Source: Azospirillum cavernae
Lineage (GTDB): Bacteria > Pseudomonadota > Alphaproteobacteria > Azospirillales > Azospirillaceae
Length of the DNA stretch: 64,000 nucleotides
Assembly (NCBI RefSeq): GCF_003590795.1
Contig: NZ_QYUL01000003.1
Coordinates: 62,001 to 126,000 of the forward strand
Direction: 5' to 3'
Shown: positions 1 to 64,000 of the stretch, piece by piece
Layout of the letters: each line of letters opens with the position of its first letter
Numbering within the stretch: position 1 is the first letter of the stretch
Notes under the pieces: model-generated
What the model saw: the letters and a program-made list of their open reading frames with translations, nothing else
Told to the model about the DNA's origin: nothing
Databases searched by the model: none
Made by a program: the position numbers and the translations under genes

Positions 1-649
1 GGCGGTCGTGGACCGTGTGCAAACGCCCCGACACCGCCGCGACGTCGCCGACCAGATGGCGGGCCAGCGACAGGATGTGGCTGCCGATGTCGGCCAGCGC
101 GCCGCCCGCGTTGTCGGCCTCGCACCGCCAGGTGAAGGGGTGGGCGGGGTCGGCCATGAAATCTTCGGCGTGGACGCCGCGAAAGCCGGTGATCGCGCCG
201 ATCTCCCCGCTCTGCACAATCTCGCGGGCCAGCGCGATCATCGGGTTTTTCAGATAGTTGAAGCCGACCAGCGTCACCACGCCGCGCGATTCGGCCGCCG
301 CCGCCATGGCGCGGGCGTCGGCCAGCGTGGTCGCCAGCGGCTTTTCGCAATAGACATGCTTGCCCGCCGCGATGGCCGCCAGCGCGATGGGCGCGTGCAG
401 CCGGTTCGGCGTGGCGATCGCCACCACGTCGATGGCCGGATCGGCGACTAGGTCCCGCCAATCGCCGCTGTGGCGGCGGAAGCCCAGCGCGCGGGCCGCG
501 TGGGCCGCCGTCGCCTCGTCCCGTTCGGACAGAAGGTCCAACACCGGGGTCAGCGGCAGATCGAACAGGCCGCCGACGGCGCGGAAGGCCTGGGCGTGGG
601 CGCGGCCCATGAAACCGCTGCCGACCAGCCCGACATTCAAGGCGTTCAT
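1..649 (-). CDS. Gfo/Idh/MocA family NAD(P)-dependent oxidoreductase, 3' part off window
   Basis: Reading leftwards from ATG at 649 gives MNALNVGLVGSGFMGRAHAQ, an N-terminal Rossmann fold with GSGFMGRAH as the dinucleotide loop. Near residue 98 is EKPLA, the family's conserved Glu-Lys-Pro with the catalytic or cofactor-contacting Lys. About 216 residues are visible and the C-terminus lies outside the window. The family includes inositol 2-dehydrogenase (IolG) and scyllo-inositol dehydrogenases, which oxidise the ring using NAD+. It is the last visible gene of the iolD-iolE-mmsA-ABC series on the same strand, starting about 26 bases after the permease, so a role in inositol oxidation is the natural inference. 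The sequence differs enough from classical IolG that I give no symbol. Confidence 0.85.
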   Translation of the reverse strand, partial: MNALNVGLVGSGFMGRAHAQAFRAVGGLFDLPLTPVLDLLSERDEATAAHAARALGFRRHSGDWRDLVADPAIDVVAIATPNRLHAPIALAAIAAGKHVYCEKPLATTLADARAMAAAAESRGVVTLVGFNYLKNPMIALAREIVQSGEIGAITGFRGVHAEDFMADPAHPFTWRCEADNAGGALADIGSHILSLARHLVGDVAAVSGRLHTVHDR

Positions 650-675
650 GAGGGTTCCCCTTGCGTCCGCGTCGA

Positions 676-1698
676 TCAACGCTTGCCGCGCCGCATCTTG
701 GCGTAGGTGTCGAAGGCGACGGCCAGGACGATGATGACGCCCATCACGATCTGCTGGAAATAGGGCGAGACGTTCATCATCACCAAACCATTCAGCAGAA
801 CGCCGATCAGCAAGGCCCCGATCATCGTGCCGCCGATGCCGCCCATGCCGCCGAACAGGCTGGTGCCGCCGATCACCACCGACGCGATGATGCGCAGCTC
901 ATAGGAGGATCCGGCGATGGCCTCCGCCGATCCCAGACGGGCCGACAGCAGGAAGCCAGCCAGCCCGGCGAGGAAGCCGACGATGACGTAGACCGAGACC
1001 AGAACGCGCGGCACGTTGATGCCGGTCAGGCGGGCGGCTTCCGGGTTGCCGCCGACGGCGTAGATCTGGCGGCCATAACGGGTGTAGCGCAGCACGACAT
1101 AGCCCGCCGCCGCGACGACGAACAGCACCAGCACCGGCACCGGGATGCCCAGCACGTCGCCCCGGCCCCACCAGCGATAGCCCGCGTCAAAGCCCGCGAT
1201 GGGCGCGCCGTCGTTCATCATCAGCGTGGCGCCGCGCCAGATGGTCATGCCGCCCAGCGTGACGATGAAGGGCGGGACGTTGAACAGGGTGATGGTCTTG
1301 CCGTGGATGTAGCCGGTCAGCGTGCCGATGGCGCAGGAGATCAACAGGGCGACCAGAAAGCCCATGCCGAAAAAGGCGCCAGCCCCAACGTTGGTGACGA
1401 CCCAGGCCCCGGCCAGCGCGCCGAAGGCCAGGACGGAGCCGACGGCCAGATCGACGCCGCCGGTCAGGATGACGCAGGTCATGCCGACGGCGACGATGCC
1501 ATAGATCGACACCTCGGTCAGAATGTTGGTGAGGTTGCGCACCGACAGGAAATTCGGGCTGCTCATGCCGAAGGCGACGCACAGCACGATCAGGAACATC
1601 AGGACGCCGTATTTCTCCAGGAACTGGACGACGTCGATGTTGCGCGGCTTTTTCGGCGGTTCGGTCGCCCCGGTGGAAACGGTCGCGGCGGTGGTCAT
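676..1698 (-). CDS. Sugar ABC transporter permease (RbsC/IatP type)
   Basis: This is an inner-membrane permease of the ribose/inositol (carbohydrate uptake class 2) family. About 340 residues form a chain of hydrophobic segments, with the family signature GGVDLAVGS and the cytoplasmic loop around NPEAARLTGIN that contacts the ATPase. I chose ATG 1698 (MTTAATVS) because AAGGA lies 7 bases upstream. An in-frame ATG at 1713 is also possible, sits one base after the ATPase stop, and has no ribosome site of its own. Gene order binding protein, ATPase, permease matches the inositol importer IbpA-IatA-IatP of Caulobacter. The surrounding inositol genes point to inositol or a derivative as substrate, but the substrate is inferred. 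Confidence 0.93.
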   Translation of the reverse strand: MTTAATVSTGATEPPKKPRNIDVVQFLEKYGVLMFLIVLCVAFGMSSPNFLSVRNLTNILTEVSIYGIVAVGMTCVILTGGVDLAVGSVLAFGALAGAWVVTNVGAGAFFGMGFLVALLISCAIGTLTGYIHGKTITLFNVPPFIVTLGGMTIWRGATLMMNDGAPIAGFDAGYRWWGRGDVLGIPVPVLVLFVVAAAGYVVLRYTRYGRQIYAVGGNPEAARLTGINVPRVLVSVYVIVGFLAGLAGFLLSARLGSAEAIAGSSYELRIIASVVIGGTSLFGGMGGIGGTMIGALLIGVLLNGLVMMNVSPYFQQIVMGVIIVLAVAFDTYAKMRRGKR

Positions 1699-1714
1699 GG
1701 TCTTGTCCTTCATC

Positions 1715-3304
1715 TCAGTGCGCCGCGTGAACGTGGGCGGTCGCGGCGGCGCCAATCGGGCCGCCAACCGGGCCGCCAACTGGTGGGCCACCCAGGGCCA
1801 TCAGGCTCATCAGCCCTTCCTCGGTCGCGTCCTCGGCGGGCAGGCTGCCGGTGATGCGGCCTTCGCGGAAGGTGACGATGCGGTCGCTGACCGCCATCAC
1901 CTCCGGCAGTTCGGACGAAATGACGATCACCGCCACCCCGGCCTTGGCCATCTCGAACAGCACCTGATGCACCTCGGCCTTGGCGCCGACGTCGATGCCG
2001 CGCGTCGGCTCGTCGACGATCAACACCTTGGGGTGCAGGGCCATGCAGCGGGCCAGCAGCACTTTTTGCTGGTTGCCGCCCGACAGGGTGCCGATGGCGA
2101 CCTCGTCGTTCGCCATGCGGATTCCCAGCTTGCGGGTGTAATCGGCGATCAGCGCCCGCTCGCCCGTCTCATCGACGAAGAACCGCCATTTCGACAGCCG
2201 CTTCAGGCTGGGCAGCGACATGTTGTGACGGATCGAATGGGGCAGGAAACAGCCCTGCTGCTTGCGGTCCTCCGGCACCAGCGCGATGCCCGCCGCGATC
2301 GCGTCGCCCGGGTTGCGGATCGGCGTGACCTTGCCGTCCACGACGATGACGCCGCTGTCGCAGCCGTCGGCGCCGAAGATGACGCGCGCCAACTCCGTTC
2401 GTCCGGCCCCGACCAGACCGGCGAAGCCGACGATCTCGCCCGCCCGCACCTGCACCGACAAATCGGTCAGCACGCAGGCGTGCGGATCGGCCAGATTGCC
2501 CGCGCGCGACACGCCGCGCACCTCCAGCATCACCCGTTCCCCGGCGAAGCGGTCGCGGCGGCGCTGGAACTCGACGTCGCGGCCCACCATCAGGCGGACC
2601 ATGTCCTGCATGGTCGATCCCTGGACGGCGCGGGTGTCGACGTAACGCCCGTCGCGGAACACGGTGAAGCGGTCGCAGACCGCCGCCACCTCGACCAGAC
2701 GGTGGGTGACGTAGATGATGCTGATGCCCTTGGCGCGCAGGCCGTGGATGATCGCGTGCAGCTTGTCCACCTCCTTGCCGCTGAGCGCCGCCGTCGGTTC
2801 ATCCATGATGATGAGCCGGGCGTTCATCGTCAGCGCCTTGGAGATTTCGACCATCTGCTGTTCGGCCACGCTCAACACGCGCACCGGCATGCGGGGGTCA
2901 AGGTCCAACCCCAGCTCGTCAATGACCGTCTTGGCGTCGCGGTACATTCGCCGCCAGTCGATCAGACCGTTGCGGCGCAGAGGCTCGCGGCCCAGATACA
3001 TGTTTTCGGCGATGGTCATCGCCGGAAGCAGGTTGAATTCCTGGTAGATCGTGACGATGCCCAACCGCTGGCGCGCCATCGGCGTGTCGGCGGGATCCAG
3101 CGTCTGACCGTCGAAGACCATGACGCCGCCGTCGCTGGGCTGCGCCCCGGCCAGGATTTTCAGAAAGGTGGATTTGCCGGCGCCGTTCTCGCCGAGCAGG
3201 GCGTGAACCTCGCCCCGCTCGATCTCGATCCGCACGCCGTCAAGGGCGACGACGCCAGGAAAGACCTTCTTGATGTCCGCCGCCTTAAGGATCGTCTGAC
3301 CCAT
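1715..3304 (-). CDS. Sugar ABC transporter ATPase, two ABC domains (RbsA/MglA/IatA type)
   Basis: Double-length ATPase (about 529 residues) that powers a class 2 carbohydrate importer. The first nucleotide site is complete: Walker A GENGAGKST near residue 38, a signature-like LSVAEQQM, and Walker B LIIMDEPTAAL. The second half has a degenerate Walker A (GLVGAGRTE) but keeps LSGGNQQKV and VLIVDEPTRGIDVGA, which is normal for RbsA/MglA proteins. ATG 3304 (MGQTILKAAD) has GGGAGG about 7 bases upstream and is preferred to the longer in-frame start at 3328. The C-terminal tail contains a Gly-Pro-Val repeat (PPVGGPVGGPIG). It is cotranscribed with the permease downstream and the binding protein upstream. 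Confidence 0.95.
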   Translation of the reverse strand: MGQTILKAADIKKVFPGVVALDGVRIEIERGEVHALLGENGAGKSTFLKILAGAQPSDGGVMVFDGQTLDPADTPMARQRLGIVTIYQEFNLLPAMTIAENMYLGREPLRRNGLIDWRRMYRDAKTVIDELGLDLDPRMPVRVLSVAEQQMVEISKALTMNARLIIMDEPTAALSGKEVDKLHAIIHGLRAKGISIIYVTHRLVEVAAVCDRFTVFRDGRYVDTRAVQGSTMQDMVRLMVGRDVEFQRRRDRFAGERVMLEVRGVSRAGNLADPHACVLTDLSVQVRAGEIVGFAGLVGAGRTELARVIFGADGCDSGVIVVDGKVTPIRNPGDAIAAGIALVPEDRKQQGCFLPHSIRHNMSLPSLKRLSKWRFFVDETGERALIADYTRKLGIRMANDEVAIGTLSGGNQQKVLLARCMALHPKVLIVDEPTRGIDVGAKAEVHQVLFEMAKAGVAVIVISSELPEVMAVSDRIVTFREGRITGSLPAEDATEEGLMSLMALGGPPVGGPVGGPIGAAATAHVHAAH

Positions 3305-3350
3305 CACCGGCCTCCCAAAATGGCCCAAAATGGAGTGTGTGGAACGATCC

Positions 3351-3390
3351 GGGGAACCGGACGGACGGGATGGCGTCCGTCCGGTTCCCC
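3351..3390 (-). promoter_or_regulatory. Intercistronic 17-bp perfect hairpin between binding-protein and ATPase genes
   Basis: Positions 3351-3367 and 3374-3390 are perfect inverted repeats of 17 bp around a 6-base loop. It lies in the gap between the binding-protein stop (3422) and the ATPase start (3304). No T-run follows it on the transcribed strand, so it does not look like an intrinsic terminator. In other ABC operons such hairpins protect the upstream mRNA and give the binding protein a higher yield than the membrane subunits. That role here is an inference. Confidence 0.75.
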
Positions 3391-3421
3391 GCTCGTTCAG
3401 GCTTGCTTCGAACGAGGAGGC

Positions 3422-4378
3422 TTACTTGACCTCGCCGATGCGGTCGGCCTTGTCGAGATTGTCCTTGGTGATGAGCGTCGGCTCCAGCGCCATGCTCTTC
3501 AGCTCGCTTCCTTTGCGGATGTGGTTGACCAGGGTGTTCAGGGCCGTGCGGATCTGGGTGCTCGGGCTTTGCTCCACCGTGCCGGACATTTCGCCCGCGC
3601 GGATCTTGCCCAGCGTTTCCGGCAGAGCGTCGAAGCCGATGACCAGCGTCTTCGACTTGCCGCCGCTGGTGGAGCGCACGGCCTCCAGCGCGCCCAGCGC
3701 CATGTCGTCGTTCGACGCGACGACGACGTCGGGCGGGTTGCTGGCGTTGGCGGTCAGGATGCCTTCGGTGACGGTCAGACCCTCGGCCCGCTTCCAGTTG
3801 GCGGTCTGGTCGGCGATCAACTGATACTTGGACCCCGCCGCAGCGATGCCGTCGCGGAAGCCCTTGGCCCGGTCGATGGCGGAGCTGCTGCCCGGCTGGC
3901 CGCTGAGATGGACGATGCGGGCGCCGTTGGGGAAGGTCTTGACCACCCAATTGGCCAGCGTGCGGCCACCGGCGACGTTGTCGGCGCCGACATGGGCGAC
4001 CGGCTTGGTCGTGCCTTCGACGCGGCGGTCCACGGTGACGACCGGGATCTTCTCGGCCAGCAGATCGTCGATGGCCGGGGCCAGCGCCTTGGCGTCGTTC
4101 GGGGCGACGATGACGCCCTTGGCGCCCTGCACCACCGCGTTGGCCAGATCGGCGGACTGTTTGGGCGAGTTGCTTTGCGCGTCCACCACGATCAGGCTGA
4201 CGTCGAGAACCTTTGCTTCGGCCTGAAGGGCGCGGTTCATGGCGATGACGAAGGGTTCCGACAGGTTCTGGAAGCTGACGAAAATCTTCTCGCCCGCCGC
4301 CAGCGCGGAGAAGGAGGTCAGCGCCGTGGTGGCGGCCAGAGCGGCGCCGAAAGCGAGAGCGAGCGTGTTCTTGGACAT
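3422..4378 (-). CDS. Periplasmic sugar-binding protein (Peripla_BP_4, IbpA-like)
   Basis: Substrate-binding subunit of 318 residues, with a Sec signal peptide ending near residue 27 (SALA-AGEK). The mature part follows the LacI/RbsB fold: KIFVSFQNLSEPFV at the start, NDAKALAPAIDDLLAEKIPVVTVDRRV in the first lobe, HVGADN before the hinge, and VIGFDALPE in the second lobe. The start ATG 4378 is preceded by GGAGG. It is the first ABC gene after mmsA and is followed by the ATPase and permease. Hairpins flank it on both sides (4450-4477 and 3351-3390), which fits separate regulation of its message level. Inositol as ligand is inferred from the neighbouring genes only. Confidence 0.93.
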   Translation of the reverse strand: MSKNTLALAFGAALAATTALTSFSALAAGEKIFVSFQNLSEPFVIAMNRALQAEAKVLDVSLIVVDAQSNSPKQSADLANAVVQGAKGVIVAPNDAKALAPAIDDLLAEKIPVVTVDRRVEGTTKPVAHVGADNVAGGRTLANWVVKTFPNGARIVHLSGQPGSSSAIDRAKGFRDGIAAAGSKYQLIADQTANWKRAEGLTVTEGILTANASNPPDVVVASNDDMALGALEAVRSTSGGKSKTLVIGFDALPETLGKIRAGEMSGTVEQSPSTQIRTALNTLVNHIRKGSELKSMALEPTLITKDNLDKADRIGEVK

Positions 4379-4415
4379 GATTTCCTCCGGTTTGGTTTTT
4401 TGACGCGATGGGCTT

Positions 4416-4477
4416 GGAACGGTGCGAGGGGAACGGTGCGAGGCTTTGTCCGCCCGGACGTTGATCGTCCGTGGCGG
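4416..4477 (-). promoter_or_regulatory. 14-bp tandem repeat and hairpin between mmsA and the binding-protein gene
   Basis: The 114-base gap between mmsA and the binding-protein gene holds two features. GGAACGGTGCGAGG is present twice head to tail (4416-4429 and 4430-4443). A stem-loop lies at 4450-4477: CCGCC-CGGACG, loop TTGAT, then CGTCCG-T-GGCGG, giving 11 pairs with one bulged T. There is no T-run after the hairpin. It may be an mRNA processing or attenuation element; the function is unknown. Confidence 0.5.
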
Positions 4478-4492
4478 CCTCCGTGGCGATGC

Positions 4493-5998
<1,506 letters not shown>

Positions 5999-6032
5999 GA
6001 TGAAGGCGATCTTTCGGAAGAGAGCGGCGCGG

Positions 6033-6923
6033 TCACAGGCCGAGTTCGGCGACCAGCGCGCTGAGATGCTGACGGCCCTTGGTGACGTAGGTCAGCGGGT
6101 GAGCCTTGGCGGGATCCTGTTCGGCTTCGATCACCAGCCATTCGCCGCGATAATTCTTGGCCTTCAGCGCGGCCAGCACCGCCGGGAAATCGACGCAGCC
6201 GTCGCCCGGCACGGTGAACACGCCGTTCACCACGGCGTCGAGAAAGCTGCTGTCGCCAGCCTTGGCCGCCGCCAGCACGTCGGCGCGGACGTCCTTGCAA
6301 TGGACATGGTTGATGCGATGGCCCCAGGCGGCGACGACGTCCAGCGGGTTGCCGCCCGCGAAGGTCAGATGCCCGGTGTCGAGCAGAACGCCGACGCTGT
6401 CGCCGGTGGAGTCGGCGAAGCGGTTGATCTCGTCCGGCGTCTCAACCACCGTGCCCATGTGGTAATGGTAGGCCAGCGGGGTTCCCTGTTCGCGCAGGTA
6501 ATCGCCGAATTCGGTCATCTTGCGCCCGAACTCCGCCCATTGCCCGGCGTCGAGTTTCGGGCGTTTGGACAGCGGCGTGCCGCGTTCGCCATGGACGCAG
6601 CCGGTGGTTTCCGCCACCACCATGACCGAACAGTTGAACGCCTTCAGCAGGCGCAGATGCGGCTGCACCGCCTCGATCTCCTCGGCGACGCTGCGCTCCA
6701 GCAGACCGGCGCTGTACCAGCCCGAGACCAGCGACAGGCCGTGACGCTCCAGGATCGGGCGCAGGGCGTCGGGATCGCGGGGGAATTTGTGGCCAAGCTC
6801 GAACCCGGCGAAACCGGCCTGACGGCCTTCGGCCAAGCAGACCTCCAGCGGGGTGTCGCCACCCAGCTCCTGCATGTCGTCGTTGCTCCAGGCGATCGGG
6901 TTGACGCCAAGACGAACGGTCAT
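6033..6923 (-). CDS. iolE: Myo-inosose-2 dehydratase
   Basis: IolE removes water from 2-keto-myo-inositol (scyllo-inosose) to give 3D-trihydroxycyclohexane-1,2-dione, the second step of inositol breakdown. About 296 residues of the xylose-isomerase-like TIM barrel family begin [17 protein letters not shown], the typical IolE opening. Metal-site features are visible: [26 protein letters not shown] and [11 protein letters not shown] 6923 was chosen by homology; a longer in-frame extension to 7082 reads through the intergenic spacer and is Arg-rich. It sits between iolD and mmsA in one operon. Confidence 0.96.
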
Positions 6924-6985
6924 AATCGGGTGCTCCCACACAACAGCGAGACGGATTGGAAGGGGAAGAAACTGGAACGCGCGTT

Positions 6986-8833
6986 TCAGCGGCGCTGCCG
7001 GGCCTTGGCGGCGACGTAGCGGGCGCGCGCCGCCGTCACCTCCGGTCGGGTGGACACTTCGGGCACCGGCACGTCCCACCACGCCCCGCCTTCTTTGGTC
7101 GAGGGCAGCGGGTCGGTGTTGATGACAATGGCGTAGGTGACGGGGGAGGACTTGGCGCGCTCCAGCGCGTCGGACAGGGCGGCCACGCCCGTCACCTGCT
7201 CCGTCACCGCGCCCAGCGCCCGCAGATGGGCGGCGAAATCGACGGTGGGCAGAACATCCGTTTCAAAATGGGCGTCGCGCAGCAGATTGTTAAAGGGCGC
7301 GCCGCCGCAGGCGTTCTGCAAGCGGTTGATGCAGCCATAGCCCCGGTTGTCGAGCAGGACGACGACCAGCTTGCGCTTCATCATCACCGACACGGCGAGT
7401 TCGGAGTTCATCATCATGTAGCTGCCGTCGCCGACCATGACGAAGATCTCGCGATCCGGGCAGGCCATCTTGACGCCCAAACCCCCGGCGATCTCATAGC
7501 CCATGCAGGAAAAGCCGTATTCCAGGTGATAGCCGCCGGGCCGTGCCGTGCGCCACAGCTTGTGCAGTTCGCCCGGCAAACCGCCCGCCGCGCAGACGAC
7601 CACGCCATCCTCGCCCGCCGCCCGGTTGACGGCGCCCAACACCTGGGCGTCGGTCGGCAAATCCAACCCGGCGTCGGCGGTCGCCGCGTCCACCACGCGG
7701 TTCCACACAGTCATCCGCTCTTGCGCCAGCGCCCGCCACGCCGTCGGCGCGGCCCAATCGCCCAGCCCGCCGTCCAGCGCCGCCAGCCCGCGCGCCGCGT
7801 CGGCGACCAGCGGCAGGGCGTCGCCCTTCACCGCGTCAAAGGCGGCGACGTTCAGCCCGACCAGCCGCCCGGCGGGATTGCCGAACACCGACCAAGAGGC
7901 CGTGGTGAAATCGGCCAGCCGGGTGCCGACGGCCAGCACCACGTCGGCCTCTTCCGCCAGGGCGTTGGCGGCGCTCGATCCGGTCACGCCGATGGAGCCG
8001 ACGTTGCAAGGATGATCCCAGGCCAGCGCGCCCTTGCCCGCCTGGGTTTCCGCCACCGGAATTCCATGGCGCGCGGCGAAATCGGCCAAGGCCGCGCAGG
8101 CGCCGCTGTAATGCACGCCGCCACCGGCCACGATCAGCGGCTTCGACGTGCCGCGCAGGGCGGTCAAGGCCGCCGCCAGCTCGTCGCGGTCGGGTTCCGG
8201 GCGGCGGGCGCGGCGCACGGTCTTGGCGAAGAAGGACAGCGGGAAATCATAGGCTTCGGCCTGGACGTCCTGCGGCAGGCACAGCGTCACCGGGCCGCAA
8301 TCGACCGGATCGGTCAGCACCTGGATGGCGCGGCGCAGGCTGGGCATGAGTTGCTCAGGCCGGGTGACGCGGTCCCAAAAGCGCGACACCGGGCGGAAGC
8401 AATCATTGGCCGACACGGTGAAATCGCCGGGCTGCTCCACCTGTTGCAGCACCGGGTCGGGCGCGCGGGTGGCGAAGGTATCGCCCGGCAGCAGCAGCAC
8501 CGGCAGGCGGTTGACGTGGGCCAGCGCCGCCGCCGTCACCATGTTGACCGCGCCCGGCCCGACCGAACTGGTGCAGGCCATCATCCGGCGGCGGCCTTGC
8601 GCCTTGGCGTAGGCGATGGCGGCGTGCGCCATGCCCTGTTCGTTGTGGGCGCGGTAGGTCGGCAGCGTGTCGCGGGCGGCGTGCAGCGCCTCGCCCAGAC
8701 CGGCGACGTTGCCATGCCCGAAGATCGCCCACACACCGGCGAACAGCGGCAGTTCCTGGCCGTCCAGCTCGACAAATTGGGCGCTCAGATGCTTGACCAG
8801 AGCCTGGGCCACGGTAAGGCGCACGGTCGCCAT
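6986..8833 (-). CDS. iolD: 3D-(3,5/4)-trihydroxycyclohexane-1,2-dione hydrolase
   Basis: IolD is a thiamine-diphosphate enzyme that hydrolytically opens the trione ring to 5-deoxyglucuronate. The 615 residues have the three ThDP-family domains. The N-terminal pyrimidine-binding domain begins RLTVAQALVKHLSAQF and contains HNEQGMAHAAIAYAK with its catalytic Glu. The middle domain has SKPLIVAGGGVHYSG. The C-terminal domain carries the pyrophosphate motif VGDGSYMMMNSELAVS near residue 467, ending LLDN. It is the first gene of the operon. Its control region at 8834-9005 contains an operator-like palindrome overlapping the -10 element. Confidence 0.97.
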   Translation of the reverse strand: MATVRLTVAQALVKHLSAQFVELDGQELPLFAGVWAIFGHGNVAGLGEALHAARDTLPTYRAHNEQGMAHAAIAYAKAQGRRRMMACTSSVGPGAVNMVTAAALAHVNRLPVLLLPGDTFATRAPDPVLQQVEQPGDFTVSANDCFRPVSRFWDRVTRPEQLMPSLRRAIQVLTDPVDCGPVTLCLPQDVQAEAYDFPLSFFAKTVRRARRPEPDRDELAAALTALRGTSKPLIVAGGGVHYSGACAALADFAARHGIPVAETQAGKGALAWDHPCNVGSIGVTGSSAANALAEEADVVLAVGTRLADFTTASWSVFGNPAGRLVGLNVAAFDAVKGDALPLVADAARGLAALDGGLGDWAAPTAWRALAQERMTVWNRVVDAATADAGLDLPTDAQVLGAVNRAAGEDGVVVCAAGGLPGELHKLWRTARPGGYHLEYGFSCMGYEIAGGLGVKMACPDREIFVMVGDGSYMMMNSELAVSVMMKRKLVVVLLDNRGYGCINRLQNACGGAPFNNLLRDAHFETDVLPTVDFAAHLRALGAVTEQVTGVAALSDALERAKSSPVTYAIVINTDPLPSTKEGGAWWDVPVPEVSTRPEVTAARARYVAAKARQRR

Positions 8834-8973
8834 TCTCGCTACTCCTCAAGGGGCCGGTTGCGGCCCGTGTTCCTCCGGGATCGTCGCCCATCGACGGGCG
8901 GGATCCGTCTTTTTGAACCGGCGCGCGTCGCGGCCACCGGATGACGGCATTTTTCTTCCGTCTTGCTTTCCAG

Positions 8974-9005
8974 TTTAGAATATACGTTCTAAATGAGGCT
9001 GTAAA
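8974..9005 (-). promoter_or_regulatory. Promoter and IolR-type operator upstream of iolD
   Basis: A perfect 20-bp palindrome TTTAGAATATACGTTCTAAA occupies 8974-8993. Its core AGAA-N6-TTCT resembles the GGAA-N6-TTCC sites reported for the RpiR-type repressor IolR in rhizobia. Reading leftwards, TTTACA (9000-9005) and TATATT (8979-8984) form a plausible -35/-10 pair with a short 15-base spacer, so the palindrome covers the -10. The rest of the 8834-9142 gap shows no gene. The regulator itself is not in the window. Confidence 0.7.
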
Positions 9006-9142
9006 GAGCTTGTTGTTGGCTTTACGGATGTTTCGCAGTGCGGGATGTTTTTGCATACGCCAGCCGGTCGGCGCGCCACATGGATTTTATACGGCGTTCG
9101 GGTTTTTCCTGCCGGACACGACATCTCCCGAACCGAGCCGCC

Positions 9143-9382
9143 ATGCCAAAGCTCTGTCTTGCCCTGTTCTGCGCCGTGACGCTGGCCGCGTGCGCCGGTC
9201 AGCCGTCCACGCGTCGTTTTGCGGAACAGCGGGCCGAACGACCGCCGTTCCCGGACAGCCTGCGCGTCAGCGCCGTTTGGACGGGCCTGTCCATCGCCCC
9301 GCGCAGCCGCAGCCGCGCGAAGCCGGGGGGTGGAGGGGCATCCCAGCACGCCCGACCCGTTCAGATCGCGGAGGCCGACTGA
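9143..9382 (+). CDS. Putative small lipoprotein, 79 aa
   Basis: ATG 9143 opens MPKLCLALFCAVTLAACAGQ, a short hydrophobic signal ending in a textbook lipobox L-A-A-C, which predicts signal peptidase II cleavage before Cys17 and membrane anchoring. The remaining roughly 60 residues are Arg/Pro-rich and I recognise no domain. No strong ribosome site lies before the ATG. It stands alone on the plus strand between iolD (divergent) and iolC (convergent), ending 22 bases before the iolC stop. It could be a chance ORF, because the region is GC-rich and the C-terminal half is low in complexity; the lipobox is the only positive evidence. Confidence 0.4.
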   Translation: MPKLCLALFCAVTLAACAGQPSTRRFAEQRAERPPFPDSLRVSAVWTGLSIAPRSRSRAKPGGGGASQHARPVQIAEAD

Positions 9383-9404
9383 CCATTCCGCCGTGCGACG
9401 CGGT

Positions 9405-11330
9405 TCAGGCCGCCGCGCGCTTGGCCTCGGCCCGCTGCTCGTCCCAGAAGGCGATGAGGCGGCGGTAGGCGGTCGCCATCGTTTCCACCGCTTGCGCGTC
9501 GGTCAGGGCGCCGGACAGCCAGCCCTCGGCGGCGGCCCCGAACAGGGTGCGGCCAACGGCGAAACCTTTGCAGATCGGCTGCCGGGCGGCCAGCGCCAGA
9601 CCGGCTTGCAACTCCTCCTCCGGGGCGTCGAGGCCGAGGATCAACACGCCCCGGCACAGCGGATCCCGCGCGGCGATGACGTCGGAAATCCGATTCCACG
9701 CCGTTTGGCTGGCGGGGGAGGGCAGCTTCCACCAATCCGGCAACACGCCCAGCTCGTAAAAGCGGTCGAGCGCGCGGGCGATGGTGTCGTCGTCCACCGG
9801 CGATCCCTTGGGCGGGATGATTTCCAACAGCAATTCATGCCCGGTGCCGCGACAGGCGGCGAACAGCGCCTCGATCTGCCGTTCCTGCTCGCCGCGCAAC
9901 ACGGGTTCGTCGTCGGGGTGCAGGAAGACCAGGCATTTGACGACATGCTCGGCGGGCCATTCGCGGATCAGAACGGCGGCGTCGGGGCCGCCCTCGAACC
10001 GCAGGGGGCGCGATCCGGGAAGCTCGATGGGGCGACCGATCCAGGCGTTGGTTCCGGTCAAGGCCGCCAGCGCGTCCTGGCCATGGATGCCGTCCAGCAG
10101 CATGCCGAAACCGTCGCGTCCGCCCGCGCCCTGTCGGGCGGCGTCCAGCGCCAAGCGTTTGAAATCGGCGATGCGGGCGGGATCGGCGCCGTGGCGCTCG
10201 GCCATCGCCTCAAGCTGGGCGCGGTGGTCGATGGCGAAGGCCAGCACCTCCGGCCAATCGCGGCGGCGGGTGGTCGCCCAATGAATGTGGGACAGCCGCG
10301 AATCCTCGCGCAGACGCGGGGTCGGGCTGCCATGGGTCAGGAAATGGGTCAGTTCGGTCCAGGTCGGAATCGCCGGAGCGCAGCCGTGGCGCGACACTGC
10401 GAAGGCGCCGCAGGCGTTGGCGTATTTGCAGCAATCCTCCAGCGCCGCGTCGCGCAGCCAGCCGCGCAGGAAGCCCGACATGAAGGCGTCGCCCGCCCCC
10501 AACACGTTGTAAACCTCGACCGGAAAACCGGGGCCGCGCACGCCCAACTCCAGACTGTCCGGCACGTCGCCGGGGAACACCACGCAGCCCATCGGCCCGC
10601 GTTTGCACACCAGCGTCGCCCGGCTCAGCCGCCGCACGGCGCGCAGGGCGGCCACGGTGTCGGTGCTGCCGCCCGCGATGTGGAACTCCTCCTCCGTGCC
10701 GACGATCAGGTCGCAGCCGGGCAGGATGGTTTGGATCAACGCCGTCACCCCGCCGTCGGCGACGAAACGCTCCTCCCCCAGTCCATGGCCGGTCAGCTTC
10801 CACAGGACGGGGCGGTAATCAATGTCCAGCACCACCTTCACGCCGTTGGCGCGCGCCAGCCGCATCGCCTTGCGCATGGCGGCGTCGGTGCCGGGGGTGG
10901 AGAAGTGGGTCCCGCTGACCAGGATGGCGCGGGCCGACGCGATGAAGGACTCATCGACGTCATCCTCGCAAATCGCCATGTCGGCGCAGTTTTCCCGATA
11001 GAAGATCAGCGGGAAGGTTTCGCGGTCGCGAATGCCCAGAATGACCAGCGCGGTCAGCCGTTCGGGGTCGGTGACGACGTGGCTGGTCTCCACCCCCTCG
11101 CGGATCAATTGTTCGCGGATGAAGCGGCCCATATGCTCGTCGCCGACCCGCGTCAGCAGGGCCGAGCGCAGCCCCAGACGCGCCGTGCCGACCGCGATGT
11201 TGGTCGGGCAGCCGCCGACATATTTGGCGAAGCTTTGGACGTCCTCCAACCGGCCGCCCGCCTGCTCGCCGTAAAGGTCGACGGAGGAGCGGCCAATGGA
11301 AATGACGTCGAGTGAGCGTTCGTGAGGCAT
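9405..11330 (-). CDS. iolC: Bifunctional 5-dehydro-2-deoxygluconokinase (IolC) with IolJ-like DUF2090 domain
   Basis: The N-terminal half (about residues 1-325) is a PfkB/ribokinase sugar kinase: VGGCPTNIAVGTARLG near the start and the ATP/active-site signature VLGAGDAFMSGFLRG near residue 275, with its catalytic Asp. IolC phosphorylates 2-deoxy-5-keto-gluconate. The C-terminal half (about 335-635) is a DUF2090 TIM-barrel domain (VLAFAIDHRAQLE, LLLEIIPPKG, GVLILGLDAP), which resembles the IolJ aldolase that cleaves the phosphorylated product to DHAP and malonate semialdehyde. Such fused 640-residue proteins are common in proteobacteria. It lies apart from iolDE, convergent with the small lipoprotein ORF, and has its own promoter with two operator-like repeats. 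Confidence 0.95.
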   Translation of the reverse strand: MPHERSLDVISIGRSSVDLYGEQAGGRLEDVQSFAKYVGGCPTNIAVGTARLGLRSALLTRVGDEHMGRFIREQLIREGVETSHVVTDPERLTALVILGIRDRETFPLIFYRENCADMAICEDDVDESFIASARAILVSGTHFSTPGTDAAMRKAMRLARANGVKVVLDIDYRPVLWKLTGHGLGEERFVADGGVTALIQTILPGCDLIVGTEEEFHIAGGSTDTVAALRAVRRLSRATLVCKRGPMGCVVFPGDVPDSLELGVRGPGFPVEVYNVLGAGDAFMSGFLRGWLRDAALEDCCKYANACGAFAVSRHGCAPAIPTWTELTHFLTHGSPTPRLREDSRLSHIHWATTRRRDWPEVLAFAIDHRAQLEAMAERHGADPARIADFKRLALDAARQGAGGRDGFGMLLDGIHGQDALAALTGTNAWIGRPIELPGSRPLRFEGGPDAAVLIREWPAEHVVKCLVFLHPDDEPVLRGEQERQIEALFAACRGTGHELLLEIIPPKGSPVDDDTIARALDRFYELGVLPDWWKLPSPASQTAWNRISDVIAARDPLCRGVLILGLDAPEEELQAGLALAARQPICKGFAVGRTLFGAAAEGWLSGALTDAQAVETMATAYRRLIAFWDEQRAEAKRAAA

Positions 11331-11489
11331 GAATCAGCTCCGCTGAAATCCGAAGCCGGGCGAACGCTGGACGAGCGGAACCGCAGCCGGGCCGCGCGCG
11401 TGGCGGTCCCCATCGGTCGTGTCTCCCCCAATCGTTCCGGCTTTTTTGGGTCGGGGCCTTGCGTGGGCAGGCGGTGGAACGTTGGTTTG

Positions 11490-11537
11490 ATTATAGAACA
11501 AAAATTCCCCAACCCGTCAATCAAGAATTTTTATTCC
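11490..11537 (-). promoter_or_regulatory. iolC promoter with two IolR-type half-palindromes
   Basis: Read on the iolC strand, TTGACG (11515-11520) and a perfect TATAAT (11490-11495), spaced 19 bases, form a promoter. Two copies of GGAA-N6-TTCT lie at 11524-11537 and 11495-11508, 29 bp apart centre to centre. One is just upstream of the -35 and one fills the spacer up to the -10. The same AGAA/GGAA-N6-TTCT pattern occurs before iolD, so shared repression by an IolR-like protein is likely. The remaining 11331-11489 leader shows no gene. Confidence 0.7.
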
Positions 11538-11649
11538 ATCTGGCAAGGCGCCGAGCGGGCATGAAAACGCCCCGCCGCCGGACCAAACGGCGCCGACGAC
11601 GGGGGCGGAAAACGGATCGAGCAGGGGGGCGATGGAACGGATGAACCGC

Positions 11650-12075
11650 TTATTCCTGAACGATCACCATCCACGACACGCCGAACTGGTCCTGAACCAT
11701 GCCGAAACAGGGGGAGAAGAAGGTCTTGCCCAACGGCATCAGCACCGCGCCGCCGTCGCCCAGCGCGGTGAACAGGCGGTTGGCTTCGTCCGCGTCGGCC
11801 ACCGTCGCCGACAGGGAAAAGCCCTTGAAAGCGGAACTCAAGTCGGCTGGAACCGCTCCGCAAGCGTCCGACGCCATGATCGTGGAATCGCCGATGCGCA
11901 GGTCGGCGTGCATGATCTTGTTTTCGCTGCCCGGCGGCATCGCGCCTTCCGGGGGTGTGTCAGGGCAATCCTTGAACCGCAGCAACATGCCGACTTTGGC
12001 GCCCAACACACGCTGGTAGAAGGTGATCGCCTCTTCGCAACGGCCTTCAAAAAACAGATAGGGCTGAACGATCAT
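11650..12075 (-). CDS. VOC family (PhnB-like) protein
   Basis: A 141-residue protein of the vicinal-oxygen-chelate/glyoxalase superfamily, PhnB-like subgroup. It opens MIVQPYLFFEGRCEEAITFYQ, continues with HADLRIGDSTIMASD, and ends with the typical FGMVQDQFGVSWMVIVQE. These proteins are usually annotated as glyoxalase-like and the substrate is unknown. ATG 12075 has GGAG 7 bases upstream; a 10-codon longer version from 12105 would overlap the marR promoter. It is divergent from marR with a shared 58-base control region, so it is probably the MarR target. Confidence 0.88.
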   Translation of the reverse strand: MIVQPYLFFEGRCEEAITFYQRVLGAKVGMLLRFKDCPDTPPEGAMPPGSENKIMHADLRIGDSTIMASDACGAVPADLSSAFKGFSLSATVADADEANRLFTALGDGGAVLMPLGKTFFSPCFGMVQDQFGVSWMVIVQE

Positions 12076-12098
12076 GGGACGACTCCAAGCATGAGGTC

Positions 12099-12127
12099 TT
12101 GACAAGATACGTTGATATCAACATAAT
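12099..12127 (+). promoter_or_regulatory. Sigma-70 promoter with embedded palindromic operator, marR/VOC intergenic
   Basis: TTGACA (12099-12104), a 17-base spacer, and CATAAT (12122-12127) make a near-consensus promoter. The perfect 12-bp palindrome GTTGATATCAAC (12111-12122) lies inside the spacer, a classic position for autorepression by a MarR dimer. The marR ATG is at 12134, only six bases after the -10, so transcription should start at or next to the start codon. Confidence 0.75.
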
Positions 12128-12133
12128 TGACCC

Positions 12134-12583
12134 ATGTCAAACGACGCGAAAATCCCATACGAAACAACGATTTTGGTGCGCGACCGCTGTCTCTGCCTGC
12201 ATGTTCAGCGGGCGGCGCGCGCCCTGGCCAAGCGCTTTGACGATCTGTTCCGTCCGCTCGATCTGACCAACGGTCAGTTCTCGCTGATGATGGCGTTGAA
12301 CCGCCCGGAGCCGCCGGGCATGGCCCCGGTCGCCGCCCTGCTGGCGATGGACCGCACGACGCTGACCGCCGCCCTGAAGCCGCTGGAACGCCGGGGGCTA
12401 GTCGCCATCCTCAGCAACCCCACGGACAAGCGGGGCCGTTTGCTGAGCCTGACGGCGGAGGGGCGGGCGTTGCTGGCCCAGGCGGTTCCGCTGTGGACCG
12501 CCGAGCACGCGGCGCTGGAGGCGGACTTGGCCGACGCCGACGCCCTGCGCGCCGATCTCCTTCGGTTGTCCCGATCACGTTGA
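12134..12583 (+). CDS. MarR family transcriptional regulator
   Basis: Winged-helix DNA-binding regulator of 149 residues. The HTH region is visible as VAALLAMDRTTLTAALKPLERRGLV, followed by the wing SNPTDKRGRLLSLTAEGRALL, which carries the family's D-x-R-G-R motif. N- and C-terminal helices would form the dimer interface. It is transcribed divergently from the VOC gene, and a palindrome in its own promoter suggests autoregulation and control of the neighbour. There is no Shine-Dalgarno sequence; the -10 element at 12122-12127 leaves no room for a leader, so the mRNA is probably leaderless. The effector is unknown. Confidence 0.93.
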   Translation: MSNDAKIPYETTILVRDRCLCLHVQRAARALAKRFDDLFRPLDLTNGQFSLMMALNRPEPPGMAPVAALLAMDRTTLTAALKPLERRGLVAILSNPTDKRGRLLSLTAEGRALLAQAVPLWTAEHAALEADLADADALRADLLRLSRSR

Positions 12584-12700
12584 TCGGCGCGCCGCGCGCC
12601 ACCAGCCGACCACCACTTTTCTGATCCGGCACCACAGGCCGGGCGGGGCGGCGTTTTGCTCCGGCGGCGGCACCCAAGGGGGCATGGACGGCATCGGCAT
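12575..12700 (-). CDS. Possible 41-aa ORF directly after betA
   Basis: Three bases after the betA stop an in-frame-independent ORF begins MPMPSMPPWVPPPEQN and ends with a Trp/Arg-rich tail (VVVGWWRAARR). It would be translationally coupled to betA because it has no ribosome site of its own, and it overlaps the last 9 bases of convergent marR. I recognise no family. Proline-rich composition in GC-rich DNA makes a chance ORF quite possible. Confidence 0.25.
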   Translation of the reverse strand: MPMPSMPPWVPPPEQNAAPPGLWCRIRKVVVGWWRAARRST

Positions 12701-12703
12701 GGA

Positions 12704-14401
12704 TCACGCCACGGCCATGCGGCGCGTTCCAACGACGGCGAGCGCGGTGGGGGCGACGTAATAGGGGACGTCGGCGCGCGGTTCCGGCGGTCGGTCGCGG
12801 ATCACGTCGGCCAGCTTTTCCGCCATCATGATGGTTGGCGCGTTGAGGTTGCCGGTGATGATGCGCGGCATGATCGACGCGTCGATGACGCGCAGCCCCT
12901 CCATCCCATGCACCCGCCCCTGTTCGTCCACCACCGCCATCTCGTCGGTTCCCATCCGGCAGGAGCAGGATGGGTGATAGGCCGTTTCGGCGTGCTGGCG
13001 GACGAAGGCGTCGATCTCGGCGTCGGTCTGGCAGTCCGCGCCGGGGCTGATTTCCCGCCCGCGATAGGGGGAGAGCGCCTTTTGCCGCATGATCGTCCGG
13101 GTGATGCGGAGTCCGGCGCGGAACTCCCGCCAATCCTGCTCTTCGGCCATGTAGTTGAACAGGATGCTGGGCGGCGCGTTCGGATCGCGCGACACCGCCC
13201 GCACCCGCCCCTTGCTGGGGGAGCGCATGGAGCCGACATGCGCCTGGAAACCGTGAGCCTTGACCGCGTTGGTCCCGTTGTAGCTGATCGCCACCGGCAG
13301 GAAATGATACTGGAGATTGGGCCAAGCAACCTCGTCGTCGGTGCGGATGAAGCCGCCCGCCTCGAACTGGTTGCTGGCCCCGATTCCGGTGCCGCGAAAC
13401 AGCCATTCCGCGCCGATGGCCGGTTGGTTCCACCATTGCAGGGCCGGGTACAGCGACACCGGCTGTTTGCATTCATACTGGATGTACATTTCCAGATGGT
13501 CTTGCAGATCGGCCCCCACCCCTGGCAGGTCGAGCACCGTCGCCACGCCAAGATCGCGCAAAACCGCCGCTGGCCCCACGCCCGACCGTTGCAGGATGGC
13601 GGGGGAGGCGATGGCCCCGGCGCAGAGCAGAACCTCGCGCCGGGCGTGGGCCGTCACCGGCGCGCCGGATTGCAGATAGGCGACTCCAATGGCGCGGCGA
13701 CCGTCGAACAGGATGCGGTCGGTCAGCGCGTGGGTGACGATGGTCAGGCCGGGCCGCCCGCGCGCGCGGTCGAGATAACCGCGCGCCGTGCTCGACCGCC
13801 GCCCTTGCGGGGTGACGGTGCGGTCCATCGGGCCGAAGCCTTCCTGGCGGTGGCCGTTCAGATCGTCGGTGCGCGCGTAACCCGCCTCGATTCCGGCCTC
13901 GATCATCGCCTCATAGAGCGGGTTGACGCCGGGTTTGGCGGTCGTCACCTGCACCGGGCCGTCGCCGCCGTGATAGGCGTTCGGCCCGGCGTCGCGGGTT
14001 TCCGCCTTTTTGAAATAGGGCAGGCAATCCAGATAGCTCCAGCCGTCCAACCCCGGCTGTTCGGCCCAGCCGTCGTAATCCAGCGCGTTGCCCCGGATGT
14101 AGCACATGCCGTTGATGAGCGAGGAGCCGCCCAGCCCCTTGCCCCGCCCGCATTCCATGCGGCGGTTGTTCATGCGCGGTTCGGGTTCGGTGACGTAGGC
14201 CCAATTGTAGCGCCGCCCCTGCAAGGGAAAGGCGAGCGCCGCCGGCATCTGGGTGCGGAAGTCCATCCGATGGTCGCGCCCGCCCGCCTCCAGCAACAGC
14301 ACGCTGACTCCGGGATCCTCGGTCAACCGGCAGGCCAGGACGTTGCCCGCCGATCCGGCGCCGATGATGATGTAATCATAGTCGTGACGCGCGTTGGACA
14401 T
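12704..14401 (-). CDS. betA: Choline dehydrogenase
   Basis: FAD-dependent GMC oxidoreductase (565 residues) that oxidises choline to betaine aldehyde (and on to glycine betaine), feeding electrons to the respiratory chain at the membrane. The FAD-binding loop is [19 protein letters not shown] at residue 8, GMC signature 1 is at [18 protein letters not shown], and the C-terminal catalytic region has [10 protein letters not shown], including the active-site His, and [19 protein letters not shown]. Length and motifs match BetA. It follows betB by 68 bases on the same strand, forming a betB-betA operon. The repressor gene betI usually found with them is absent from the window. Confidence 0.96.
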
Positions 14402-14469
14402 GACTCAAACCCTCTGTGAATCAGAGATTCTCAGGCGAGACGGAACCGATGGCGCATGGACGGCGTCGG

Positions 14470-15939
14470 TCAGAACACGGACGCGTATGGCCCCAACTCG
14501 ATTTGCACCGATTTGACACGGGTGTATTGGTCGAGCGCTTCGACGCCGTTTTCCCGGCCAACGCCGGATTCCTTGAAGCCGCCCACCGGCATTTCCGGCG
14601 GCGATTCGCCCCAGGCGTTGATCCAGCAGATCCCGGCCTCCAGCCGGTGAATGACGCGGTGGGCGCGGGCGAGGTCTTGCGTCACCAGACCGGCGGCCAA
14701 CCCATAGCGGGTGGCGTTGGCCCGTGCGATGACCTCCTCCTCCTCGTCGAAGGTCAGGATCGACAGGACGGGGCCGAAGATCTCCTCCTGTACGATGCGC
14801 ATGCGGTCGTGGCAATCGGTGAAGACGGTAGGCGCCACATAAGCGCCGCGCGCGAAGGCATCGCCGTCCGGCGGGCCGCCGCCCGCCAGCAGCCGCGCGC
14901 CCTCCGCCTTGCCGGACTCGATGAGGCCCAGCACCTTGTCGCGGTGCGGGAAGCTGGCGAGGGGGCCGAAATTCGTCGCCGGGTCGAGCGGGTCGCCCAG
15001 ACGAATCCGCCGCACGCGGGTCAACAGCCGCTCCTCGAAACCCTTCTGGACGCTGCGGTGGACGAACACCCGCGTGCCGTTGGTGCAGACTTGGCCGGAG
15101 CTGTAGAAATTCGCCATCATGGCGATGTCGGCGGCGCGGTCGAGGTCGGCATCGGCGAAGACGATCAACGGCGACTTGCCGCCCAACTCCATCGTCACAT
15201 CCTTCAGCGAGGATCCGCCCGCCGCCGCCATCACCCGCTTGCCGGTCTCCACCCCGCCGGTGAAGGAGATTTTCTCGATTCCCGGATGGGCGCTGAGCAG
15301 CGCGCCGACCCTACCATCGCCCTGGACGACGTTAAACACGCCGTCGGGCAGACCCGCTTCGCTGTAAAGCGCGGCCAGCCGCAGGGCGGTCAGCGGCGTG
15401 ATCTCGCTGGGTTTGAAGATCATGGCGTTGCCAGCGGCCAGCGCCGGGGCCGATTTCCACAAGGCGATCTGAATCGGGTAATTCCACGCCCCGATCCCGG
15501 CGACCACCCCCAGCGGCTCCCGCCGCGTGTAAACGAAGGAGGAGGGGCGCAGCGGAATTTGCCGCCCTTCCAGCGCCGGGGCGAGGCCCGCGTAATATTC
15601 CAGCACGTCGGCCCCGGTGGCGACGTCCACCGCGCGCGTCTCGCTGAGCGGCTTTCCGGTGTCGAGCGTTTCCAGTTCGGCCAGCTCGTCGTTGCGCTCG
15701 CGCAGCAGGGCGACGGCCCGGCGCAGCACGCGGGCGCGCTCCATGGCGGGCAGGGCGCCCCATTGGGCCTGTCCGGCGCGCGCGCTGTCGACGGCGCGGT
15801 CCACATCCGCGCTGGTCGCCTGCGCGACCTCGGCCAGCGCCTCCCCCGTTGCCGGGTTGATGGTGGTGAAGGTGTCGTCGCCGCCCGCTTGCGTCGGTTG
15901 GCCGTGGATGTAATGAGCCTGTCGTCCGAACCGCGCCAT
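14470..15939 (-). CDS. betB: Betaine aldehyde dehydrogenase
   Basis: NAD(P)+-dependent aldehyde dehydrogenase (489 residues) that completes choline oxidation to glycine betaine in the cytoplasm. Visible motifs: [19 protein letters not shown] with the conserved Asn of the oxyanion hole, FKPSEITP, the general-base Glu in [14 protein letters not shown], and the catalytic Cys in [15 protein letters not shown]. The C-terminus keeps [15 protein letters not shown]. It is the first gene of betB-betA. Upstream, a short inverted repeat in an AT-rich stretch (15988-16001) overlaps a possible -35 and looks like a BetI-type operator. Confidence 0.96.
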
Positions 15940-15987
15940 GATTCCGCCTCCGCCGTTCGCTGGACCACAGCTTAGCCGTTTTTTTTA

Positions 15988-16001
15988 ATTGGTCGTCCAA
16001 T
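15988..16001 (-). promoter_or_regulatory. Putative BetI-type operator upstream of betB
   Basis: ATTGG (15988-15992) and CCAAT (15997-16001) form an inverted repeat around 4 bases, inside a run of A/T that is unusual for this DNA. On the betB strand the repeat contains TTGGAC, a reasonable -35. TetR-family BetI is known to repress bet genes from such palindromes and to be released by choline. No betI gene is in the window, so the regulator assignment is an inference. Confidence 0.5.
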
Positions 16002-16166
16002 AAAAAATAAACGCCGTCGTCCCCATTCTCCGCACTTGTCGCTTCGGGACAAGGACAAGGGCGTTCATGTTCAATCCGGGAGCGGCGGGGGCGATGCTAC
16101 TGTCGAGCCATGCCACCCTCGGACATCCGCTTTTGGCTCTCCGCTGTTGGGATGAGGAGTGATGGG

Positions 16167-17129
16167 ATGGAAACAATCGGATTCCTGCTGGTCCCCGATT
16201 TTTCGATGATCGCCTTCACCGCGTCGGTGGAGCCGTTGCGCCTCGCCAACCACATCAGCGGGCGGACGCTGTACCGCTGGGTTCTGATCTCAAAGGACGG
16301 CGGGGGCGAGCGGGCCAGCAACGGCGTCGGCGTGCTGTGCGACCATGGCCTCGACGACGCCCCGCCGTTGCCGACGGTGGTTCTGTGCAGCGGCGTCGGC
16401 GGCCATCGGTATGACGACAGGGCGGTCTTGTCCTGGCTGCGGCGGGCGGCGGCGCGGGGAACCAATCTGGGCGCGGTCTGCACCGGCAGCCACATTCTGG
16501 CGCGGGCGGGGCTGCTCGACGGCTACCGCTGCACCATCCATTGGGAGAATTTGGCGGGCATCGCCGAAACCTTCCCGGAGATCGAGGCGACGGGGGAGCT
16601 GTTCACCATCGACCGCAACCGCTTCACCTGCGCGGGCGGCACCTCGGCCACCGACATGATGCTGCACCGGATCGCCGCGACCCATGGCGAGCCGCTGGCC
16701 ATCGACATCGCCGAACAGATGCTGCACGACCGCATCCGCCCCGGCCACGCCCAGCAGCATGAGGCGATCCAGCCCAATCCGGGGATGGAGTGCAAGGAGC
16801 TGCACGCCATCATCCGGCTGATGCAGGACAACATCGAAGATCCGCTGGATCTGGCGACGCTGTCGGCCATGCTGGGGCAGTCGCGGCGCAATGTGGAACG
16901 GCTGTTCCGCAAATACCTCGATTGCTCGCCCGCCCGCCATTATCTGGGCCTGCGGCTGAAGCGGGCGCGTCAATTGCTGTCGCAAACCACGCTGTCGGTG
17001 ATCGAGGTGGCGGTCTGCTGCGGCTTCGTCTCCGCCACCCATTTCAGCAAATGCTACCGCGACCATTTTGGCGTGCCGCCGCGCAGCGACCGCCAAGGGC
17101 AGCGGGTCCGCGTGCCTGTGGGGGCCTGA
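16167..17129 (+). CDS. GlxA family transcriptional regulator (DJ-1/PfpI + AraC HTH), GbdR-like
   Basis: A 320-residue regulator. The N-terminal DJ-1/PfpI-like domain runs from ETIGFLLVPDFSMIAFT to about residue 190 and includes the nucleophile-elbow sequence GAVCTGSHILARAGLLDG. The C-terminal AraC domain carries two HTHs (LDLATLSAMLGQSRRNVERLFRKY and SVIEVAVCCGFVSATHFSKCYRDHFG). GbdR of Pseudomonas, which activates betaine, dimethylglycine and sarcosine genes, has this architecture and the same opening (IGFLL...VEPLR.AN). ATG 16167 has GAGGAG 7 bases upstream; ATGs at 16110 and 16152 lack a site. It is divergent from betBA and upstream of a second GlxA paralogue and soxBDAG, so a GbdR-like role is the best inference. 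Confidence 0.9.
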   Translation: METIGFLLVPDFSMIAFTASVEPLRLANHISGRTLYRWVLISKDGGGERASNGVGVLCDHGLDDAPPLPTVVLCSGVGGHRYDDRAVLSWLRRAAARGTNLGAVCTGSHILARAGLLDGYRCTIHWENLAGIAETFPEIEATGELFTIDRNRFTCAGGTSATDMMLHRIAATHGEPLAIDIAEQMLHDRIRPGHAQQHEAIQPNPGMECKELHAIIRLMQDNIEDPLDLATLSAMLGQSRRNVERLFRKYLDCSPARHYLGLRLKRARQLLSQTTLSVIEVAVCCGFVSATHFSKCYRDHFGVPPRSDRQGQRVRVPVGA

Positions 17130-17190
17130 GCGGACGGTCCTTTGGCGTCGTCGCGCCTCTGACCATTGGCGGATCCGATCCGACGCGCGC

Positions 17191-17243
17191 CCCCTTGTTC
17201 CCCGTTGAAAAAGAGGCGACAGTTTGTCGCGGGGAACAAGGGG
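17191..17243 (+). promoter_or_regulatory. 14-bp inverted repeat overlapping the ribosome site of the second GlxA gene
   Basis: CCCCTTGTTCCCCG (17191-17204) and its exact complement at 17230-17243 enclose 25 bases. The right arm ends inside the GGGGAG that serves as ribosome site for ATG 17254. A competing small hairpin, GCGACA (17216-17221) with TGTCGC (17225-17230), shares one base with it. The arrangement could act as a terminator-like end for the first regulator gene or as a translational switch for the second. It is the only notable content of the 17130-17253 gap. Confidence 0.55.
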
Positions 17244-17253
17244 AGAGCGTGGC

Positions 17254-18372
17254 ATGCCCGATGGCGCCTGGAACGGCTGGCAACCCGGCGACGCGCCGAA
17301 ACGGTCGAAGGAGGCCGTGCTGTCCGTTGGCTTCATTCTGGCCAACCGCTTCACCCTGACGGCGCTGGCGACCTTTCTCGACGCCCTGCGGTTGGCGGCG
17401 GACGACGGCGACGGATCGCGGCAGATCCGCTGCCGCTGGACGATCATGGGGTCCGGGTCGGGAACCGAGCCGGTGCGGTCAAGCTGCGGCGTGTCCATCG
17501 CCCCGTGGGAAGCGTTCCAGGATCCGCGCGGCTTCGATTACATCGTCGTCGTCGGTGGCCTGCTGAATCCCGGCCCGCAATTGGACGCCGAGACCATCGC
17601 CTATTTGAAGGCCGCCGCCGCCGCCGGGGTGACGCTGGTCGGCGTCTGCACCGGCGGTTTCGCCTTGAGCCGGATCGGGCTGATGACGCGGCGGCGCTGT
17701 TGCGTCAGTTGGTATCACTACAGCGACTACGTCGAGGAATTCCCGGACGTCGAGCCGGTGGCCGACCAGCTTTACGTGGTGGACCGCGACCGCATCACCT
17801 GTTCGGGCGGGGCCGGGGTCGCCGATCTGGCGGCTTATTTGATCGAACGGCATCTGGGCCGGGCCTGCGCCCAGAAAACCATGCACATCATGCTGATCGA
17901 CAAGGCCCGCCCGGCGAACCAGCCGCAACCGCAGCCGCCCACCCACAACGAGGTGGTCAACGACCGGGTGCGCCGCGCCCTGCTGCTGATGGAGCAGCAT
18001 CTCGCCGACCCGCTGACGGTCGAGGACATCGCCCGCAAGGTCAACATCAGCACCCGCCAGTTTGAACGGCTGTTCCGCTTTTCCACCGGCATGAGTCCGA
18101 CCGCCTTTTACCGCGTGCTGCGCCTGCGCTACGGCCTCTGGCTGCTGCGCAACTCGACCCGCTCCATCACCGACATCGCGGTGGAGTGCGGATTCGCCGA
18201 TTGCGCCCATTTCTCCCGCCAATTCCGCGAGGGGTTCGGCGTGTCCCCCTCCTCCCTGCGGCGCGGCGGCGGCGAACCGGACGGCCTCACCTTGCCCAGC
18301 GACAGCCCGGCGGCCCTGCTGCGCGCCTTCGACCTGCGCGGCGCGCCACCGGATCGGCGGCTGTACGAGTGA
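17254..18372 (+). CDS. Second GlxA family transcriptional regulator (DJ-1/PfpI + AraC HTH)
   Basis: Paralogue of the preceding gene with 372 residues. The N-terminal PfpI-like domain starts VLSVGFILANRFTLTALATFLDALRLA and has VGVCTGGFALSRIGLM around the conserved Cys. The C-terminal AraC domain has LTVEDIARKVNISTRQFERLFRFSTG and SITDIAVECGFADCAHFSRQFREGFGVSP. It has a longer proline/glutamine linker (QPQPQPP) and C-terminal tail than the first copy. ATG 17254 is preceded by GGGGAG; an in-frame TTG at 17224 lies in the hairpin. It directly precedes soxBDAG, so regulation of sarcosine or dimethylglycine use is likely but not shown. Confidence 0.9.
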   Translation: MPDGAWNGWQPGDAPKRSKEAVLSVGFILANRFTLTALATFLDALRLAADDGDGSRQIRCRWTIMGSGSGTEPVRSSCGVSIAPWEAFQDPRGFDYIVVVGGLLNPGPQLDAETIAYLKAAAAAGVTLVGVCTGGFALSRIGLMTRRRCCVSWYHYSDYVEEFPDVEPVADQLYVVDRDRITCSGGAGVADLAAYLIERHLGRACAQKTMHIMLIDKARPANQPQPQPPTHNEVVNDRVRRALLLMEQHLADPLTVEDIARKVNISTRQFERLFRFSTGMSPTAFYRVLRLRYGLWLLRNSTRSITDIAVECGFADCAHFSRQFREGFGVSPSSLRRGGGEPDGLTLPSDSPAALLRAFDLRGAPPDRRLYE

Positions 18373-18507
18373 GGGTGTCGGTGAGCGCGTCAGCTTGAAC
18401 GTTCGCGACGGCGATGTCGCATTTGTTCAAATGGGTTGGCCGCTGCATTCTAGCGTTTCTACCCCGTTCCGCCGTCTACTGACCCTCGTGAAAAGCGCGA
18501 GGCAGGC

Positions 18508-19758
18508 ATGTCGAATTACTCGATCGTCTCACTGATCCGAAACGCGTTCTCGCACCACGAGCATTGGGGCCGCGCTTGGCGCGATCCGGCGCCGAAACCA
18601 GCCTATGACGTCGTCATCATCGGCGGTGGCGGGCATGGGCTGGCGACCGCCTATTATCTGGCCAAGGAACACGGGATCACCAACGTCGCCGTGTTGGAAA
18701 AGGGCTGGCTGGGCGGCGGCAACACGGGCCGCAACACCACCATCCTGCGCTCCAACTATCTGTGGGACGAGAGCGCCGCGCTCTACGAGAAATCCCTTCA
18801 GCTCTATGAGGGGCTGAGCCAGGATCTCAATTACAACACGATGGTCAGCCAGCGCGGCGTGCTGAACCTCGCCCACAATCTCCACGACGTGCGGGAAAGC
18901 GTGCGGCGGGTCAACGCGCTGCGCCTCAACGGCATCGACAGCGAATGGCTGACGCGCGAGCAGGTCAAGGAGTTCTGCCCGGCGATCAACATTGCGCCCG
19001 ACGTGCGCTATCCCATCATGGGCGGCACGCTGCAACGGCGCGGCGGCACCGCCCGCCACGACGCGGTGGCCTGGGGCTTCGCCCGCGCCGCCAGCGCGCG
19101 CGGCGTGGACATCATCCAGAATTGCGAGGTCACGGGCCTGCGCCGCGTCGGCGGCAAGGTGGTCGGGGTGGAGACCTCCCGGGGTTACATCCAGGCGGGC
19201 AAGGTCGGCGTGGTCGCCGCCGGTCATTCCAGCGTCGTCGCCGGGATGGCCGATCTGCGCCTGCCGCTGGAAAGCCATCCGCTCCAGGCGCTGGTGTCCG
19301 AACCGATCAAGCCGGTGCTGGATTGCGTGGTGATGTCGAACGCCGTTCACGTCTATGTCAGCCAATCCGACAAGGGCGAGCTGGTCATCGGCGCCGGCAT
19401 CGACTCCTACAACTCCTACGCCCAGCGCGGCAGCTTCCACGTCATCGAACACCAGATCGGCCCGTTGCTGGAGCTGTTCCCGATCTTCAGCCGCCTGCGC
19501 CTGCTGCGCCATTGGGCGGGCATCGTCGACACCTGCCCGGACGCCAGCCCGATCATCTCCAAAACCCCGGTCGAAAATCTGTTCATCAATTGCGGGTGGG
19601 GGACCGGCGGCTTCAAGGCGACGCCGGGGTCGGGGTGGGTCTTCGCCCACACCATCGCCCGCAACGAGCCGCACGTCCTGAACGCGCCCTTCTCGCTCGA
19701 CCGTTTCACGTCGGGCTATCTCATCGACGAACACGGCGCCGCCGCCGTGGCGCATTAG
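18508..19758 (+). CDS. soxB: Heterotetrameric sarcosine oxidase, beta subunit
   Basis: The beta subunit carries FAD and covalent FMN and oxidatively demethylates sarcosine to glycine. The 416 residues show the FAD loop [18 protein letters not shown] near residue 34, [17 protein letters not shown], and the [17 protein letters not shown] segment whose His is the usual covalent flavin site. The C-terminus has [16 protein letters not shown]. It heads soxB-D-A-G. The 135-base region before it contains ATTTGTTCAAAT (18421-18432, a perfect palindrome) and TGTCGCA at 18415, the same heptamer that is repeated before dgcA; an AraC-type activator site is plausible. Confidence 0.97.
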
Positions 19759-19771
19759 GAGGGTTTCCGCC

Positions 19772-20101
19772 ATGCTCCTGATCCATTGCCCCTGGTGCGG
19801 CCCGCGCGACGAGATCGAGTTCGCTTACGGCGGCGAGGCCCACCGCGTCCGTCCCGCCGATCCGTCCGCCTTGTCGGACGCCGAATGGGCCGACTTCCTG
19901 TTTCTGCGCGCCAACCCCAAGGGCGTTCACCGCGAACGCTGGGTTCACGCCCATGGCTGCCGCCGCTGGTTCAACGTGGAGCGCCACACCGTGACCCACG
20001 AGATTTTGCGGGTCTATCCCCCCGGCGCGGCAGCCGAACCAGACGCCGCCGTCGCCGAAGCCCAGCCGCCGCAGGCCAGCCAGCAGGGAGTCCGCTCGTG
20101 A
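19772..20101 (+). CDS. soxD: Sarcosine oxidase, delta subunit
   Basis: Small subunit (109 residues) that binds zinc. It begins MLLIHCPWCGPRDEIEFAYGG, where the CPWC pair and the later HGC (in HAHGCRRWFN) supply the metal ligands. RANPKGVHRERWVHAHGC is the strongly conserved core of SoxD. The C-terminal 20 residues are Ala/Pro/Gln-rich and weakly conserved. It lies 13 bases after soxB with GGAGG before its start, and its stop overlaps the GTG start of soxA (GTGA). Confidence 0.95.
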   Translation: MLLIHCPWCGPRDEIEFAYGGEAHRVRPADPSALSDAEWADFLFLRANPKGVHRERWVHAHGCRRWFNVERHTVTHEILRVYPPGAAAEPDAAVAEAQPPQASQQGVRS

Positions 20102-23100
20102 GCAACAGCCACCGCACCGCGTCGGGCGGCCGCATCGACCGGACCCGCAGCGTCACCTTCACCTTCAACGGCAAGAGCTATCAGGGCTGCGCAGGCGACA
20201 CGCTGGCTTCTGCCCTGTTGGCGAATGGCGTGCATCTGGTCGCCCGCAGCTTCAAATACCACCGCCCGCGCGGCATCCTGTCCGCCGGGTCGGAAGAGCC
20301 GTCGGCGCTGATCCAGTTGGAGCGCGGCGGCCACACCGAACCCAACCTGCGCGCCACCCAGATCGAGCTGTATGAGGGGCTGAGCGCGGCCAGCCAAAAC
20401 GCTTGGCCGAACGTGAATTTCGACGTCGGCGCGGTCAACGGCTTGCTGTCGAAGATCTTCGTCGCCGGGTTCTATTATAAGACCTTCATGCATCCGCAAA
20501 GCCTGTGGATGAAGCTGTATGAGCCGCTGATCCGCCACGCCGCCGGTTTGGGCAAGGCCCCGAAGGAGCCGGACCCCGACCGTTACGACAAGATGCACGT
20601 CCATTGCGACGTGCTGGTCGTCGGCGCCGGTCCCGCCGGTCTGACGGCGGCCTTGGCGGCGGCGCGCACCGGCGCGCGGGTGATTCTGGCCGACGAGCAG
20701 AACGAGTTGGGCGGCTCCCTGCTGACCAGCGGCGAAACGGTGGACGGTCTGCCCGCCGCGTCGTGGATCGCCAAGATCGAGGCCGAGTTGGCCGCCTGCC
20801 CGGAGATCCGCGTGCTGCGTCGGACCACGGCGGCGGGCTATTACGATCACAACCATCTGACCTTGACCGAGCGGCGCACCGATCATCTGCCGCGCGGCGC
20901 GGCCCCGCATCTGTCGCGGCAACGGCTGTGGAACGTCCGGGCCAAGCGCGTCGTGCTGGCGACCGGCGGCCATGAGCGCCCGCTGGTTTTCGCCGACAAC
21001 GACCGGCCGGGAATCATGCTGGCGGGCGCGGTGCGGACCTACGTCAACCGCTACGGCGTCACGCCGGGCAAGCGGGCCGTGCTGCTGACCAACAACGACA
21101 GCGCTTACGCCGCCGCGCTCGACATGCAGGCGGCGGGGATCGCGATCGCCGCCATCGTCGATGTGCGGACGGCGGTCAACGGACCCTTGGCGGCCAAGGC
21201 GCGGGCGGCGGGAATCACCGTGTTGGAAAACCGCGCCGTGGTGGCGACCGAGGGCGGCAAGCGCCTGACCTCCGTTGACGTCATGCCGCTGGCCGCCGAC
21301 GGCGGCGGCGTGGTCGGGATGGCGCGGACCAGCATCGCCTGCGACCTGCTGGCGATGTCGGGCGGCTGGAATCCGGCGGTGCATCTTTATTCCCAATCCA
21401 CCGGCAAGCTGCGTTACGACGAGGCGGCGGCCTGCTTCGTGCCGCACAAGGCGACCCAGGCCCTGCATTGCGCCGGAACCTGCAACGGACGCTTCGCGCT
21501 GCCCGATTGTCTGGCCGAGGGCGTGGCCGCCGGAACCGAGGCGGCGCGGGAGGCTGGCTTCACCGCCGACGCGCCGCTGCCCGTGCCGCGCGCCGAGGCC
21601 GACGCCGAGGAGCCGTTGCGCCCGCTGTGGGTGGTGCCGTCCACCCAACTGGTTGGGCGCGGATCGGGCAAGCATTTCGTCGATTTCCAGAACGACGTGA
21701 CCGCCGCCGACGTGCTGCTCGCCTCGCGCGAGGGCTATCAGTCGGTCGAGCATTTGAAACGCTACACCACCATGGGCATGGGCACGGATCAGGGCAAGAC
21801 GTCCAACGTCAACGCCCTGGCCATCCTCGCCCAGTCGCTCAGCGCGCCGATCCCGCAGGTCGGCACCACCACCTTCCGCCCGCCTTACACGCCGGTCGTC
21901 TTCGGGGCGCTGGCCGGGCGCGACGTCGGCGAACTGGCCGACCCGGCGCGGGTGACGCCGATGCACCGTTGGCATGTGGAGAATGGCGCGGTCTTTGAGG
22001 ATGTCGGCCAGTGGAAACGCCCCTGGTATTTCCCGCGCGCTGGCGAATCCATGCACGACGCGGTGAACCGGGAATGCCGGGCGGTGCGCAACGGCGTCGG
22101 CGTGCTTGACGCGTCGACTCTCGGCAAGATCGACATCCAGGGACCGGACGCGGCGATCCTGCTCAACCGCATGTACACCAACGCCTGGAGCAAGCTCGAC
22201 GTCGGGCGCTGCCGCTACGGCGTGATGTGCAAGGAAGAGGGGATGGTGATCGACGACGGCGTGACCACGCGCCTCGGCCCCAACCATTTCCTGATGACCA
22301 CCACCACCAGCAACGCCGCCAAGGTGCTGGATTGGCTGGAAGAGTATCTTCAAACGGAATGGCCGGATCTGCGGGTCCATCTGACCAGCGTCACCGAACA
22401 TTGGTCCACCGCCTCCATCGCCGGACCGAAGGCGCGCGACGTCGTGGCGGCGCTGGCCCCGGATTTGGATCTCAGCGCCGACGCCTTCCCCTTCATGGCG
22501 ATGAAGGAGGCGGTCGTCGCCGGGGTTCCGGCCCGCATCTTCCGCATCAGCTTCACCGGCGAATTGTCGTATGAGATCAACGTCCCGGCCTATCACGGCC
22601 TGCGTCTGTGGACGGAGATCATGAAGGCGGGAGCGCCGCATGGCGTCACGCCCTACGGCACCGAGACCATGCATGTGCTGCGCGCCGAAAAGGGCTACAT
22701 CATCGTCGGCCAGGAAACCGACGGCACGGTGACGCCGCAGGATCTCGGCATGGATTGGATCGTGTCGAAGCAGAAGGCGGACTTCGTCGGCAAACGCTCC
22801 TTCACCCGCCAAGACACCAGCCGCGCCGACCGCAAGCAGTTGGTTGGCCTGCTGACCCAGGATCCGACCATGGTGTTGCCGGAAGGCGCGCAGATCACGG
22901 CGCAGGCGGGCGGAACGGTTCCCATCCCGATGCTCGGCTACGTGACGTCCAGCTATTGGAGCGAGACGATGGGCCGTTCCATCGCGCTGGCCCTGATCGC
23001 GGGCGGATCGCGGATGATCGGCCAGACGGTTCATGCGCCGCTCGCCGACAAGAATGTGGCCTGCGCCGTCGTCAAGCCGGTTTTCTACGATCCCGAGGGA

Positions 23101-23118
23101 GTGCGCCTCCATGGCTAA
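20098..23118 (+). CDS. soxA: Sarcosine oxidase, alpha subunit
   Basis: Large subunit (about 1006 residues). The order is an N-terminal ferredoxin-like domain (VTFTFNGKSYQGCAGDTLASAL), an FAD/NAD-binding part (CDVLVVGAGPAGLTAALAAA near residue 172; VVLATGGHERPLVF), and a C-terminal GcvT-like folate domain (LGKIDIQGPDAAILLNRMYTN, then GYIIVGQETDGTVTPQDLGM), which passes the methyl carbon to tetrahydrofolate. I chose GTG 20098 because AGGGAG lies 7 bases upstream, it overlaps the soxD stop, and the length then matches the family. Longer in-frame starts lie inside soxD. Confidence 0.97.
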   Translation: MSNSHRTASGGRIDRTRSVTFTFNGKSYQGCAGDTLASALLANGVHLVARSFKYHRPRGILSAGSEEPSALIQLERGGHTEPNLRATQIELYEGLSAASQNAWPNVNFDVGAVNGLLSKIFVAGFYYKTFMHPQSLWMKLYEPLIRHAAGLGKAPKEPDPDRYDKMHVHCDVLVVGAGPAGLTAALAAARTGARVILADEQNELGGSLLTSGETVDGLPAASWIAKIEAELAACPEIRVLRRTTAAGYYDHNHLTLTERRTDHLPRGAAPHLSRQRLWNVRAKRVVLATGGHERPLVFADNDRPGIMLAGAVRTYVNRYGVTPGKRAVLLTNNDSAYAAALDMQAAGIAIAAIVDVRTAVNGPLAAKARAAGITVLENRAVVATEGGKRLTSVDVMPLAADGGGVVGMARTSIACDLLAMSGGWNPAVHLYSQSTGKLRYDEAAACFVPHKATQALHCAGTCNGRFALPDCLAEGVAAGTEAAREAGFTADAPLPVPRAEADAEEPLRPLWVVPSTQLVGRGSGKHFVDFQNDVTAADVLLASREGYQSVEHLKRYTTMGMGTDQGKTSNVNALAILAQSLSAPIPQVGTTTFRPPYTPVVFGALAGRDVGELADPARVTPMHRWHVENGAVFEDVGQWKRPWYFPRAGESMHDAVNRECRAVRNGVGVLDASTLGKIDIQGPDAAILLNRMYTNAWSKLDVGRCRYGVMCKEEGMVIDDGVTTRLGPNHFLMTTTTSNAAKVLDWLEEYLQTEWPDLRVHLTSVTEHWSTASIAGPKARDVVAALAPDLDLSADAFPFMAMKEAVVAGVPARIFRISFTGELSYEINVPAYHGLRLWTEIMKAGAPHGVTPYGTETMHVLRAEKGYIIVGQETDGTVTPQDLGMDWIVSKQKADFVGKRSFTRQDTSRADRKQLVGLLTQDPTMVLPEGAQITAQAGGTVPIPMLGYVTSSYWSETMGRSIALALIAGGSRMIGQTVHAPLADKNVACAVVKPVFYDPEGVRLHG

Positions 23119-23728
23119 CGCCGTTGACTTGCCGCGCGTCGGCGCGGTCGCCCGCTTCGCTTCGGCCTTCGCGGTTCCGCCCGACCGGGCGGGCGGCGCC
23201 TTGACCCTGGTGGAGATGATCCCGCCCGGTCAGATCAATCTGCGCTGCGACGGCCACGACCCGCGCGCCGCCCGCGCCGTCGGCGGGGTGCTGCAAGGAC
23301 TGCTGCCGGTGAACGCCAACACGGTGCAGTCCGCCGCCGACGTCACGGTGCTGTGGCTTGGCCCCGACGAATGGTTGATCCTGACCGCGCCGGGGCAGGA
23401 GGGCGCGGTGATGGCCCAACTGCGCGAGGCGCTGACCGGCCTGCACGCCGCCGTCACCGACGTCACCGGCAACCGCGCCCTGCTGCGTCTGTCCGGCCCG
23501 TCGGCGCGGGAAACCTTGCAAAAGGGCTGCACGCTCGACCTGCACCCGCGTGGTTTTCGTCCGGGGCAATGCGCCCAGACGGTTCTGGCGCGGGCCGGGA
23601 TCATCCTGCACCAGCGCGACGACGCCCCGACCTACGACATCCTGCCGCGCCGCTCCTTCGCCGAATATGTCTGGCTGTGGCTGTCCGACGCCATGGCCGA
23701 ATACAACGGGCGGGCGATCAGCGGGTAG
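23111..23728 (+). CDS. soxG: Sarcosine oxidase, gamma subunit
   Basis: Gamma subunit (205 residues) of the four-part enzyme. ATG 23111 (MANAVDLPRVGAV) overlaps the end of soxA by 8 bases. Characteristic segments are VTVLWLGPDEWLILTAPGQE, TDVTGNRALLRLSGPSARE, TLQKGCTLDLHPRGF and AEYVWLWLSDAMAEY. The fold is related to the GcvT C-terminal domain. It is the last sox gene and is followed by a palindromic repeat before sdaA. The one-carbon gene purU, often next to soxG in pseudomonads, is not here. Confidence 0.95.
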   Translation: MANAVDLPRVGAVARFASAFAVPPDRAGGALTLVEMIPPGQINLRCDGHDPRAARAVGGVLQGLLPVNANTVQSAADVTVLWLGPDEWLILTAPGQEGAVMAQLREALTGLHAAVTDVTGNRALLRLSGPSARETLQKGCTLDLHPRGFRPGQCAQTVLARAGIILHQRDDAPTYDILPRRSFAEYVWLWLSDAMAEYNGRAISG

Positions 23729-23745
23729 GGGTTTGAGCGCGGCTT

Positions 23746-23854
23746 GCCCCCTCCCCAGCCCTCCCCCGCGTTGCGGGAGAGGGAGCGGGCGTGGGAATTG
23801 ACAAAGGTCCAGGCCCCCTCTCCCGCGTGAGCGGGGGAGGGTCGGGGAGGGGGC
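23746..23854. repeat. Palindromic intergenic repeat, copy A
   Basis: This is an approximately 109-bp G/C element made of two facing hairpins. The first stem is CCCTCCCCCGC with GCGGGAGAGGG, and the second is CCCTCTCCCGC with GCGGGGGAGGG. The second is close to the reverse complement of the first, so the whole element can also fold as one long cruciform. Copies B (52194-52307) and C (57288-57395) have the same build. It fills most of the soxG-sdaA gap and may separate their transcripts. Confidence 0.85.
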
Positions 23855-23907
23855 CAGCGAATCTCCCTTTACCACCCGATCACAACCGACGCGCAAGGAC
23901 ATCGCCC

Positions 23908-25287
23908 ATGGCCGTCAGCGTCTTTGATGTGTTCAAGATCGGCATCGGCCCGTCCAGCTCCCACACCGTGGGACCGATGAAGGCCGCCGCCGCCTTCGTC
24001 GCCGGTCTGGCGGAGCGCGCCGACCCGGACGCCGTCCAGCGGGTGGCGGCGGAGCTGTACGGCTCGCTCGCCCTGACCGGCATCGGCCACGCAACCGACA
24101 GCGCCGTTCTGCTGGGGCTGCTCGGCGAATGGCCGGACACGGTCGATCCCGAACGGATCCCCGCCTTGGTCGAGGCCGTGCGCCGCGACCGGCGGCTGCG
24201 GTTGGGCGGTGGGCCGGACATCGTGTTCGAGCCGGAGCGCGACCTGTTGCTGCACCGGGGGGAGAGTCTGCCCGGCCACCCCAACGGCCTGCGGTTGACC
24301 GCTTTCGACGCGGCGGGGCGAACGCTCGACACCCGCGTGTACTACTCCATCGGTGGCGGCTTCGTCGTGACGGAGGAGGAGTTGCACCGCAACGAACCCT
24401 CGCCCGACGCGCCGACCCTTCCCTATGATTTCGGCTCCGCCGACGAGATGCTGGCGATGGCGCGCGACAGCGGGCGCAGCATCGCCGCACTGGTTCGCGA
24501 CAACGAACGGGCGTGGCGGTCGGATGACGAGATCGACGCCGGACTGCGGAACATATGGAGCGCGATGAAGGGCTGCGTGGCGCGCGGCATCGCCCAGGAC
24601 GGCGTGCTGCCGGGCGGGCTGAAGGTGCGCCGCCGCGCCGCCGCGCTTTACCGCGACGCCTGCGGCAAGGCGGAATCGGCGCTGCGCGACCCGATGGCGG
24701 TGATGGATTGGATCAGCGTCTACGCCATCGCCGTGAATGAGGAAAACGCCGCCGGGGGTCGGGTGGTGACGGCGCCGACCAACGGCGCGGCGGGCATCGT
24801 TCCGGCGGTGCTGCATTATTATGACCGCTTTTGCCACAACGCCAGCGAACGGGGCCTCTTCGATTTCCTGCTGACGGCGACCGCCATCGCCACGCTCTAC
24901 AAGAAAAACGCCTCAATCTCCGGCGCTGAGGTCGGGTGTCAGGGGGAGGTCGGGGTGGCCTGTTCGATGGCGGCGGGCGGCTTGGCCGCCGCGATGGGCG
25001 GCACCCCCGCCCAGATCGAAAACGCCGCCGAAATCGGCATGGAGCACAATCTGGGCCTGACCTGCGATCCCATCGGCGGGCTGGTCCAAATCCCGTGCAT
25101 CGAACGCAACGCCATTGGCGCCGTGAAGGCGATCAACGCCGCCCGGCTGGCGTTGAACAGCGACGGCCTGCACCACGTCTCGCTCGACAAGGTCATCCGC
25201 ACGATGCGGGAGACCGGGGCGGACATGCAGACGAAATACAAAGAAACCTCGCTCGGCGGGCTTGCGGTCAACATCGTCGAATGCTGA
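23908..25287 (+). CDS. sdaA: L-serine ammonia-lyase (iron-sulfur, single chain)
   Basis: Deaminates L-serine to pyruvate and ammonia, the exit of the choline/sarcosine route to central metabolism. The 459 residues begin [27 protein letters not shown], the universal opening. Cysteines for the [4Fe-4S] cluster occur in [19 protein letters not shown] and [19 protein letters not shown], and the C-terminal Cys (NIVEC) is the one that can cap the cluster in this family. ATG 23908 is preceded by AAGGA; upstream in-frame codons run through the palindromic repeat. It is followed by glyA 67 bases on, probably in one transcript. Confidence 0.97.
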
Positions 25288-25354
25288 CCGCCGGGGCTGG
25301 CCGGACGAAGGCCGCCCGATCCTCGCCGCCGACCACCATGAACAGGGAATCGCC

Positions 25355-26686
25355 ATGACCACCATCATCGCCGCCGCTCCCCCGTCCTTGACCTTCGGCG
25401 CGCCCGGCGCCGCGCTGCGCCGCGCCGATGAGGCGGTGTGGGCCGCCATTGGCCGCGAGCTTGGGCGGCAGCAGGACCAGATCGAGTTGATCGCGTCCGA
25501 AAACATCGTCTCCACCGCCGTGCTGGAGGCGCAAGGCTCCGTTCTCACCAACAAATACGCCGAGGGTTATCCCGGCAAACGCTATTACGGCGGCTGCGAG
25601 CATGTCGATTCGGTCGAGGCGCTGGCCATCGAACGGATTTGCCAACTCTACGGCTGCGGCTTCGCCAACGTGCAGCCGCATTCCGGGGCGCAGGCCAACC
25701 AGGCGGTGTTTCTGGCCCTGCTGAAGCCGGGCGACACCATTCTTGGCATGTCGCTGGCGGCGGGCGGGCATCTGACGCACGGCGCGCCGCCCAACCTGTC
25801 GGGCAAATGGTTCAACGCCATCCCCTACGGCGTGCGGCGCGACGACGGCTTGATCGACATCGAGGAGGTCGAACGGTTGGCGCGCGAGCACAAGCCAAAG
25901 CTGATCGTCGCCGGTGGGTCGGCCTATCCGCGCGTCATCGACTTCGCCCGCTTCCGCGCCATCGCCGACGAGGTCGGGGCCTATCTGATGGTGGACATGG
26001 CCCATGTCGCCGGGCTGGTGGCGGGTGGCGTCTACCCCTCCCCCCTGCCGCACGCCCATGTGGTGACGACGACGACCCACAAGACCCTGCGCGGCCCGCG
26101 CGGCGGCGTGGTGCTGACCAACGACGAGGCCATCGCCAAAAAGATCAATTCGGCGGTGTTCCCCGGCCTTCAGGGCGGCCCGCTGATGCATGTGATCGCC
26201 GCCAAGGCGGTGGCCTTTGGCGAGGCGCTGGATCCGGCGTTCAAGGATTACGCCCGCGCCGTGCTGGACAACGCCCGCGCCCTGTCCTCGGCCTTGCTGG
26301 CGGGCGGTTTCGACATCGTGTCGGGCGGCACCGACAGCCACATCGTGCTGTTGGATCTGCGTCCGAAGAACCTGACCGGCAAGGCGGCGGAAGCCAGCCT
26401 GGAGCATGCCGGAATGACCTGCAACAAGAACGGCGTGCCGTTCGATCCGCAAAAGCCGACCATCACGTCGGGCGTCCGGCTGGGCAGCCCGGCGGCGACC
26501 ACGCGCGGTTTCGGCGTGGCGGAGTTCGAGCAGATCGGCCATTGGATCACCGAGGTGCTCGACGGGCTGGCCGCCAGCAACACCGGAGACAACAGCGCGG
26601 TGGAAACGGCGGTGCGCCGCAAGGTGGGGGCGCTGTGCGAGCGGTTTCCCATCTACCGGACGGCGGCGGAACCGGCGCTCGTCTGA
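25355..26686 (+). CDS. glyA: Serine hydroxymethyltransferase
   Basis: PLP enzyme interconverting glycine plus methylene-tetrahydrofolate with serine. Here it would turn sarcosine-derived glycine and the methyl carbon released by SoxA into serine for SdaA. The 443 residues contain [28 protein letters not shown], the PLP-Lys in [16 protein letters not shown], and [20 protein letters not shown]. The N-terminus has about 15 extra residues ([17 protein letters not shown]) before the usual start. ATG 25355 has AGGGA upstream. A second housekeeping glyA presumably exists elsewhere in the genome. Confidence 0.97.
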
Positions 26687-26706
26687 CCACGCGCAAAAGG
26701 GACGGG

Positions 26707-26735
26707 CTGTCGCAATCATGCGGTGATCTGTCGCA
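26707..26735 (+). promoter_or_regulatory. AraC-type direct repeat upstream of dgcA
   Basis: CTGTCGCA occurs at 26707-26714 and again at 26728-26735, exactly 21 bp apart, or two helical turns in the same orientation. This is the layout bound by AraC-family activators, and GbdR-like regulators lie in this island. TTGACG at 26751 follows as a possible -35. The repeat's regulator is inferred. Confidence 0.55.
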
Positions 26736-26802
26736 GGTGAACAGGTTTTCTTGACGATCCGGTGACATCCTTTCTTCCATCGCCATTGAGAAGCGAGCCG
26801 CC

Positions 26803-28839
26803 ATGCCGTCGCCCGCCGAGACTCTTCTCAAGCCGCTGACGATCAAGCATTTGACCCTGCGCAACCGGGTCATGAGCACCAGCCACGCGCCGGGATACGG
26901 CTCCGACGGTAAGCCCAAGGAACGCTACCAGCTTTACCACGAGGAAAAGGCCAAGGGGGGCATCGCCCTGACGATGTTCGGCGGCTCCTCCTCGGTCGCG
27001 GTGGACAGTCCGGCGGCGCCGTGGAACCAGATCTCGGTCGCCGACGACAGCGTGATTCCGTTCTTTCGGGAATTCTCCGACCGGGTGCACCGCCACGGCG
27101 CGGCGCTGATGATCCAATTGACCCATATGGGGCGGCGGACGCGCTGGGACACGGAGAACTGGTTGCCCACCGTGTCGGCCTCGGCCCGGCGGGAACCGGC
27201 GCACCGCAACACGCCCAAGGAGATGGAGGATTGGGATTTCAAGCGGATCATCGCCGGATTCGCGGCGGCGGCGCGGCGTTGCAAAGAGGGCGGGCTTGAT
27301 GGGTTCGAGCTGTCCGCCGCGCACGGCCATTTGATCGACCAGTTCTGGAGTCCCTCGGTCAACCGCCGCGCCGACAAATACGGCGGCAGCCTGGAAAACC
27401 GCATGCGCTTCGGCGTCGAGGTGTTCGAGGCGATCCGGGCGGAGGTCGGCGACGATTACATCGTCGGCATCCGCATGTCGGGCGACGAGCTGATCGACGA
27501 CGGTCTGACCAACGAGGATTGTGTCACCATCGCCCGGACCTACGCCGAACGCGGGTTGATTGATTTCGTCAATGTGCTGGGCGGGCAGGCGCGCGATCAC
27601 ATGGCGCACGCGATCTCGCTGCCCAACATGTCCTTTCCGGTCGCGCCCTTTTTGCATTTGCCAAGCAGCATCAAGCGCGAGGTCGGCATTCCGGTGTTCC
27701 ACGCCCAGCGCGTGACCGATCTGGCCACCGCCGCCCGCGCGGTGGAGGAGGGGCATGTGGACATGGTCGCCATGACCCGCGCCCACATCGCCGACCCGCA
27801 TCTGATGCGCAAACTTGCCGAAGGACGGTTGGACGACGTCCGGCAATGCGTCGGCGCCGGTTATTGCATCGACCGCATCTATGTCGGCGGCGACGCCCTG
27901 TGCATCCAGAACGCGGCGACCGGGCGCGAAGCGACCATGCCGCACGTCATCGCCAAGGCCCCGGCGCGCCGCCGCGTGCTGGTGGTCGGGGCGGGTCCGG
28001 CGGGGCTTGAGGCGGCGCGGGTCTGCGCCGAACGCGGCCATTCCGTTTTGTTGCTGGAACGGGCGGCGTCGTCCGGCGGGCAAATCGCCGTCGCCGCGAA
28101 AGCGACCTGGCGGGAGGCGCTGACCGGCGTCACCCGCTGGCTGACCCAACAGGCGGTGAAGCTGGGCGTCGAGATCCGCTATGGGGTGGAGGCCACCGCC
28201 GCCACGGTCGAGGCGGAGCGGCCCGATGTGGTGATTCTGGCGACCGGCGGGCGTCCCGACCGGGGCGATTTTCCCGGATCGGATTTGGCCGTCACAAGCT
28301 GGGACGTGCTGACCGGCGCGGTGGAGCCGACGGGCAGTGTGCTGATGTATGACGGGACCGGCCTGCATCATGGCGCGTCCTGCGCCGAATTCATGGCCAC
28401 GCGCGGCGCGCTGGTCGAGATCGCCACCCCCGACCGCATGATCGCGGAGGAGGTTGGCACCACCAACCAGCCGATCCATCTGCGCGAGCTGTACCGGCTG
28501 GGCGTGATGATGACGACCAACCACACGCTGGTCGAGATCTACCCGGAGGGCAACCGCCGCGTCGCCGTCCTGCGCAACGACTACACCCACGAGGAGGAGG
28601 AGCGGCTGGTCGATCAGATCGTCGTCGAGTTGGGGACGCTGCCGAACGACGGGCTGTATCGCGACCTGAAGGAACAATCCGCCAACCGGGGCGAAACCGA
28701 CCTGGATTGTCTGCTGTCCGGTCGTCCGCAGCCCGTGCCGGAACAGGGCTGCGCGCTGTACCGCATCGGCGACGCGGTGGCCGGGCGCAACATCCACGCC
28801 GCCATCTACGACGCCGCGCGTCTCTGCAAGGATCTGTGA
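26803..28839 (+). CDS. dgcA: Dimethylglycine demethylase flavoprotein subunit DgcA
   Basis: Old-yellow-enzyme-related flavoprotein (678 residues) that demethylates dimethylglycine to sarcosine. An N-terminal FMN TIM barrel (PLTIKHLTLRNRVMSTSHAPGYG to about residue 335) with GFELSAAHGHLIDQFWSPSVNRR resembles trimethylamine dehydrogenase and 2,4-dienoyl-CoA reductase. CVGAGYCIDRIY followed by CIQN gives the [4Fe-4S] cysteines. The C-terminal part is a NAD/FAD fold (RVLVVGAGPAGLEAARVCAERG near residue 389). It heads dgcA-dgcB-etfA-etfB, two bases before dgcB. It could act on another methylated amine, but the sox neighbours favour dimethylglycine. Confidence 0.93.
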   Translation: MPSPAETLLKPLTIKHLTLRNRVMSTSHAPGYGSDGKPKERYQLYHEEKAKGGIALTMFGGSSSVAVDSPAAPWNQISVADDSVIPFFREFSDRVHRHGAALMIQLTHMGRRTRWDTENWLPTVSASARREPAHRNTPKEMEDWDFKRIIAGFAAAARRCKEGGLDGFELSAAHGHLIDQFWSPSVNRRADKYGGSLENRMRFGVEVFEAIRAEVGDDYIVGIRMSGDELIDDGLTNEDCVTIARTYAERGLIDFVNVLGGQARDHMAHAISLPNMSFPVAPFLHLPSSIKREVGIPVFHAQRVTDLATAARAVEEGHVDMVAMTRAHIADPHLMRKLAEGRLDDVRQCVGAGYCIDRIYVGGDALCIQNAATGREATMPHVIAKAPARRRVLVVGAGPAGLEAARVCAERGHSVLLLERAASSGGQIAVAAKATWREALTGVTRWLTQQAVKLGVEIRYGVEATAATVEAERPDVVILATGGRPDRGDFPGSDLAVTSWDVLTGAVEPTGSVLMYDGTGLHHGASCAEFMATRGALVEIATPDRMIAEEVGTTNQPIHLRELYRLGVMMTTNHTLVEIYPEGNRRVAVLRNDYTHEEEERLVDQIVVELGTLPNDGLYRDLKEQSANRGETDLDCLLSGRPQPVPEQGCALYRIGDAVAGRNIHAAIYDAARLCKDL

Positions 28840-28840
28840 G

Positions 28841-30748
28841 ATGGTCGCGGCGGCGCTGTCCACGGTCACGCTGACGGTTCTGCTGGTTGGGCTGGCGCTG
28901 GCGCTGGTTCAGGCGCGGCGTTGGCGCGCCGGGCGGGCGGCGGCGGTCGATCTGTGGGCGGGGCTGGCGGCCTTGCCGGGGCGTTATCTGGTGGACGTCC
29001 ACGCCGTGGTCGGGCGCACCCCCTTCAACGCGCGGTTTCACGCCTTGAGCGCGGGCGGCTTTCTCGCGGCGCTCGCCCTGTTGGTTGTGTTGGCGCTGCC
29101 GCCCTTGCGGCATCCGGCGCTGTGGGGGCTTCTGGCGCTCGCGCTGGCGGCGATGCTGGCGGGCGGGTTGATGGTCGGCTACCGGCGTCGGGTGTTGCGT
29201 CCGGCGGGTTTGTCGGGCGGGCGTTTCAACCGGCTGCCCTTGGCGTTGACCGGCTTCGCGGCGGCCTTTCTGCTGGTGGCGGCGGACCAGAGCGCGGGCG
29301 GGGTTCTGCCGGTTCCGGTCGGGTTGGCGCTGGTGGCGCTGGGCGGTTGGGGCTTGGCGGAGCTGGTGTTCGGGGTGTGGAACGGGCCGCTGAAGCACGC
29401 CGTCCATGGCGCGCTGCATCTGGTCGCCCACCCGCGTCCGGCGCGGTTCCACGATGGGGCGGGGCGCGACAGCGGCTTGCGTCCGTTGGATTTGGAGACG
29501 GCGGATTCCGGGCCATTGGGGGCCGGGCGGGTGGTGGATTTCGCCTGGAACCGGCTGTTGGGCTTTGACGCCTGCGTCCAGTGCGGGCGCTGCGAAACCG
29601 CCTGTCCGGCCTTCGCCGCTGGGTTGCCGCTGAACCCGAAAAAGCTGATTCAGGATCTCGTTCTGTCGCTGGACGAGGGCGGCGACGACCGCGCCTATAC
29701 CGGGAGCCGCCATCCCGGTCGCCCGGTTGGGGCGGCGACCAGCGGCCCGTCGCGGCCGCTGGTCGGGCCGCAGGCGATGATCCACCCCGACACGCTGTGG
29801 GCCTGCACCACCTGCCGGGCCTGCGTGCAGGAATGCCCGATGATGATCGAGCATGTCGACGCGGTGGTCGATCTGCGCCGTTTCCAAACGCTGGAGCTGG
29901 GCGCGACCCCGGCCAAGGCGGCGGGCGTGCTGGAGGAGTTGCGGGCGACCGACAATCCGGGCGGGCGCTCGCTGGACCGTCGGCTTGATTGGGCGGTCGA
30001 TCTGCGTTTGCCGGTTTTGGCCGCCGGGGGGACGTGCGACGTTCTGCTGTGGCTGGGCGACGGGGCCTATGATCTGCGCAACCAGCGTTCCTTGCGGGCG
30101 CTGGTCCTGCTGCTGCGCCGGGCGGGCGTCGATTTCGCCGTGTTGGGGGCGGAGGAGCTGGATTGCGGCGACGTCGCCCGCCGTCTGGGCGACGAGGCGA
30201 CCTTTCAGGATCTGGCCCGGCGCAACGTCGCCCTTCTGAATGGCCGACGCTTCGCGCGCATCGTCACCGCCGATCCGCACGCCTTCCACACTCTGCGCAA
30301 CGAATATCCAGCCTTCGGCGGGCGCTGGACCGTGCTGCACCACACCGCCTTTTTGTTGGAGCTGGTGCGCAGCGGCGCGCTGACAGTGACGGCGCCGCTG
30401 GGCCAGGCGGTCGCCTATCACGACCCCTGCTATCTAGGCCGCTACAACGGCGAAACCGACGCGCCGCGCGCCCTGCTCGACGCCATCGGGGCGCGGCGGC
30501 GGGAGATGGAGCGTTCCGGCCTGCGCTCGCGCTGTTGCGGCGGGGGCGGGGGGGCGCCCTTGACCGATGTGGCGGGGGAGCGGCGGATTCCCGACATGCG
30601 GATGGACGACGCGCGGGCCAGCGGTGCGCCCATTCTGGCGGTCGCCTGCCCGACCTGCACGCTGATGCTGGAAGGGGTGGTGGAGCCGCGCCCGGCGGTC
30701 GCCGAAATCGCCGAACTGGTTCTGGCGGCGACGGAGCCGACCCGATGA
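28841..30748 (+). CDS. dgcB: Membrane iron-sulfur electron carrier DgcB
   Basis: A 635-residue membrane protein. About four hydrophobic helices fill the first 190 residues (for example ALALLVVLALPPL and LALTGFAAAFLLVAA). Two [4Fe-4S] ferredoxin motifs follow, CVQCGRCETACP near residue 246 and CTTCRACVQECP near 324. The C-terminus has HdrB-like cysteine boxes (YHDPCYLGRYNG, RSRCCGGGGG and VACPTCTLML). It is thought to take electrons from dimethylglycine demethylation, via ETF or directly, to the quinone pool. Its stop overlaps the etfA ATG (ATGA). Confidence 0.93.
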   Translation: MVAAALSTVTLTVLLVGLALALVQARRWRAGRAAAVDLWAGLAALPGRYLVDVHAVVGRTPFNARFHALSAGGFLAALALLVVLALPPLRHPALWGLLALALAAMLAGGLMVGYRRRVLRPAGLSGGRFNRLPLALTGFAAAFLLVAADQSAGGVLPVPVGLALVALGGWGLAELVFGVWNGPLKHAVHGALHLVAHPRPARFHDGAGRDSGLRPLDLETADSGPLGAGRVVDFAWNRLLGFDACVQCGRCETACPAFAAGLPLNPKKLIQDLVLSLDEGGDDRAYTGSRHPGRPVGAATSGPSRPLVGPQAMIHPDTLWACTTCRACVQECPMMIEHVDAVVDLRRFQTLELGATPAKAAGVLEELRATDNPGGRSLDRRLDWAVDLRLPVLAAGGTCDVLLWLGDGAYDLRNQRSLRALVLLLRRAGVDFAVLGAEELDCGDVARRLGDEATFQDLARRNVALLNGRRFARIVTADPHAFHTLRNEYPAFGGRWTVLHHTAFLLELVRSGALTVTAPLGQAVAYHDPCYLGRYNGETDAPRALLDAIGARRREMERSGLRSRCCGGGGGAPLTDVAGERRIPDMRMDDARASGAPILAVACPTCTLMLEGVVEPRPAVAEIAELVLAATEPTR

Positions 30749-31965
30749 CCGCCCGCCGCCGCGACCCGCGCGCCGAACGGACGGCGCGAATTGTGCAAAC
30801 CGAACCCCGGCGACGGCTGGTGCTTGATCCCGACGCCATTGCGGCGTCGTCGGGCGGACGGCCCCGGCGCGACCCGCGCGCGCGGCGCGCCGACGCCACG
30901 CTGCAAACCGCGCCCCGCCTGCGTCTGGATTGGACCGGCAAGGGGACGGGGGCCGCCGTTTCAATGTCGGCACCGGGGCGGGGACAGCGGGCCGCGCCCG
31001 CCGCGCCACCCTTGCGGGTGATCGAAAACCCGGCCTGCCTGATCTTCGCGGCGCTTGACCGACCCGATGGGGCGTTGTCGGCGCATGACCGCCAGCTTCT
31101 GGCGGCGGCGCGTCTGTTGGCCGACGCGGTTGATGGCGCGGTCGTCGCTGTGGCGCCGGACGGGGCCGATGATTGGGGCGCTCTGGGTGCCGACCGGGTG
31201 ATTCCGCTGCCCGCCGCTTGGGCCGCCGAGTATGCGCCGGAGCGCCGCGCCGCCGCCCTGGTCGCCGCCATCGCCCGATGGTCCCCGCTCCACGTCCTGT
31301 TTCCCGAAAGCCCGGAGGGCGGCGATCTTGCCCGCCGCGTCGCCGCCGCTTGCGGGGAGCGCTTGTTCGCCGGAGTCGAAAGCCTGTCGGCCAGCCGCGT
31401 CGCGCGCCGCGCCGGGGGCGGGGCGACCGAGCTGTCTTGCGCGCCGTCTCGCTTTCTGTCCATCGCCGCCGACGCGGTGGCCCCGCTGGGGGCCGTGCGG
31501 CATGAGGCGCGGCGGCTCGACCCGCCCGAGACGTCGCCGGACGCGCCCAAGCTGCGCGAGGCCCGGCGGCTGCCGGTCGATCCCGACGGGGTGGGGTTGG
31601 GCGAGGCGGATTTCATCCTCAGCGCCGGAAACGGCGTCACCGACTGGGTCGTGTTCGCCGATTTGGGCCGGGCGTTGGGCGCGACCCGCGCGGGCAGCCG
31701 CGTGGTGTGCGACGCGGGACATTTGCCGCGCGACCGGCAGGTTGGGGCGTCGGGAACCGTGGTGTCGGCGCGCTGCTATCTGGCCTTCGGCATCGCCGGA
31801 GCGCCCCAGCATCTTCAGGGCGTCGGCGGGGTGGAGCGCGTCGTCGCCGTCAACACCGACCTCCACGCGGCGATGATCAAGCGCGCCGATCTGGCGATCA
31901 TCGCCGACGCGCAGGCGGTCATGCCCGCGCTGCTGCGTTTGGCGGGGGAGGGTGGCCATGGTTGA
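30745..31965 (+). CDS. etfA: Electron transfer flavoprotein alpha subunit, N-terminally extended
   Basis: The 406-residue ETF alpha subunit accepts electrons from the demethylase and holds FAD in its C-terminal domain (AGSRVVCDAGHLPRDRQVGASGTVVSARCYLAFGIAG and VVAVNTDLHAAMIKRADLAI). The core starts near residue 91 (LRVIENPACLIFAAL). Before it is an Arg-rich extension holding two similar blocks, RRDPRAERTA near residue 5 and RRDPRARRADA near 40, each followed by a P-R-x-R-L stretch; this looks like an internal duplication. ATG 30745 overlaps dgcB by 4 bases. Extended EtfA forms appear typical for dgcAB operons. Confidence 0.92.
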   Translation: MTARRRDPRAERTARIVQTEPRRRLVLDPDAIAASSGGRPRRDPRARRADATLQTAPRLRLDWTGKGTGAAVSMSAPGRGQRAAPAAPPLRVIENPACLIFAALDRPDGALSAHDRQLLAAARLLADAVDGAVVAVAPDGADDWGALGADRVIPLPAAWAAEYAPERRAAALVAAIARWSPLHVLFPESPEGGDLARRVAAACGERLFAGVESLSASRVARRAGGGATELSCAPSRFLSIAADAVAPLGAVRHEARRLDPPETSPDAPKLREARRLPVDPDGVGLGEADFILSAGNGVTDWVVFADLGRALGATRAGSRVVCDAGHLPRDRQVGASGTVVSARCYLAFGIAGAPQHLQGVGGVERVVAVNTDLHAAMIKRADLAIIADAQAVMPALLRLAGEGGHG

Positions 31966-32740
31966 CGTCGCCATCCTTGTGTCCGTGGGGCGGCATCCGG
32001 CGTCGGGCCAGGCGCGGCGCGCGCCGTCGGACGCCCGCGCGCTGGAACTGGCCTTCGGTCTGCCGCCGGGGCGACGTGACGCGCTGCACGCTGGGGATCC
32101 GACGAATCCGGCCCTGCGCGACTATCTGGGCATGGGGCTGGAGCGATTGACCGTGCTCGCCATGGCCGAGGGCCGCGACCCGACCGACGCGCTGGCCGCC
32201 CGCCTGCGCGGCCTGTCGCCCGGAATCATCCTCACCGGCAACCAGGCGGAGGGGGGCGAGGACAGCGGCATGTTGCCCTATGTCGTCGCCCAGGCGCTGG
32301 GCCTCGCCATCGTGCCGGACGTTGTCGCCATCGCGCTGGACGCGGAGGGTCGCACGGCGGAGGTTGTTCAGGCGCTGGCCCGTGGGCAGCGGCGCGCGCT
32401 GCGGGTTGAGCTTCCCTTCGTTGCGACGGTTCATCCGGCGGCCCCCGCCGCCCGTCCGTCGGCCTTCGGCCCGGCCCGGCGCGGTCGGATCGAGGTCGTC
32501 CCGGTTGACGCGCCGCCCGACGCGTTTCTGACCGCCTGCGCCGCCCGCCCGTGGCGCGACCGGCCCAAGCGCCTGAGCGTTGGCGCGGCGGGCGGTGGAA
32601 CTGGCGGCGCGTTGGAACGATTGCGCGCGGCGACGGAAGCGAAAGCCGGGCAGGGCCGCGTGCTGGTCGAGCCGTCCCCCGACGAGGCCGCCCGCGCCAT
32701 TTGGGATTATCTCCAGGAACAGGGAATGCAGCCGCGATGA
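31958..32740 (+). CDS. etfB: Electron transfer flavoprotein beta subunit
   Basis: ETF beta subunit of about 260 residues, partner of the alpha subunit encoded immediately upstream (8-base overlap). The nucleotide-binding segment GIILTGNQAEGGEDSGMLPYVVAQALG corresponds to the AMP site of ETF beta. RGQRRALRVELPFVATVHPAAP and RPKRLSVG follow the usual order. ATG 31958 has GGGAGGG 5 bases upstream; an in-frame GTG at 31952 is an alternative. The sequence is more divergent than housekeeping EtfB, as expected for a dedicated dimethylglycine system. Confidence 0.9.
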   Translation: MVDVAILVSVGRHPASGQARRAPSDARALELAFGLPPGRRDALHAGDPTNPALRDYLGMGLERLTVLAMAEGRDPTDALAARLRGLSPGIILTGNQAEGGEDSGMLPYVVAQALGLAIVPDVVAIALDAEGRTAEVVQALARGQRRALRVELPFVATVHPAAPAARPSAFGPARRGRIEVVPVDAPPDAFLTACAARPWRDRPKRLSVGAAGGGTGGALERLRAATEAKAGQGRVLVEPSPDEAARAIWDYLQEQGMQPR

Positions 32741-32837
32741 CGATCGACGACCGACCACGCCAGGCCCCCGTCTTCGCCGCTTCCGCACGGACGGGATGGC
32801 CCAACACAGAACGACGCAACATCGGACGGAGGGCGTG

Positions 32838-34112
32838 ATGACCATGACGATGCGCTTGGACGACGCCCCAGCCGCCGCGACGACGGCGCCCCCGGTGGTC
32901 GCGGAAAAGGTCGGGGCGGCGGCGGACGTCCGGCTTCAGGTCCGCAACCTCTACAAAATCTTCACCGCCGATCCCAAGCCCGCTCTGGCCATGCTGAAAG
33001 CCGGGGCGAGCAAGGCCGAGGTCCTGGAAAAACTCCACGTCAACGTCGGCGTGATGGACGCCAGTTTCGAGGTTCGGTCGGGCGAGATCTTCGTCATCAT
33101 GGGCCTGTCCGGCTCGGGCAAATCGACGATGATCCGCCTGCTGAATCGGCTGATCGAACCCAGCGGCGGCGAAATCCTGCTCGACGGGCGCAACCTGACC
33201 AAACTGTCCCGGCGGGAACTGGTCGAGGTGCTGCGGCGGGACATGAGCATGGTGTTCCAGTCCTTCGCCCTGCTGCCCCACCTCACCGCGCTGGAAAACG
33301 CCGCCTTTGGCCTGGAAATCGCCGGGGTGGAGAAGGTCAAGCGGCGCGACGCGGCGATGGTCGCGCTTCAGCAGGTCGGGCTTGGCGCCTACGCCCACCG
33401 CTACCCGCGCGAAATGTCGGGCGGCATGCAGCAGCGGGTGGGGCTGGCCCGCGCGCTGGCCAACAACCCGACCATCATGCTGATGGACGAGGCGTTTTCG
33501 GCGCTCGATCCGTTGATCCGCACCGAAATGCAGGACGAGCTGCTGCGGCTTCAGCGCGAGCAGAAGCGCACCATCATCTTCATCTCCCACGATCTGGACG
33601 AAGCCATGCGGATCGGCGACCGCATCGCCATCATGGAAGGCGGGCGGATCGTTCAGGTCGGCACCCCCTATGACATTCTGCGCGCGCCCGCCGACGATTA
33701 CGTCCGCTCCTTTTTCCGCAACGTGGATGTCTCGCGGGTGCTGCGCGCGGGCGACGTCGCCCGGTTCGAGGCGTCGAACACCATCGTCCGGGTTCCCGGC
33801 GTTCTGGGTCCGGCGCTTCAGCAATTGACCGAAAGCGGGCATCTTTTCGGCTATGTCCGCGATGGCGAGAACCGTTTCCAGGGCATCGTGTCGCGGGATT
33901 CGGTGGCGCAGGCGCTGCGCGGCGGCGAGCCGCGCTTCCTCTCCGCCTTTCTGCCGGGGATCGAGCCGGTGACGAGCGACGTTCCGGTTCACACCCTGCT
34001 GCGCCGGGTCGCGTCGGCGCCCTGCCCGGTGCCGGTGGTGGACGCGAACGGAATTTATCTGGGGGCCATTTCGCCCTCGGTGCTGCTGGAAACCTTGGAC
34101 AGGGGGGCCTGA
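32838..34112 (+). CDS. Glycine betaine/choline ABC transporter ATPase (ProV/ChoV type)
   Basis: ATPase (about 424 residues) of a quaternary-amine importer. Motifs are Walker A GLSGSGKSTM, signature MSGGMQQRVGLARAL, and Walker B TIMLMDEAFSALDP, plus the family's N-terminal NLYKIFTADPKPALAML. The C-terminal 120 residues form a CBS pair (SHLFGYVRDGENRFQGIVSRDS and VPVVDANGIYLGAISPSVL) that in ProV/OpuA senses ionic strength or nucleotides. ATG 32838 sits 4 bases after GGAGGG; ATGs at 32844 and 32850 are also in frame. It starts about 100 bases after etfB and is followed by the permease after 3 bases. Confidence 0.93.
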   Translation: MTMTMRLDDAPAAATTAPPVVAEKVGAAADVRLQVRNLYKIFTADPKPALAMLKAGASKAEVLEKLHVNVGVMDASFEVRSGEIFVIMGLSGSGKSTMIRLLNRLIEPSGGEILLDGRNLTKLSRRELVEVLRRDMSMVFQSFALLPHLTALENAAFGLEIAGVEKVKRRDAAMVALQQVGLGAYAHRYPREMSGGMQQRVGLARALANNPTIMLMDEAFSALDPLIRTEMQDELLRLQREQKRTIIFISHDLDEAMRIGDRIAIMEGGRIVQVGTPYDILRAPADDYVRSFFRNVDVSRVLRAGDVARFEASNTIVRVPGVLGPALQQLTESGHLFGYVRDGENRFQGIVSRDSVAQALRGGEPRFLSAFLPGIEPVTSDVPVHTLLRRVASAPCPVPVVDANGIYLGAISPSVLLETLDRGA

Positions 34113-34115
34113 GCG

Positions 34116-35000
34116 ATGGACGGCAAGATCGGGATCGGCGCGTGGGCGGAACAGCTCGTCACCTTCATCCTTGACCATTTCCAACCCTCCCTGGACGTCA
34201 TCGCCGCCATCGTCGACGGTTTTGGCGGCGGCATCGACGCGGCGCTGCTGGGCATGCCGCCCTGGCTGCTTGGCGGGGTGATCGCCGCCGCCGCCTTCTG
34301 GCGGGTCGGCGTTGGCTTTGGGCTGTTCACGATGGGGTCGTTGGCGCTGATTTTCAGCATGGGCCTGTGGGAGCCGACGGCCAGCACGCTGGGGCTGGTG
34401 CTGTCCTCCACCCTGCTCAGCTTGGTGGTTGGGATACCGCTGGGGATTTGGATGGCGGGCAACCGCGTCGCCGAGCATCTGGGCAAGACGATGCTGGATT
34501 TCATGCAGACCATGCCCGCCTTCGTCTATCTGATCCCGGCGGTGATGTTCTTTGGGCTGGGCCGGGTGCCCGGCATCATCGCCACGGTCATCTTCGCCAT
34601 GCCGCCCGCCGTGCGGCTGACCATGCTGGGCATCCAGCAGGTGCCGGGCGAATTGGTCGAGGCGGGGCGCGCCTTTGGCTGCCACCCGCATCAGCTTTTG
34701 TTGAAGGTGCAGTTGCCCAACGCGCTGCCGTCGATCATGGCCGGGGTCAACCAGACCATGATGATGGCGCTGTCGATGATCGTCGTCGCCTCGATGATTG
34801 GGGCGGGGGGCTTGGGCAACGTCGTGCTTCAGGGCATCCAGCGGCTCGACATCGGGTTGGGCTTTGAAAGCGGCCTGTCGGTCGTGCTGCTGGCCATCGT
34901 GTTGGACCGCATCACCCAGAGCTTTGGCGCCGCCAAGGCTCCGGCGCGACGGCCCTTCGCCTTCCTCACCCGGCTGCGGGCGGCGGCGCTGGCTCGGTAA
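34116..35000 (+). CDS. Glycine betaine/choline ABC transporter permease (ProW/ChoW type)
   Basis: Inner-membrane permease of 294 residues. After a polar N-terminus it has about seven hydrophobic segments; the ATPase-coupling loop is EAGRAFGCHPHQLLLKVQLPNALPSIMAGVNQTMMMALSMIVVASMIGAGGLG, the classic ProW EAA region. It is translationally close to the ATPase gene. The binding proteins at 36226 and 37880 are candidate partners, and the phosphorylcholine phosphatase gene sits between this permease and the first of them. Confidence 0.94.
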   Translation: MDGKIGIGAWAEQLVTFILDHFQPSLDVIAAIVDGFGGGIDAALLGMPPWLLGGVIAAAAFWRVGVGFGLFTMGSLALIFSMGLWEPTASTLGLVLSSTLLSLVVGIPLGIWMAGNRVAEHLGKTMLDFMQTMPAFVYLIPAVMFFGLGRVPGIIATVIFAMPPAVRLTMLGIQQVPGELVEAGRAFGCHPHQLLLKVQLPNALPSIMAGVNQTMMMALSMIVVASMIGAGGLGNVVLQGIQRLDIGLGFESGLSVVLLAIVLDRITQSFGAAKAPARRPFAFLTRLRAAALAR

Positions 35001-35098
35001 GCCGTTTGAGGGTTTCACTTTTTTGGGTTGGCGGCTGGCGCGTTCGCGCGCCGGAACGCCCGTTCTTTGCCTTCACTCATGTCTGCGGGGGGATCTCA

Positions 35099-36172
35099 AT
35101 GAACAGAATGACGGCGTTTTTGGGCGCGATTCTGATGACTGGAGCGGTCGCCGCCGGATCCGGCGGTCCCGCCCTGGCGGCGGACGAACTGGCCCATTGG
35201 CCCGCGCCAGCGGCGACCGCGCTGAAGGCCCTGGTCGAAGCCAACGCGAACAAGGGCGCCTACGCCGTGTTCGACATGGACAACACGCTCTACCGCTATG
35301 ACCTTGAGGAATCCCTGCTGCCCTATCTGGAAATGAAAGGGATTTTGACGCGGGAAAAGCTTGATCCGTCGCTGAAGCTGATTCCCTTCAAGGACATCAA
35401 CGGCCACAAGGAAAGCCTGAACAGCTATTATTACCGGCTGTGCGAGATCGACGATCAGGTCTGTTACCCCTGGGTCGCGCAGGTCTTTTCCGGCTTCACC
35501 CTGCGCGAGTTGAAGGGGTACGTCGATGAATTGATGGCCCAAGGCAAGCCGATCCCATCGGATTATTACGAGGGCGACGCCCTCAAAACCATCGAGATCA
35601 GCCCACCCAAGCCCTACGCCGGGCAGTTGGAGCTGGTGAATCTGATGCACAAGAACGGCGTCGAAGTCTATGTGATGACCGCCGCCAGCGAAGAGTTGGT
35701 GCGCATGGTCGCCGCCGATCCGAAATACGGCTACAACATCAAGCCGGAAAATGTCATCGGCGTGTCGATGCTGTTGAAGGACCGCAAGACCGGCGCCTTG
35801 ACCACCGCCCGCAAGCTGATCGAACAGAAAAAATACGACTGGTCCCAGACCATGGATCTGGAGCTTGGGACCTATCTGTGGGCGCCGTTGACCTGGTTTT
35901 CCGGTAAATACGCGGCGATCCTGACCTACATCGACCCATGGAAAAAGCCAATCCTGGTGGCTGGCGACACGCCGACCAGCGACGGTTACATGCTTCTCCA
36001 TGGAACCGACGTCGAGCATGGCGGCATCCGCCTGTGGGTGGACCGCAAGGACAAATACCGCAAGCAAATCCAATCCATGTGGGAGGACGCGGCGGCCCGC
36101 CAGAAGGCGTTGGGACAGCCGGTCACGGCGGACCAAAACTGGCTGGTGGTCAAGGCCCAAGAGATTCAGTGA
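35099..36172 (+). CDS. Secreted phosphorylcholine phosphatase (HAD family, PchP-like)
   Basis: A 357-residue protein with a Sec signal peptide (cleavage near GPALA-ADEL) and the HAD nucleophile motif FDMDNTLYRYDLEES near residue 58. Later, MTAASEELVRMVA (motif II Thr/Ser) and LVAGDTPTSDGYML (motif III/IV acidic residues) complete the site. This matches periplasmic PchP of Pseudomonas, which releases choline from phosphorylcholine for uptake. ATG 35099 follows GGGGGA; the 5' spacer contains a GGCGCG/CGCGCC palindrome near 35037-35052. Its place between transporter genes supports choline supply. Confidence 0.9.
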   Translation: MNRMTAFLGAILMTGAVAAGSGGPALAADELAHWPAPAATALKALVEANANKGAYAVFDMDNTLYRYDLEESLLPYLEMKGILTREKLDPSLKLIPFKDINGHKESLNSYYYRLCEIDDQVCYPWVAQVFSGFTLRELKGYVDELMAQGKPIPSDYYEGDALKTIEISPPKPYAGQLELVNLMHKNGVEVYVMTAASEELVRMVAADPKYGYNIKPENVIGVSMLLKDRKTGALTTARKLIEQKKYDWSQTMDLELGTYLWAPLTWFSGKYAAILTYIDPWKKPILVAGDTPTSDGYMLLHGTDVEHGGIRLWVDRKDKYRKQIQSMWEDAAARQKALGQPVTADQNWLVVKAQEIQ

Positions 36173-36225
36173 CGCGCAATCTCCGATGAGCGGAAACCGC
36201 CATCGAACAGGGAAGGCAATGAAAC

Positions 36226-37107
36226 ATGCTGAAAACGCTGTCAAACACGCTGGTCGCACTGGCCGCCGCCGCCACGTTGGCGTTGGCCTCCACCGGGGCG
36301 CTGGCCGGACCGGACAAGAAGGTCAACATCGGCTGGACCGCTTGGTCGGACGCCGAGGCTGTGACCAAGCTCGCCAAAAAGCTGATTGAAGAGCGGTTGG
36401 ACACCAAGGTCGAGCTGACGATGGCCGACATCGGCGTTCAGTATCAGGGGTTGGCCGCTGGCAAAATGGACGCCATGCTGATGTCCTGGCAGCCGCTGAC
36501 CCACAAGCCCTACCTCGACAAGGTCGGCAAGGACATTGTCGATCTCGGCCCGCTCTACACCCGGGCGCGATTGGGTTGGGTGGTGCCGGATTACATCCCG
36601 GCCAGCGAATTGGCGAGTCTTGAGGATCTGAAAAAGCCCGACGTGCAAAAGAAGCTGAGCGACCGCATCCAGGGCATTGATCCAGGATCGGGGCTGATGC
36701 AGGCGTCGGAAAAGGCGCTCAAAACCTACGGGCTGGACAAGTATCAGCTTGTGTCGGCGAGCGACGCCGGGATGCTGGCGGCGCTGGACCGCGCGATGAA
36801 GCGCAACGAGTGGATCGTGGTGACGAGCTGGAGTCCGCATTGGATGTTCGCGAACTGGAAGCTGCGCTATCTGGACGATCCGAAGGGCGCGCTTGGCGGG
36901 TTGGAGAGCGTCAACGCCCTGGTCCGCAAGGGCTTCTATCAGGATCACCCTTCGGTCTACGAGTTCCTCAACCGCATGGTCATCCCCATTGGCGATCTGG
37001 AGGCGATGATGCACGAGGCCAAACAGACCAGCTACGAGCAGGCGGTGGACAACTACATCAAGGCCAATAAGACCCGCATTGACTATTGGGTGACGGGCAA
37101 GCTCTGA
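36226..37107 (+). CDS. Glycine betaine/choline-type periplasmic binding protein (OpuAC family)
   Basis: A 293-residue binding protein with a signal peptide ending near residue 27 (GALAGPDKK). The mature start KVNIGWTAWSDAEAVTKLAKKLIEE is typical of the OpuAC/ProX fold. Aromatic residues that could form a cation-binding box occur in MSWQPLTHKPY and VVTSWSPHWMFANW. It lies 53 bases after the phosphatase gene and is probably the partner of the ATPase and permease. Whether it prefers betaine, choline or another quaternary amine cannot be told from the sequence. Confidence 0.9.
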   Translation: MLKTLSNTLVALAAAATLALASTGALAGPDKKVNIGWTAWSDAEAVTKLAKKLIEERLDTKVELTMADIGVQYQGLAAGKMDAMLMSWQPLTHKPYLDKVGKDIVDLGPLYTRARLGWVVPDYIPASELASLEDLKKPDVQKKLSDRIQGIDPGSGLMQASEKALKTYGLDKYQLVSASDAGMLAALDRAMKRNEWIVVTSWSPHWMFANWKLRYLDDPKGALGGLESVNALVRKGFYQDHPSVYEFLNRMVIPIGDLEAMMHEAKQTSYEQAVDNYIKANKTRIDYWVTGKL

Positions 37108-37250
37108 TTTTCGCGGCGCCATCGCGGGAGCGGCGGATTGTCGGACGGCGCGTCCGTTCAAGCGCAATGCCCGAACGGTTCAAGCGGTCGGGTCCGCCGC
37201 CGTGAGACGCTTCATGCTATGTCCTGAACAATCAGCGGGTGACAACCACC

Positions 37251-37787
37251 ATGGCAAGCGACGCGCCGTTGGACCATCTGAACAGCGAGGATCTGCTCGA
37301 ACGGCTCGCCGCGCTGGGCGTCGTCGCCGAGACCATCCGGCATCCGCCCGTCCACACGGTGGAGGAGGCGTTGCCGCATTGGGCGGCGCTCGACGCTCTG
37401 CACACCAAGAATCTGCTGCTGAAGGACGCCAAGGACCAGCTTTGGCTGATCGCCGCGCCGACCGACCGGCTGATTGATTTGAAGCGGTTGCCCGGACAGA
37501 TCGGCTCCAAACGGCTGTCCTTCGCCAAGGAGGATCTGCTGTTCGCCACGCTGGGCGTGCGGCAGGGGGCGGTCAGCCCCTTCGCCTTGGTCAATGATCG
37601 GGAGAGGCGGGTCCGTCTGGTGTTGGACGCCGCCCTGATGGCCGCGCCGCGCGTCGCCTTCCACCCCTTGACCAACACGGCGACCACGGCGGTCCGAACC
37701 GACGATCTGCGGGTTTTCCTGGAGAGCGTCGGTTCGGAGCCTCTGGTGGTCGCGTTGGACGCCGCCTTGGAGGAAGCCGCGCCGTAA
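37251..37787 (+). CDS. YbaK/ProXp-type aminoacyl-tRNA deacylase
   Basis: A stand-alone editing-domain protein of about 178 residues. It has HPPVHTVEEALPHWAALDALHTKNLLLKDAKDQLWLIAA near the start, then LPGQIGSKRLSFAKEDLL and GAVSPFALVNDRERRVRLVLD, the conserved order of the prolyl-tRNA deacylase (ProX) group, which clears Ala from mischarged tRNA-Pro. ATG 37251 is used; an in-frame GTG lies at 37239. Its location between two choline/betaine binding-protein genes is unexpected and may simply be a neighbour without functional link. Confidence 0.9.
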   Translation: MASDAPLDHLNSEDLLERLAALGVVAETIRHPPVHTVEEALPHWAALDALHTKNLLLKDAKDQLWLIAAPTDRLIDLKRLPGQIGSKRLSFAKEDLLFATLGVRQGAVSPFALVNDRERRVRLVLDAALMAAPRVAFHPLTNTATTAVRTDDLRVFLESVGSEPLVVALDAALEEAAP

Positions 37788-37879
37788 CACGCCAAGACTC
37801 GACAGGCCGACCAAACACAAGAAGACGTCGGCGCCACGCCGGATCGTCTGAACAACCGGGACAGAGGAGCATGAGGGGC

Positions 37880-38857
37880 ATGACGACGATGACGGCAAAG
37901 ACGATGGGTTGCTCGTTGGGCGTTTTGGCGGCTGCCTGCGTGGCGCTGGGATCGGCCGGGGCGGCCTTCGCCGCCGACCCCGCCGCTTGCAAAACGGTGC
38001 GATTTGGCGATGTTGGTTGGACCGACATCGCGGCGACCACGGCGCTGGCCTCGGTGACGCTGGACGCGCTGGGCTACAAGGCGACGACGAACATCTCGTC
38101 GGTGCCGGTGGTCTATCTGGGATTGAAAACCAAGTCGCTCGACATTTTCCTCGGCAACTGGATGCCGACGATGGAGAGCTTCATCAAGCCGGTGCTGGAC
38201 GACGGCTCGGTCGAGGTGACGCGGGTCAATCTGGAAGGGGCGAAATACACGCTGGCGGTGCCGAAATACGCGTCCGACGCCGGACTGAAGAGCTTCAAGG
38301 ATCTCGCGAAGTTCAAGGACAAGCTGGACGGCAAGATTTATGGAATCGAGGCGGGCAACGACGGCAACCTCATCATCGACAAGATGTTGAAGGCCGACGC
38401 CTTCGGCCTGAAAGACTTCAAGATGATCGAATCCAGCGAGGCCGGGATGCTGGGCGAGGTCAAACGGGCGGTGCGGGCCAAGAAGTTCATCGCCTTCCTG
38501 GGCTGGGCGCCGCACCCGATGAACAAATCCTTTGAAATGACCTATCTGGCCGACGGCGACGATTGGTTCGGCCCGGATTTCGGCGGCGCGACCGTCAGCA
38601 CCAACGTGCGCAAGGGCTACGCCGCCGAATGCCCGAACGTCGGCAAATTCCTTGGCAACCTGTCCTTCACCGTGGACATGGAAAACGCGGTCATGGACGG
38701 CATCATGAACGCCAACAAAAAGCCGAACACAGCGGCCACCGAATGGCTGAAGAAGAACCCCGACACGGTGAAGGCGTGGTTGAAGGGCGTCACCACCCTC
38801 GACGGCAAGGACGGTCTGGCCGCCGTCCAGGCCAAGCTGGGTCTTCCCAAATCGTAA
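37880..38857 (+). CDS. choX: Choline-binding periplasmic protein (ChoX-like)
   Basis: About 325 residues with a signal peptide (cleavage near GAAFA-ADPAACK) and the features of rhizobial ChoX: CKTVRFGDVGWTDIAATTALASVTLDALGY, SLDIFLGNWMPTMESF, EAGNDGNLIIDKML, and AFLGWAPHPMN with the aromatic residues that cage the quaternary ammonium. Three closely spaced ATGs (37871, 37880 and 37889) are possible; 37880 has GAGGAG 10 bases upstream, whereas 37871 is too close to it. In rhizobia choX precedes choW-choV; here it stands alone about 3 kb downstream of a ChoWV-like pair. Confidence 0.9.
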   Translation: MTTMTAKTMGCSLGVLAAACVALGSAGAAFAADPAACKTVRFGDVGWTDIAATTALASVTLDALGYKATTNISSVPVVYLGLKTKSLDIFLGNWMPTMESFIKPVLDDGSVEVTRVNLEGAKYTLAVPKYASDAGLKSFKDLAKFKDKLDGKIYGIEAGNDGNLIIDKMLKADAFGLKDFKMIESSEAGMLGEVKRAVRAKKFIAFLGWAPHPMNKSFEMTYLADGDDWFGPDFGGATVSTNVRKGYAAECPNVGKFLGNLSFTVDMENAVMDGIMNANKKPNTAATEWLKKNPDTVKAWLKGVTTLDGKDGLAAVQAKLGLPKS

Positions 38858-38874
38858 GACAAGCGGGTTTCCGT

Positions 38875-38898
38875 GGCGGCGTCACTCTGGACGCCGCC
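38875..38898 (+). terminator. Hairpin after choX, possible terminator
   Basis: GGCGGCGTC (38875-38883), a 6-base loop, and GACGCCGCC (38890-38898) form a perfect 9-bp stem 17 bases after the choX stop. Only a weak T content follows, so it may need Rho or merely protect the 3' end. Confidence 0.45.
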
Positions 38899-38998
38899 CG
38901 TCGGGATTGACTGACTTTGCGCGCGTGTTTGCGGCGTCTGCTCTGTGGAGCGGAAGCGTCGCGGTCGCTTGGCAATTCGATTGTGTTGGTAAAGAGAA

Positions 38999-39074
38999 TG
39001 GTGCCCAGGGACGGAATTGAACCGCCGACACGGGGATTTTCAGTCCCCTGCTCTACCAACTGAGCTACCTGGGC
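38999..39074 (-). tRNA. tRNA-Phe (GAA), copy 1
   Basis: Reading leftwards from 39074, the acceptor GCCCAGG, D-arm with AGCTCAGTTGGTAGAGC, anticodon stem-loop with CTGAAAA (anticodon GAA), T-arm GGTTCAATTCC and 3' CCTGGGCACCA form a complete 76-base cloverleaf. The CCA end is encoded (38999-39001). Identical to the copy at 39143-39218. Confidence 0.98.
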
Positions 39075-39142
39075 ATCCGGCGCAGCCAATGGGCCGACGA
39101 CCAAAGAAGGGTCGATTTTTTAAACACCCCCAAAGAAGAGGG

Positions 39143-39218
39143 TGGTGCCCAGGGACGGAATTGAACCGCCGACACGGGGATTTTCAGTCCCCTGCTCTAC
39201 CAACTGAGCTACCTGGGC
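39143..39218 (-). tRNA. tRNA-Phe (GAA), copy 2
   Basis: A 76-base tRNA identical to the other copy, including the encoded CCA and anticodon GAA. It lies 68 bases upstream of copy 1 on the same strand, so both are probably cut from one precursor. They lie just downstream of yacG on the same strand and may be transcribed with it or from their own promoter; I see no clear promoter in 39219-39324. Confidence 0.98.
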
Positions 39219-39324
39219 ATCCGGCGTCGCGTTACGATTTTTGGTCGTCGCCATGCGTCGAGGGCCGCTTTGTAGGAAAATTCAGGGGGGCTGTCCAGAG
39301 AAAAAACATCAGCTCCCGCTTTTT

Positions 39325-39522
39325 TCAGGCGTCCTCGGACGGGGCGTTTTCGCCGGATTCATCAGGGCCTTCCGGCGTTTCCACGCGGTACACGCCGCCC
39401 AGCCAGCGGCCCAGATCGACGTCGGCGCAGCGCTTGGAACAAAAGGGGCGGATCGTCGGTTCGGCGGCGCGGCCACAAATGGGGCAGGGCGGCAGGGCGG
39501 AGGGGGCGAGGAATGCGGTCAC
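39325..39522 (-). CDS. yacG: DNA gyrase inhibitor YacG
   Basis: A 65-residue zinc protein. CPICGR near residue 13 and FCSKRCADVDLGRWL near 28 give the four Cys of the zinc finger and the conserved YacG motif. In E. coli the protein binds GyrB and inhibits gyrase. The start is GTG 39522, overlapping the rng stop (GTGA), so translation is likely coupled. The acidic tail (PEGPDESGENAPSEDA) is usual for alphaproteobacterial members. Confidence 0.93.
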   Translation of the reverse strand: MTAFLAPSALPPCPICGRAAEPTIRPFCSKRCADVDLGRWLGGVYRVETPEGPDESGENAPSEDA

Positions 39523-40736
39523 GAAGAGACTCCGGTGGCGGCGGGCGTCGTGGACGAGGGCGGCGGCGACAGCAGGGCGGCCAGGGGGGTTCCCCGGCGG
39601 GCGCGGGTCAACTCGACGAGGCCAAGCTTGGACATGCCATAAACCTGGGTCTGGGTCGGGTCGCCGTCCACCGCCTCGGTCAAGGCGGCCAGCACCCGCT
39701 CGGCGTCGCTGCGGGCGCGCATGTTGACGAAATCCACCACGATGATGCCGCCAATGTTGCGCAGGCGCAAATGGCGGGCGATCTCGGCGGCGGCGTCGAG
39801 GTTGACGTCCAGCGGGTTGCCGCGCTCCCCAGCGTTGACGTCGATGACGGTCAACGCCTCGGTGCGTTCGATCACCAGAGAGCCGCCGCGCGGCAGGGCG
39901 ACGCGGACGTCCAAGAGTTCGGCGATGGCGCCGTCGAGGTCGCGGAGGTCGAACAGTCGGCTCGGAGGCGCGTGGCGGGCGATCAGCGGCGACAGATCGG
40001 GCGCGCGGTCGTCGCACCAGCCGGTCACGCGGCGAGCCAGCGCCTCCCCGTCGATCAGGATGGTGTCGAGCGCGGCGGCGCCCTGTTCGATCAGGGCGCG
40101 CGCTGGGGCGTCGGGGCCGGGGCAGAGCAGGCGGGGCGGGCCGCCCTTGGCGGCGTCGGCCTGGACGCCGCGCCACAGCAGGATCAGCGCCTCGGCGTCC
40201 AGCGTCAGAGCGGTGTCGGACGCGGCGGCGGCTCCGGCGCGGACGATCCAGCCGGAACCGGACACGAGCGCCTGCACCCGTTGCGACAGGGCGGCGCGCG
40301 CGGGGCCGGTTCCCAGCCGCTTGGACACCGCGACGTCGCGGCCAAAGGGGGCGTGAATGAGGAAACGACCGGGCAGGGTGACGTCCATTGTCAAGGATGG
40401 TCCCTTGGCGCCATGGGCGTCGGCCTTGACCTGGACGATGATGGATTGCCCCGCTCGCAGCAGCGCGCCGATGCGCTCGGGCTTTTGTTTGGGGCGGCTT
40501 CCGTCGGGGTTGCGGGCGTCGGCGGCGATCAACAGGCCGGACATCCCGCCGCCAAGATCGACGAAGGCGCCCTCCATGCCGGTGACAATGCGTTCGACCC
40601 GACCGAGGAAGACATGGCCCAGCAGGGATGGGCGGTCGGCGTGGTCGATGTGCAGATCGGTCAAGCGCCCATCGGCCAGCACCGCCGCCCGCGTCAGCGG
40701 GCCGTCCTGGTCAATGAGAAGCTCAATCCGGCTCAC
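39519..40736 (-). CDS. rng: Ribonuclease E/G family protein
   Basis: A 405-residue endoribonuclease-family protein of the short alphaproteobacterial RNase G type. An S1-like RNA-binding part lies near residues 35-100 (LGHVFLGRVERIVTGMEGAFVDLGGGMSGLL). The DNase-I-like catalytic region has the metal-binding Asp residues in LTVIDVNAGERGN and GGIIVVDFVNMRARSDAERVL. It lacks the long C-terminal scaffold of RNase E, and I do not see the CPxC zinc-link motif. It lies between maf and yacG in the conserved infA-maf-rng-yacG cluster. Confidence 0.94.
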   Translation of the reverse strand: MSRIELLIDQDGPLTRAAVLADGRLTDLHIDHADRPSLLGHVFLGRVERIVTGMEGAFVDLGGGMSGLLIAADARNPDGSRPKQKPERIGALLRAGQSIIVQVKADAHGAKGPSLTMDVTLPGRFLIHAPFGRDVAVSKRLGTGPARAALSQRVQALVSGSGWIVRAGAAAASDTALTLDAEALILLWRGVQADAAKGGPPRLLCPGPDAPARALIEQGAAALDTILIDGEALARRVTGWCDDRAPDLSPLIARHAPPSRLFDLRDLDGAIAELLDVRVALPRGGSLVIERTEALTVIDVNAGERGNPLDVNLDAAAEIARHLRLRNIGGIIVVDFVNMRARSDAERVLAALTEAVDGDPTQTQVYGMSKLGLVELTRARRGTPLAALLSPPPSSTTPAATGVSS

Positions 40737-40758
40737 GCCGAAAATCCCTCAACGAGGG

Positions 40759-41361
40759 TCATGGAATGGGAAAGCCATGGCCGTGCAGCAATCCGGCGAC
40801 CTCGTGCAGAGGCAGGCCGACGACGTTGCTGTAAGAGCCGCCGATCCAACGGATCAGAGCGGCGGCCCGCCCCTGGATGGCGTAACCGCCCGCCTTGCCC
40901 TGCCATTCCCCCGCCGCGATGTAGGCGTCGGTTTCAGACTTGGACAGGCATTTGAACGTCACGTCGGTGCGGACCAGACGTTCGGAGCGGCGATGGCCGC
41001 CCTCGGCGGTGGGAACCAGCAGGACGACGCCGCCATAGACGCGGTGTCGCCGACCGGACAGCAGGTCGAGGCACTGGCGCGCCTCGTCCTCCCGTTCCGC
41101 TTTGGGCAGAATGCGACGCCCGCAGGCCACGACGGTGTCGGCGGCGAGAATCCACGAATCGGGATGGCGCGCGGCGACGCAGGCGGCTTTTTCACCGGCC
41201 AGACGCAAAGCGTGCTGGGGCGGCAATTCGCGGGGCAAGGGTGTTTCGTCGAGATCGGCCGGGTCCACCGCAGCGGGCGACACGCCAATCTGGCGCAACA
41301 AATCGAGCCGACGCGGCGAGGCCGAAGCCAAGACGAGTCGGTGCGCCATGGACATGCTCAT
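40759..41361 (-). CDS. maf: Maf family nucleotide pyrophosphatase
   Basis: A house-cleaning nucleoside triphosphate pyrophosphatase of about 200 residues. LVLASASPRRLDLLRQIG near the start is the Maf signature. ILAADTVVACGRRILPKA carries the catalytic Asp, and GYAIQGRAAALIRWIGGSYSNVVGLPL is the conserved C-terminal part. Subfamily YhdE (dTTP/UTP) versus YceF (m7GTP) is not settled by eye. Several starts are possible (GTG 41364, ATG 41361, 41355 and 41349); none has a strong ribosome site. The gene follows infA by 29 bases. Confidence 0.95.
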   Translation of the reverse strand: MSMSMAHRLVLASASPRRLDLLRQIGVSPAAVDPADLDETPLPRELPPQHALRLAGEKAACVAARHPDSWILAADTVVACGRRILPKAEREDEARQCLDLLSGRRHRVYGGVVLLVPTAEGGHRRSERLVRTDVTFKCLSKSETDAYIAAGEWQGKAGGYAIQGRAAALIRWIGGSYSNVVGLPLHEVAGLLHGHGFPIP

Positions 41362-41390
41362 CACGGGGGACTGCGGCGTCGGCTGTGCGG

Positions 41391-41609
41391 TTACTTGAAC
41401 CGGAAGGTGATCCGGCCCTTGGACAGGTCGTACGGCGTCATTTCCACATTGACGCGGTCGCCCGCCAGAACCCGGATCCGGTTCTTGCGCATTTTGCCGG
41501 AGGTGTGTGCGAGAACCTCGTGATCGTTGTCGAGCTTAACCCGGAACATCGCGTTCGGAAGCAGTTCGACGACGCTCCCAGAAAACTCGATCAGATCTTC
41601 CTTTGCCAT
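41391..41609 (-). CDS. infA: Translation initiation factor IF-1
   Basis: A 72-residue S1/OB-fold protein that binds the 30S A site during initiation. [51 protein letters not shown] and [18 protein letters not shown] match IF-1 throughout. ATG 41609 has AAAGG upstream; the longer ORF to 41660 has no support. It is the first gene of the infA-maf-rng-yacG run. Confidence 0.98.
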
Positions 41610-41720
41610 ATGACCTTTTGTCCGTGCGTAATGTTTCGTGGCAATAACTGACGCCCCCAAGCCGCTGGGTCAAGGGGGATTCCCACAATGGGCGCGTTCC
41701 GTCGCAGCTTTGGTCGCGGG

Positions 41721-42791
41721 TCAGCCCTGCGCCACCGCCGCGTCATCCCCGCCCGATGGGTCGGGAAGGGCGACGTTCTGGAACGGGCTGAGCGGCGATT
41801 GGTTGCTCCCGTCCAGCTTTTGCGCCGGTTCCGCCGCTTTTGAGATGGCGGCGAACATCTCGCGCTGGTCGATTTCCATGCGCCGGGTCAGGCGGGCGAC
41901 GGTTTCCGACGCGTTCAACGCCCGACCCGTGCTGCGGTCGTGAAACAGGTTGTGGTTGGCCTTGGCGGCGGCGGGCAGCAGGTCGGAGGCCACACTGGTC
42001 GGGTCCGATTCGGCGGCCCTGATGAGCTTCGCCGCCCCACCGACGCCCATCACATAGGCGATCCGGCTTTCGCTTTCGCTGGCTGGACGGCCCAACCGCT
42101 TTTCCAACTGCCCCCGGCCTTCCGACAGATAGCGGGCGGCCATCCCGGCGGACAGATCGACGTCGTGCCGCAGATCAAGGATTTTCTTGCGGGTTTCCGG
42201 GTCGGCGACCGAGACGACGCCGTTGCGGACCTGGATTTGGTTGGCCAATTCGCCCTGGCCATAGGCGGCGCCATGGCGGCGGAACAGGTCGAGCCAGGTC
42301 CGCTCCAGAAACTGGAACGGCCCGGCGGCGCTGCTGGTGCTGTTCTTGGCGGCGCTGTTCAGCCCGCTTTCCTGGGTGGCCTGGGCCAAAATGGCGGTGA
42401 AGCTGTGACCGGACAGACCGGCGACCTGTTGGGAGGCCAACAGCACGCGGTTGGCGGTCGGCGTGCCGGAGGTGGCGAGCGCGGTGGCCGCGTTCGTGCT
42501 CTTGCTGGCGAGCGGCAGGGACGGCTTGCGCGTGGGCAGGGGCACCAGCGTGCCGTCGGCCAGCTCCATCGGCGCTTCCGGCTTGCTGGTCGGCATGGGC
42601 GGCGGTTTCTGCCCGTTGGCGAGGCGACCGCGTGGCAATGGCTGTGACTGCGCCATCATGTCAAGGAACGACGCGCCGTCGCCATTGGCCGACAGGCCGG
42701 ATCCTGAAAGACCAGACCCAGAAAGACCAGACGTCGGCGGATCGGGTTTCCGCTCCGGAACGGGAACGAGAGGGGGCTGAGAAACCTTCAT
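41721..42791 (-). CDS. Lytic transglycosylase-like (SLT domain) protein
   Basis: A 356-residue protein. The first roughly 110 residues are Pro/Ser-rich and include a short repeat GLSGSGLSGSGLSANG. From about residue 120 an SLT-type domain is seen: SGHSFTAILAQATQESGLNSAAKN with the catalytic Glu of the lysozyme-like fold, AAGPFQFLERTWLDLFRRHG, and later GGAAKLI. No signal peptide is evident, which is odd for a peptidoglycan enzyme; proteins of this sort are found with flagellar or other envelope machinery. It stands between a histidine kinase gene and infA. Confidence 0.85.
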   Translation of the reverse strand: MKVSQPPLVPVPERKPDPPTSGLSGSGLSGSGLSANGDGASFLDMMAQSQPLPRGRLANGQKPPPMPTSKPEAPMELADGTLVPLPTRKPSLPLASKSTNAATALATSGTPTANRVLLASQQVAGLSGHSFTAILAQATQESGLNSAAKNSTSSAAGPFQFLERTWLDLFRRHGAAYGQGELANQIQVRNGVVSVADPETRKKILDLRHDVDLSAGMAARYLSEGRGQLEKRLGRPASESESRIAYVMGVGGAAKLIRAAESDPTSVASDLLPAAAKANHNLFHDRSTGRALNASETVARLTRRMEIDQREMFAAISKAAEPAQKLDGSNQSPLSPFQNVALPDPSGGDDAAVAQG

Positions 42792-42863
42792 GAAGCACCA
42801 GTGGCCAACAACGCGCCGCCCACCCGTCGGTGGGCATGGATGACGCAGTATAGCACCGACTCG

Positions 42864-45221
<2,358 letters not shown>

Positions 45222-45350
45222 CGCACGACGCTAGAACGGTGTCGCGGACGCCTCCATGACACAGCTCAATATCATCATACCCGACGCTAGGGAATCGCCG
45301 TCAGTGGGGAAAATTGATGAGAAATCAAAGCATCCACAGGTTGATGGACC

Positions 45351-45824
45351 TCACACGCTGGGGCCGCGCGACAGGGGGAAGCGCTGCTTGACCTTCATCA
45401 GCAGGCCGTCGCGCACCTGCCGGTAGGCTTCCAACATGGCCTCGCGCGATCCATCGACCAGGGTGGGGTCGAAGGTGTTCCAGAATTCGACGTCGCACGC
45501 CATGGTGCGGGTCATTTCGATGGCGCGGTGCTGGGCCTCGGGCGACAGCGAGACGATCAGGTCGAAATTGGTGTCTTCCAGATCCTCGAAGGTGCGGCAG
45601 CGGTGTTTGGACAGGTCGATGCCCATCTCCTCCATCACCGCGACGGCGAAGGGATCAACCTCGTCCCCGTCGCGCACGCCGACCGAATCGACATAGACGC
45701 GGGTTCCATGGAAATGGCGCATGATCGCCGCCGCCATCGGCGAACGGATCATGTTGTAGGTGCAGGCGAACAAAACGCTCGTGACCGGAAGGGTCGGGAA
45801 TGCCGGGGTCACAGCCATGACCAT
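45351..45824 (-). CDS. Low-molecular-weight protein tyrosine phosphatase/ArsC-type family protein
   Basis: A 157-residue protein with the P-loop CTYNMIRSPMAAAIM near residue 20, which fits C-x5-R-S of LMW phosphatases and thioredoxin-type arsenate reductases, and a D-P-like FNTFDPTLVDGS. In alphaproteobacteria this gene follows hisG-hisD-UPF0262 as here (16 bases after UPF0262), with no known link to histidine synthesis or arsenic. ATG 45824 or 45818 may start it. Confidence 0.9.
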   Translation of the reverse strand: MVMAVTPAFPTLPVTSVLFACTYNMIRSPMAAAIMRHFHGTRVYVDSVGVRDGDEVDPFAVAVMEEMGIDLSKHRCRTFEDLEDTNFDLIVSLSPEAQHRAIEMTRTMACDVEFWNTFDPTLVDGSREAMLEAYRQVRDGLLMKVKQRFPLSRGPSV

Positions 45825-45840
45825 GCGCCGCCCGCCCCCG

Positions 45841-46323
45841 TCAGCCGCGTATATGAAGAACGCAGATCAGCGTGAACAGCCGACGCGCGGTCTGGAGATC
45901 CATCTCGACTTTGCCGGTCAGCCGTTCGCGCAGCATTTCGGACCCCTCATTGTGCAGGCCGCGTCGGCCCATGTCGATGGCCTCGATCTGCGACGGCGTC
46001 GAGCGTTTGATCGCCGCGTAATAGCTTTCGCAGATCAGGAAGTAATCCTTCACGATGGACCGGAAGCCGGTCACGGGCAGCGCCAGCTTGTCCAGCTCGC
46101 TGTTGTCCTCGCGCCGGATGTCGAAGACCAGCCGGTTGTCTTCGATGGACAGATGCAGGTGATAGGGGCCGGATTCGGCGTGGTCGCAGGGGCAGAACTC
46201 GTTTTCTTCCAGCAAATCGAAGATGGCGACGGCGCGTTCGTGCTCCACCTCCGGCTTGCGGCGGACGACGGTCTTTTCATCCAGCGTCACATGGGAAATG
46301 CGGCGGTTGGTCCGTGCGCTCAC
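45841..46323 (-). CDS. UPF0262 family protein
   Basis: A 160-residue conserved alphaproteobacterial protein of unknown function. RISHVTLDE, VAIFDLLEENEF, YHLHLSIEDNRLVFDIR, GFRSIVKDYFLICESYYAAIK and IEAIDMGRRGLHNEGSEML are its hallmark blocks. Its start overlaps the hisD stop by 4 bases (ATGA) and the phosphatase gene follows, the standard gene order. No signal peptide or membrane segment is seen. Confidence 0.95.
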   Translation of the reverse strand: MSARTNRRISHVTLDEKTVVRRKPEVEHERAVAIFDLLEENEFCPCDHAESGPYHLHLSIEDNRLVFDIRREDNSELDKLALPVTGFRSIVKDYFLICESYYAAIKRSTPSQIEAIDMGRRGLHNEGSEMLRERLTGKVEMDLQTARRLFTLICVLHIRG

Positions 46324-47639
46324 GCGGTCCCTCCCTGGGCTAAGTCGGCGGGCAGGCGCAGGGCGACGGACAGGGCGTGGGCGTCCAACCCCTCCGCCCG
46401 CGCCAGGGTGACGGCGGCGGGGCCGATGGCGCGCAGGCTGTCGGCGTCGCAGCCGACGAAGGTCGTCCGCTTCATGAAGTCCAGCACGTTGAGGCCCGAC
46501 GAGAAGCGCGCGCTGCGCGCCGTCGGCAGAACGTGATTGGGGCCAGCGACGTAGTCGCCGATGGCTTCGGGCGTGTGGCGGCCAAGGAAAATGGCCCCGG
46601 CGTTGCGGATCCGGGTGGCCAGCGCGTCGGGATCCTCGACCGCCAGTTCCAGATGCTCCGGCGCGAGACGATCCACCAGGGCGGGGGCGTCGGCCAGCAG
46701 GTCGCCCACCAGGATGATGGCCCCATGCTCCCGCCAGCTTTCCCCGGCGATGGCGGCGCGCGGCAGGCTTTCCAGATGCGTGTCCACGGCGGCGGCCACC
46801 GCGTCGGCGAACGCCGCGTCGTCGGTGATGAGGATCGATTGGGCCGAGACGTCATGCTCGGCCTGGGAGAGCAGATCCATGGCGATCCAGGCCGGATTGT
46901 TCCGGCCATCGGCCACCACCAGGATTTCTGATGGCCCGGCGATGCTGTCAATGCCGACCAGCCCGTACACCTGACGCTTGGCGGCGGCGACGAAGGCGTT
47001 GCCGGGGCCGACGATCTTGTCGACCGGGCGAATCGTCGCCGTGCCATGAGCCAGCGCGGCGACGGCCTGCGCCCCGCCGACGCGGTACAGCTCGGTCACG
47101 CCGCAGCGCTTGGCGGCGGCGAGCACCAGCGGGTTGATGATCCCGTCGGGCGTCGGCACCACCATGACGACGCGCTCCACCCCGGCCACCTTGGCGGGCA
47201 GGGCGTTCATCAAAACCGACGACGGGTAGGAGGCGGTGCCGCCCGGCACATAGAGGCCGACGGCGCCGACGGGCGTCCAGCGCGCGCCCAGCCGCACGCC
47301 CTGGGCGTCGCGGTAGTCAACCATTTCGGGCACTTGCCGTCGGTGGAAATCCTCGATCCGCGCGGCGGCGAGGTCGAGCGCGTTGAGCGTGGCCGGGTCG
47401 CATTTGGCCGTCGCCGCGTCGATCTCCTCCTCGCTGATGCGCAGGGTGTCGGCGGTCAGCGTCTGGCGGTCCCAGCGGGCGGTGAAGTCGATCAGGGCGG
47501 CGTCGCCGCGCGTCTTGACTTCGTCGATCACCCCGGCGACCAGCGTCTGGACGTCTTCGCTTGCCTCGCGCTTGGCGTGGAGCAGCCCCTCGAAGCCGAC
47601 GGCGAAGTCGGCGTCGCGGATATCAAGCCTGATGGGCAT
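46320..47639 (-). CDS. hisD: Histidinol dehydrogenase
   Basis: Zinc enzyme (439 residues) that performs the last two oxidations of histidine synthesis, histidinol to histidine with 2 NAD+. [30 protein letters not shown] near residue 125, [35 protein letters not shown], and [13 protein letters not shown], followed by the His-rich [13 protein letters not shown], cover the substrate, NAD and zinc sites. It overlaps hisG by 17 bases. Confidence 0.97.
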
Positions 47640-48330
47640 TGACGGCCTCCCGGAAGGTGTCGATCCACTGAGAAACTTCGGGTCGCGTCTTGAAGGCGGC
47701 GCGGTTGACGATCAGGCGCGAGGACACGTTGGCGATGTGCTCCACCTGCTCCAGCCCGTTGGCCTTCAGGGTCGAGCCGGTGGAGACCAGATCGACGATC
47801 AGGCGGCACAGGCCCAACGTCGGCGCCAGCTCCATCGCGCCGTTCAGCTTGACGCATTCGGCCTGGACGCCGCGTGCGGCGAAATGGCGCTTGGTCACTT
47901 CCGGGTATTTGGTGGCGACGCGCACATGGCTCCACCGCGTCGGATCGTCGCTGGCGATCATCTCCGCCGGTTCGGCGACCGCCAGATGGCATTTGCCGAT
48001 CCCCAGATCGAGCGGGGAGTAAATCTCCGGGTAATCGAACTCCATCAGCACGTCGTTGCCCGCCACGCCCAGATGGGCGGCGCCGAAAGCGACGAAGGTC
48101 GCCACGTCGAAGGATCGGACGCGGATGATGCTGAGATTGGGGATGTTGGTCGCGAAATGGAGCAGGCGGCTCTTGTCGTCGTCAAAGGCCGGTTCGGGGA
48201 TGATTCCGGCGTGCGACAGCAGCGGGCGCAGTTCCTTCAGGATTCGCCCCTTGGGCAAAGCCAGGACCAAGCGGTCTGTGACCGATGCGTCGTTGGCCGG
48301 AGTCCTCAGGGCGCTGGTATCGGCGGACAA
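47623..48330 (-). CDS. hisG: ATP phosphoribosyltransferase, short form
   Basis: First enzyme of histidine synthesis, joining ATP and PRPP. Visible motifs are [19 protein letters not shown] near residue 20, [32 protein letters not shown], and the PRPP loop in [17 protein letters not shown]. At about 235 residues it lacks the C-terminal regulatory domain, so it should need the HisZ partner, which is not in the window. I propose TTG 48330 as the start: it has GGAG 6 bases upstream, no ATG or GTG fits the conserved N-terminus, and longer starts run Arg-rich. Confidence 0.95.
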
Positions 48331-48510
48331 AACTCTCTCCCTCGGATGAACCGCCGGGGCGCGGGGAGCGCCTCGGGTGAACCGCAGACGCGATAGATAG
48401 CACATTCCGCGCGCGCGTCACCTGCTGGTGTGGCGGGGCGGACCACAGGCAAATTAAACGTTTTAAAATTGTGTAAATGATGATTTCACATTTTTCATGC
48501 AAAAATCCTG

Positions 48511-48540
48511 TTGACGTAAACCCAACTCAACGAGTAGATA
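48511..48540 (+). promoter_or_regulatory. Probable promoter of the metNIQ leader transcript
   Basis: TTGACG (48511-48516), 18 bases, then TAGATA (48535-48540), within a locally AT-rich stretch. Transcription would begin near 48547, just before a G/C hairpin (48549-48573, one mismatch) and the riboswitch. The hisG promoter probably lies in the AT-rich 48420-48500 part. Confidence 0.6.
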
Positions 48541-48570
48541 AAACCCATCGGGCCGCCCAAGGGGGGCGAC

Positions 48571-48624
48571 CCGCGCGGCAATTTGAATTCAGCAGCTTGC
48601 GCCGCGTCACCAAACGCTAAAGCG
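48571..48624 (+). promoter_or_regulatory. SAM-II-type riboswitch upstream of methionine uptake genes
   Basis: The P1 stem pairs CGCGGC (48574-48579) with GCCGCG (48601-48606). Its loop contains AATTTG followed by GCTTGC, and the 3' part reads CACCAAACGCTAAAGCG. ATTTG, CTTGC, and the 3' CGCTAAAG that makes the pseudoknot are the conserved elements of the SAM-II class known in alphaproteobacteria before methionine genes. A downstream hairpin CCACGA/TCGTGG (48625-48642) follows and may be the expression platform. The call is by eye, not by covariance model. Confidence 0.8.
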
Positions 48625-48666
48625 CCACGATGCCGGTCGTGGACCTCTGACCTGGAGAGACCGGAT

Positions 48667-48738
48667 ATGACCCTGATGACGACCCACCGACGGCCCAACC
48701 CCCGGCTTTGCGCCTGCGCCCGAATGTGTCGCCGCTGA
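48667..48738 (+). CDS. 23-residue Cys-rich leader peptide
   Basis: ATG 48667 has a strong ribosome site (GGAGAG, 7 bases upstream) and encodes MTLMTTHRRP, then NPRLCACARMCRR and a stop. It has three Cys in the last nine residues, among Arg, and begins with two Met. It lies between the SAM-II-like element and the next gene, and a long hairpin (48780-48815: CCCACG/CGTGGG with inner GACC/GGTC) sits between its stop and the next ribosome site. This is the layout of amino-acid-responsive attenuator peptides. Sensing of Cys or Met supply is an inference. Confidence 0.65.
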   Translation: MTLMTTHRRPNPRLCACARMCRR

Positions 48739-48832
48739 CCCCAGCGCCCGTTCGTCGCCCAGCCCTTACGCCATCATCGCCCACGCCGCTGACCCGAAAC
48801 GCCGGTCGCCGTGGGTTTGGGGAGCCATCGCC

Positions 48833-49033
48833 ATGACCACCGCCAACGCTTACGCCATCGAAGTTCAGGGGCATTCCGCCGGAATCGTCGTCGCCGACCG
48901 GGGCGGCTACACCTTTTTCGTCTCGGATTGGGCCTTCCGCGACCTGGATCGCCGGGTCTTCCGCAACGTCGGACAGGCCGAACGCGCCGCCAATCAGCAT
49001 TACAGCCGTTTGGCCAACAACCGCCGCCGTTGA
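48833..49033 (+). CDS. Hypothetical 66-aa protein in the met leader
   Basis: MTTANAYAIEVQGHSAGIVV begins a compact 66-residue protein with DRGGYTFFVSDWAFRDLD in the middle and an Arg-rich end (LANNRRR). There is no signal peptide or membrane segment, and I recognise no family. The ribosome site GGGGAG lies 8 bases before the ATG and just after a hairpin. Codon use is like that of neighbouring genes, which supports a real gene. It would be cotranscribed with metNIQ under the SAM-II-like element. Confidence 0.65.
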   Translation: MTTANAYAIEVQGHSAGIVVADRGGYTFFVSDWAFRDLDRRVFRNVGQAERAANQHYSRLANNRRR

Positions 49034-49053
49034 TTGACGTGCGCAAGGACCGC

Positions 49054-49158
49054 ATGGAAGACCCGACGATCAAACGCTTTATTGCGCTGTATCGTTCGCC
49101 CGAAGTGCGGCAGTTTGTCGAAACGCGCTTCAACGGCTCCATCATTCCGACATGGTGA
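49054..49158 (+). pseudogene. 34-aa ORF resembling the MetQ C-terminus (vestige or microprotein)
   Basis: ATG 49054, with AAGGA just upstream, encodes MEDPTIKRFIALYRSPEVRQ and then FVETRFNGSIIPTW. The real MetQ downstream ends in PWVAKLVKVYQSAEVKEFIL then TKFKNAVVPAW. Aligned end to end, about 10 of 32 positions are identical, including the Y-x-S-x-E-V core and the terminal P-x-W. It ends 44 bases before my metN start, and an in-frame metN ATG at 49152 overlaps its stop. The likely reading is a remnant of a duplicated metQ; a retained small peptide is the alternative. Confidence 0.6.
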
Positions 49159-49202
49159 AAGGGGCTGGGGGAGGCGTGACCTCCCCCTTTGCCGACCAAA
49201 AG

Positions 49203-50255
49203 ATGATAACGCTCACAAACCTTCAGAAGACTTTCCCCTCCCGTGGGGCGGGCGCGCCGGTCACGGCGCTGGCCGACATCGACCTGACCATCGAGCGGGG
49301 CGAGATTTTCGGCGTCATCGGGCGCTCCGGGGCTGGAAAATCCACGCTGCTGCGCACGATCAACCTGCTGGAAAGCCCCAGCTCCGGCAGCGTGCGGGTG
49401 GACGACGTCGAGATGACGGCGCTGTCCCCGAAGGAGCTGCGCGAGGCGCGTCATTCCATCGGCATGATCTTCCAGCATTTCAACCTGCTGTCCTCGCGCA
49501 CCGTGTTCGACAATGTGGCGTTGCCGCTGGAGTTGGCCGGGGTGGCCAAGCCGGTGATTCGCCAGACGGTGGAGCCGCTGCTCGATCTGGTCGGTCTGAC
49601 CGACAAGCGCGACCGCTACCCGTCGGAGCTGTCGGGCGGGCAGAAGCAGCGCGTCGGCATCGCCCGCGCGCTGGCCAGCAAGCCCAAGGTTCTGCTGTCG
49701 GACGAGGCGACCTCCGCGCTCGACCCGGAAACCACCACGCAGATCCTGCATCTGCTGGCCGACATCAACCGGCGGCTGGGCCTGACCATCGTCCTCATCA
49801 CCCACGAGATCGGCGTCATCAAGGAGATCTGCCACAAGGTCGCCGTGATGGAAGCCGGGCGGGTGATCGAACAGGGGCCGGTCTTCGACATTTTCGCCCA
49901 CCCGACCCACCCGACCACCCGCAGCTTCGTCGATCCGGTCATCAACCGGGGCATTCCCGACGGTCTGCGCGCGCGACTGTCGCCGACGCCGCAGCCGGGG
50001 GCCAACCCGGTGCTGCGCATCACCTTCACCGGCGAAAAGGCGACCAGCCCGGTCATCAGCGCCATCAGCCGTCAGTTGAACCTGGATCTGAACATCTGGC
50101 ACGGCCAGATTGACGAGATCCAGGGCGCGCCCTTCGGCACGCTGGTGGTCGAAGCGCTGGGCGATGACACCGCCGTCGAGGCGGCCATCAGCCTGCTGAA
50201 CGTCAATCATCTGGGTGTCGAGGTTCTGGGCTATGCTCTCCCCGCAAATCATTGA
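49203..50255 (+). CDS. metN: Methionine ABC transporter ATPase
   Basis: ATPase of the D/L-methionine importer, 350 residues from ATG 49203 (MITLTNLQKTFPS). Walker A GRSGAGKSTL, signature LSGGQKQRVGIARAL, Walker B VLLSDEATSALDPETT. The C-terminal NIL domain (VLRITFTGEKATSPVISAISRQLNLDLNIWHG) binds methionine and provides feedback inhibition. The start is by homology; no good ribosome site precedes it. ATG 49152, overlapping the stop of the upstream small ORF, would give 17 more residues by coupling. It overlaps metI by 23 bases. Confidence 0.96.
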   Translation: MITLTNLQKTFPSRGAGAPVTALADIDLTIERGEIFGVIGRSGAGKSTLLRTINLLESPSSGSVRVDDVEMTALSPKELREARHSIGMIFQHFNLLSSRTVFDNVALPLELAGVAKPVIRQTVEPLLDLVGLTDKRDRYPSELSGGQKQRVGIARALASKPKVLLSDEATSALDPETTTQILHLLADINRRLGLTIVLITHEIGVIKEICHKVAVMEAGRVIEQGPVFDIFAHPTHPTTRSFVDPVINRGIPDGLRARLSPTPQPGANPVLRITFTGEKATSPVISAISRQLNLDLNIWHGQIDEIQGAPFGTLVVEALGDDTAVEAAISLLNVNHLGVEVLGYALPANH

Positions 50256-50901
50256 TCTGCTCATCAAGGCGCTGATCGACACGCTGCACATGGTCGCGGT
50301 GTCGGGGGCCATCGGCACGCTGATTGGCCTGCCCATCGGCGTCGCGTTGGCCGTCACCGGGCGGGGCGAGCTGTTGCAGAATCTGGTCTTCAACCGGATC
50401 GTCGGGGCGGTGGTCAACATGACCCGCTCCACCCCCTTCATCATTCTGGTGGTGGCGATCATTCCCTTCACCCGGTTGATCGCCGGAACCTCCATCGGCA
50501 CCAGCGCCGCCATCGTGCCGCTGACCGTCGCGGCGGCCCCCTTCATCGCCCGCATCGTTGAAAACGCGATTCGGGAGGTGGATCGCGGCTTGATCGAAGC
50601 GGCCCAGGCGATGGGGGCCACCCCGTTCCAGATCGTCACCAAGGTTCTGCTGCCCGAAGCGATGCCCGCCATCGCCATGGGTCTGACCCTGTCGGCGGTC
50701 AGCCTGATCGGCTATTCGGCGATGGTCGGCGCGGTCGGCGGCGGCGGTCTGGGCGATCTGGGCATCCGCTACGGCTATCAACGCTTCCTGCCGGAAGTGA
50801 TGCTGGCGGTGGTCGTGGTGCTGATCGTGCTGGTGCAAATCGTGCAATCGACGGGCGATTGGATCGCCCGCCGCGTCAACAAACGACATCTGAAAGTCTG
50901 A
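50233..50901 (+). CDS. metI: Methionine ABC transporter permease
   Basis: Inner-membrane permease of 222 residues with about five hydrophobic helices (IGTLIGLPIGVALAV, PFIILVVAIIPFTRL and MLAVVVVLIVLVQIV). The coupling loop is EAAQAMGATPFQIVTKVLLPEAMPAIAMGLTLSAVSLIGYSAMVGAVGGGGLG, typical MetI. ATG 50233 (MLSPQIIDLL) is preferred, with GAGG upstream; GTG 50215 is possible. It is followed by metQ. Confidence 0.95.
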   Translation: MLSPQIIDLLIKALIDTLHMVAVSGAIGTLIGLPIGVALAVTGRGELLQNLVFNRIVGAVVNMTRSTPFIILVVAIIPFTRLIAGTSIGTSAAIVPLTVAAAPFIARIVENAIREVDRGLIEAAQAMGATPFQIVTKVLLPEAMPAIAMGLTLSAVSLIGYSAMVGAVGGGGLGDLGIRYGYQRFLPEVMLAVVVVLIVLVQIVQSTGDWIARRVNKRHLKV

Positions 50902-50913
50902 GGAGAGTTCGTG

Positions 50914-51720
50914 ATGCTGCGTATCCGTTCGCTGACGGCCCTGCTGGCCGGCGCCGCCACCGTCGCCATCGCCCTTGGCGCGCCTTTGGGCGCGGCGATG
51001 GCGGAAAGCCTGAAGATCGGCGTCACCCCCGGCCCGCACGCCCAGATTCTGGAAGTCGTCAAGCCGCTGGCCGCCAAGGAAGGCCTGGACCTTCAGGTGC
51101 TGGAATTCTCCGACTATGTGATCCCCAACCAAGCGCTGTCGCAGGGCGATCTGGACGCCAACTCGTTCCAGCATCAGCCCTATCTCGACAATCAGGTTCG
51201 GGATCGCGGTTACGAGATCGTCAGCGTCGCCAAGACGGTGGTTTTCCCCATCGGCATCTATTCCAAGAAGCTCAAGAGCCTGGACGATCTGGCCGTCGGC
51301 GACAAGGTCGCCATCCCCAACGACCCGACCAACGGCGGCCGCGTTTTGCTGCTGTTGCAGGCCAAGGGCCTCATCAAGCTGAAGGACGGCGGCACGCTGA
51401 AGGCCTCGCCCATCGACATCGTCGAGAATCCCAAGAAGCTCCAGATCGTCGAGCTGGACGCCGCGCAACTGCCGCGCTCGCTGGACGACGTGACGGCGGC
51501 GGCGATCAACACCAACTACGCCATCGAAGCGGGCATGGATCCCGTCAAGGACGCCATCGCGCGCGAGGCGGCGGAAAGCCCCTACGCCAACATCATCGCC
51601 GTCCGCAAGGCCGACAAGGACAAGCCGTGGGTGGCCAAGCTGGTGAAGGTCTATCAGAGCGCCGAGGTGAAGGAGTTCATCCTCACCAAATTCAAGAACG
51701 CCGTCGTTCCGGCCTGGTGA
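50914..51720 (+). CDS. metQ: Methionine-binding protein MetQ (NlpA family)
   Basis: Binding protein of about 268 residues with a signal sequence (LLAGAATVAIALGAPLGAAMA). There is no lipobox Cys, so it is probably a soluble periplasmic form. The mature protein starts ESLKIGVTPGPHAQILEVVKPLA, then VIPNQALSQGDLDANSFQHQPYLDNQ and KVAIPNDPTNGGRVLLLLQAKGLIKLKD, the NlpA/MetQ core. ATG 50914 follows GGAGAG; GTG 50911 is the alternative. Its last 29 bases overlap the convergent TPR gene. Confidence 0.96.
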   Translation: MLRIRSLTALLAGAATVAIALGAPLGAAMAESLKIGVTPGPHAQILEVVKPLAAKEGLDLQVLEFSDYVIPNQALSQGDLDANSFQHQPYLDNQVRDRGYEIVSVAKTVVFPIGIYSKKLKSLDDLAVGDKVAIPNDPTNGGRVLLLLQAKGLIKLKDGGTLKASPIDIVENPKKLQIVELDAAQLPRSLDDVTAAAINTNYAIEAGMDPVKDAIAREAAESPYANIIAVRKADKDKPWVAKLVKVYQSAEVKEFILTKFKNAVVPAW

Positions 51721-54700
51721 TCTGAGTCAAGGCATGCCCGACGGCGCCCAGCGCGTCGTCGAGCGTGCCGTTTTTCGGCGGCGTGAACAGCCGCATCGCG
51801 GGGTAGAAGGGGCGGCAGCCGGTTCCCAGCGCCGTCCATTCCCCGGCGGGACCGACCCGCCACACGGGCACGCCCAGCGCGCCCGCCATTTCCGCCACCG
51901 ACGTTCCGGCGGAAATCACCAGATCCAGCGCCGAGGTCAGGGCCGCCGCGCCGTCCAGATCGTTCAGCAGGTCGATGCCCGGGCGCAGAATGCGGATCCC
52001 GAAACGGGCTTCGGCGTCGGCCAATTCGGCCTCGCACTCGTCATATTGCAGATTCACAAAGCGCAACCCCGGCAGGGTCAGGATCGGCCCCCAGCGGTCG
52101 AGCGTGGTGTAGTTCGCCGCCCGCGTGGCGCTCATGAAACGGCTGCGCCAACACAGGCCGATGACGAGAGCGGGAGATGATGTCTGAGGCGCAGGCCCCC
52201 ACCCCGGCCCTCCCCCGCTGGGCGGGGGAGGGGGTTGAACCGTTGCGTGCGTGTCGGTGCGCGCGCCATCCCCTCCCCCGCCCAGCGGGGGAGGGTTAGG
52301 GTGGGGGAACAACACGCCGCGCCAGCGCGCGACCGCCGCCGGGTCGGCGATCAGCCATCCGGCGCGGGGTGGAAAATCGCTCAAACGAGAACGAATCCGC
52401 AGCGGCAGCGACCCCGCCGCCACCTGAAGATCCACGTCCTGCGGCTCCTCCGTCGCCGGGCGGACCAGCGCGGTGGGGAAGGAGCGGGCGAAGAGCGGAA
52501 CCAACCTTGAGTCGGCCTCGATCACCACCCGTCCGGCCCGCGCGATCAAATCGGCGTAACAGGCGCTGTGCATCAACTCGTCGCCCACCCCCTGCTCGCG
52601 CCAAACCAGGATGGTGCGCCCGGACAGATCGCCGCCGTCCCAGGCCGGAATGCGAAATCTGCGGTCGGGCAGGGCTTGGCCGGACGCGAAGCGCGCCTCC
52701 AACCCGGCCCAGCCGGTCGCCAGATCGCCGCGCGCCAAGGCCGCGTAGCCCTGATTGAACGCGGCGAGGGTCAGCGACGGATCGGTTTCCACCGCCAGCC
52801 GATAGGCGGCGTCGGCCTCGCTTGGGCGTCCGGCGGCGTGCAGGGCGTTGCCCTGGTTGTAGCGCCAATCCGCCCGGCCCGGCGCGAGGGTCAAGGCCCG
52901 GTCCCAGCCCTTCAACGCGCCGTCCAAACGCCCCTGGCGCTGGCGCAAATCGGCCAGACCGGCCCAGCCGGTCGGCGATCCGGGGTCGAGCAGCAGAATC
53001 CGCCACCAGACCAACCCGGCCTTGCCGTCGTCGCCCGCCTGCTCCAAGGCAAGGGCCAGATTGCCGAGCGTCCGCCCGTCGTCAGGCCGCCGCCATAAGG
53101 CCGCGCGCAGCGCCGTCGCCGCCGCGTCCGCCCGCCCCAAGTTGAGCAGGGCGACGCCCTGGTTGCTCAGCGCCTCCGGGTAATCAGCTCGCAGGACCAG
53201 CGCCCGGCGGGCGGCGGTCTCGGCGGAGGCGGGCGGTTCCGCCGCCGCGCGTCCGTTCCAGGCTTCGGCCAAGGCGGGATCGAGCGCCAACGCCCGCCGC
53301 AACGCCGCGCCGCCGTCCCCCCCCGCCGCGTGGAGCGCCAAGCCCAGATTGGCGTGCAGCCCGGCATGGTCGGGGGCGTGGCGCAGGGCGTCCCGCGTCG
53401 CGTGCGCCGCGCCGTCGGCGTCGCCCCGCGTCAAGCGCAGCGCGCCCAGGCTGCCCAACGCCTCCACATCGTCGGGGGCGAGCGCGGCGGCGGTTCGCCA
53501 ATCCCGCTCGGCCTCGTTCCTGGCGCCCAGCGTTTGGAAGGCCAGCGCTCGGCGTTTGTGGCGCTGCGCCGTGGGTTGGGCGGCGATGGCGCGGGTCAGC
53601 AGGGTTTCAGCGATGTCCGGTCGCCCGGCCTGTTGACCGAGCCAGCCATAGCCCTCCAACGCCTCCGCGTTTTCGGAATCCCGTTCCAGGACGCGCTGAT
53701 AGAGTTTTTCGGCGTCCGGCCATTGGCCGCTGTCGTGATGGCGGCGGGCCTCGGAGAGAAGGTCAGCGAGAAGGTCGGGCAAAAGGGCGGGGCGGGGATC
53801 CGGGGGGACCGACAGCCGACGCAACGCGTCGGCGATCCGCGCCAGCACATCCGGCAGGCTTTCGCCGGGCTGCGCGCTCCACAGCCGTTGGCTGGGGAAC
53901 CAGGGGCGCACGCGGGTCCCCAGTGCCGTCCAGTCGCCCGCCCCGCCAAAGCGCCAGACCGGCACGCCCAGCGCCCCGGCCATCTCGCCGACGGAGCTTG
54001 CCACCGTCACCACCAAATCCAGGTTGGCGGTCAGCGCCGCCGCCGTTTCCAGATCGTTTTTCAAATCGGCGTCGGGCCAACGGCGCAAGCGAACGCCGAA
54101 TCGCGCCTCGGCCTGCGCGATTTCCGCCTCCCGCCCGTCATACTGCAACGAGACGAGGGTGATTCCCGGCAGCGCCAACAGCGGCGCCCAATCGGCCAAC
54201 GCGGTGTAGGAGCGTTTGCGCTCCCCAATCACCCGCTGGCTGCCCCAGCAGATTCCGACGCGCAATCCCGGCCCCAGCGCCGCCAAGCGTTCGGCCCAAA
54301 GCGGGACCCGCGCCGGGTCGGGGCGCAGCCAACCCGCTTGCGGCGGAAAATCGGCCAGCCTGCGCCGCAACAGCGCGGGCAAGCTTCCCATGGCGATGTG
54401 GGCGTCGGCGTCCATCGGATAGGCGGTCGGCGCGCGCACGGTGGCGGTGGGCAGGGAGCGGGCGAGCAACGGGACCAGCCGGGCGTCGCATTCGACCACC
54501 AGCGCGCCGACCCGCGCCGCCAGATCGGGCAGCAGCCCGCCGAACATCAACTCGTCGCCCAGGCCCTGCTCGCGCCAAACCAGAATCCTCCGTCCCGCCG
54601 GATCGCCGCCCTCCCACCGGGGAATCGTGAAATCCCGCCCGCCCTGCACCCGGCGGGAGGCGAAGCGCGCTTCGTACAACTCTTGCCCTTCGGCCAGATC

Positions 54701-55477
54701 GCCAAGCGCCAAGCGTCGCAGCGCCAGATTCCAGCGGGCGAGCGGAAAGGCCGGATCAATGCGCAAGGCCGCGCGGTAGAGGCGTTCGGCCTCGTCCGGC
54801 TGCCCCTGCGCCTCGCGCAGCAGGGCGAGGTTGACCAGAATTTCGGCGTCCTCAGGGGCCAGCCGCAACGCCTCGCGATGGGCGTCGTTGGCCTCATCCA
54901 GCCGACCGCCCTCCTTCAGCACGACGCCAAGGTTGGTGTGGGCGAGCGGGTTGGCGGGATCCAGCCGCAAGGCGCGGCGCAGCGCCGCTTCGGCCCCGGC
55001 CAAATCGTCGGCGGCGTGCAACGCTGTGCCGAGATTGATCCAGGCCTCCGCATAGGCCCCGTTCAGATCCAGGGCGCGGCGGTAATGGGCGATGGCGTCG
55101 TCCAGCCGCCCGCGCTCTTGCAGGGCGCTGCCCAGGCTGTTGTGCGCCTCCGGGTAGGTTTCCCGAAGGGCCAGCGCCCGGCGGTAGGCGGCCTCGGCCT
55201 CCTCCAGCCGTCCCAGCGCGTGCAGGGCCAAACCATGGTTGGCGTGGTGCTCGGCAACGTCGCCGCGCAGCGCCGCCGCTTGCCCGATCAGCCGCGCCGC
55301 CTCCTCATGATGGCCGCATTGGTGGGCCAGAACGCCCAGCAGATGCAGCGCGTCGGGTTGGTTGGCGTCGGCGGCCAGAATGGCGCGGTAGCCCTGTTCC
55401 GCCCCAACCAAATCGCCCGCGCGGTGACGGGCCAGCGCGGACGCCAACAGGGCGGCGGGGGAGGAGGGGGCGGTCAT
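51692..55477 (-). CDS. 1261-aa TPR protein made of two TPR + glycosyltransferase-like modules
   Basis: The first module has TPR repeats (EQGYRAILAADANQPDALHLLGVLAHQCG and on, to about residue 265) and then a GT-B/glycosyltransferase-9-like domain (RILVWREQGLGDELMFGG, RVGICWGSQ and VASSVGEMAGALGVPVWRFGG). From about residue 575 the pattern repeats: TPRs, then TILVWREQGVGDELMHSAC, VIGLCWRSRF and ISAGTSVAEMAGALGVPVWRVGP. Such proteins are often linked to flagellar or surface glycosylation, and the substrate is unknown. Around residues 1056-1098 a palindromic repeat is inserted in frame and translated as Pro/Gly-rich sequence. The 3' end overlaps metQ by 29 bases. Confidence 0.9.
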   Translation of the reverse strand: MTAPSSPAALLASALARHRAGDLVGAEQGYRAILAADANQPDALHLLGVLAHQCGHHEEAARLIGQAAALRGDVAEHHANHGLALHALGRLEEAEAAYRRALALRETYPEAHNSLGSALQERGRLDDAIAHYRRALDLNGAYAEAWINLGTALHAADDLAGAEAALRRALRLDPANPLAHTNLGVVLKEGGRLDEANDAHREALRLAPEDAEILVNLALLREAQGQPDEAERLYRAALRIDPAFPLARWNLALRRLALGDLAEGQELYEARFASRRVQGGRDFTIPRWEGGDPAGRRILVWREQGLGDELMFGGLLPDLAARVGALVVECDARLVPLLARSLPTATVRAPTAYPMDADAHIAMGSLPALLRRRLADFPPQAGWLRPDPARVPLWAERLAALGPGLRVGICWGSQRVIGERKRSYTALADWAPLLALPGITLVSLQYDGREAEIAQAEARFGVRLRRWPDADLKNDLETAAALTANLDLVVTVASSVGEMAGALGVPVWRFGGAGDWTALGTRVRPWFPSQRLWSAQPGESLPDVLARIADALRRLSVPPDPRPALLPDLLADLLSEARRHHDSGQWPDAEKLYQRVLERDSENAEALEGYGWLGQQAGRPDIAETLLTRAIAAQPTAQRHKRRALAFQTLGARNEAERDWRTAAALAPDDVEALGSLGALRLTRGDADGAAHATRDALRHAPDHAGLHANLGLALHAAGGDGGAALRRALALDPALAEAWNGRAAAEPPASAETAARRALVLRADYPEALSNQGVALLNLGRADAAATALRAALWRRPDDGRTLGNLALALEQAGDDGKAGLVWWRILLLDPGSPTGWAGLADLRQRQGRLDGALKGWDRALTLAPGRADWRYNQGNALHAAGRPSEADAAYRLAVETDPSLTLAAFNQGYAALARGDLATGWAGLEARFASGQALPDRRFRIPAWDGGDLSGRTILVWREQGVGDELMHSACYADLIARAGRVVIEADSRLVPLFARSFPTALVRPATEEPQDVDLQVAAGSLPLRIRSRLSDFPPRAGWLIADPAAVARWRGVLFPHPNPPPLGGGGDGARTDTHATVQPPPPPSGGGPGWGPAPQTSSPALVIGLCWRSRFMSATRAANYTTLDRWGPILTLPGLRFVNLQYDECEAELADAEARFGIRILRPGIDLLNDLDGAAALTSALDLVISAGTSVAEMAGALGVPVWRVGPAGEWTALGTGCRPFYPAMRLFTPPKNGTLDDALGAVGHALTQITRPERRRS
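52194..52307. repeat. Palindromic repeat, copy B, inside the TPR gene
   Basis: Two perfect hairpins lie at 52208-52232 (11-bp stem, loop TGG) and 52271-52295 (11-bp stem, loop CCA). The second 25-mer is the exact reverse complement of the first. They are flanked by C-rich/G-rich ends like copies A and C. It is read in frame by the TPR gene as PHPNPPPLGGGG and PPPPPSGGGPGWGP. The paralogous module at the N-terminal half has no such insert. Confidence 0.85.
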
Positions 55478-55532
55478 GGTCGCAGGCGGGGTCCGGTCGG
55501 TGGCGAGGCCCTGGATAGCACGCTTTGGCGCC

Positions 55533-56012
55533 TCACCGCGCGGTCGGGCGCAGCGGCAGGGCGGTTTCGTATTTGATTTCCTTCAGGGCGAAGTTGGAGC
55601 GGATGCGGACCTGAAAGGGCAGATGAAAGACGAACTCCTCCAAAAAGCGGTTGTAATCGGCGATTTCGCCGACGGCGACGCGCAGCAAATAATCGGCGTC
55701 GCCCGACACCGCGTAGCATTCCAACACTTCGGCCCGCTTGCGCACCGCCTCGATGAAGATGGCGGCGGTTTCGGCGGAATGGCGTTCCAGCGTGACATGG
55801 GCGAAGACGCACTCGCCGACCGACGCGGCTTTCGGATCGACCAGAGCGGTGTAACGGCGGATGACTCCAGTGTCCTCCAACGAGCGCAGGCGACGCCAGC
55901 AGGACGACGCCGACAGGGCCACGCGGTCGGCCAGCTCCTGCACCGTCAGGCGGGAATCCTCCTGCAAGGCGTTGAGGATTTTGACGTCGATCTCCGAAAG
56001 GGCGGATGCCAT
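55533..56012 (-). CDS. Lrp/AsnC family transcriptional regulator
   Basis: A 159-residue regulator. The HTH LTVQELADRVALSASSCWRRLRSLEDTGVIRRY is at residues 17-50, followed by the RAM effector domain (VFAHVTLERHSAETAAIFIEAVRKR, VSGDADYLLRVAVGEIADYNRFL). It is divergent from hpd. An inverted repeat in between (56020-56051) is a likely site, so tyrosine or another amino acid may be the signal. The next gene on its strand, the TPR protein, begins 55 bases downstream and is probably unrelated. Confidence 0.95.
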   Translation of the reverse strand: MASALSEIDVKILNALQEDSRLTVQELADRVALSASSCWRRLRSLEDTGVIRRYTALVDPKAASVGECVFAHVTLERHSAETAAIFIEAVRKRAEVLECYAVSGDADYLLRVAVGEIADYNRFLEEFVFHLPFQVRIRSNFALKEIKYETALPLRPTAR

Positions 56013-56019
56013 CGGGTGA

Positions 56020-56051
56020 ATTTTCCGTGTCTGGCGGATTGATCGGAAAAT
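56020..56051. promoter_or_regulatory. Inverted repeat between lrp-like gene and hpd
   Basis: ATTTTCCG (56020-56027) and CGGAAAAT (56044-56051) are perfect inverted repeats with 16 bases between. Next outward bases extend the match to 9 of 10. It sits 8 bases upstream of the regulator's ATG and upstream of TTGACA (56084-56089), the probable -35 of hpd. This suits autorepression plus control of hpd by the Lrp-type protein. Confidence 0.55.
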
Positions 56052-56178
56052 CCTACCAAAGATCCCGGATTCCGGCGAGTGGATTGACAGCTCTTTTCAC
56101 CAACAATCCGGCATGCTGAGGACATGACGCGCCGCCCCTTCGCGGCGGCCCAGCAACCGACATCCCGGAGACGCGACC

Positions 56179-57252
56179 ATGGCCGATTTGTGGGAAAACC
56201 CGATGCAGACCGACGGGTTCGAGTTCATTGAATTCACCGCGCCGGACACCCAGGCGTTGGGCCGCCTGTTTGAACAGATGGGCTTCACCGCCATCGCCCG
56301 CCATCGGTCGAAAAACGTCATCCTGTACCGCCAGGGCGACGTCAATTTCATCATCAACGCCGAACAGACCGGCTTTCCGCGCAACTTCGCCGCGCTGCAC
56401 GGCCCCAGCATCTGCGCCATCGCCCTTCGCGTCGGCGACGCGGCGGCGGCCTACCGCCGGGCGGTCGATCTGGGGGCGTGGGGCATCGAGACGCGCGCCG
56501 GGGCGATGGAGTTGAACATCCCGGCGATCAAGGGCATCGGCGATTCGTTGATCTATCTGGTGGACCGTTATGGCGCGCGCGGCGACATCTACGAGGTTGA
56601 TTTCGTGCCGTTCCCCGGAGTCGATCAACGCCCGGTCGGGGCCGGTCTGACCTACATCGACCATCTCACCCACAACGTCCACACCGGGCGGATGGAGGAG
56701 TGGGGCGATTTCTACACCCGCCTGTTCGGCTTCCGCGAGGTTCGTTACTTCGACATCGAAGGCAAGCTGACCGGCTTGCGGTCGAAGGCGATGACCAGCC
56801 CTTGCGGCAAGATCCGCATTCCGATCAATGAATCCTCCGACAACAAATCGCAGATCGTCGAGTATCTGCGCGATTACAACGGCGAGGGCATCCAGCATGT
56901 CGCGCTGGGCACGGAGGACATCATCCACACGGTGGAGTTCCTGCGCGGCTTCGGCACGCCGTTCCAGGACACGCTGGACGCCTATTACGATCAAGTGGAC
57001 GCGCGGGTTCCCGGCCATGGCCAGGATTTGGAGCGGCTGCGCCAGAACCGCATCCTGATCGACGGCGCGCCGACGCAGGGCCAGGGCCTGCTGTTGCAGA
57101 TCTTCACCCAGACCGTCATCGGCCCGATCTTCTTCGAGTTCATCCAGCGCAAGGGCAACGAGGGCTTTGGCGAGGGCAACTTCAAGGCCCTGTTCGAATC
57201 CATCGAACTCGACCAGATCCGCCGGGGCGTTCTGAAGGACGAGGCGGCCTGA
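56179..57252 (+). CDS. hppD: 4-Hydroxyphenylpyruvate dioxygenase
   Basis: Fe(II) dioxygenase of 357 residues that converts 4-hydroxyphenylpyruvate to homogentisate in tyrosine breakdown. It has two VOC-type halves. The iron ligands are visible as His in LTYIDHLTHNV, His in EGIQHVALGTEDI, and Glu in GPIFFEFIQRKGNEGFGEGNFKALFESIE, the typical C-terminal signature. ATG 56179 begins MADLWENPMQTDGFEFIEFT. No homogentisate pathway genes follow within the window. It is divergent from an Lrp-type regulator. Confidence 0.97.
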   Translation: MADLWENPMQTDGFEFIEFTAPDTQALGRLFEQMGFTAIARHRSKNVILYRQGDVNFIINAEQTGFPRNFAALHGPSICAIALRVGDAAAAYRRAVDLGAWGIETRAGAMELNIPAIKGIGDSLIYLVDRYGARGDIYEVDFVPFPGVDQRPVGAGLTYIDHLTHNVHTGRMEEWGDFYTRLFGFREVRYFDIEGKLTGLRSKAMTSPCGKIRIPINESSDNKSQIVEYLRDYNGEGIQHVALGTEDIIHTVEFLRGFGTPFQDTLDAYYDQVDARVPGHGQDLERLRQNRILIDGAPTQGQGLLLQIFTQTVIGPIFFEFIQRKGNEGFGEGNFKALFESIELDQIRRGVLKDEAA

Positions 57253-57287
57253 TTCGTTTGTAGGATCGCGCTTGTTTCGCGCGCCTG

Positions 57288-57395
57288 TCCCCCTCCCTAA
57301 CCCTCCCCCGCTTCGCGGGAGAGGGAACTCCGCCGCACGCCGACAAGGGGCCAGGCTCCCTCTCCCGCAACGCGGGGGAGGGCCGGGGAGGGGGC
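57288..57395. repeat. Palindromic intergenic repeat, copy C
   Basis: Same design as copies A and B: CCCTCCCCCGC-ttc-GCGGGAGAGGG, a 35-base unique middle, then CCCTCTCCCGC-aac-GCGGGGGAGGG, with outer CCCCCTCCC and GGGAGGGGG ends. The second hairpin is the reverse complement of the first except for the loop. It lies between the convergent 3' ends of hppD and tenA and may serve as a two-way terminator. Confidence 0.85.
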
Positions 57396-57438
57396 AAGCC
57401 ATCGCCAGAGCTTTGCAAGTCTGGGTTCCGTCAGTTTC

Positions 57439-58134
57439 TCAATCCGCCAACGTCAGGCCCATGTCCCAGAAGTCGGCCTCCAGGCGGCTGGCTTGTTGGA
57501 AGATGGTCAGCAGGCGGGGGTAGCGCGACGCGGTCAGGCTGTCGGCGGCGAGCCGGTCCAGGTTTTGCCGTGCGGCGGTCGCCACCGCCTGATAGGCGTC
57601 GCTGGAATATTCCGCGATCCACACCCGGTAGGGGTTGCTCGCCGCCTGCGCGTCCGCGCGGGCGGCGAGCGTTTTTCCGATTTCTGCGTAGCCGATGACG
57701 CAGGGGGCCAGCGCGACGTGCAGGTCGAGCAGATCGCCCCGCAGCCCGGTTTCCAGCACATACCGGGTGTAGGCCATGGTCGCCTTGGCTTCCGGCGCGC
57801 GCTCCAACTCCTCCGGCGCGACGCCCCAACCGGCGCACAGCCCGACATGGAGATCCATCTCCACGTCCAGGATCGCCTTCAACCCGGTCAGCGCCGCCCG
57901 CATCTCGGCCAGATTGCGGCCCTTGTAGATGGCCAGGGCGTAGGCGCGGGCGAAATGGGTCAGGAACAGGTAATCCTGCACCAGATAATGACGAAAGGCC
58001 GCCTCGGGCAGGCTGCCGTCGCCCATGCCGCGCACAAAGGGGTGATCGACGTAGCGCGCCCACTCCGCCGCCCCGTCGCGCGCCAAACGGTCGAACAGAT
58101 CCGGGCTGTGGTCGGCGTGGGGGCTGGTCGGCAT
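57439..58134 (-). CDS. tenA: TenA family aminopyrimidine aminohydrolase/thiaminase-like protein
   Basis: A 231-residue helical protein of the TenA family, which salvages thiamine pyrimidine breakdown products. The opening DLFDRLARDGAAEWARYVDHPFVRGMGDGSL, the segment AFRHYLVQDYLFLTHFARAYALAIYK and HVALAPCVIGYAEIGKTL are family hallmarks. The usual TenA catalytic Cys near residue 135 (E. coli/Bacillus type) is not obvious, so it may be the TenA_E-like subgroup. ATG 58134 has AAGGA upstream; a longer form to 58173 is possible. No thi box riboswitch is seen upstream. Confidence 0.9.
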   Translation of the reverse strand: MPTSPHADHSPDLFDRLARDGAAEWARYVDHPFVRGMGDGSLPEAAFRHYLVQDYLFLTHFARAYALAIYKGRNLAEMRAALTGLKAILDVEMDLHVGLCAGWGVAPEELERAPEAKATMAYTRYVLETGLRGDLLDLHVALAPCVIGYAEIGKTLAARADAQAASNPYRVWIAEYSSDAYQAVATAARQNLDRLAADSLTASRYPRLLTIFQQASRLEADFWDMGLTLAD

Positions 58135-58209
58135 CGGTCGCGTTCCTTGGCGGCGGTCATTCTTGCGGACCACACTGTACCCAGCCGCCGCGCTCTGTCA
58201 GCCGATTAG

Positions 58210-58225
58210 TTTGACGGCCATCAAA
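58210..58225. promoter_or_regulatory. Imperfect palindrome in tenA/ABC divergent spacer
   Basis: TTTGACGGCCATCAAA is a 16-bp palindrome with one mismatched pair, in the 238-base gap between tenA and the divergent ABC operon. It is placed as an operator would be. Nothing else gene-like is seen in 58135-58372, and short ORFs there look random. Confidence 0.35.
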
Positions 58226-58372
58226 GCAAGTTTCCGTGAATCCCTATTCTTCCCGACGGTCCCGCCGGTTAGTGAGGATTGACGCCGTTCCAAGCCACGC
58301 GCCAAAGCGCAAGCATCGTACAAAAATGGCCGTCGAACGGGCGTCATGGGAGCATTCACGGGGAGTTTCACG

Positions 58373-59467
58373 ATGGAAAAGAACAGCAGCCTTGGCGGTT
58401 TGCGGGTCAGCCGCCGCAGCGTTCTGGCGGGCGGCGCGGCGGTCGCCGGGTTGATGGCGGCGCCCAGCGTGTTGCGCGCGGCGGAAACGCTGAAGGTCGG
58501 CGTCTATGGCGGCTATTTCAAAGACAGCTTTGACAAGCACATCTTCCCGGACTTCACCAAGGCGACCGGCATCGCCGTGGAATCGGTCGCCGAGCCGACC
58601 GGCGACGCGTGGCTCGTCCAGTTGGAGCAGGCCGCCCGCGCCAACCAGGCCCCCGCCGACGTGTCGATGATCGCCCAGGTCGGCATGTTGAAGGGCATCA
58701 ACGCCAAGCTGTGGACGGCGCTGGATCTCGCCAAGCTGCCCAACGCGGCGGCGGTGCTGCCGCATCTGCTCAACAAATACCCCGACGGCAAGGTGGCGGG
58801 CGTCGGCGCGGTGTCGTGGTACATCACGCTGGTCTCCAACACCAAGGCGATCCCCGAGGCTCCGACCTCCTGGGCGGCGCTGTGGGACGAGAAGCGCAAG
58901 GACCAGCTTGGCCTGATGGCGCTGGTGTCGAACTCCTTCCTGCTGGAAGTGACGGCGGCGACCTTCTTTGGCGGCACCAAGCATCTGGACACCGAAGCCG
59001 GGCAGCTCGACTGCTTCAAAAAGCTGAGCGAACTGCGCAAGAACGTGAAGCTGTGGTATCGCGACGAGGCGCAGTTCGAGGCCGCGTTGAAGGCGGGCGA
59101 GGTGCCGATGGGCGAATATTACCACGACGTCACCGGGCTGGCGGTGGCCGACGGCCATCCGGTGCGCTCGACCTTCCCGAAAGAGGGTGGAATCACCGAT
59201 TCCGGAAGCTGGGCGGTCAGCCGCGCGTCGAAGAAGTCCGAACAGGCGCATGTCTTCATCAACTACATGTGCCAGCCGTCAATCCAGGCGTTGCTGTCGC
59301 GCAAGGTCGGCACCGCGCCCACCATCGACCGCAAGAAAACCGATCTGACCGACGCCGAGTTCGCCGGGGTGTCCAGCGACATCGCGCCGATCATCCCGCG
59401 CTATGATTTGTATCTGAGCAAGGCCGACTGGCTGAACCAGAAATGGACGGAATTGATCGTCGGGTAA
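58373..59467 (+). CDS. ABC transporter binding protein, polyamine/PotD-like (Tat signal)
   Basis: A 364-residue extracellular solute-binding protein (family 1/PotD type). The N-terminus has a twin-arginine signal, VSRRSVLAGGAAVAGLMAAPSVLRA, suggesting export after folding. The mature region starts ETLKVGVYGGYFKDSFDKHIFPDFTKATG; MIAQVGMLKGINAKLWTALDLAKLPN and GVGAVSWYITLVSNTKAIPEAPTSWAALWD follow the PotD order. ATG 58373 has GGGGAG 7 bases upstream. It is the first gene of an operon with an ATPase and two permeases and precedes a guanidino-hydrolase gene, so a cationic guanidino or polyamine substrate is likely. Confidence 0.92.
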   Translation: MEKNSSLGGLRVSRRSVLAGGAAVAGLMAAPSVLRAAETLKVGVYGGYFKDSFDKHIFPDFTKATGIAVESVAEPTGDAWLVQLEQAARANQAPADVSMIAQVGMLKGINAKLWTALDLAKLPNAAAVLPHLLNKYPDGKVAGVGAVSWYITLVSNTKAIPEAPTSWAALWDEKRKDQLGLMALVSNSFLLEVTAATFFGGTKHLDTEAGQLDCFKKLSELRKNVKLWYRDEAQFEAALKAGEVPMGEYYHDVTGLAVADGHPVRSTFPKEGGITDSGSWAVSRASKKSEQAHVFINYMCQPSIQALLSRKVGTAPTIDRKKTDLTDAEFAGVSSDIAPIIPRYDLYLSKADWLNQKWTELIVG

Positions 59468-59480
59468 GGGGGGGCCTGTT

Positions 59481-59618
59481 TCTCCCTCTCCCTCTGGGAG
59501 AGGGAAGGGGCCCGCGACGCGGGAAGGGTGAGGGGTTCGTCCAGGATCGGACCATCGGGATTCTCGGAACCCCCTCACCCGGCCCTGCGGGCCACCCTCT
59601 CCCGAGGCGGGAGAGGGA
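59481..59618. repeat. Palindromic intergenic repeat, diverged copy D
   Basis: Facing hairpins CCCTCTCC/GGAGAGGG at the left end and CCCTCTCCCG-agg-CGGGAGAGGG at the right end flank a longer middle with a GGTGAGGGG and a CCCCTCACC pair. It is related to copies A-C but longer and less regular. It fills the gap between the binding-protein gene and the ATPase gene. Confidence 0.7.
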
Positions 59619-59656
59619 AACAATCCGACGTCACCACGCCATTTCGGGAATGCCCC

Positions 59657-60694
59657 ATGTCCGGTCTCGCCCTCGACGGTCTCGTCAAGCGTTACGGTTC
59701 CTTCACCGCCTTGCAGCGCACCGATCTGACCATTCCGCATGGTCAGTTCGTCTGCCTGCTCGGCCCGTCTGGTTGCGGCAAGACCACGCTGTTGCGCATG
59801 GTCGCCGGGCTGGACAGCCCGACCGAGGGGCGCATCCGTCTCGACGGAACCGACATCACCCACAAACCGGCTCACCAGCGCAATTTTGGCATGGTGTTCC
59901 AATCGCTGGCGCTGTTTCCCCATCTGACGGTGGGCGAGAACATCGCCTACCCCCTGCGCATCCGGGGCGTGTCCAAGGCCGACCAGGGGCGCGAGGTGGA
60001 ACGGTTGCTGGCGCTGGTCCGGCTGCCCGGCGTCGCCGACCGCGCCGTGTCGCAATTGTCGGGCGGCCAGCGCCAGCGCATCGCCATAGCCCGCGCGCTG
60101 GCCCTGTCGCCCAAACTGTTCCTGCTCGACGAGCCGCTCTCGGCGCTGGACGCCAAGCTGCGCGAGGCGATGCAGATCGAATTGAAGCTGCTGCAAGAGC
60201 GGCTGGGCATCACCACCATCGTCGTCACCCACGACCAGCGCGAGGCGATGACCATGGCCGATCTGGTCGTGGTGATGTCGCAGGGCCGCGTCCGTCAGGC
60301 GGCCTCGCCCATCGAGGTCTACCGCCGCCCCGCCGACAGCTTCGTCGCCGATTTCATCGGCATGACCAACCTGCTGCGCGGCCATGTCTCCGGCGGGGCG
60401 CTGGCGGTGGAGGGCGGGGCGCTGGCGTTGCCCGGCCTGCCGCCAAGCGGCGAGGCGACGATTTCCGTCCGGCCCGAGGAGCTGCGCGTCCACCGCGACG
60501 CCGCCGGGCCGAACCGGCTGCCCGGCACCGTCTCCTTCGTCCGCGATCTCGGCTCGCACGTCGAGTTGCGGATCGACGTGGCCGGGCGCGAGATGATCGC
60601 CGTCGCCACCCCGCAGGACCGACCGGACGTCGAGCCGGGCCAGTTGGTCGGGGTGGAACTGCCGCCCGCCTCCTGCGTGGTGCTGGAATCATGA
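59657..60694 (+). CDS. Polyamine-type ABC transporter ATPase (PotA-like)
   Basis: A 345-residue ATPase: Walker [11 protein letters not shown] near residue 38, signature [15 protein letters not shown], Walker [18 protein letters not shown]-terminal TOBE domain ([28 protein letters not shown]) is typical of importers for polyamines, iron or putrescine. ATG 59657 ([14 protein letters not shown]) follows GGGAA. Its stop overlaps the next ATG (ATGATG), so translation with the permease is coupled. Confidence 0.95.
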
Positions 60695-61545
60695 TGCGGC
60701 AACCGCCCCGGCGGGCCGCCGATTACGGCCCCATCGCCTTTCCCGCCGTGATGCTGCTGCTGTTCTTCGCCGTGCCGTTCGGGCTGATGATCGCGGTGTC
60801 CTTCTTTCAGCGGATCGAGGGCGGTTTTTACGAACCGGCCTTCGTCTGGTCGAACTACGCGCGTTTTCTGTCGGTCTTTTTCGGACGGGTGCTCAGCTTT
60901 TCCATGATGCTGGCGGCGGGCGTCGCCGTTGTGTCGGTGGCGCTGGCCTTTCCCTTCACCTATCTGTTGACCCGGCTGCGGCGGCGGACCCAAGTGCTGT
61001 GGCTGGTCTTTCTGCTGTCGGTGCTGTCGCTGTCGGAGGTCATCATCGGCTTCGCCTGGGCGACGCTGCTGTCGGCCAACGCCGGGATCAGCAATCTGCT
61101 GGTGATGGTCGGGCTGCTGGACGCCCCAACCTCGCTGTCGCCCAGCCTGGGGGCGGTGTTGACCGGCATCGTTTACCAAGCCTTTCCCTACACGGTGCTG
61201 GTGCTGTATCCGGCGCTCTCCCGGCTTGACCCGACCTTGACGGAGGCGGCGCGCACCTTGGGGGCCTCCCCGCTCAACAGCTTTTTCACCGTGGTGGTTC
61301 CGGCCCTGCGCAACACCATCGTCGCCACCCTCATCATGGTCTTCGTCTTCGCGCTGGGCTGCTATCTGCTGCCGCAATTGCTGGGCCGTCCGCAGCATTG
61401 GACGCTGTCGGTGCTCATCACCGATCAGGCGCTGTTTCAGGCGAACATGCCCTTCGCCGCCGCGATGGCGGTGTTTCTGGTGCTGGTCAGCCTGGGGCTG
61501 GTCGGTCTGTCGCTGCTGGTCGGCAAGAAGGAGAACGCGGCATGA
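60691..61545 (+). CDS. ABC transporter permease 1 (PotB-like)
   Basis: A 284-residue permease with six predicted helices (FPAVMLLLFFAVPFGLMIAVSFF, VLWLVFLLSVLSLSEVIIGFAW and others). The coupling loop is TEAARTLGASPLNSFFTVVVPALRNTIVATLIMVFVFALGCYLLPQLLG, typical of PotB/AfuB types. It starts in the overlap with the ATPase stop and its stop overlaps the next ATG (ATGA). Confidence 0.94.
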   Translation: MMRQPPRRAADYGPIAFPAVMLLLFFAVPFGLMIAVSFFQRIEGGFYEPAFVWSNYARFLSVFFGRVLSFSMMLAAGVAVVSVALAFPFTYLLTRLRRRTQVLWLVFLLSVLSLSEVIIGFAWATLLSANAGISNLLVMVGLLDAPTSLSPSLGAVLTGIVYQAFPYTVLVLYPALSRLDPTLTEAARTLGASPLNSFFTVVVPALRNTIVATLIMVFVFALGCYLLPQLLGRPQHWTLSVLITDQALFQANMPFAAAMAVFLVLVSLGLVGLSLLVGKKENAA

Positions 61546-62342
61546 GCGTCTTTCTCAACCGTCTGTTCCTGTCCGCCGTCGCCCTGTTTCTGGCGCTGCC
61601 GCTGGTCGTGGTGGCCGGGGTCTCGGTCAATGGCAAAAAGGCGCTGACCTTCCCGCCGCAAGGCTTCTCGCTCGGCTGGTACGCCGAGATCTTCACCGAT
61701 CATGGTTGGCGCGACGCGCTGGAGGCCAGCCTGCTGGTGGCCAGCCTGTCGGCGGCGCTGGCGGTGCTGGTCGCCTTTCCGCTGGCCTGGTTCCTGTGGC
61801 GCTTCCACGCGCCGTGGGCCAAGGTGATCCACGCGCTGGGGCTGATGCCGTTTGTCCTGCCGCCGGTCATCACCGCGCTTGGCTTTCTGGGCTTCTGGAC
61901 CTCGACCGGCTTTTACGGGGAGGCGTGGACGGTGGTGGTCAGCCACGGCATTTTCTTCGTCACCCTGCCGCTGGTGACGGTGACGCTGGGCTTTTCCGCC
62001 ATCGACCCGACATTGGTCGAAGCGGCGGCGACCATGGGGGCGGACGACCGCACCGTGCTGCGCACCGTGGTGATCCCGCTGATCCGTCCCTACGTGATCT
62101 CCGGCTTCGCCTTCGCCTTCGTGCTGTCGCTCAACGAATACATCATTACCTACATGACCGTCGGCTTCACGATGGAAACGCTGCCGGTCAAGATCTTCAA
62201 CGCGCTGCGTTACGGCTACACCCCGACCATGGCGGCCATCGCCGTGCTGTTCGTCGCCGTCGCCGCGCTGGTCTTCGGCCTGATCGCCCGCTTTGGCGAC
62301 CTTCCCAAACTGCTTGGCGCGTGGTCCGCCGATGATCGCTGA
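61542..62342 (+). CDS. ABC transporter permease 2 (PotC-like)
   Basis: A 266-residue second permease of the heterodimer, with six helices. The coupling loop is VEAAATMGADDRTVLRTVVIPLIRPYVISGFAFAFVLSLNEYIITYMTVG, PotC type. It is the last transporter gene; a 24-bp palindrome begins over its stop codon. The guanidino-hydrolase gene follows 75 bases downstream. Confidence 0.94.
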   Translation: MSVFLNRLFLSAVALFLALPLVVVAGVSVNGKKALTFPPQGFSLGWYAEIFTDHGWRDALEASLLVASLSAALAVLVAFPLAWFLWRFHAPWAKVIHALGLMPFVLPPVITALGFLGFWTSTGFYGEAWTVVVSHGIFFVTLPLVTVTLGFSAIDPTLVEAAATMGADDRTVLRTVVIPLIRPYVISGFAFAFVLSLNEYIITYMTVGFTMETLPVKIFNALRYGYTPTMAAIAVLFVAVAALVFGLIARFGDLPKLLGAWSADDR

Positions 62343-62377
62343 CCAGCGATCATCAAACCAGGGTCGCTGACCAGCGA
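62331..62377 (+). promoter_or_regulatory. 24-bp perfect palindrome plus a second copy of its core, before the guanidino-hydrolase gene
   Basis: GATGATCGCTG (62331-62341), AC, CAGCGATCATC (62344-62354) is a perfect inverted repeat that covers the permease stop. Its 14-bp core TCGCTGACCAGCGA recurs at 62364-62377, 28 bp on. No T-run follows. It may be a paired operator or an mRNA-protecting hairpin. The gap 62343-62417 holds nothing else. Confidence 0.55.
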
Positions 62378-62417
62378 ATCCCGAACCACGACTGCTGATC
62401 CGAAAGGTTCTCATTCC

Positions 62418-63473
62418 ATGATCGACGCCGCCAAACTGCAACGCCTGCGCGACCGTTACGCCAACGCGTCGGGCGGGGACATTTTCGATCCTGAATTCGC
62501 CCGCGTCGCCGCGCTGCAATTCACCGATGGCGACAAGCGGTCGCTGCCCTACGCGGGCGCGCCGACCCTGCTGGACGCGCCCTATCGCCCCGACGCGGCG
62601 GATTTCGTCGATTTCGCTGGCCTCGACATCGCCTTGATCGGCGCGCCGATGGATTTGGGCGTCACCAACCGGGCGGGCGCCCGGCTTGGCCCGCGCGCGG
62701 TCCGCGCGGTGGAGCGCATCGGCCCCTACGAACACGCCCTGCGCATGGTTCCGGCGGCGGATTGCAAATTGGCCGACATCGGCGACGTGCCGTTCACCAG
62801 CCGCTTCAGCCTGGACCAGTGCCACGCCGACCTGTTCGCCTTCTACAGCCGGATCAAGGACGCGGGCGTCATCCCGCTGACCGTTGGCGGCGATCATTCG
62901 ATCACCGCGTCGATCCTGCGCGCCATCGGGCGCGACCAGCCGGTTGGGCTGGTCCACATCGACGCCCATTGCGACACCAGCGGCGATTACGAAGGGGCGA
63001 AGTTCCATCATGGCGGCCCGTTCCGTCAGGCGGTGCTGGACGGCGTGCTCGACCCCGAACGCACGGTGCAGATCGGCATTCGCGGCAACGCCGAATATCT
63101 GTGGGAATTCTCCTACGACAGCGGCATGACGGTGATCCACGCCGAGGACGTCCAGAAAAAGGGCATCGAGGCCGCCATTGAAACGGCCCGCCGCGTGGTC
63201 GGCGGCGGCCCGGTCTATGTCAGCTTCGACGTGGACGGGCTGGACCCGGCCTTCGCGCCCGGCACCGGCACGCCGGAAATCGGCGGGCTGACGACGCGCG
63301 AGGCGCTGGAACTTCTGCGCGGCCTGATTGGTCTGGACGTGATCGGCGGCGACGTGATGGAGGTCGCCCCGCAATATGACGCGACCAGCAACACCGCCCA
63401 GGCGGGCGCGCAAATGCTGTTTGAGATCCTGTGCCTGTCGGTCGACGCGCTGAAGCGGCGGCGCGCGTCATGA
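62418..63473 (+). CDS. speB: Agmatinase/guanidinobutyrase family ureohydrolase
   Basis: Binuclear manganese ureohydrolase of 351 residues that releases urea from a guanidino compound. The metal ligands are seen in GGDHSITAS, HIDAHCDTSGDYEG and YVSFDVDGLDPAFAPGTGTPEIGG. The N-terminus has the long form typical of agmatinase-like enzymes. Agmatine gives putrescine; the next gene resembles a 2-ketoarginine decarboxylase, so 4-guanidinobutyrate (GbuA activity, giving GABA) is an equally good substrate. I use speB as a family label only. Its stop overlaps the next ATG (ATGA). Confidence 0.9.
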   Translation: MIDAAKLQRLRDRYANASGGDIFDPEFARVAALQFTDGDKRSLPYAGAPTLLDAPYRPDAADFVDFAGLDIALIGAPMDLGVTNRAGARLGPRAVRAVERIGPYEHALRMVPAADCKLADIGDVPFTSRFSLDQCHADLFAFYSRIKDAGVIPLTVGGDHSITASILRAIGRDQPVGLVHIDAHCDTSGDYEGAKFHHGGPFRQAVLDGVLDPERTVQIGIRGNAEYLWEFSYDSGMTVIHAEDVQKKGIEAAIETARRVVGGGPVYVSFDVDGLDPAFAPGTGTPEIGGLTTREALELLRGLIGLDVIGGDVMEVAPQYDATSNTAQAGAQMLFEILCLSVDALKRRRAS

Positions 63474-64000
63474 GCGGCGGCGGCTTGACGGTTGGGGAAC
63501 TGCTGCCCCGTCTGTTGGAAGCCTACGGCGTGGACACCGTGTTCGGCATTCCCGGCGTCCACAATGTGGAGCTGTATCGCGGCCTGCCCGCGACCGGCAT
63601 CCGCCATGTGACGCCCCGGCACGAGCAGGGGGCGGGCTTCATGGCCGACGGCTACGCCCGCGTCACCGGCAAGCCGGGGGTCTGCTTCACCATCACCGGG
63701 CCGGGGTTGACCAACATTCTGACGGCGATGGGCCAAGCCTACGCTGACAGCGTGCCGATGCTGGTGATCTCCAGCGTCAACCGCACGGAGCATCTCGGCG
63801 CGGGGCAGGGGCGGTTGCACGAGTTGCCGAGTCAGCGCGCCATGGCGGCGGGCGTGGCGGCCTTCAGCCAAACCATCCTGCATCCCGTCCAGTTGGCCGA
63901 GGCGCTGGCCCGCGCCTTCGCCCTGTTCGCCAGCGCCCGGCCCCGCCCGGTTCATCTGGAAATCCCGGTGGACGTCATCGCCCAACTGGCGGGGGATCTT
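63470..64000 (+). CDS. ThDP-dependent decarboxylase, AruI-like (N-terminal part, cut by window end)
   Basis: 177 residues of a thiamine-diphosphate enzyme: GELLPRLLEAYGVDTVFGIPGVHNVELYRGL, then RHEQGAGFMADGYARVTGKPGVCFTITGPGLTN with the catalytic Glu, and VPMLVISSVNR. The family holds acetolactate synthases and 5-guanidino-2-oxopentanoate decarboxylase (AruI). HNVELYRGL and the H-E-Q-G-A-G-F segment, plus tight coupling to a guanidino hydrolase, favour AruI of the arginine transaminase pathway. The C-terminus lies beyond the window, so acetolactate synthase-like enzymes remain possible. Confidence 0.85.
   Translation, partial: MSGGGLTVGELLPRLLEAYGVDTVFGIPGVHNVELYRGLPATGIRHVTPRHEQGAGFMADGYARVTGKPGVCFTITGPGLTNILTAMGQAYADSVPMLVISSVNRTEHLGAGQGRLHELPSQRAMAAGVAAFSQTILHPVQLAEALARAFALFASARPRPVHLEIPVDVIAQLAGDL

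Follow-up and report, generated by a model that had tools for sequence, protein, structure and literature searches.

The window analysed here is a stretch of 64,000 nucleotides from Azospirillum cavernae (contig NZ_QYUL01000003.1, positions 62,001 to 126,000), and it carries a methionine transporter operon behind a composite leader, all on the plus strand. The operon contains metN (49203–50255; ABC_tran and NIL domains), metI (50233–50901; PF00528), and an intact second copy of metQ (50911–51720; PF03180, E = 9e-100; TIGR00363 above its cut-off). This set corresponds to a MetNIQ transporter, with a NIL-domain MetN, MetI, and a member of the MetQ lipoprotein family. TIGR02314 (430 bits; curated cut-off 499.7) begins at residue 18 of a longer metN ORF, and the MetN start is therefore more likely at 49203. 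Upstream of metN, a 34-codon ORF (49054–49158) matched the end of PF03180 (positions 205–236; E = 7e-5, 22.5 bits, cut-off 27). In four relatives the first metQ is whole; the 34-codon ORF shares 88–94% identity with the C-terminal end of that MetQ and 30–33% with the second MetQs, which marks it as a deletion remnant of the first copy. The MetQ-like remnant described in the earlier note was thus confirmed; it is a local deletion scar with no apparent regulatory role.

The first gene of the operon is a 66-codon ORF (48833–49033). Its presence had been recognized correctly, but it had been taken for an orphan. It is neither an orphan nor leader debris: the version of a relative matched 71 of 82 family genomes, which makes it a member of a conserved, unnamed small-protein family. 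No Pfam or NCBIfam family was found for the protein. Its structure model had a pLDDT of 92.4 and no PDB match at E ≤ 0.001, and by sequence no PDB entry scored better than E = 0.47, hence no named fold could be given.

The leader starts with a promoter-like pair, TTGACG–18 nt–TAGATA (48511–48540), read directly from the letters. The TAG of its second hexamer showed no variation in 35 genomes, although a strict sigma-70 scan did not pick up the pair. The interval up to the aptamer holds a GC hairpin (48550–48572), also read directly, whose arms differ among genomes and whose stem was also listed by the scan on the opposite strand. The SAM-II-like aptamer and its 3′ hairpin, P3, span 48574–48642. 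The P1 hairpin (48574–48606; arms 48574–48579 and 48601–48606) encloses two core elements, AUUUGA (48581–48586) and CAGCUUGC (48593–48600). The third, GCUAAAGC (48616–48623), is the presumed 3′ strand of pseudoknot P2, with GCUUGC as its partner. P3 (CCACGA/TCGTGG, 48625–48642) excludes an alternative helix (48633–48664) between CCGGTC (48633–48638) and GACCGG (48659–48664), which would act as an anti-Shine–Dalgarno (anti-SD) element. The leader ORF has 23 codons, MTLMTTHRRPNPRLCACARMCRR (48667–48738), with Cys at codons 15, 17, and 21, and is preceded by the SD motif GGAG (48654–48657). A C-rich stretch (48739–48832) follows its stop codon and contains a long hairpin (48780–48785/48810–48815). 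The ORF with its ribosome site and three late Cys codons, as well as this hairpin, are directly visible, as had been reported.

The assignment of the aptamer to SAM-II held for the core and P1, but the RF00521 search gave a sub-threshold match (48565–48640; 17.9 bits, cut-off 36). Its E value was 0.97 for 4 kb and 4227 families and 0.049 for 201 bases; division by 4227, for a single family asked, yields approximately 2e-4 or less. The related model RF01726 scored 12.9 bits at this site (cut-off 44), and only one of 19 variant loci reached the RF00521 cut-off (L200, 36.8 bits). Like SAM-II (SAM_alpha, RF00521), the variant occurs in Alphaproteobacteria next to sulfur genes and contains the conserved core (AUUUG, CUUGC, GCUAAA) and the P1 hairpin, which is backed by covariation. 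The P2 strands, UUGC and GC(U)AA, are complementary but invariant in 35 genomes, and therefore P2 pairing lies outside the reach of covariation. Unlike SAM-II, the variant mostly scores under the Rfam cut-off, lacks the long P2a, and has P3 added at the 3′ side, where it competes with the anti-SD helix. A P2a of at least five pairs was found in 27 of 28 canonical SAM-II loci and in 1 of 16 variant representatives; a helix of about 5 bp is given for 60% of SAM-II in PMC6061858. The short P2a and the proposed translational control are shared with SAM-V (RF01826), as that aptamer is described in PMC6061858, but RF01826 was absent from the listings for the window up to E = 5 (4 kb) and E = 10 (201 bases), and seven relatives gave no match with E values up to 1, which ruled out SAM-V. 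The sul1 motif was likewise ruled out, being unlisted in Rfam-type searches of the window, the variant loci, and the relatives. SAM is the presumed ligand of the variant.

From the start of P1 to the end of P3, 62 of 69 positions were invariant in 35 genomes, while the flanks drift. A model of the leader matched all 45 genus genomes, 72 of 82 family genomes (23 of which had built the model), and 68 of 385 class genomes. For the variant, the last value should be read as a maximum, because low-scoring matches of the model may be canonical or intermediate SAM-II elements (e.g., G023:C185). Across 101 elements, 95.4% of the cells in 12 modelled pairs were paired, and 10 of the 12 pairs had changed on both sides (0/500 shuffles), including all six of P3; P1 also covaries. 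Conservation, covariation, and shuffles rule out a chance origin. Another reading is that the SAM-II of an ordinary metNIQ leader has decayed and that the short ORFs arose by chance. The sub-threshold RF00521 score and the adjoining decayed metQ would suit such a leader, but the conserved block between drifting flanks, the class-wide spread, and the covariation argue against it. We regard this explanation as highly improbable; the comparison already refutes it, except if the conservation had nothing to do with expression. The initial observation is real and larger than first described.

The competition between P3 and the anti-SD helix was assessed through folding energies. In the window, P3 has −9.3 kcal/mol as compared with −12.3 kcal/mol for the alternative helix. 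For 28 representatives, the P3 loop and 3′ arm formed duplexes with the SD region having a mean energy of −9.4 kcal/mol, as opposed to −7.2 kcal/mol with exchanged partners. None of 5000 exchanges was as good, whereas 742 of 5000 were for the control arm. Loci with a weak SD, with an SD region overlapping P3, or with near-duplicate sequences were excluded from this set; an earlier test with 56 representatives was set aside since the segments overlapped in some loci. A six-pair anti-SD helix was present in only 16 of the 28 (chance, 23%).

A short ORF follows 152 of 180 non-redundant elements, a set whose composition leans to Azospirillum, and none of 28 canonical SAM-II control loci (high scorers; three of the 31 were outside the search pattern). 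The ORF choice was mechanical: for a few members of the short-ORF set the start is probably wrong (L216, L221, L242), and several of the 28 elements without a short ORF probably reflect wrong frames (L192, L214, L219, L299). Cys was found within the last 10 codons of 141 of the 152 ORFs, with none there in the other 11, and in 138 of these 141 the start lies 47–66 nt 3′ of GCUAAA. Codons were counted on 150 ORFs (two with fewer than six residues were excluded), thinned to 82 dissimilar ones. Cys amounted to 211 of 2090 codons (10.1%), as compared with 68.6 ± 7.8 (ca. 3.3%) in shuffles, and the excess was frame-specific (the two remaining frames had 118 and 40). For the ORF in the window, shuffling its letters 20000 times placed at least three Cys among the last nine codons in 0.035% of cases. 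A short ORF, an SD, and clustered Cys codons are thus present, as in Cys leader peptides. The last eight codons contain 23.9% Cys, 24.2% Arg, and 8.3% Met. The earlier note had proposed that one transcript may integrate SAM with Cys- or Met-tRNA charging; the pairing of the element with a Cys-ended ORF extends across Alphaproteobacteria, but it is Cys and Arg codons, far more than Met, that are conspicuous. This comparison gives strong support to the joint presence of a SAM-II-type element and a putative Cys leader peptide within a single leader.

The leader ORF gave no sign of translation in the form of a conserved peptide. Differences by codon position were 588/562/614 in 14 genomes and 127/183/60 in 11, with no third-position excess in either, so that only the Cys end, the start, and the SD speak for translation. 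The ORF would be translated and the ribosome would stall at low Cys. Alternatively, the Cys codons could contribute to RNA folding, or to thiol or metal chemistry in the emerging peptide, rather than respond to Cys-tRNA charging. Such a role would accommodate the Arg content, which matches that of Cys, and the slight folding advantage of the ORF end with RNA past the stop over shuffled RNA (energy lower in 30 of 44 cases); we consider it improbable, given the in-frame Cys excess across dissimilar ORFs and the many downstream genes that supply sulfur. A related arrangement is the uORFC-8-2 motif, a Cys-codon attenuator of cysS in Rhodobacterales (PMC8632094), which also has a Cys-codon short ORF upstream of a cysteine-related gene. 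Its tandem Cys codons are usually at positions 14–15 and it has an intrinsic terminator, with no riboswitch in front mentioned where PMC8632094 describes the motif; here, the Cys codons are at the very end of the ORF.

Attenuation by an intrinsic terminator found no support: no plus-strand terminator-like site was found in 48400–49300, and, unlike for uORFC-8-2, only two of 44 representatives had terminator-like hairpins (L237, L278), with a run of four T in 16 of 44. Nor did permutations support masking of the SD of the next gene: 597 of 3000 did as well as the leader-ORF end, and 2739 of 3000 as well as the mid-spacer sequence. The first 60 nt past the leader stop contain more C than G in 60 of 67 representative leaders, with the bias strongest over the initial 45 nt. 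The leader ORF itself (63/67) and the opening 150 nt of the gene that follows (54/67) are likewise richer in C than in G, and the C-richness is therefore not specific. This base composition suggests that Rho may be involved. In tnaC-type Rho-dependent attenuation, a stall beside the stop codon would mask Rho-loading RNA; here, unlike in that system, the parallel is drawn from C-richness only.

A leader in which a SAM-II-like element is mostly followed by a Cys-ended ORF could measure two sulfur signals on one message. Building on the recurrent features (aptamer-like core, P1, P3, anti-SD matching, Cys-ended ORF, and sulfur genes), we propose two sensors in series, a SAM-II-variant gate on a Cys leader peptide coupled to Rho, a reading we put a little above even. 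With bound SAM, the short P2 pseudoknot would form and P3 would fray; its 3′ side could then pair with the SD, turning leader ORF translation off. With little SAM, P3 would form and the ORF would be read. With ample Cys-tRNA, the ribosome would reach the stop and depart, leaving the C-rich RNA bare, and Rho could stop transcription; with scarce Cys-tRNA, it would halt just before the stop and shield this RNA, allowing the operon (the 66-codon gene with metQ, metN, and metI) to be made. The operon would be fully on only with SAM and cysteine both short. The broader claim, that this unannotated leader acts class-wide as a SAM-AND-cysteine coincidence detector over sulfur-uptake operons and the unnamed small-protein family, with the P3-versus-anti-SD variant gating the peptide and the peptide gating the operon via Rho, is possible, and we hold it more tentatively, somewhat short of even. 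Such a leader would provide an example from nature of a metabolite riboswitch acting through an amino-acid leader peptide. The element is a candidate regulator for the uptake of methionine, sulfate, and sulfonates in numerous additional genera. The earlier note knew of no case with both sensors, and our literature search found none described for a SAM-II-type element with a Cys leader peptide either. Two sensors share one leader in PMC9481103 as well, but both read SAM, and the account of that leader mentions neither a leader peptide nor a uORF. A comparative survey (PMC4239095) assigned SAM_alpha in 28 genomes, all Rhizobiales and Rhodobacterales, with metNIQ not among the targets given there.

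The genes downstream of the class-wide elements are largely sulfur genes according to a Pfam tally that pools direct and short-ORF loci. The element directly precedes genes resembling those for a sulfate-binding protein, CysG, CysH, MetY/MetZ, and MetX (named from Pfam and likeness). This regulon, leaning to cysteine, sulfate, and methionine uptake, is one reason to consider a SAM-II relative with a changed ligand, another sulfur metabolite (e.g., on the cysteine side), so that aptamer and Cys leader would both report one state. The replacement of the long P2a by P3 points the same way. We consider a changed ligand unlikely, since the core AUUUGA, CUUGC, and GCUAAA is retained, variants of this core also precede metX-, metY-, and metZ-like genes, and known tandem SAM-II pairs are explained by one ligand (PMC9481103). 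In 4 of 97 loci searched (L228, L236, L246, L249), a second SAM-II-like element lies upstream of the variant, with a canonical RF00521 match shown only for L236, an arrangement that would suit a changed ligand. The same holds for the canonical SAM-II elements (68–72 bits) found elsewhere in all 25 genus genomes searched; the one in this genome precedes a gene that we take to resemble metZ.

The leader of the met operon extends from a promoter-like pair at 48511–48540 up to the 66-codon gene at 48833. It is real, conserved and class-wide, and its element is a SAM-II variant coupled to a cysteine-ended leader peptide; the ligand, the direction of control and a functional link between its two sensors are putative. 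The earlier note had proposed a SAM-II-like fold, and the Rfam SAM-II model RF00521 did match this site (48565–48640), while the score of 17.9 bits was half the cut-off of 36. The cut-off was reached at the element in only 1 of 19 variant loci (L200); L236 was also matched, but via another element lying immediately 5′ of the variant. A loose scan of seven relatives yielded 20.7–27.4 bits in five, with two not listed. A canonical SAM-II (70 bits) is present elsewhere in the A. cavernae genome, followed by a long ORF that we take, by likeness, to be metZ; each of the 25 genus genomes searched likewise has a canonical SAM-II. On the minus strand, antisense to the aptamer, 48547–48638 resembled the Caulobacter sRNA CC1840 at a score below the cut-off (19.9 bits; cut-off 50), probably because hairpins read both ways.

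Stretches around metN, detected in 38 of 61 relatives (36 within the genus), were searched for the element by pattern. It was located in 35 genomes, the window included, with 62 of 69 positions invariant from the P1 5′ arm to the end of P3 and drifting flanks. A short ORF with a Shine–Dalgarno (SD) sequence and Cys codons lay at an about constant distance from the element in 35/35 genomes, and a 66-codon-type gene came next in 34/35. In the remaining two genus members of the set, the element and the small gene were sited away from metN. A full metQ followed the small gene in the four relatives checked; the window keeps only its last 34 codons. These were 88–94% identical to the first MetQs of those relatives versus 30–33% to the second MetQ genes, confirming the suspected MetQ remnant. 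MetQ was annotated under the match in 8 of the best 12 plasmid records.

A covariance model (R1) built from 23 of the genus elements matched 45/45 genus and 72/82 family genomes. Across the class, it matched 68 of 385 genomes and 44 of 276 genera, where weak matches can be canonical SAM-II; RF00521 matched 190 of these 385 class genomes, 167 above the cut-off. Among the matches listed, the core pattern occurred in Bosea, Chelatococcus, Microvirga, Labrys, Methylopila and Alsobacter, and also in Inquilinus, Defluviicoccus, Pararhodospirillum, Niveispirillum and Nitrospirillum. Second SAM-II-like elements lay just 5′ of the variant at L228 (335–431, 474–575), L236 (376–446, 510–621; the upstream one attains the RF00521 cut-off), L246 and L249.

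P1 and P3 were paired in 95.4% of cells over 101 aligned matches, an alignment fitted to the model and thus favoring pairing; slid controls dropped to 27–48%. Ten of the 12 modelled pairs had changed on both sides, which none of 500 shuffles equalled. The variant shares its core with canonical SAM-II (28 sequences), whereas a P2a helix of five or more pairs was found in 27/28 canonical and 1/16 variant representatives, P3 occupying its place in the variant. The P3 loop and 3′ arm paired with the SD region at a mean of −9.4 kcal/mol (28 representatives), versus −7.2 with exchanged partners, a complementarity reached by 0/5000 permutations; the 5′ part had no such effect (742/5000). In the window, CCGGTC (48633–48638) complements GACCGG (48659–48664), exclusive with P3 (−12.3 vs. 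−9.3). Since the 3′ side of P3 is complementary to the SD region and this pairing excludes P3, we propose control of translation.

Among 180 non-redundant elements, 152 were followed by a short ORF and 28 directly by a long one. Late Cys codons, as noted earlier for the 23-codon ORF, recurred: 141 of the 152 short ORFs carried Cys within their final ten codons, with two or more in 120. Cys made up 211 of 2090 codons in 82 ORFs of dissimilar sequence, far above shuffles (68.6 ± 7.8; highest of 500 runs, 93), the excess being located in the last eight codons together with Arg. The ORF started 47–66 nt 3′ of GCUAAA in 138/141. When the procedure was run on canonical SAM-II loci for comparison, it returned an ORF of at least 60 codons in 28/28 and a short ORF in 0/28. 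The leader ORF had no third-position excess of substitutions, which counts against translation as such; this fits a peptide of free sequence except at its end. Very short leaders were the six-codon MTTCCP (L173, L343) and MTCCCP (L289) and the five-codon MTQAC (L295). In the literature searched, no SAM-II element was described together with a Cys leader peptide, in line with the earlier note, although this is weak, most subscription journals lying outside the search.

Pairing of the leader ORF end with the SD of the next gene was no better than chance, and terminator-like hairpins were rare (2/44 representatives). The RNA 3′ of the leader stop was C-rich and G-poor in 60/67 representatives, with the strongest bias over the first 45 nt; but the same lean held for the leader ORF (63/67) and the start of the next gene (54/67), and was absent from the stretch ahead of the ORF (28/67). 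Because C-rich RNA follows the stop and Cys codons directly precede it, we suggest that a ribosome stalled at these codons would shield a Rho loading site. A stalled ribosome shields such a site at tnaC.

Of 120 listed downstream proteins, 72 were scanned with Pfam, the 48 omitted being near-duplicates, chiefly from Azospirillum, and some doubtful frames. The scan returned NIL (MetN-type) and Cys/Met PLP enzymes (11 each), NlpA/MetQ (9), SBP_bac_11 (7), CysG dimeriser (6), NMT1_2 (4), PAPS reductase and 1-Cys peroxiredoxin (3 each), nitrite/sulfite reductase (2) and TauD (1). On our reading of the protein sequences, SBP_bac_11 probably binds sulfate and NMT1_2 sulfonate. In some Azospirillum genomes the element occurs once more with a Cys leader ORF (L177–L179, L180–L183), the gene behind it encoding either an SsuA-like binding protein or a dioxygenase resembling TauD, both named by likeness.

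The 66-residue protein, previously called an orphan, proved to belong to one family encoded directly 3′ of the leader ORF, with 20 members: the protein from the window plus 19 that represent a set of 39. No Pfam or NCBIfam model matched it. The predicted fold has three strands and two helices (pLDDT 92.4), with no PDB match at E ≤ 0.001. Members (window 48833–49033; e.g. L131, L170, L174, L259, L287) have about 60–100 residues and the motif A[FY]xIEV...AGIV...GFxFFA, and occur in several alphaproteobacterial genera behind the Cys leader ORF, often ahead of sulfur transporters. Elsewhere in the window, two tRNA genes with identical covariance scores adjoin on the minus strand (39002–39074 and 39146–39218).
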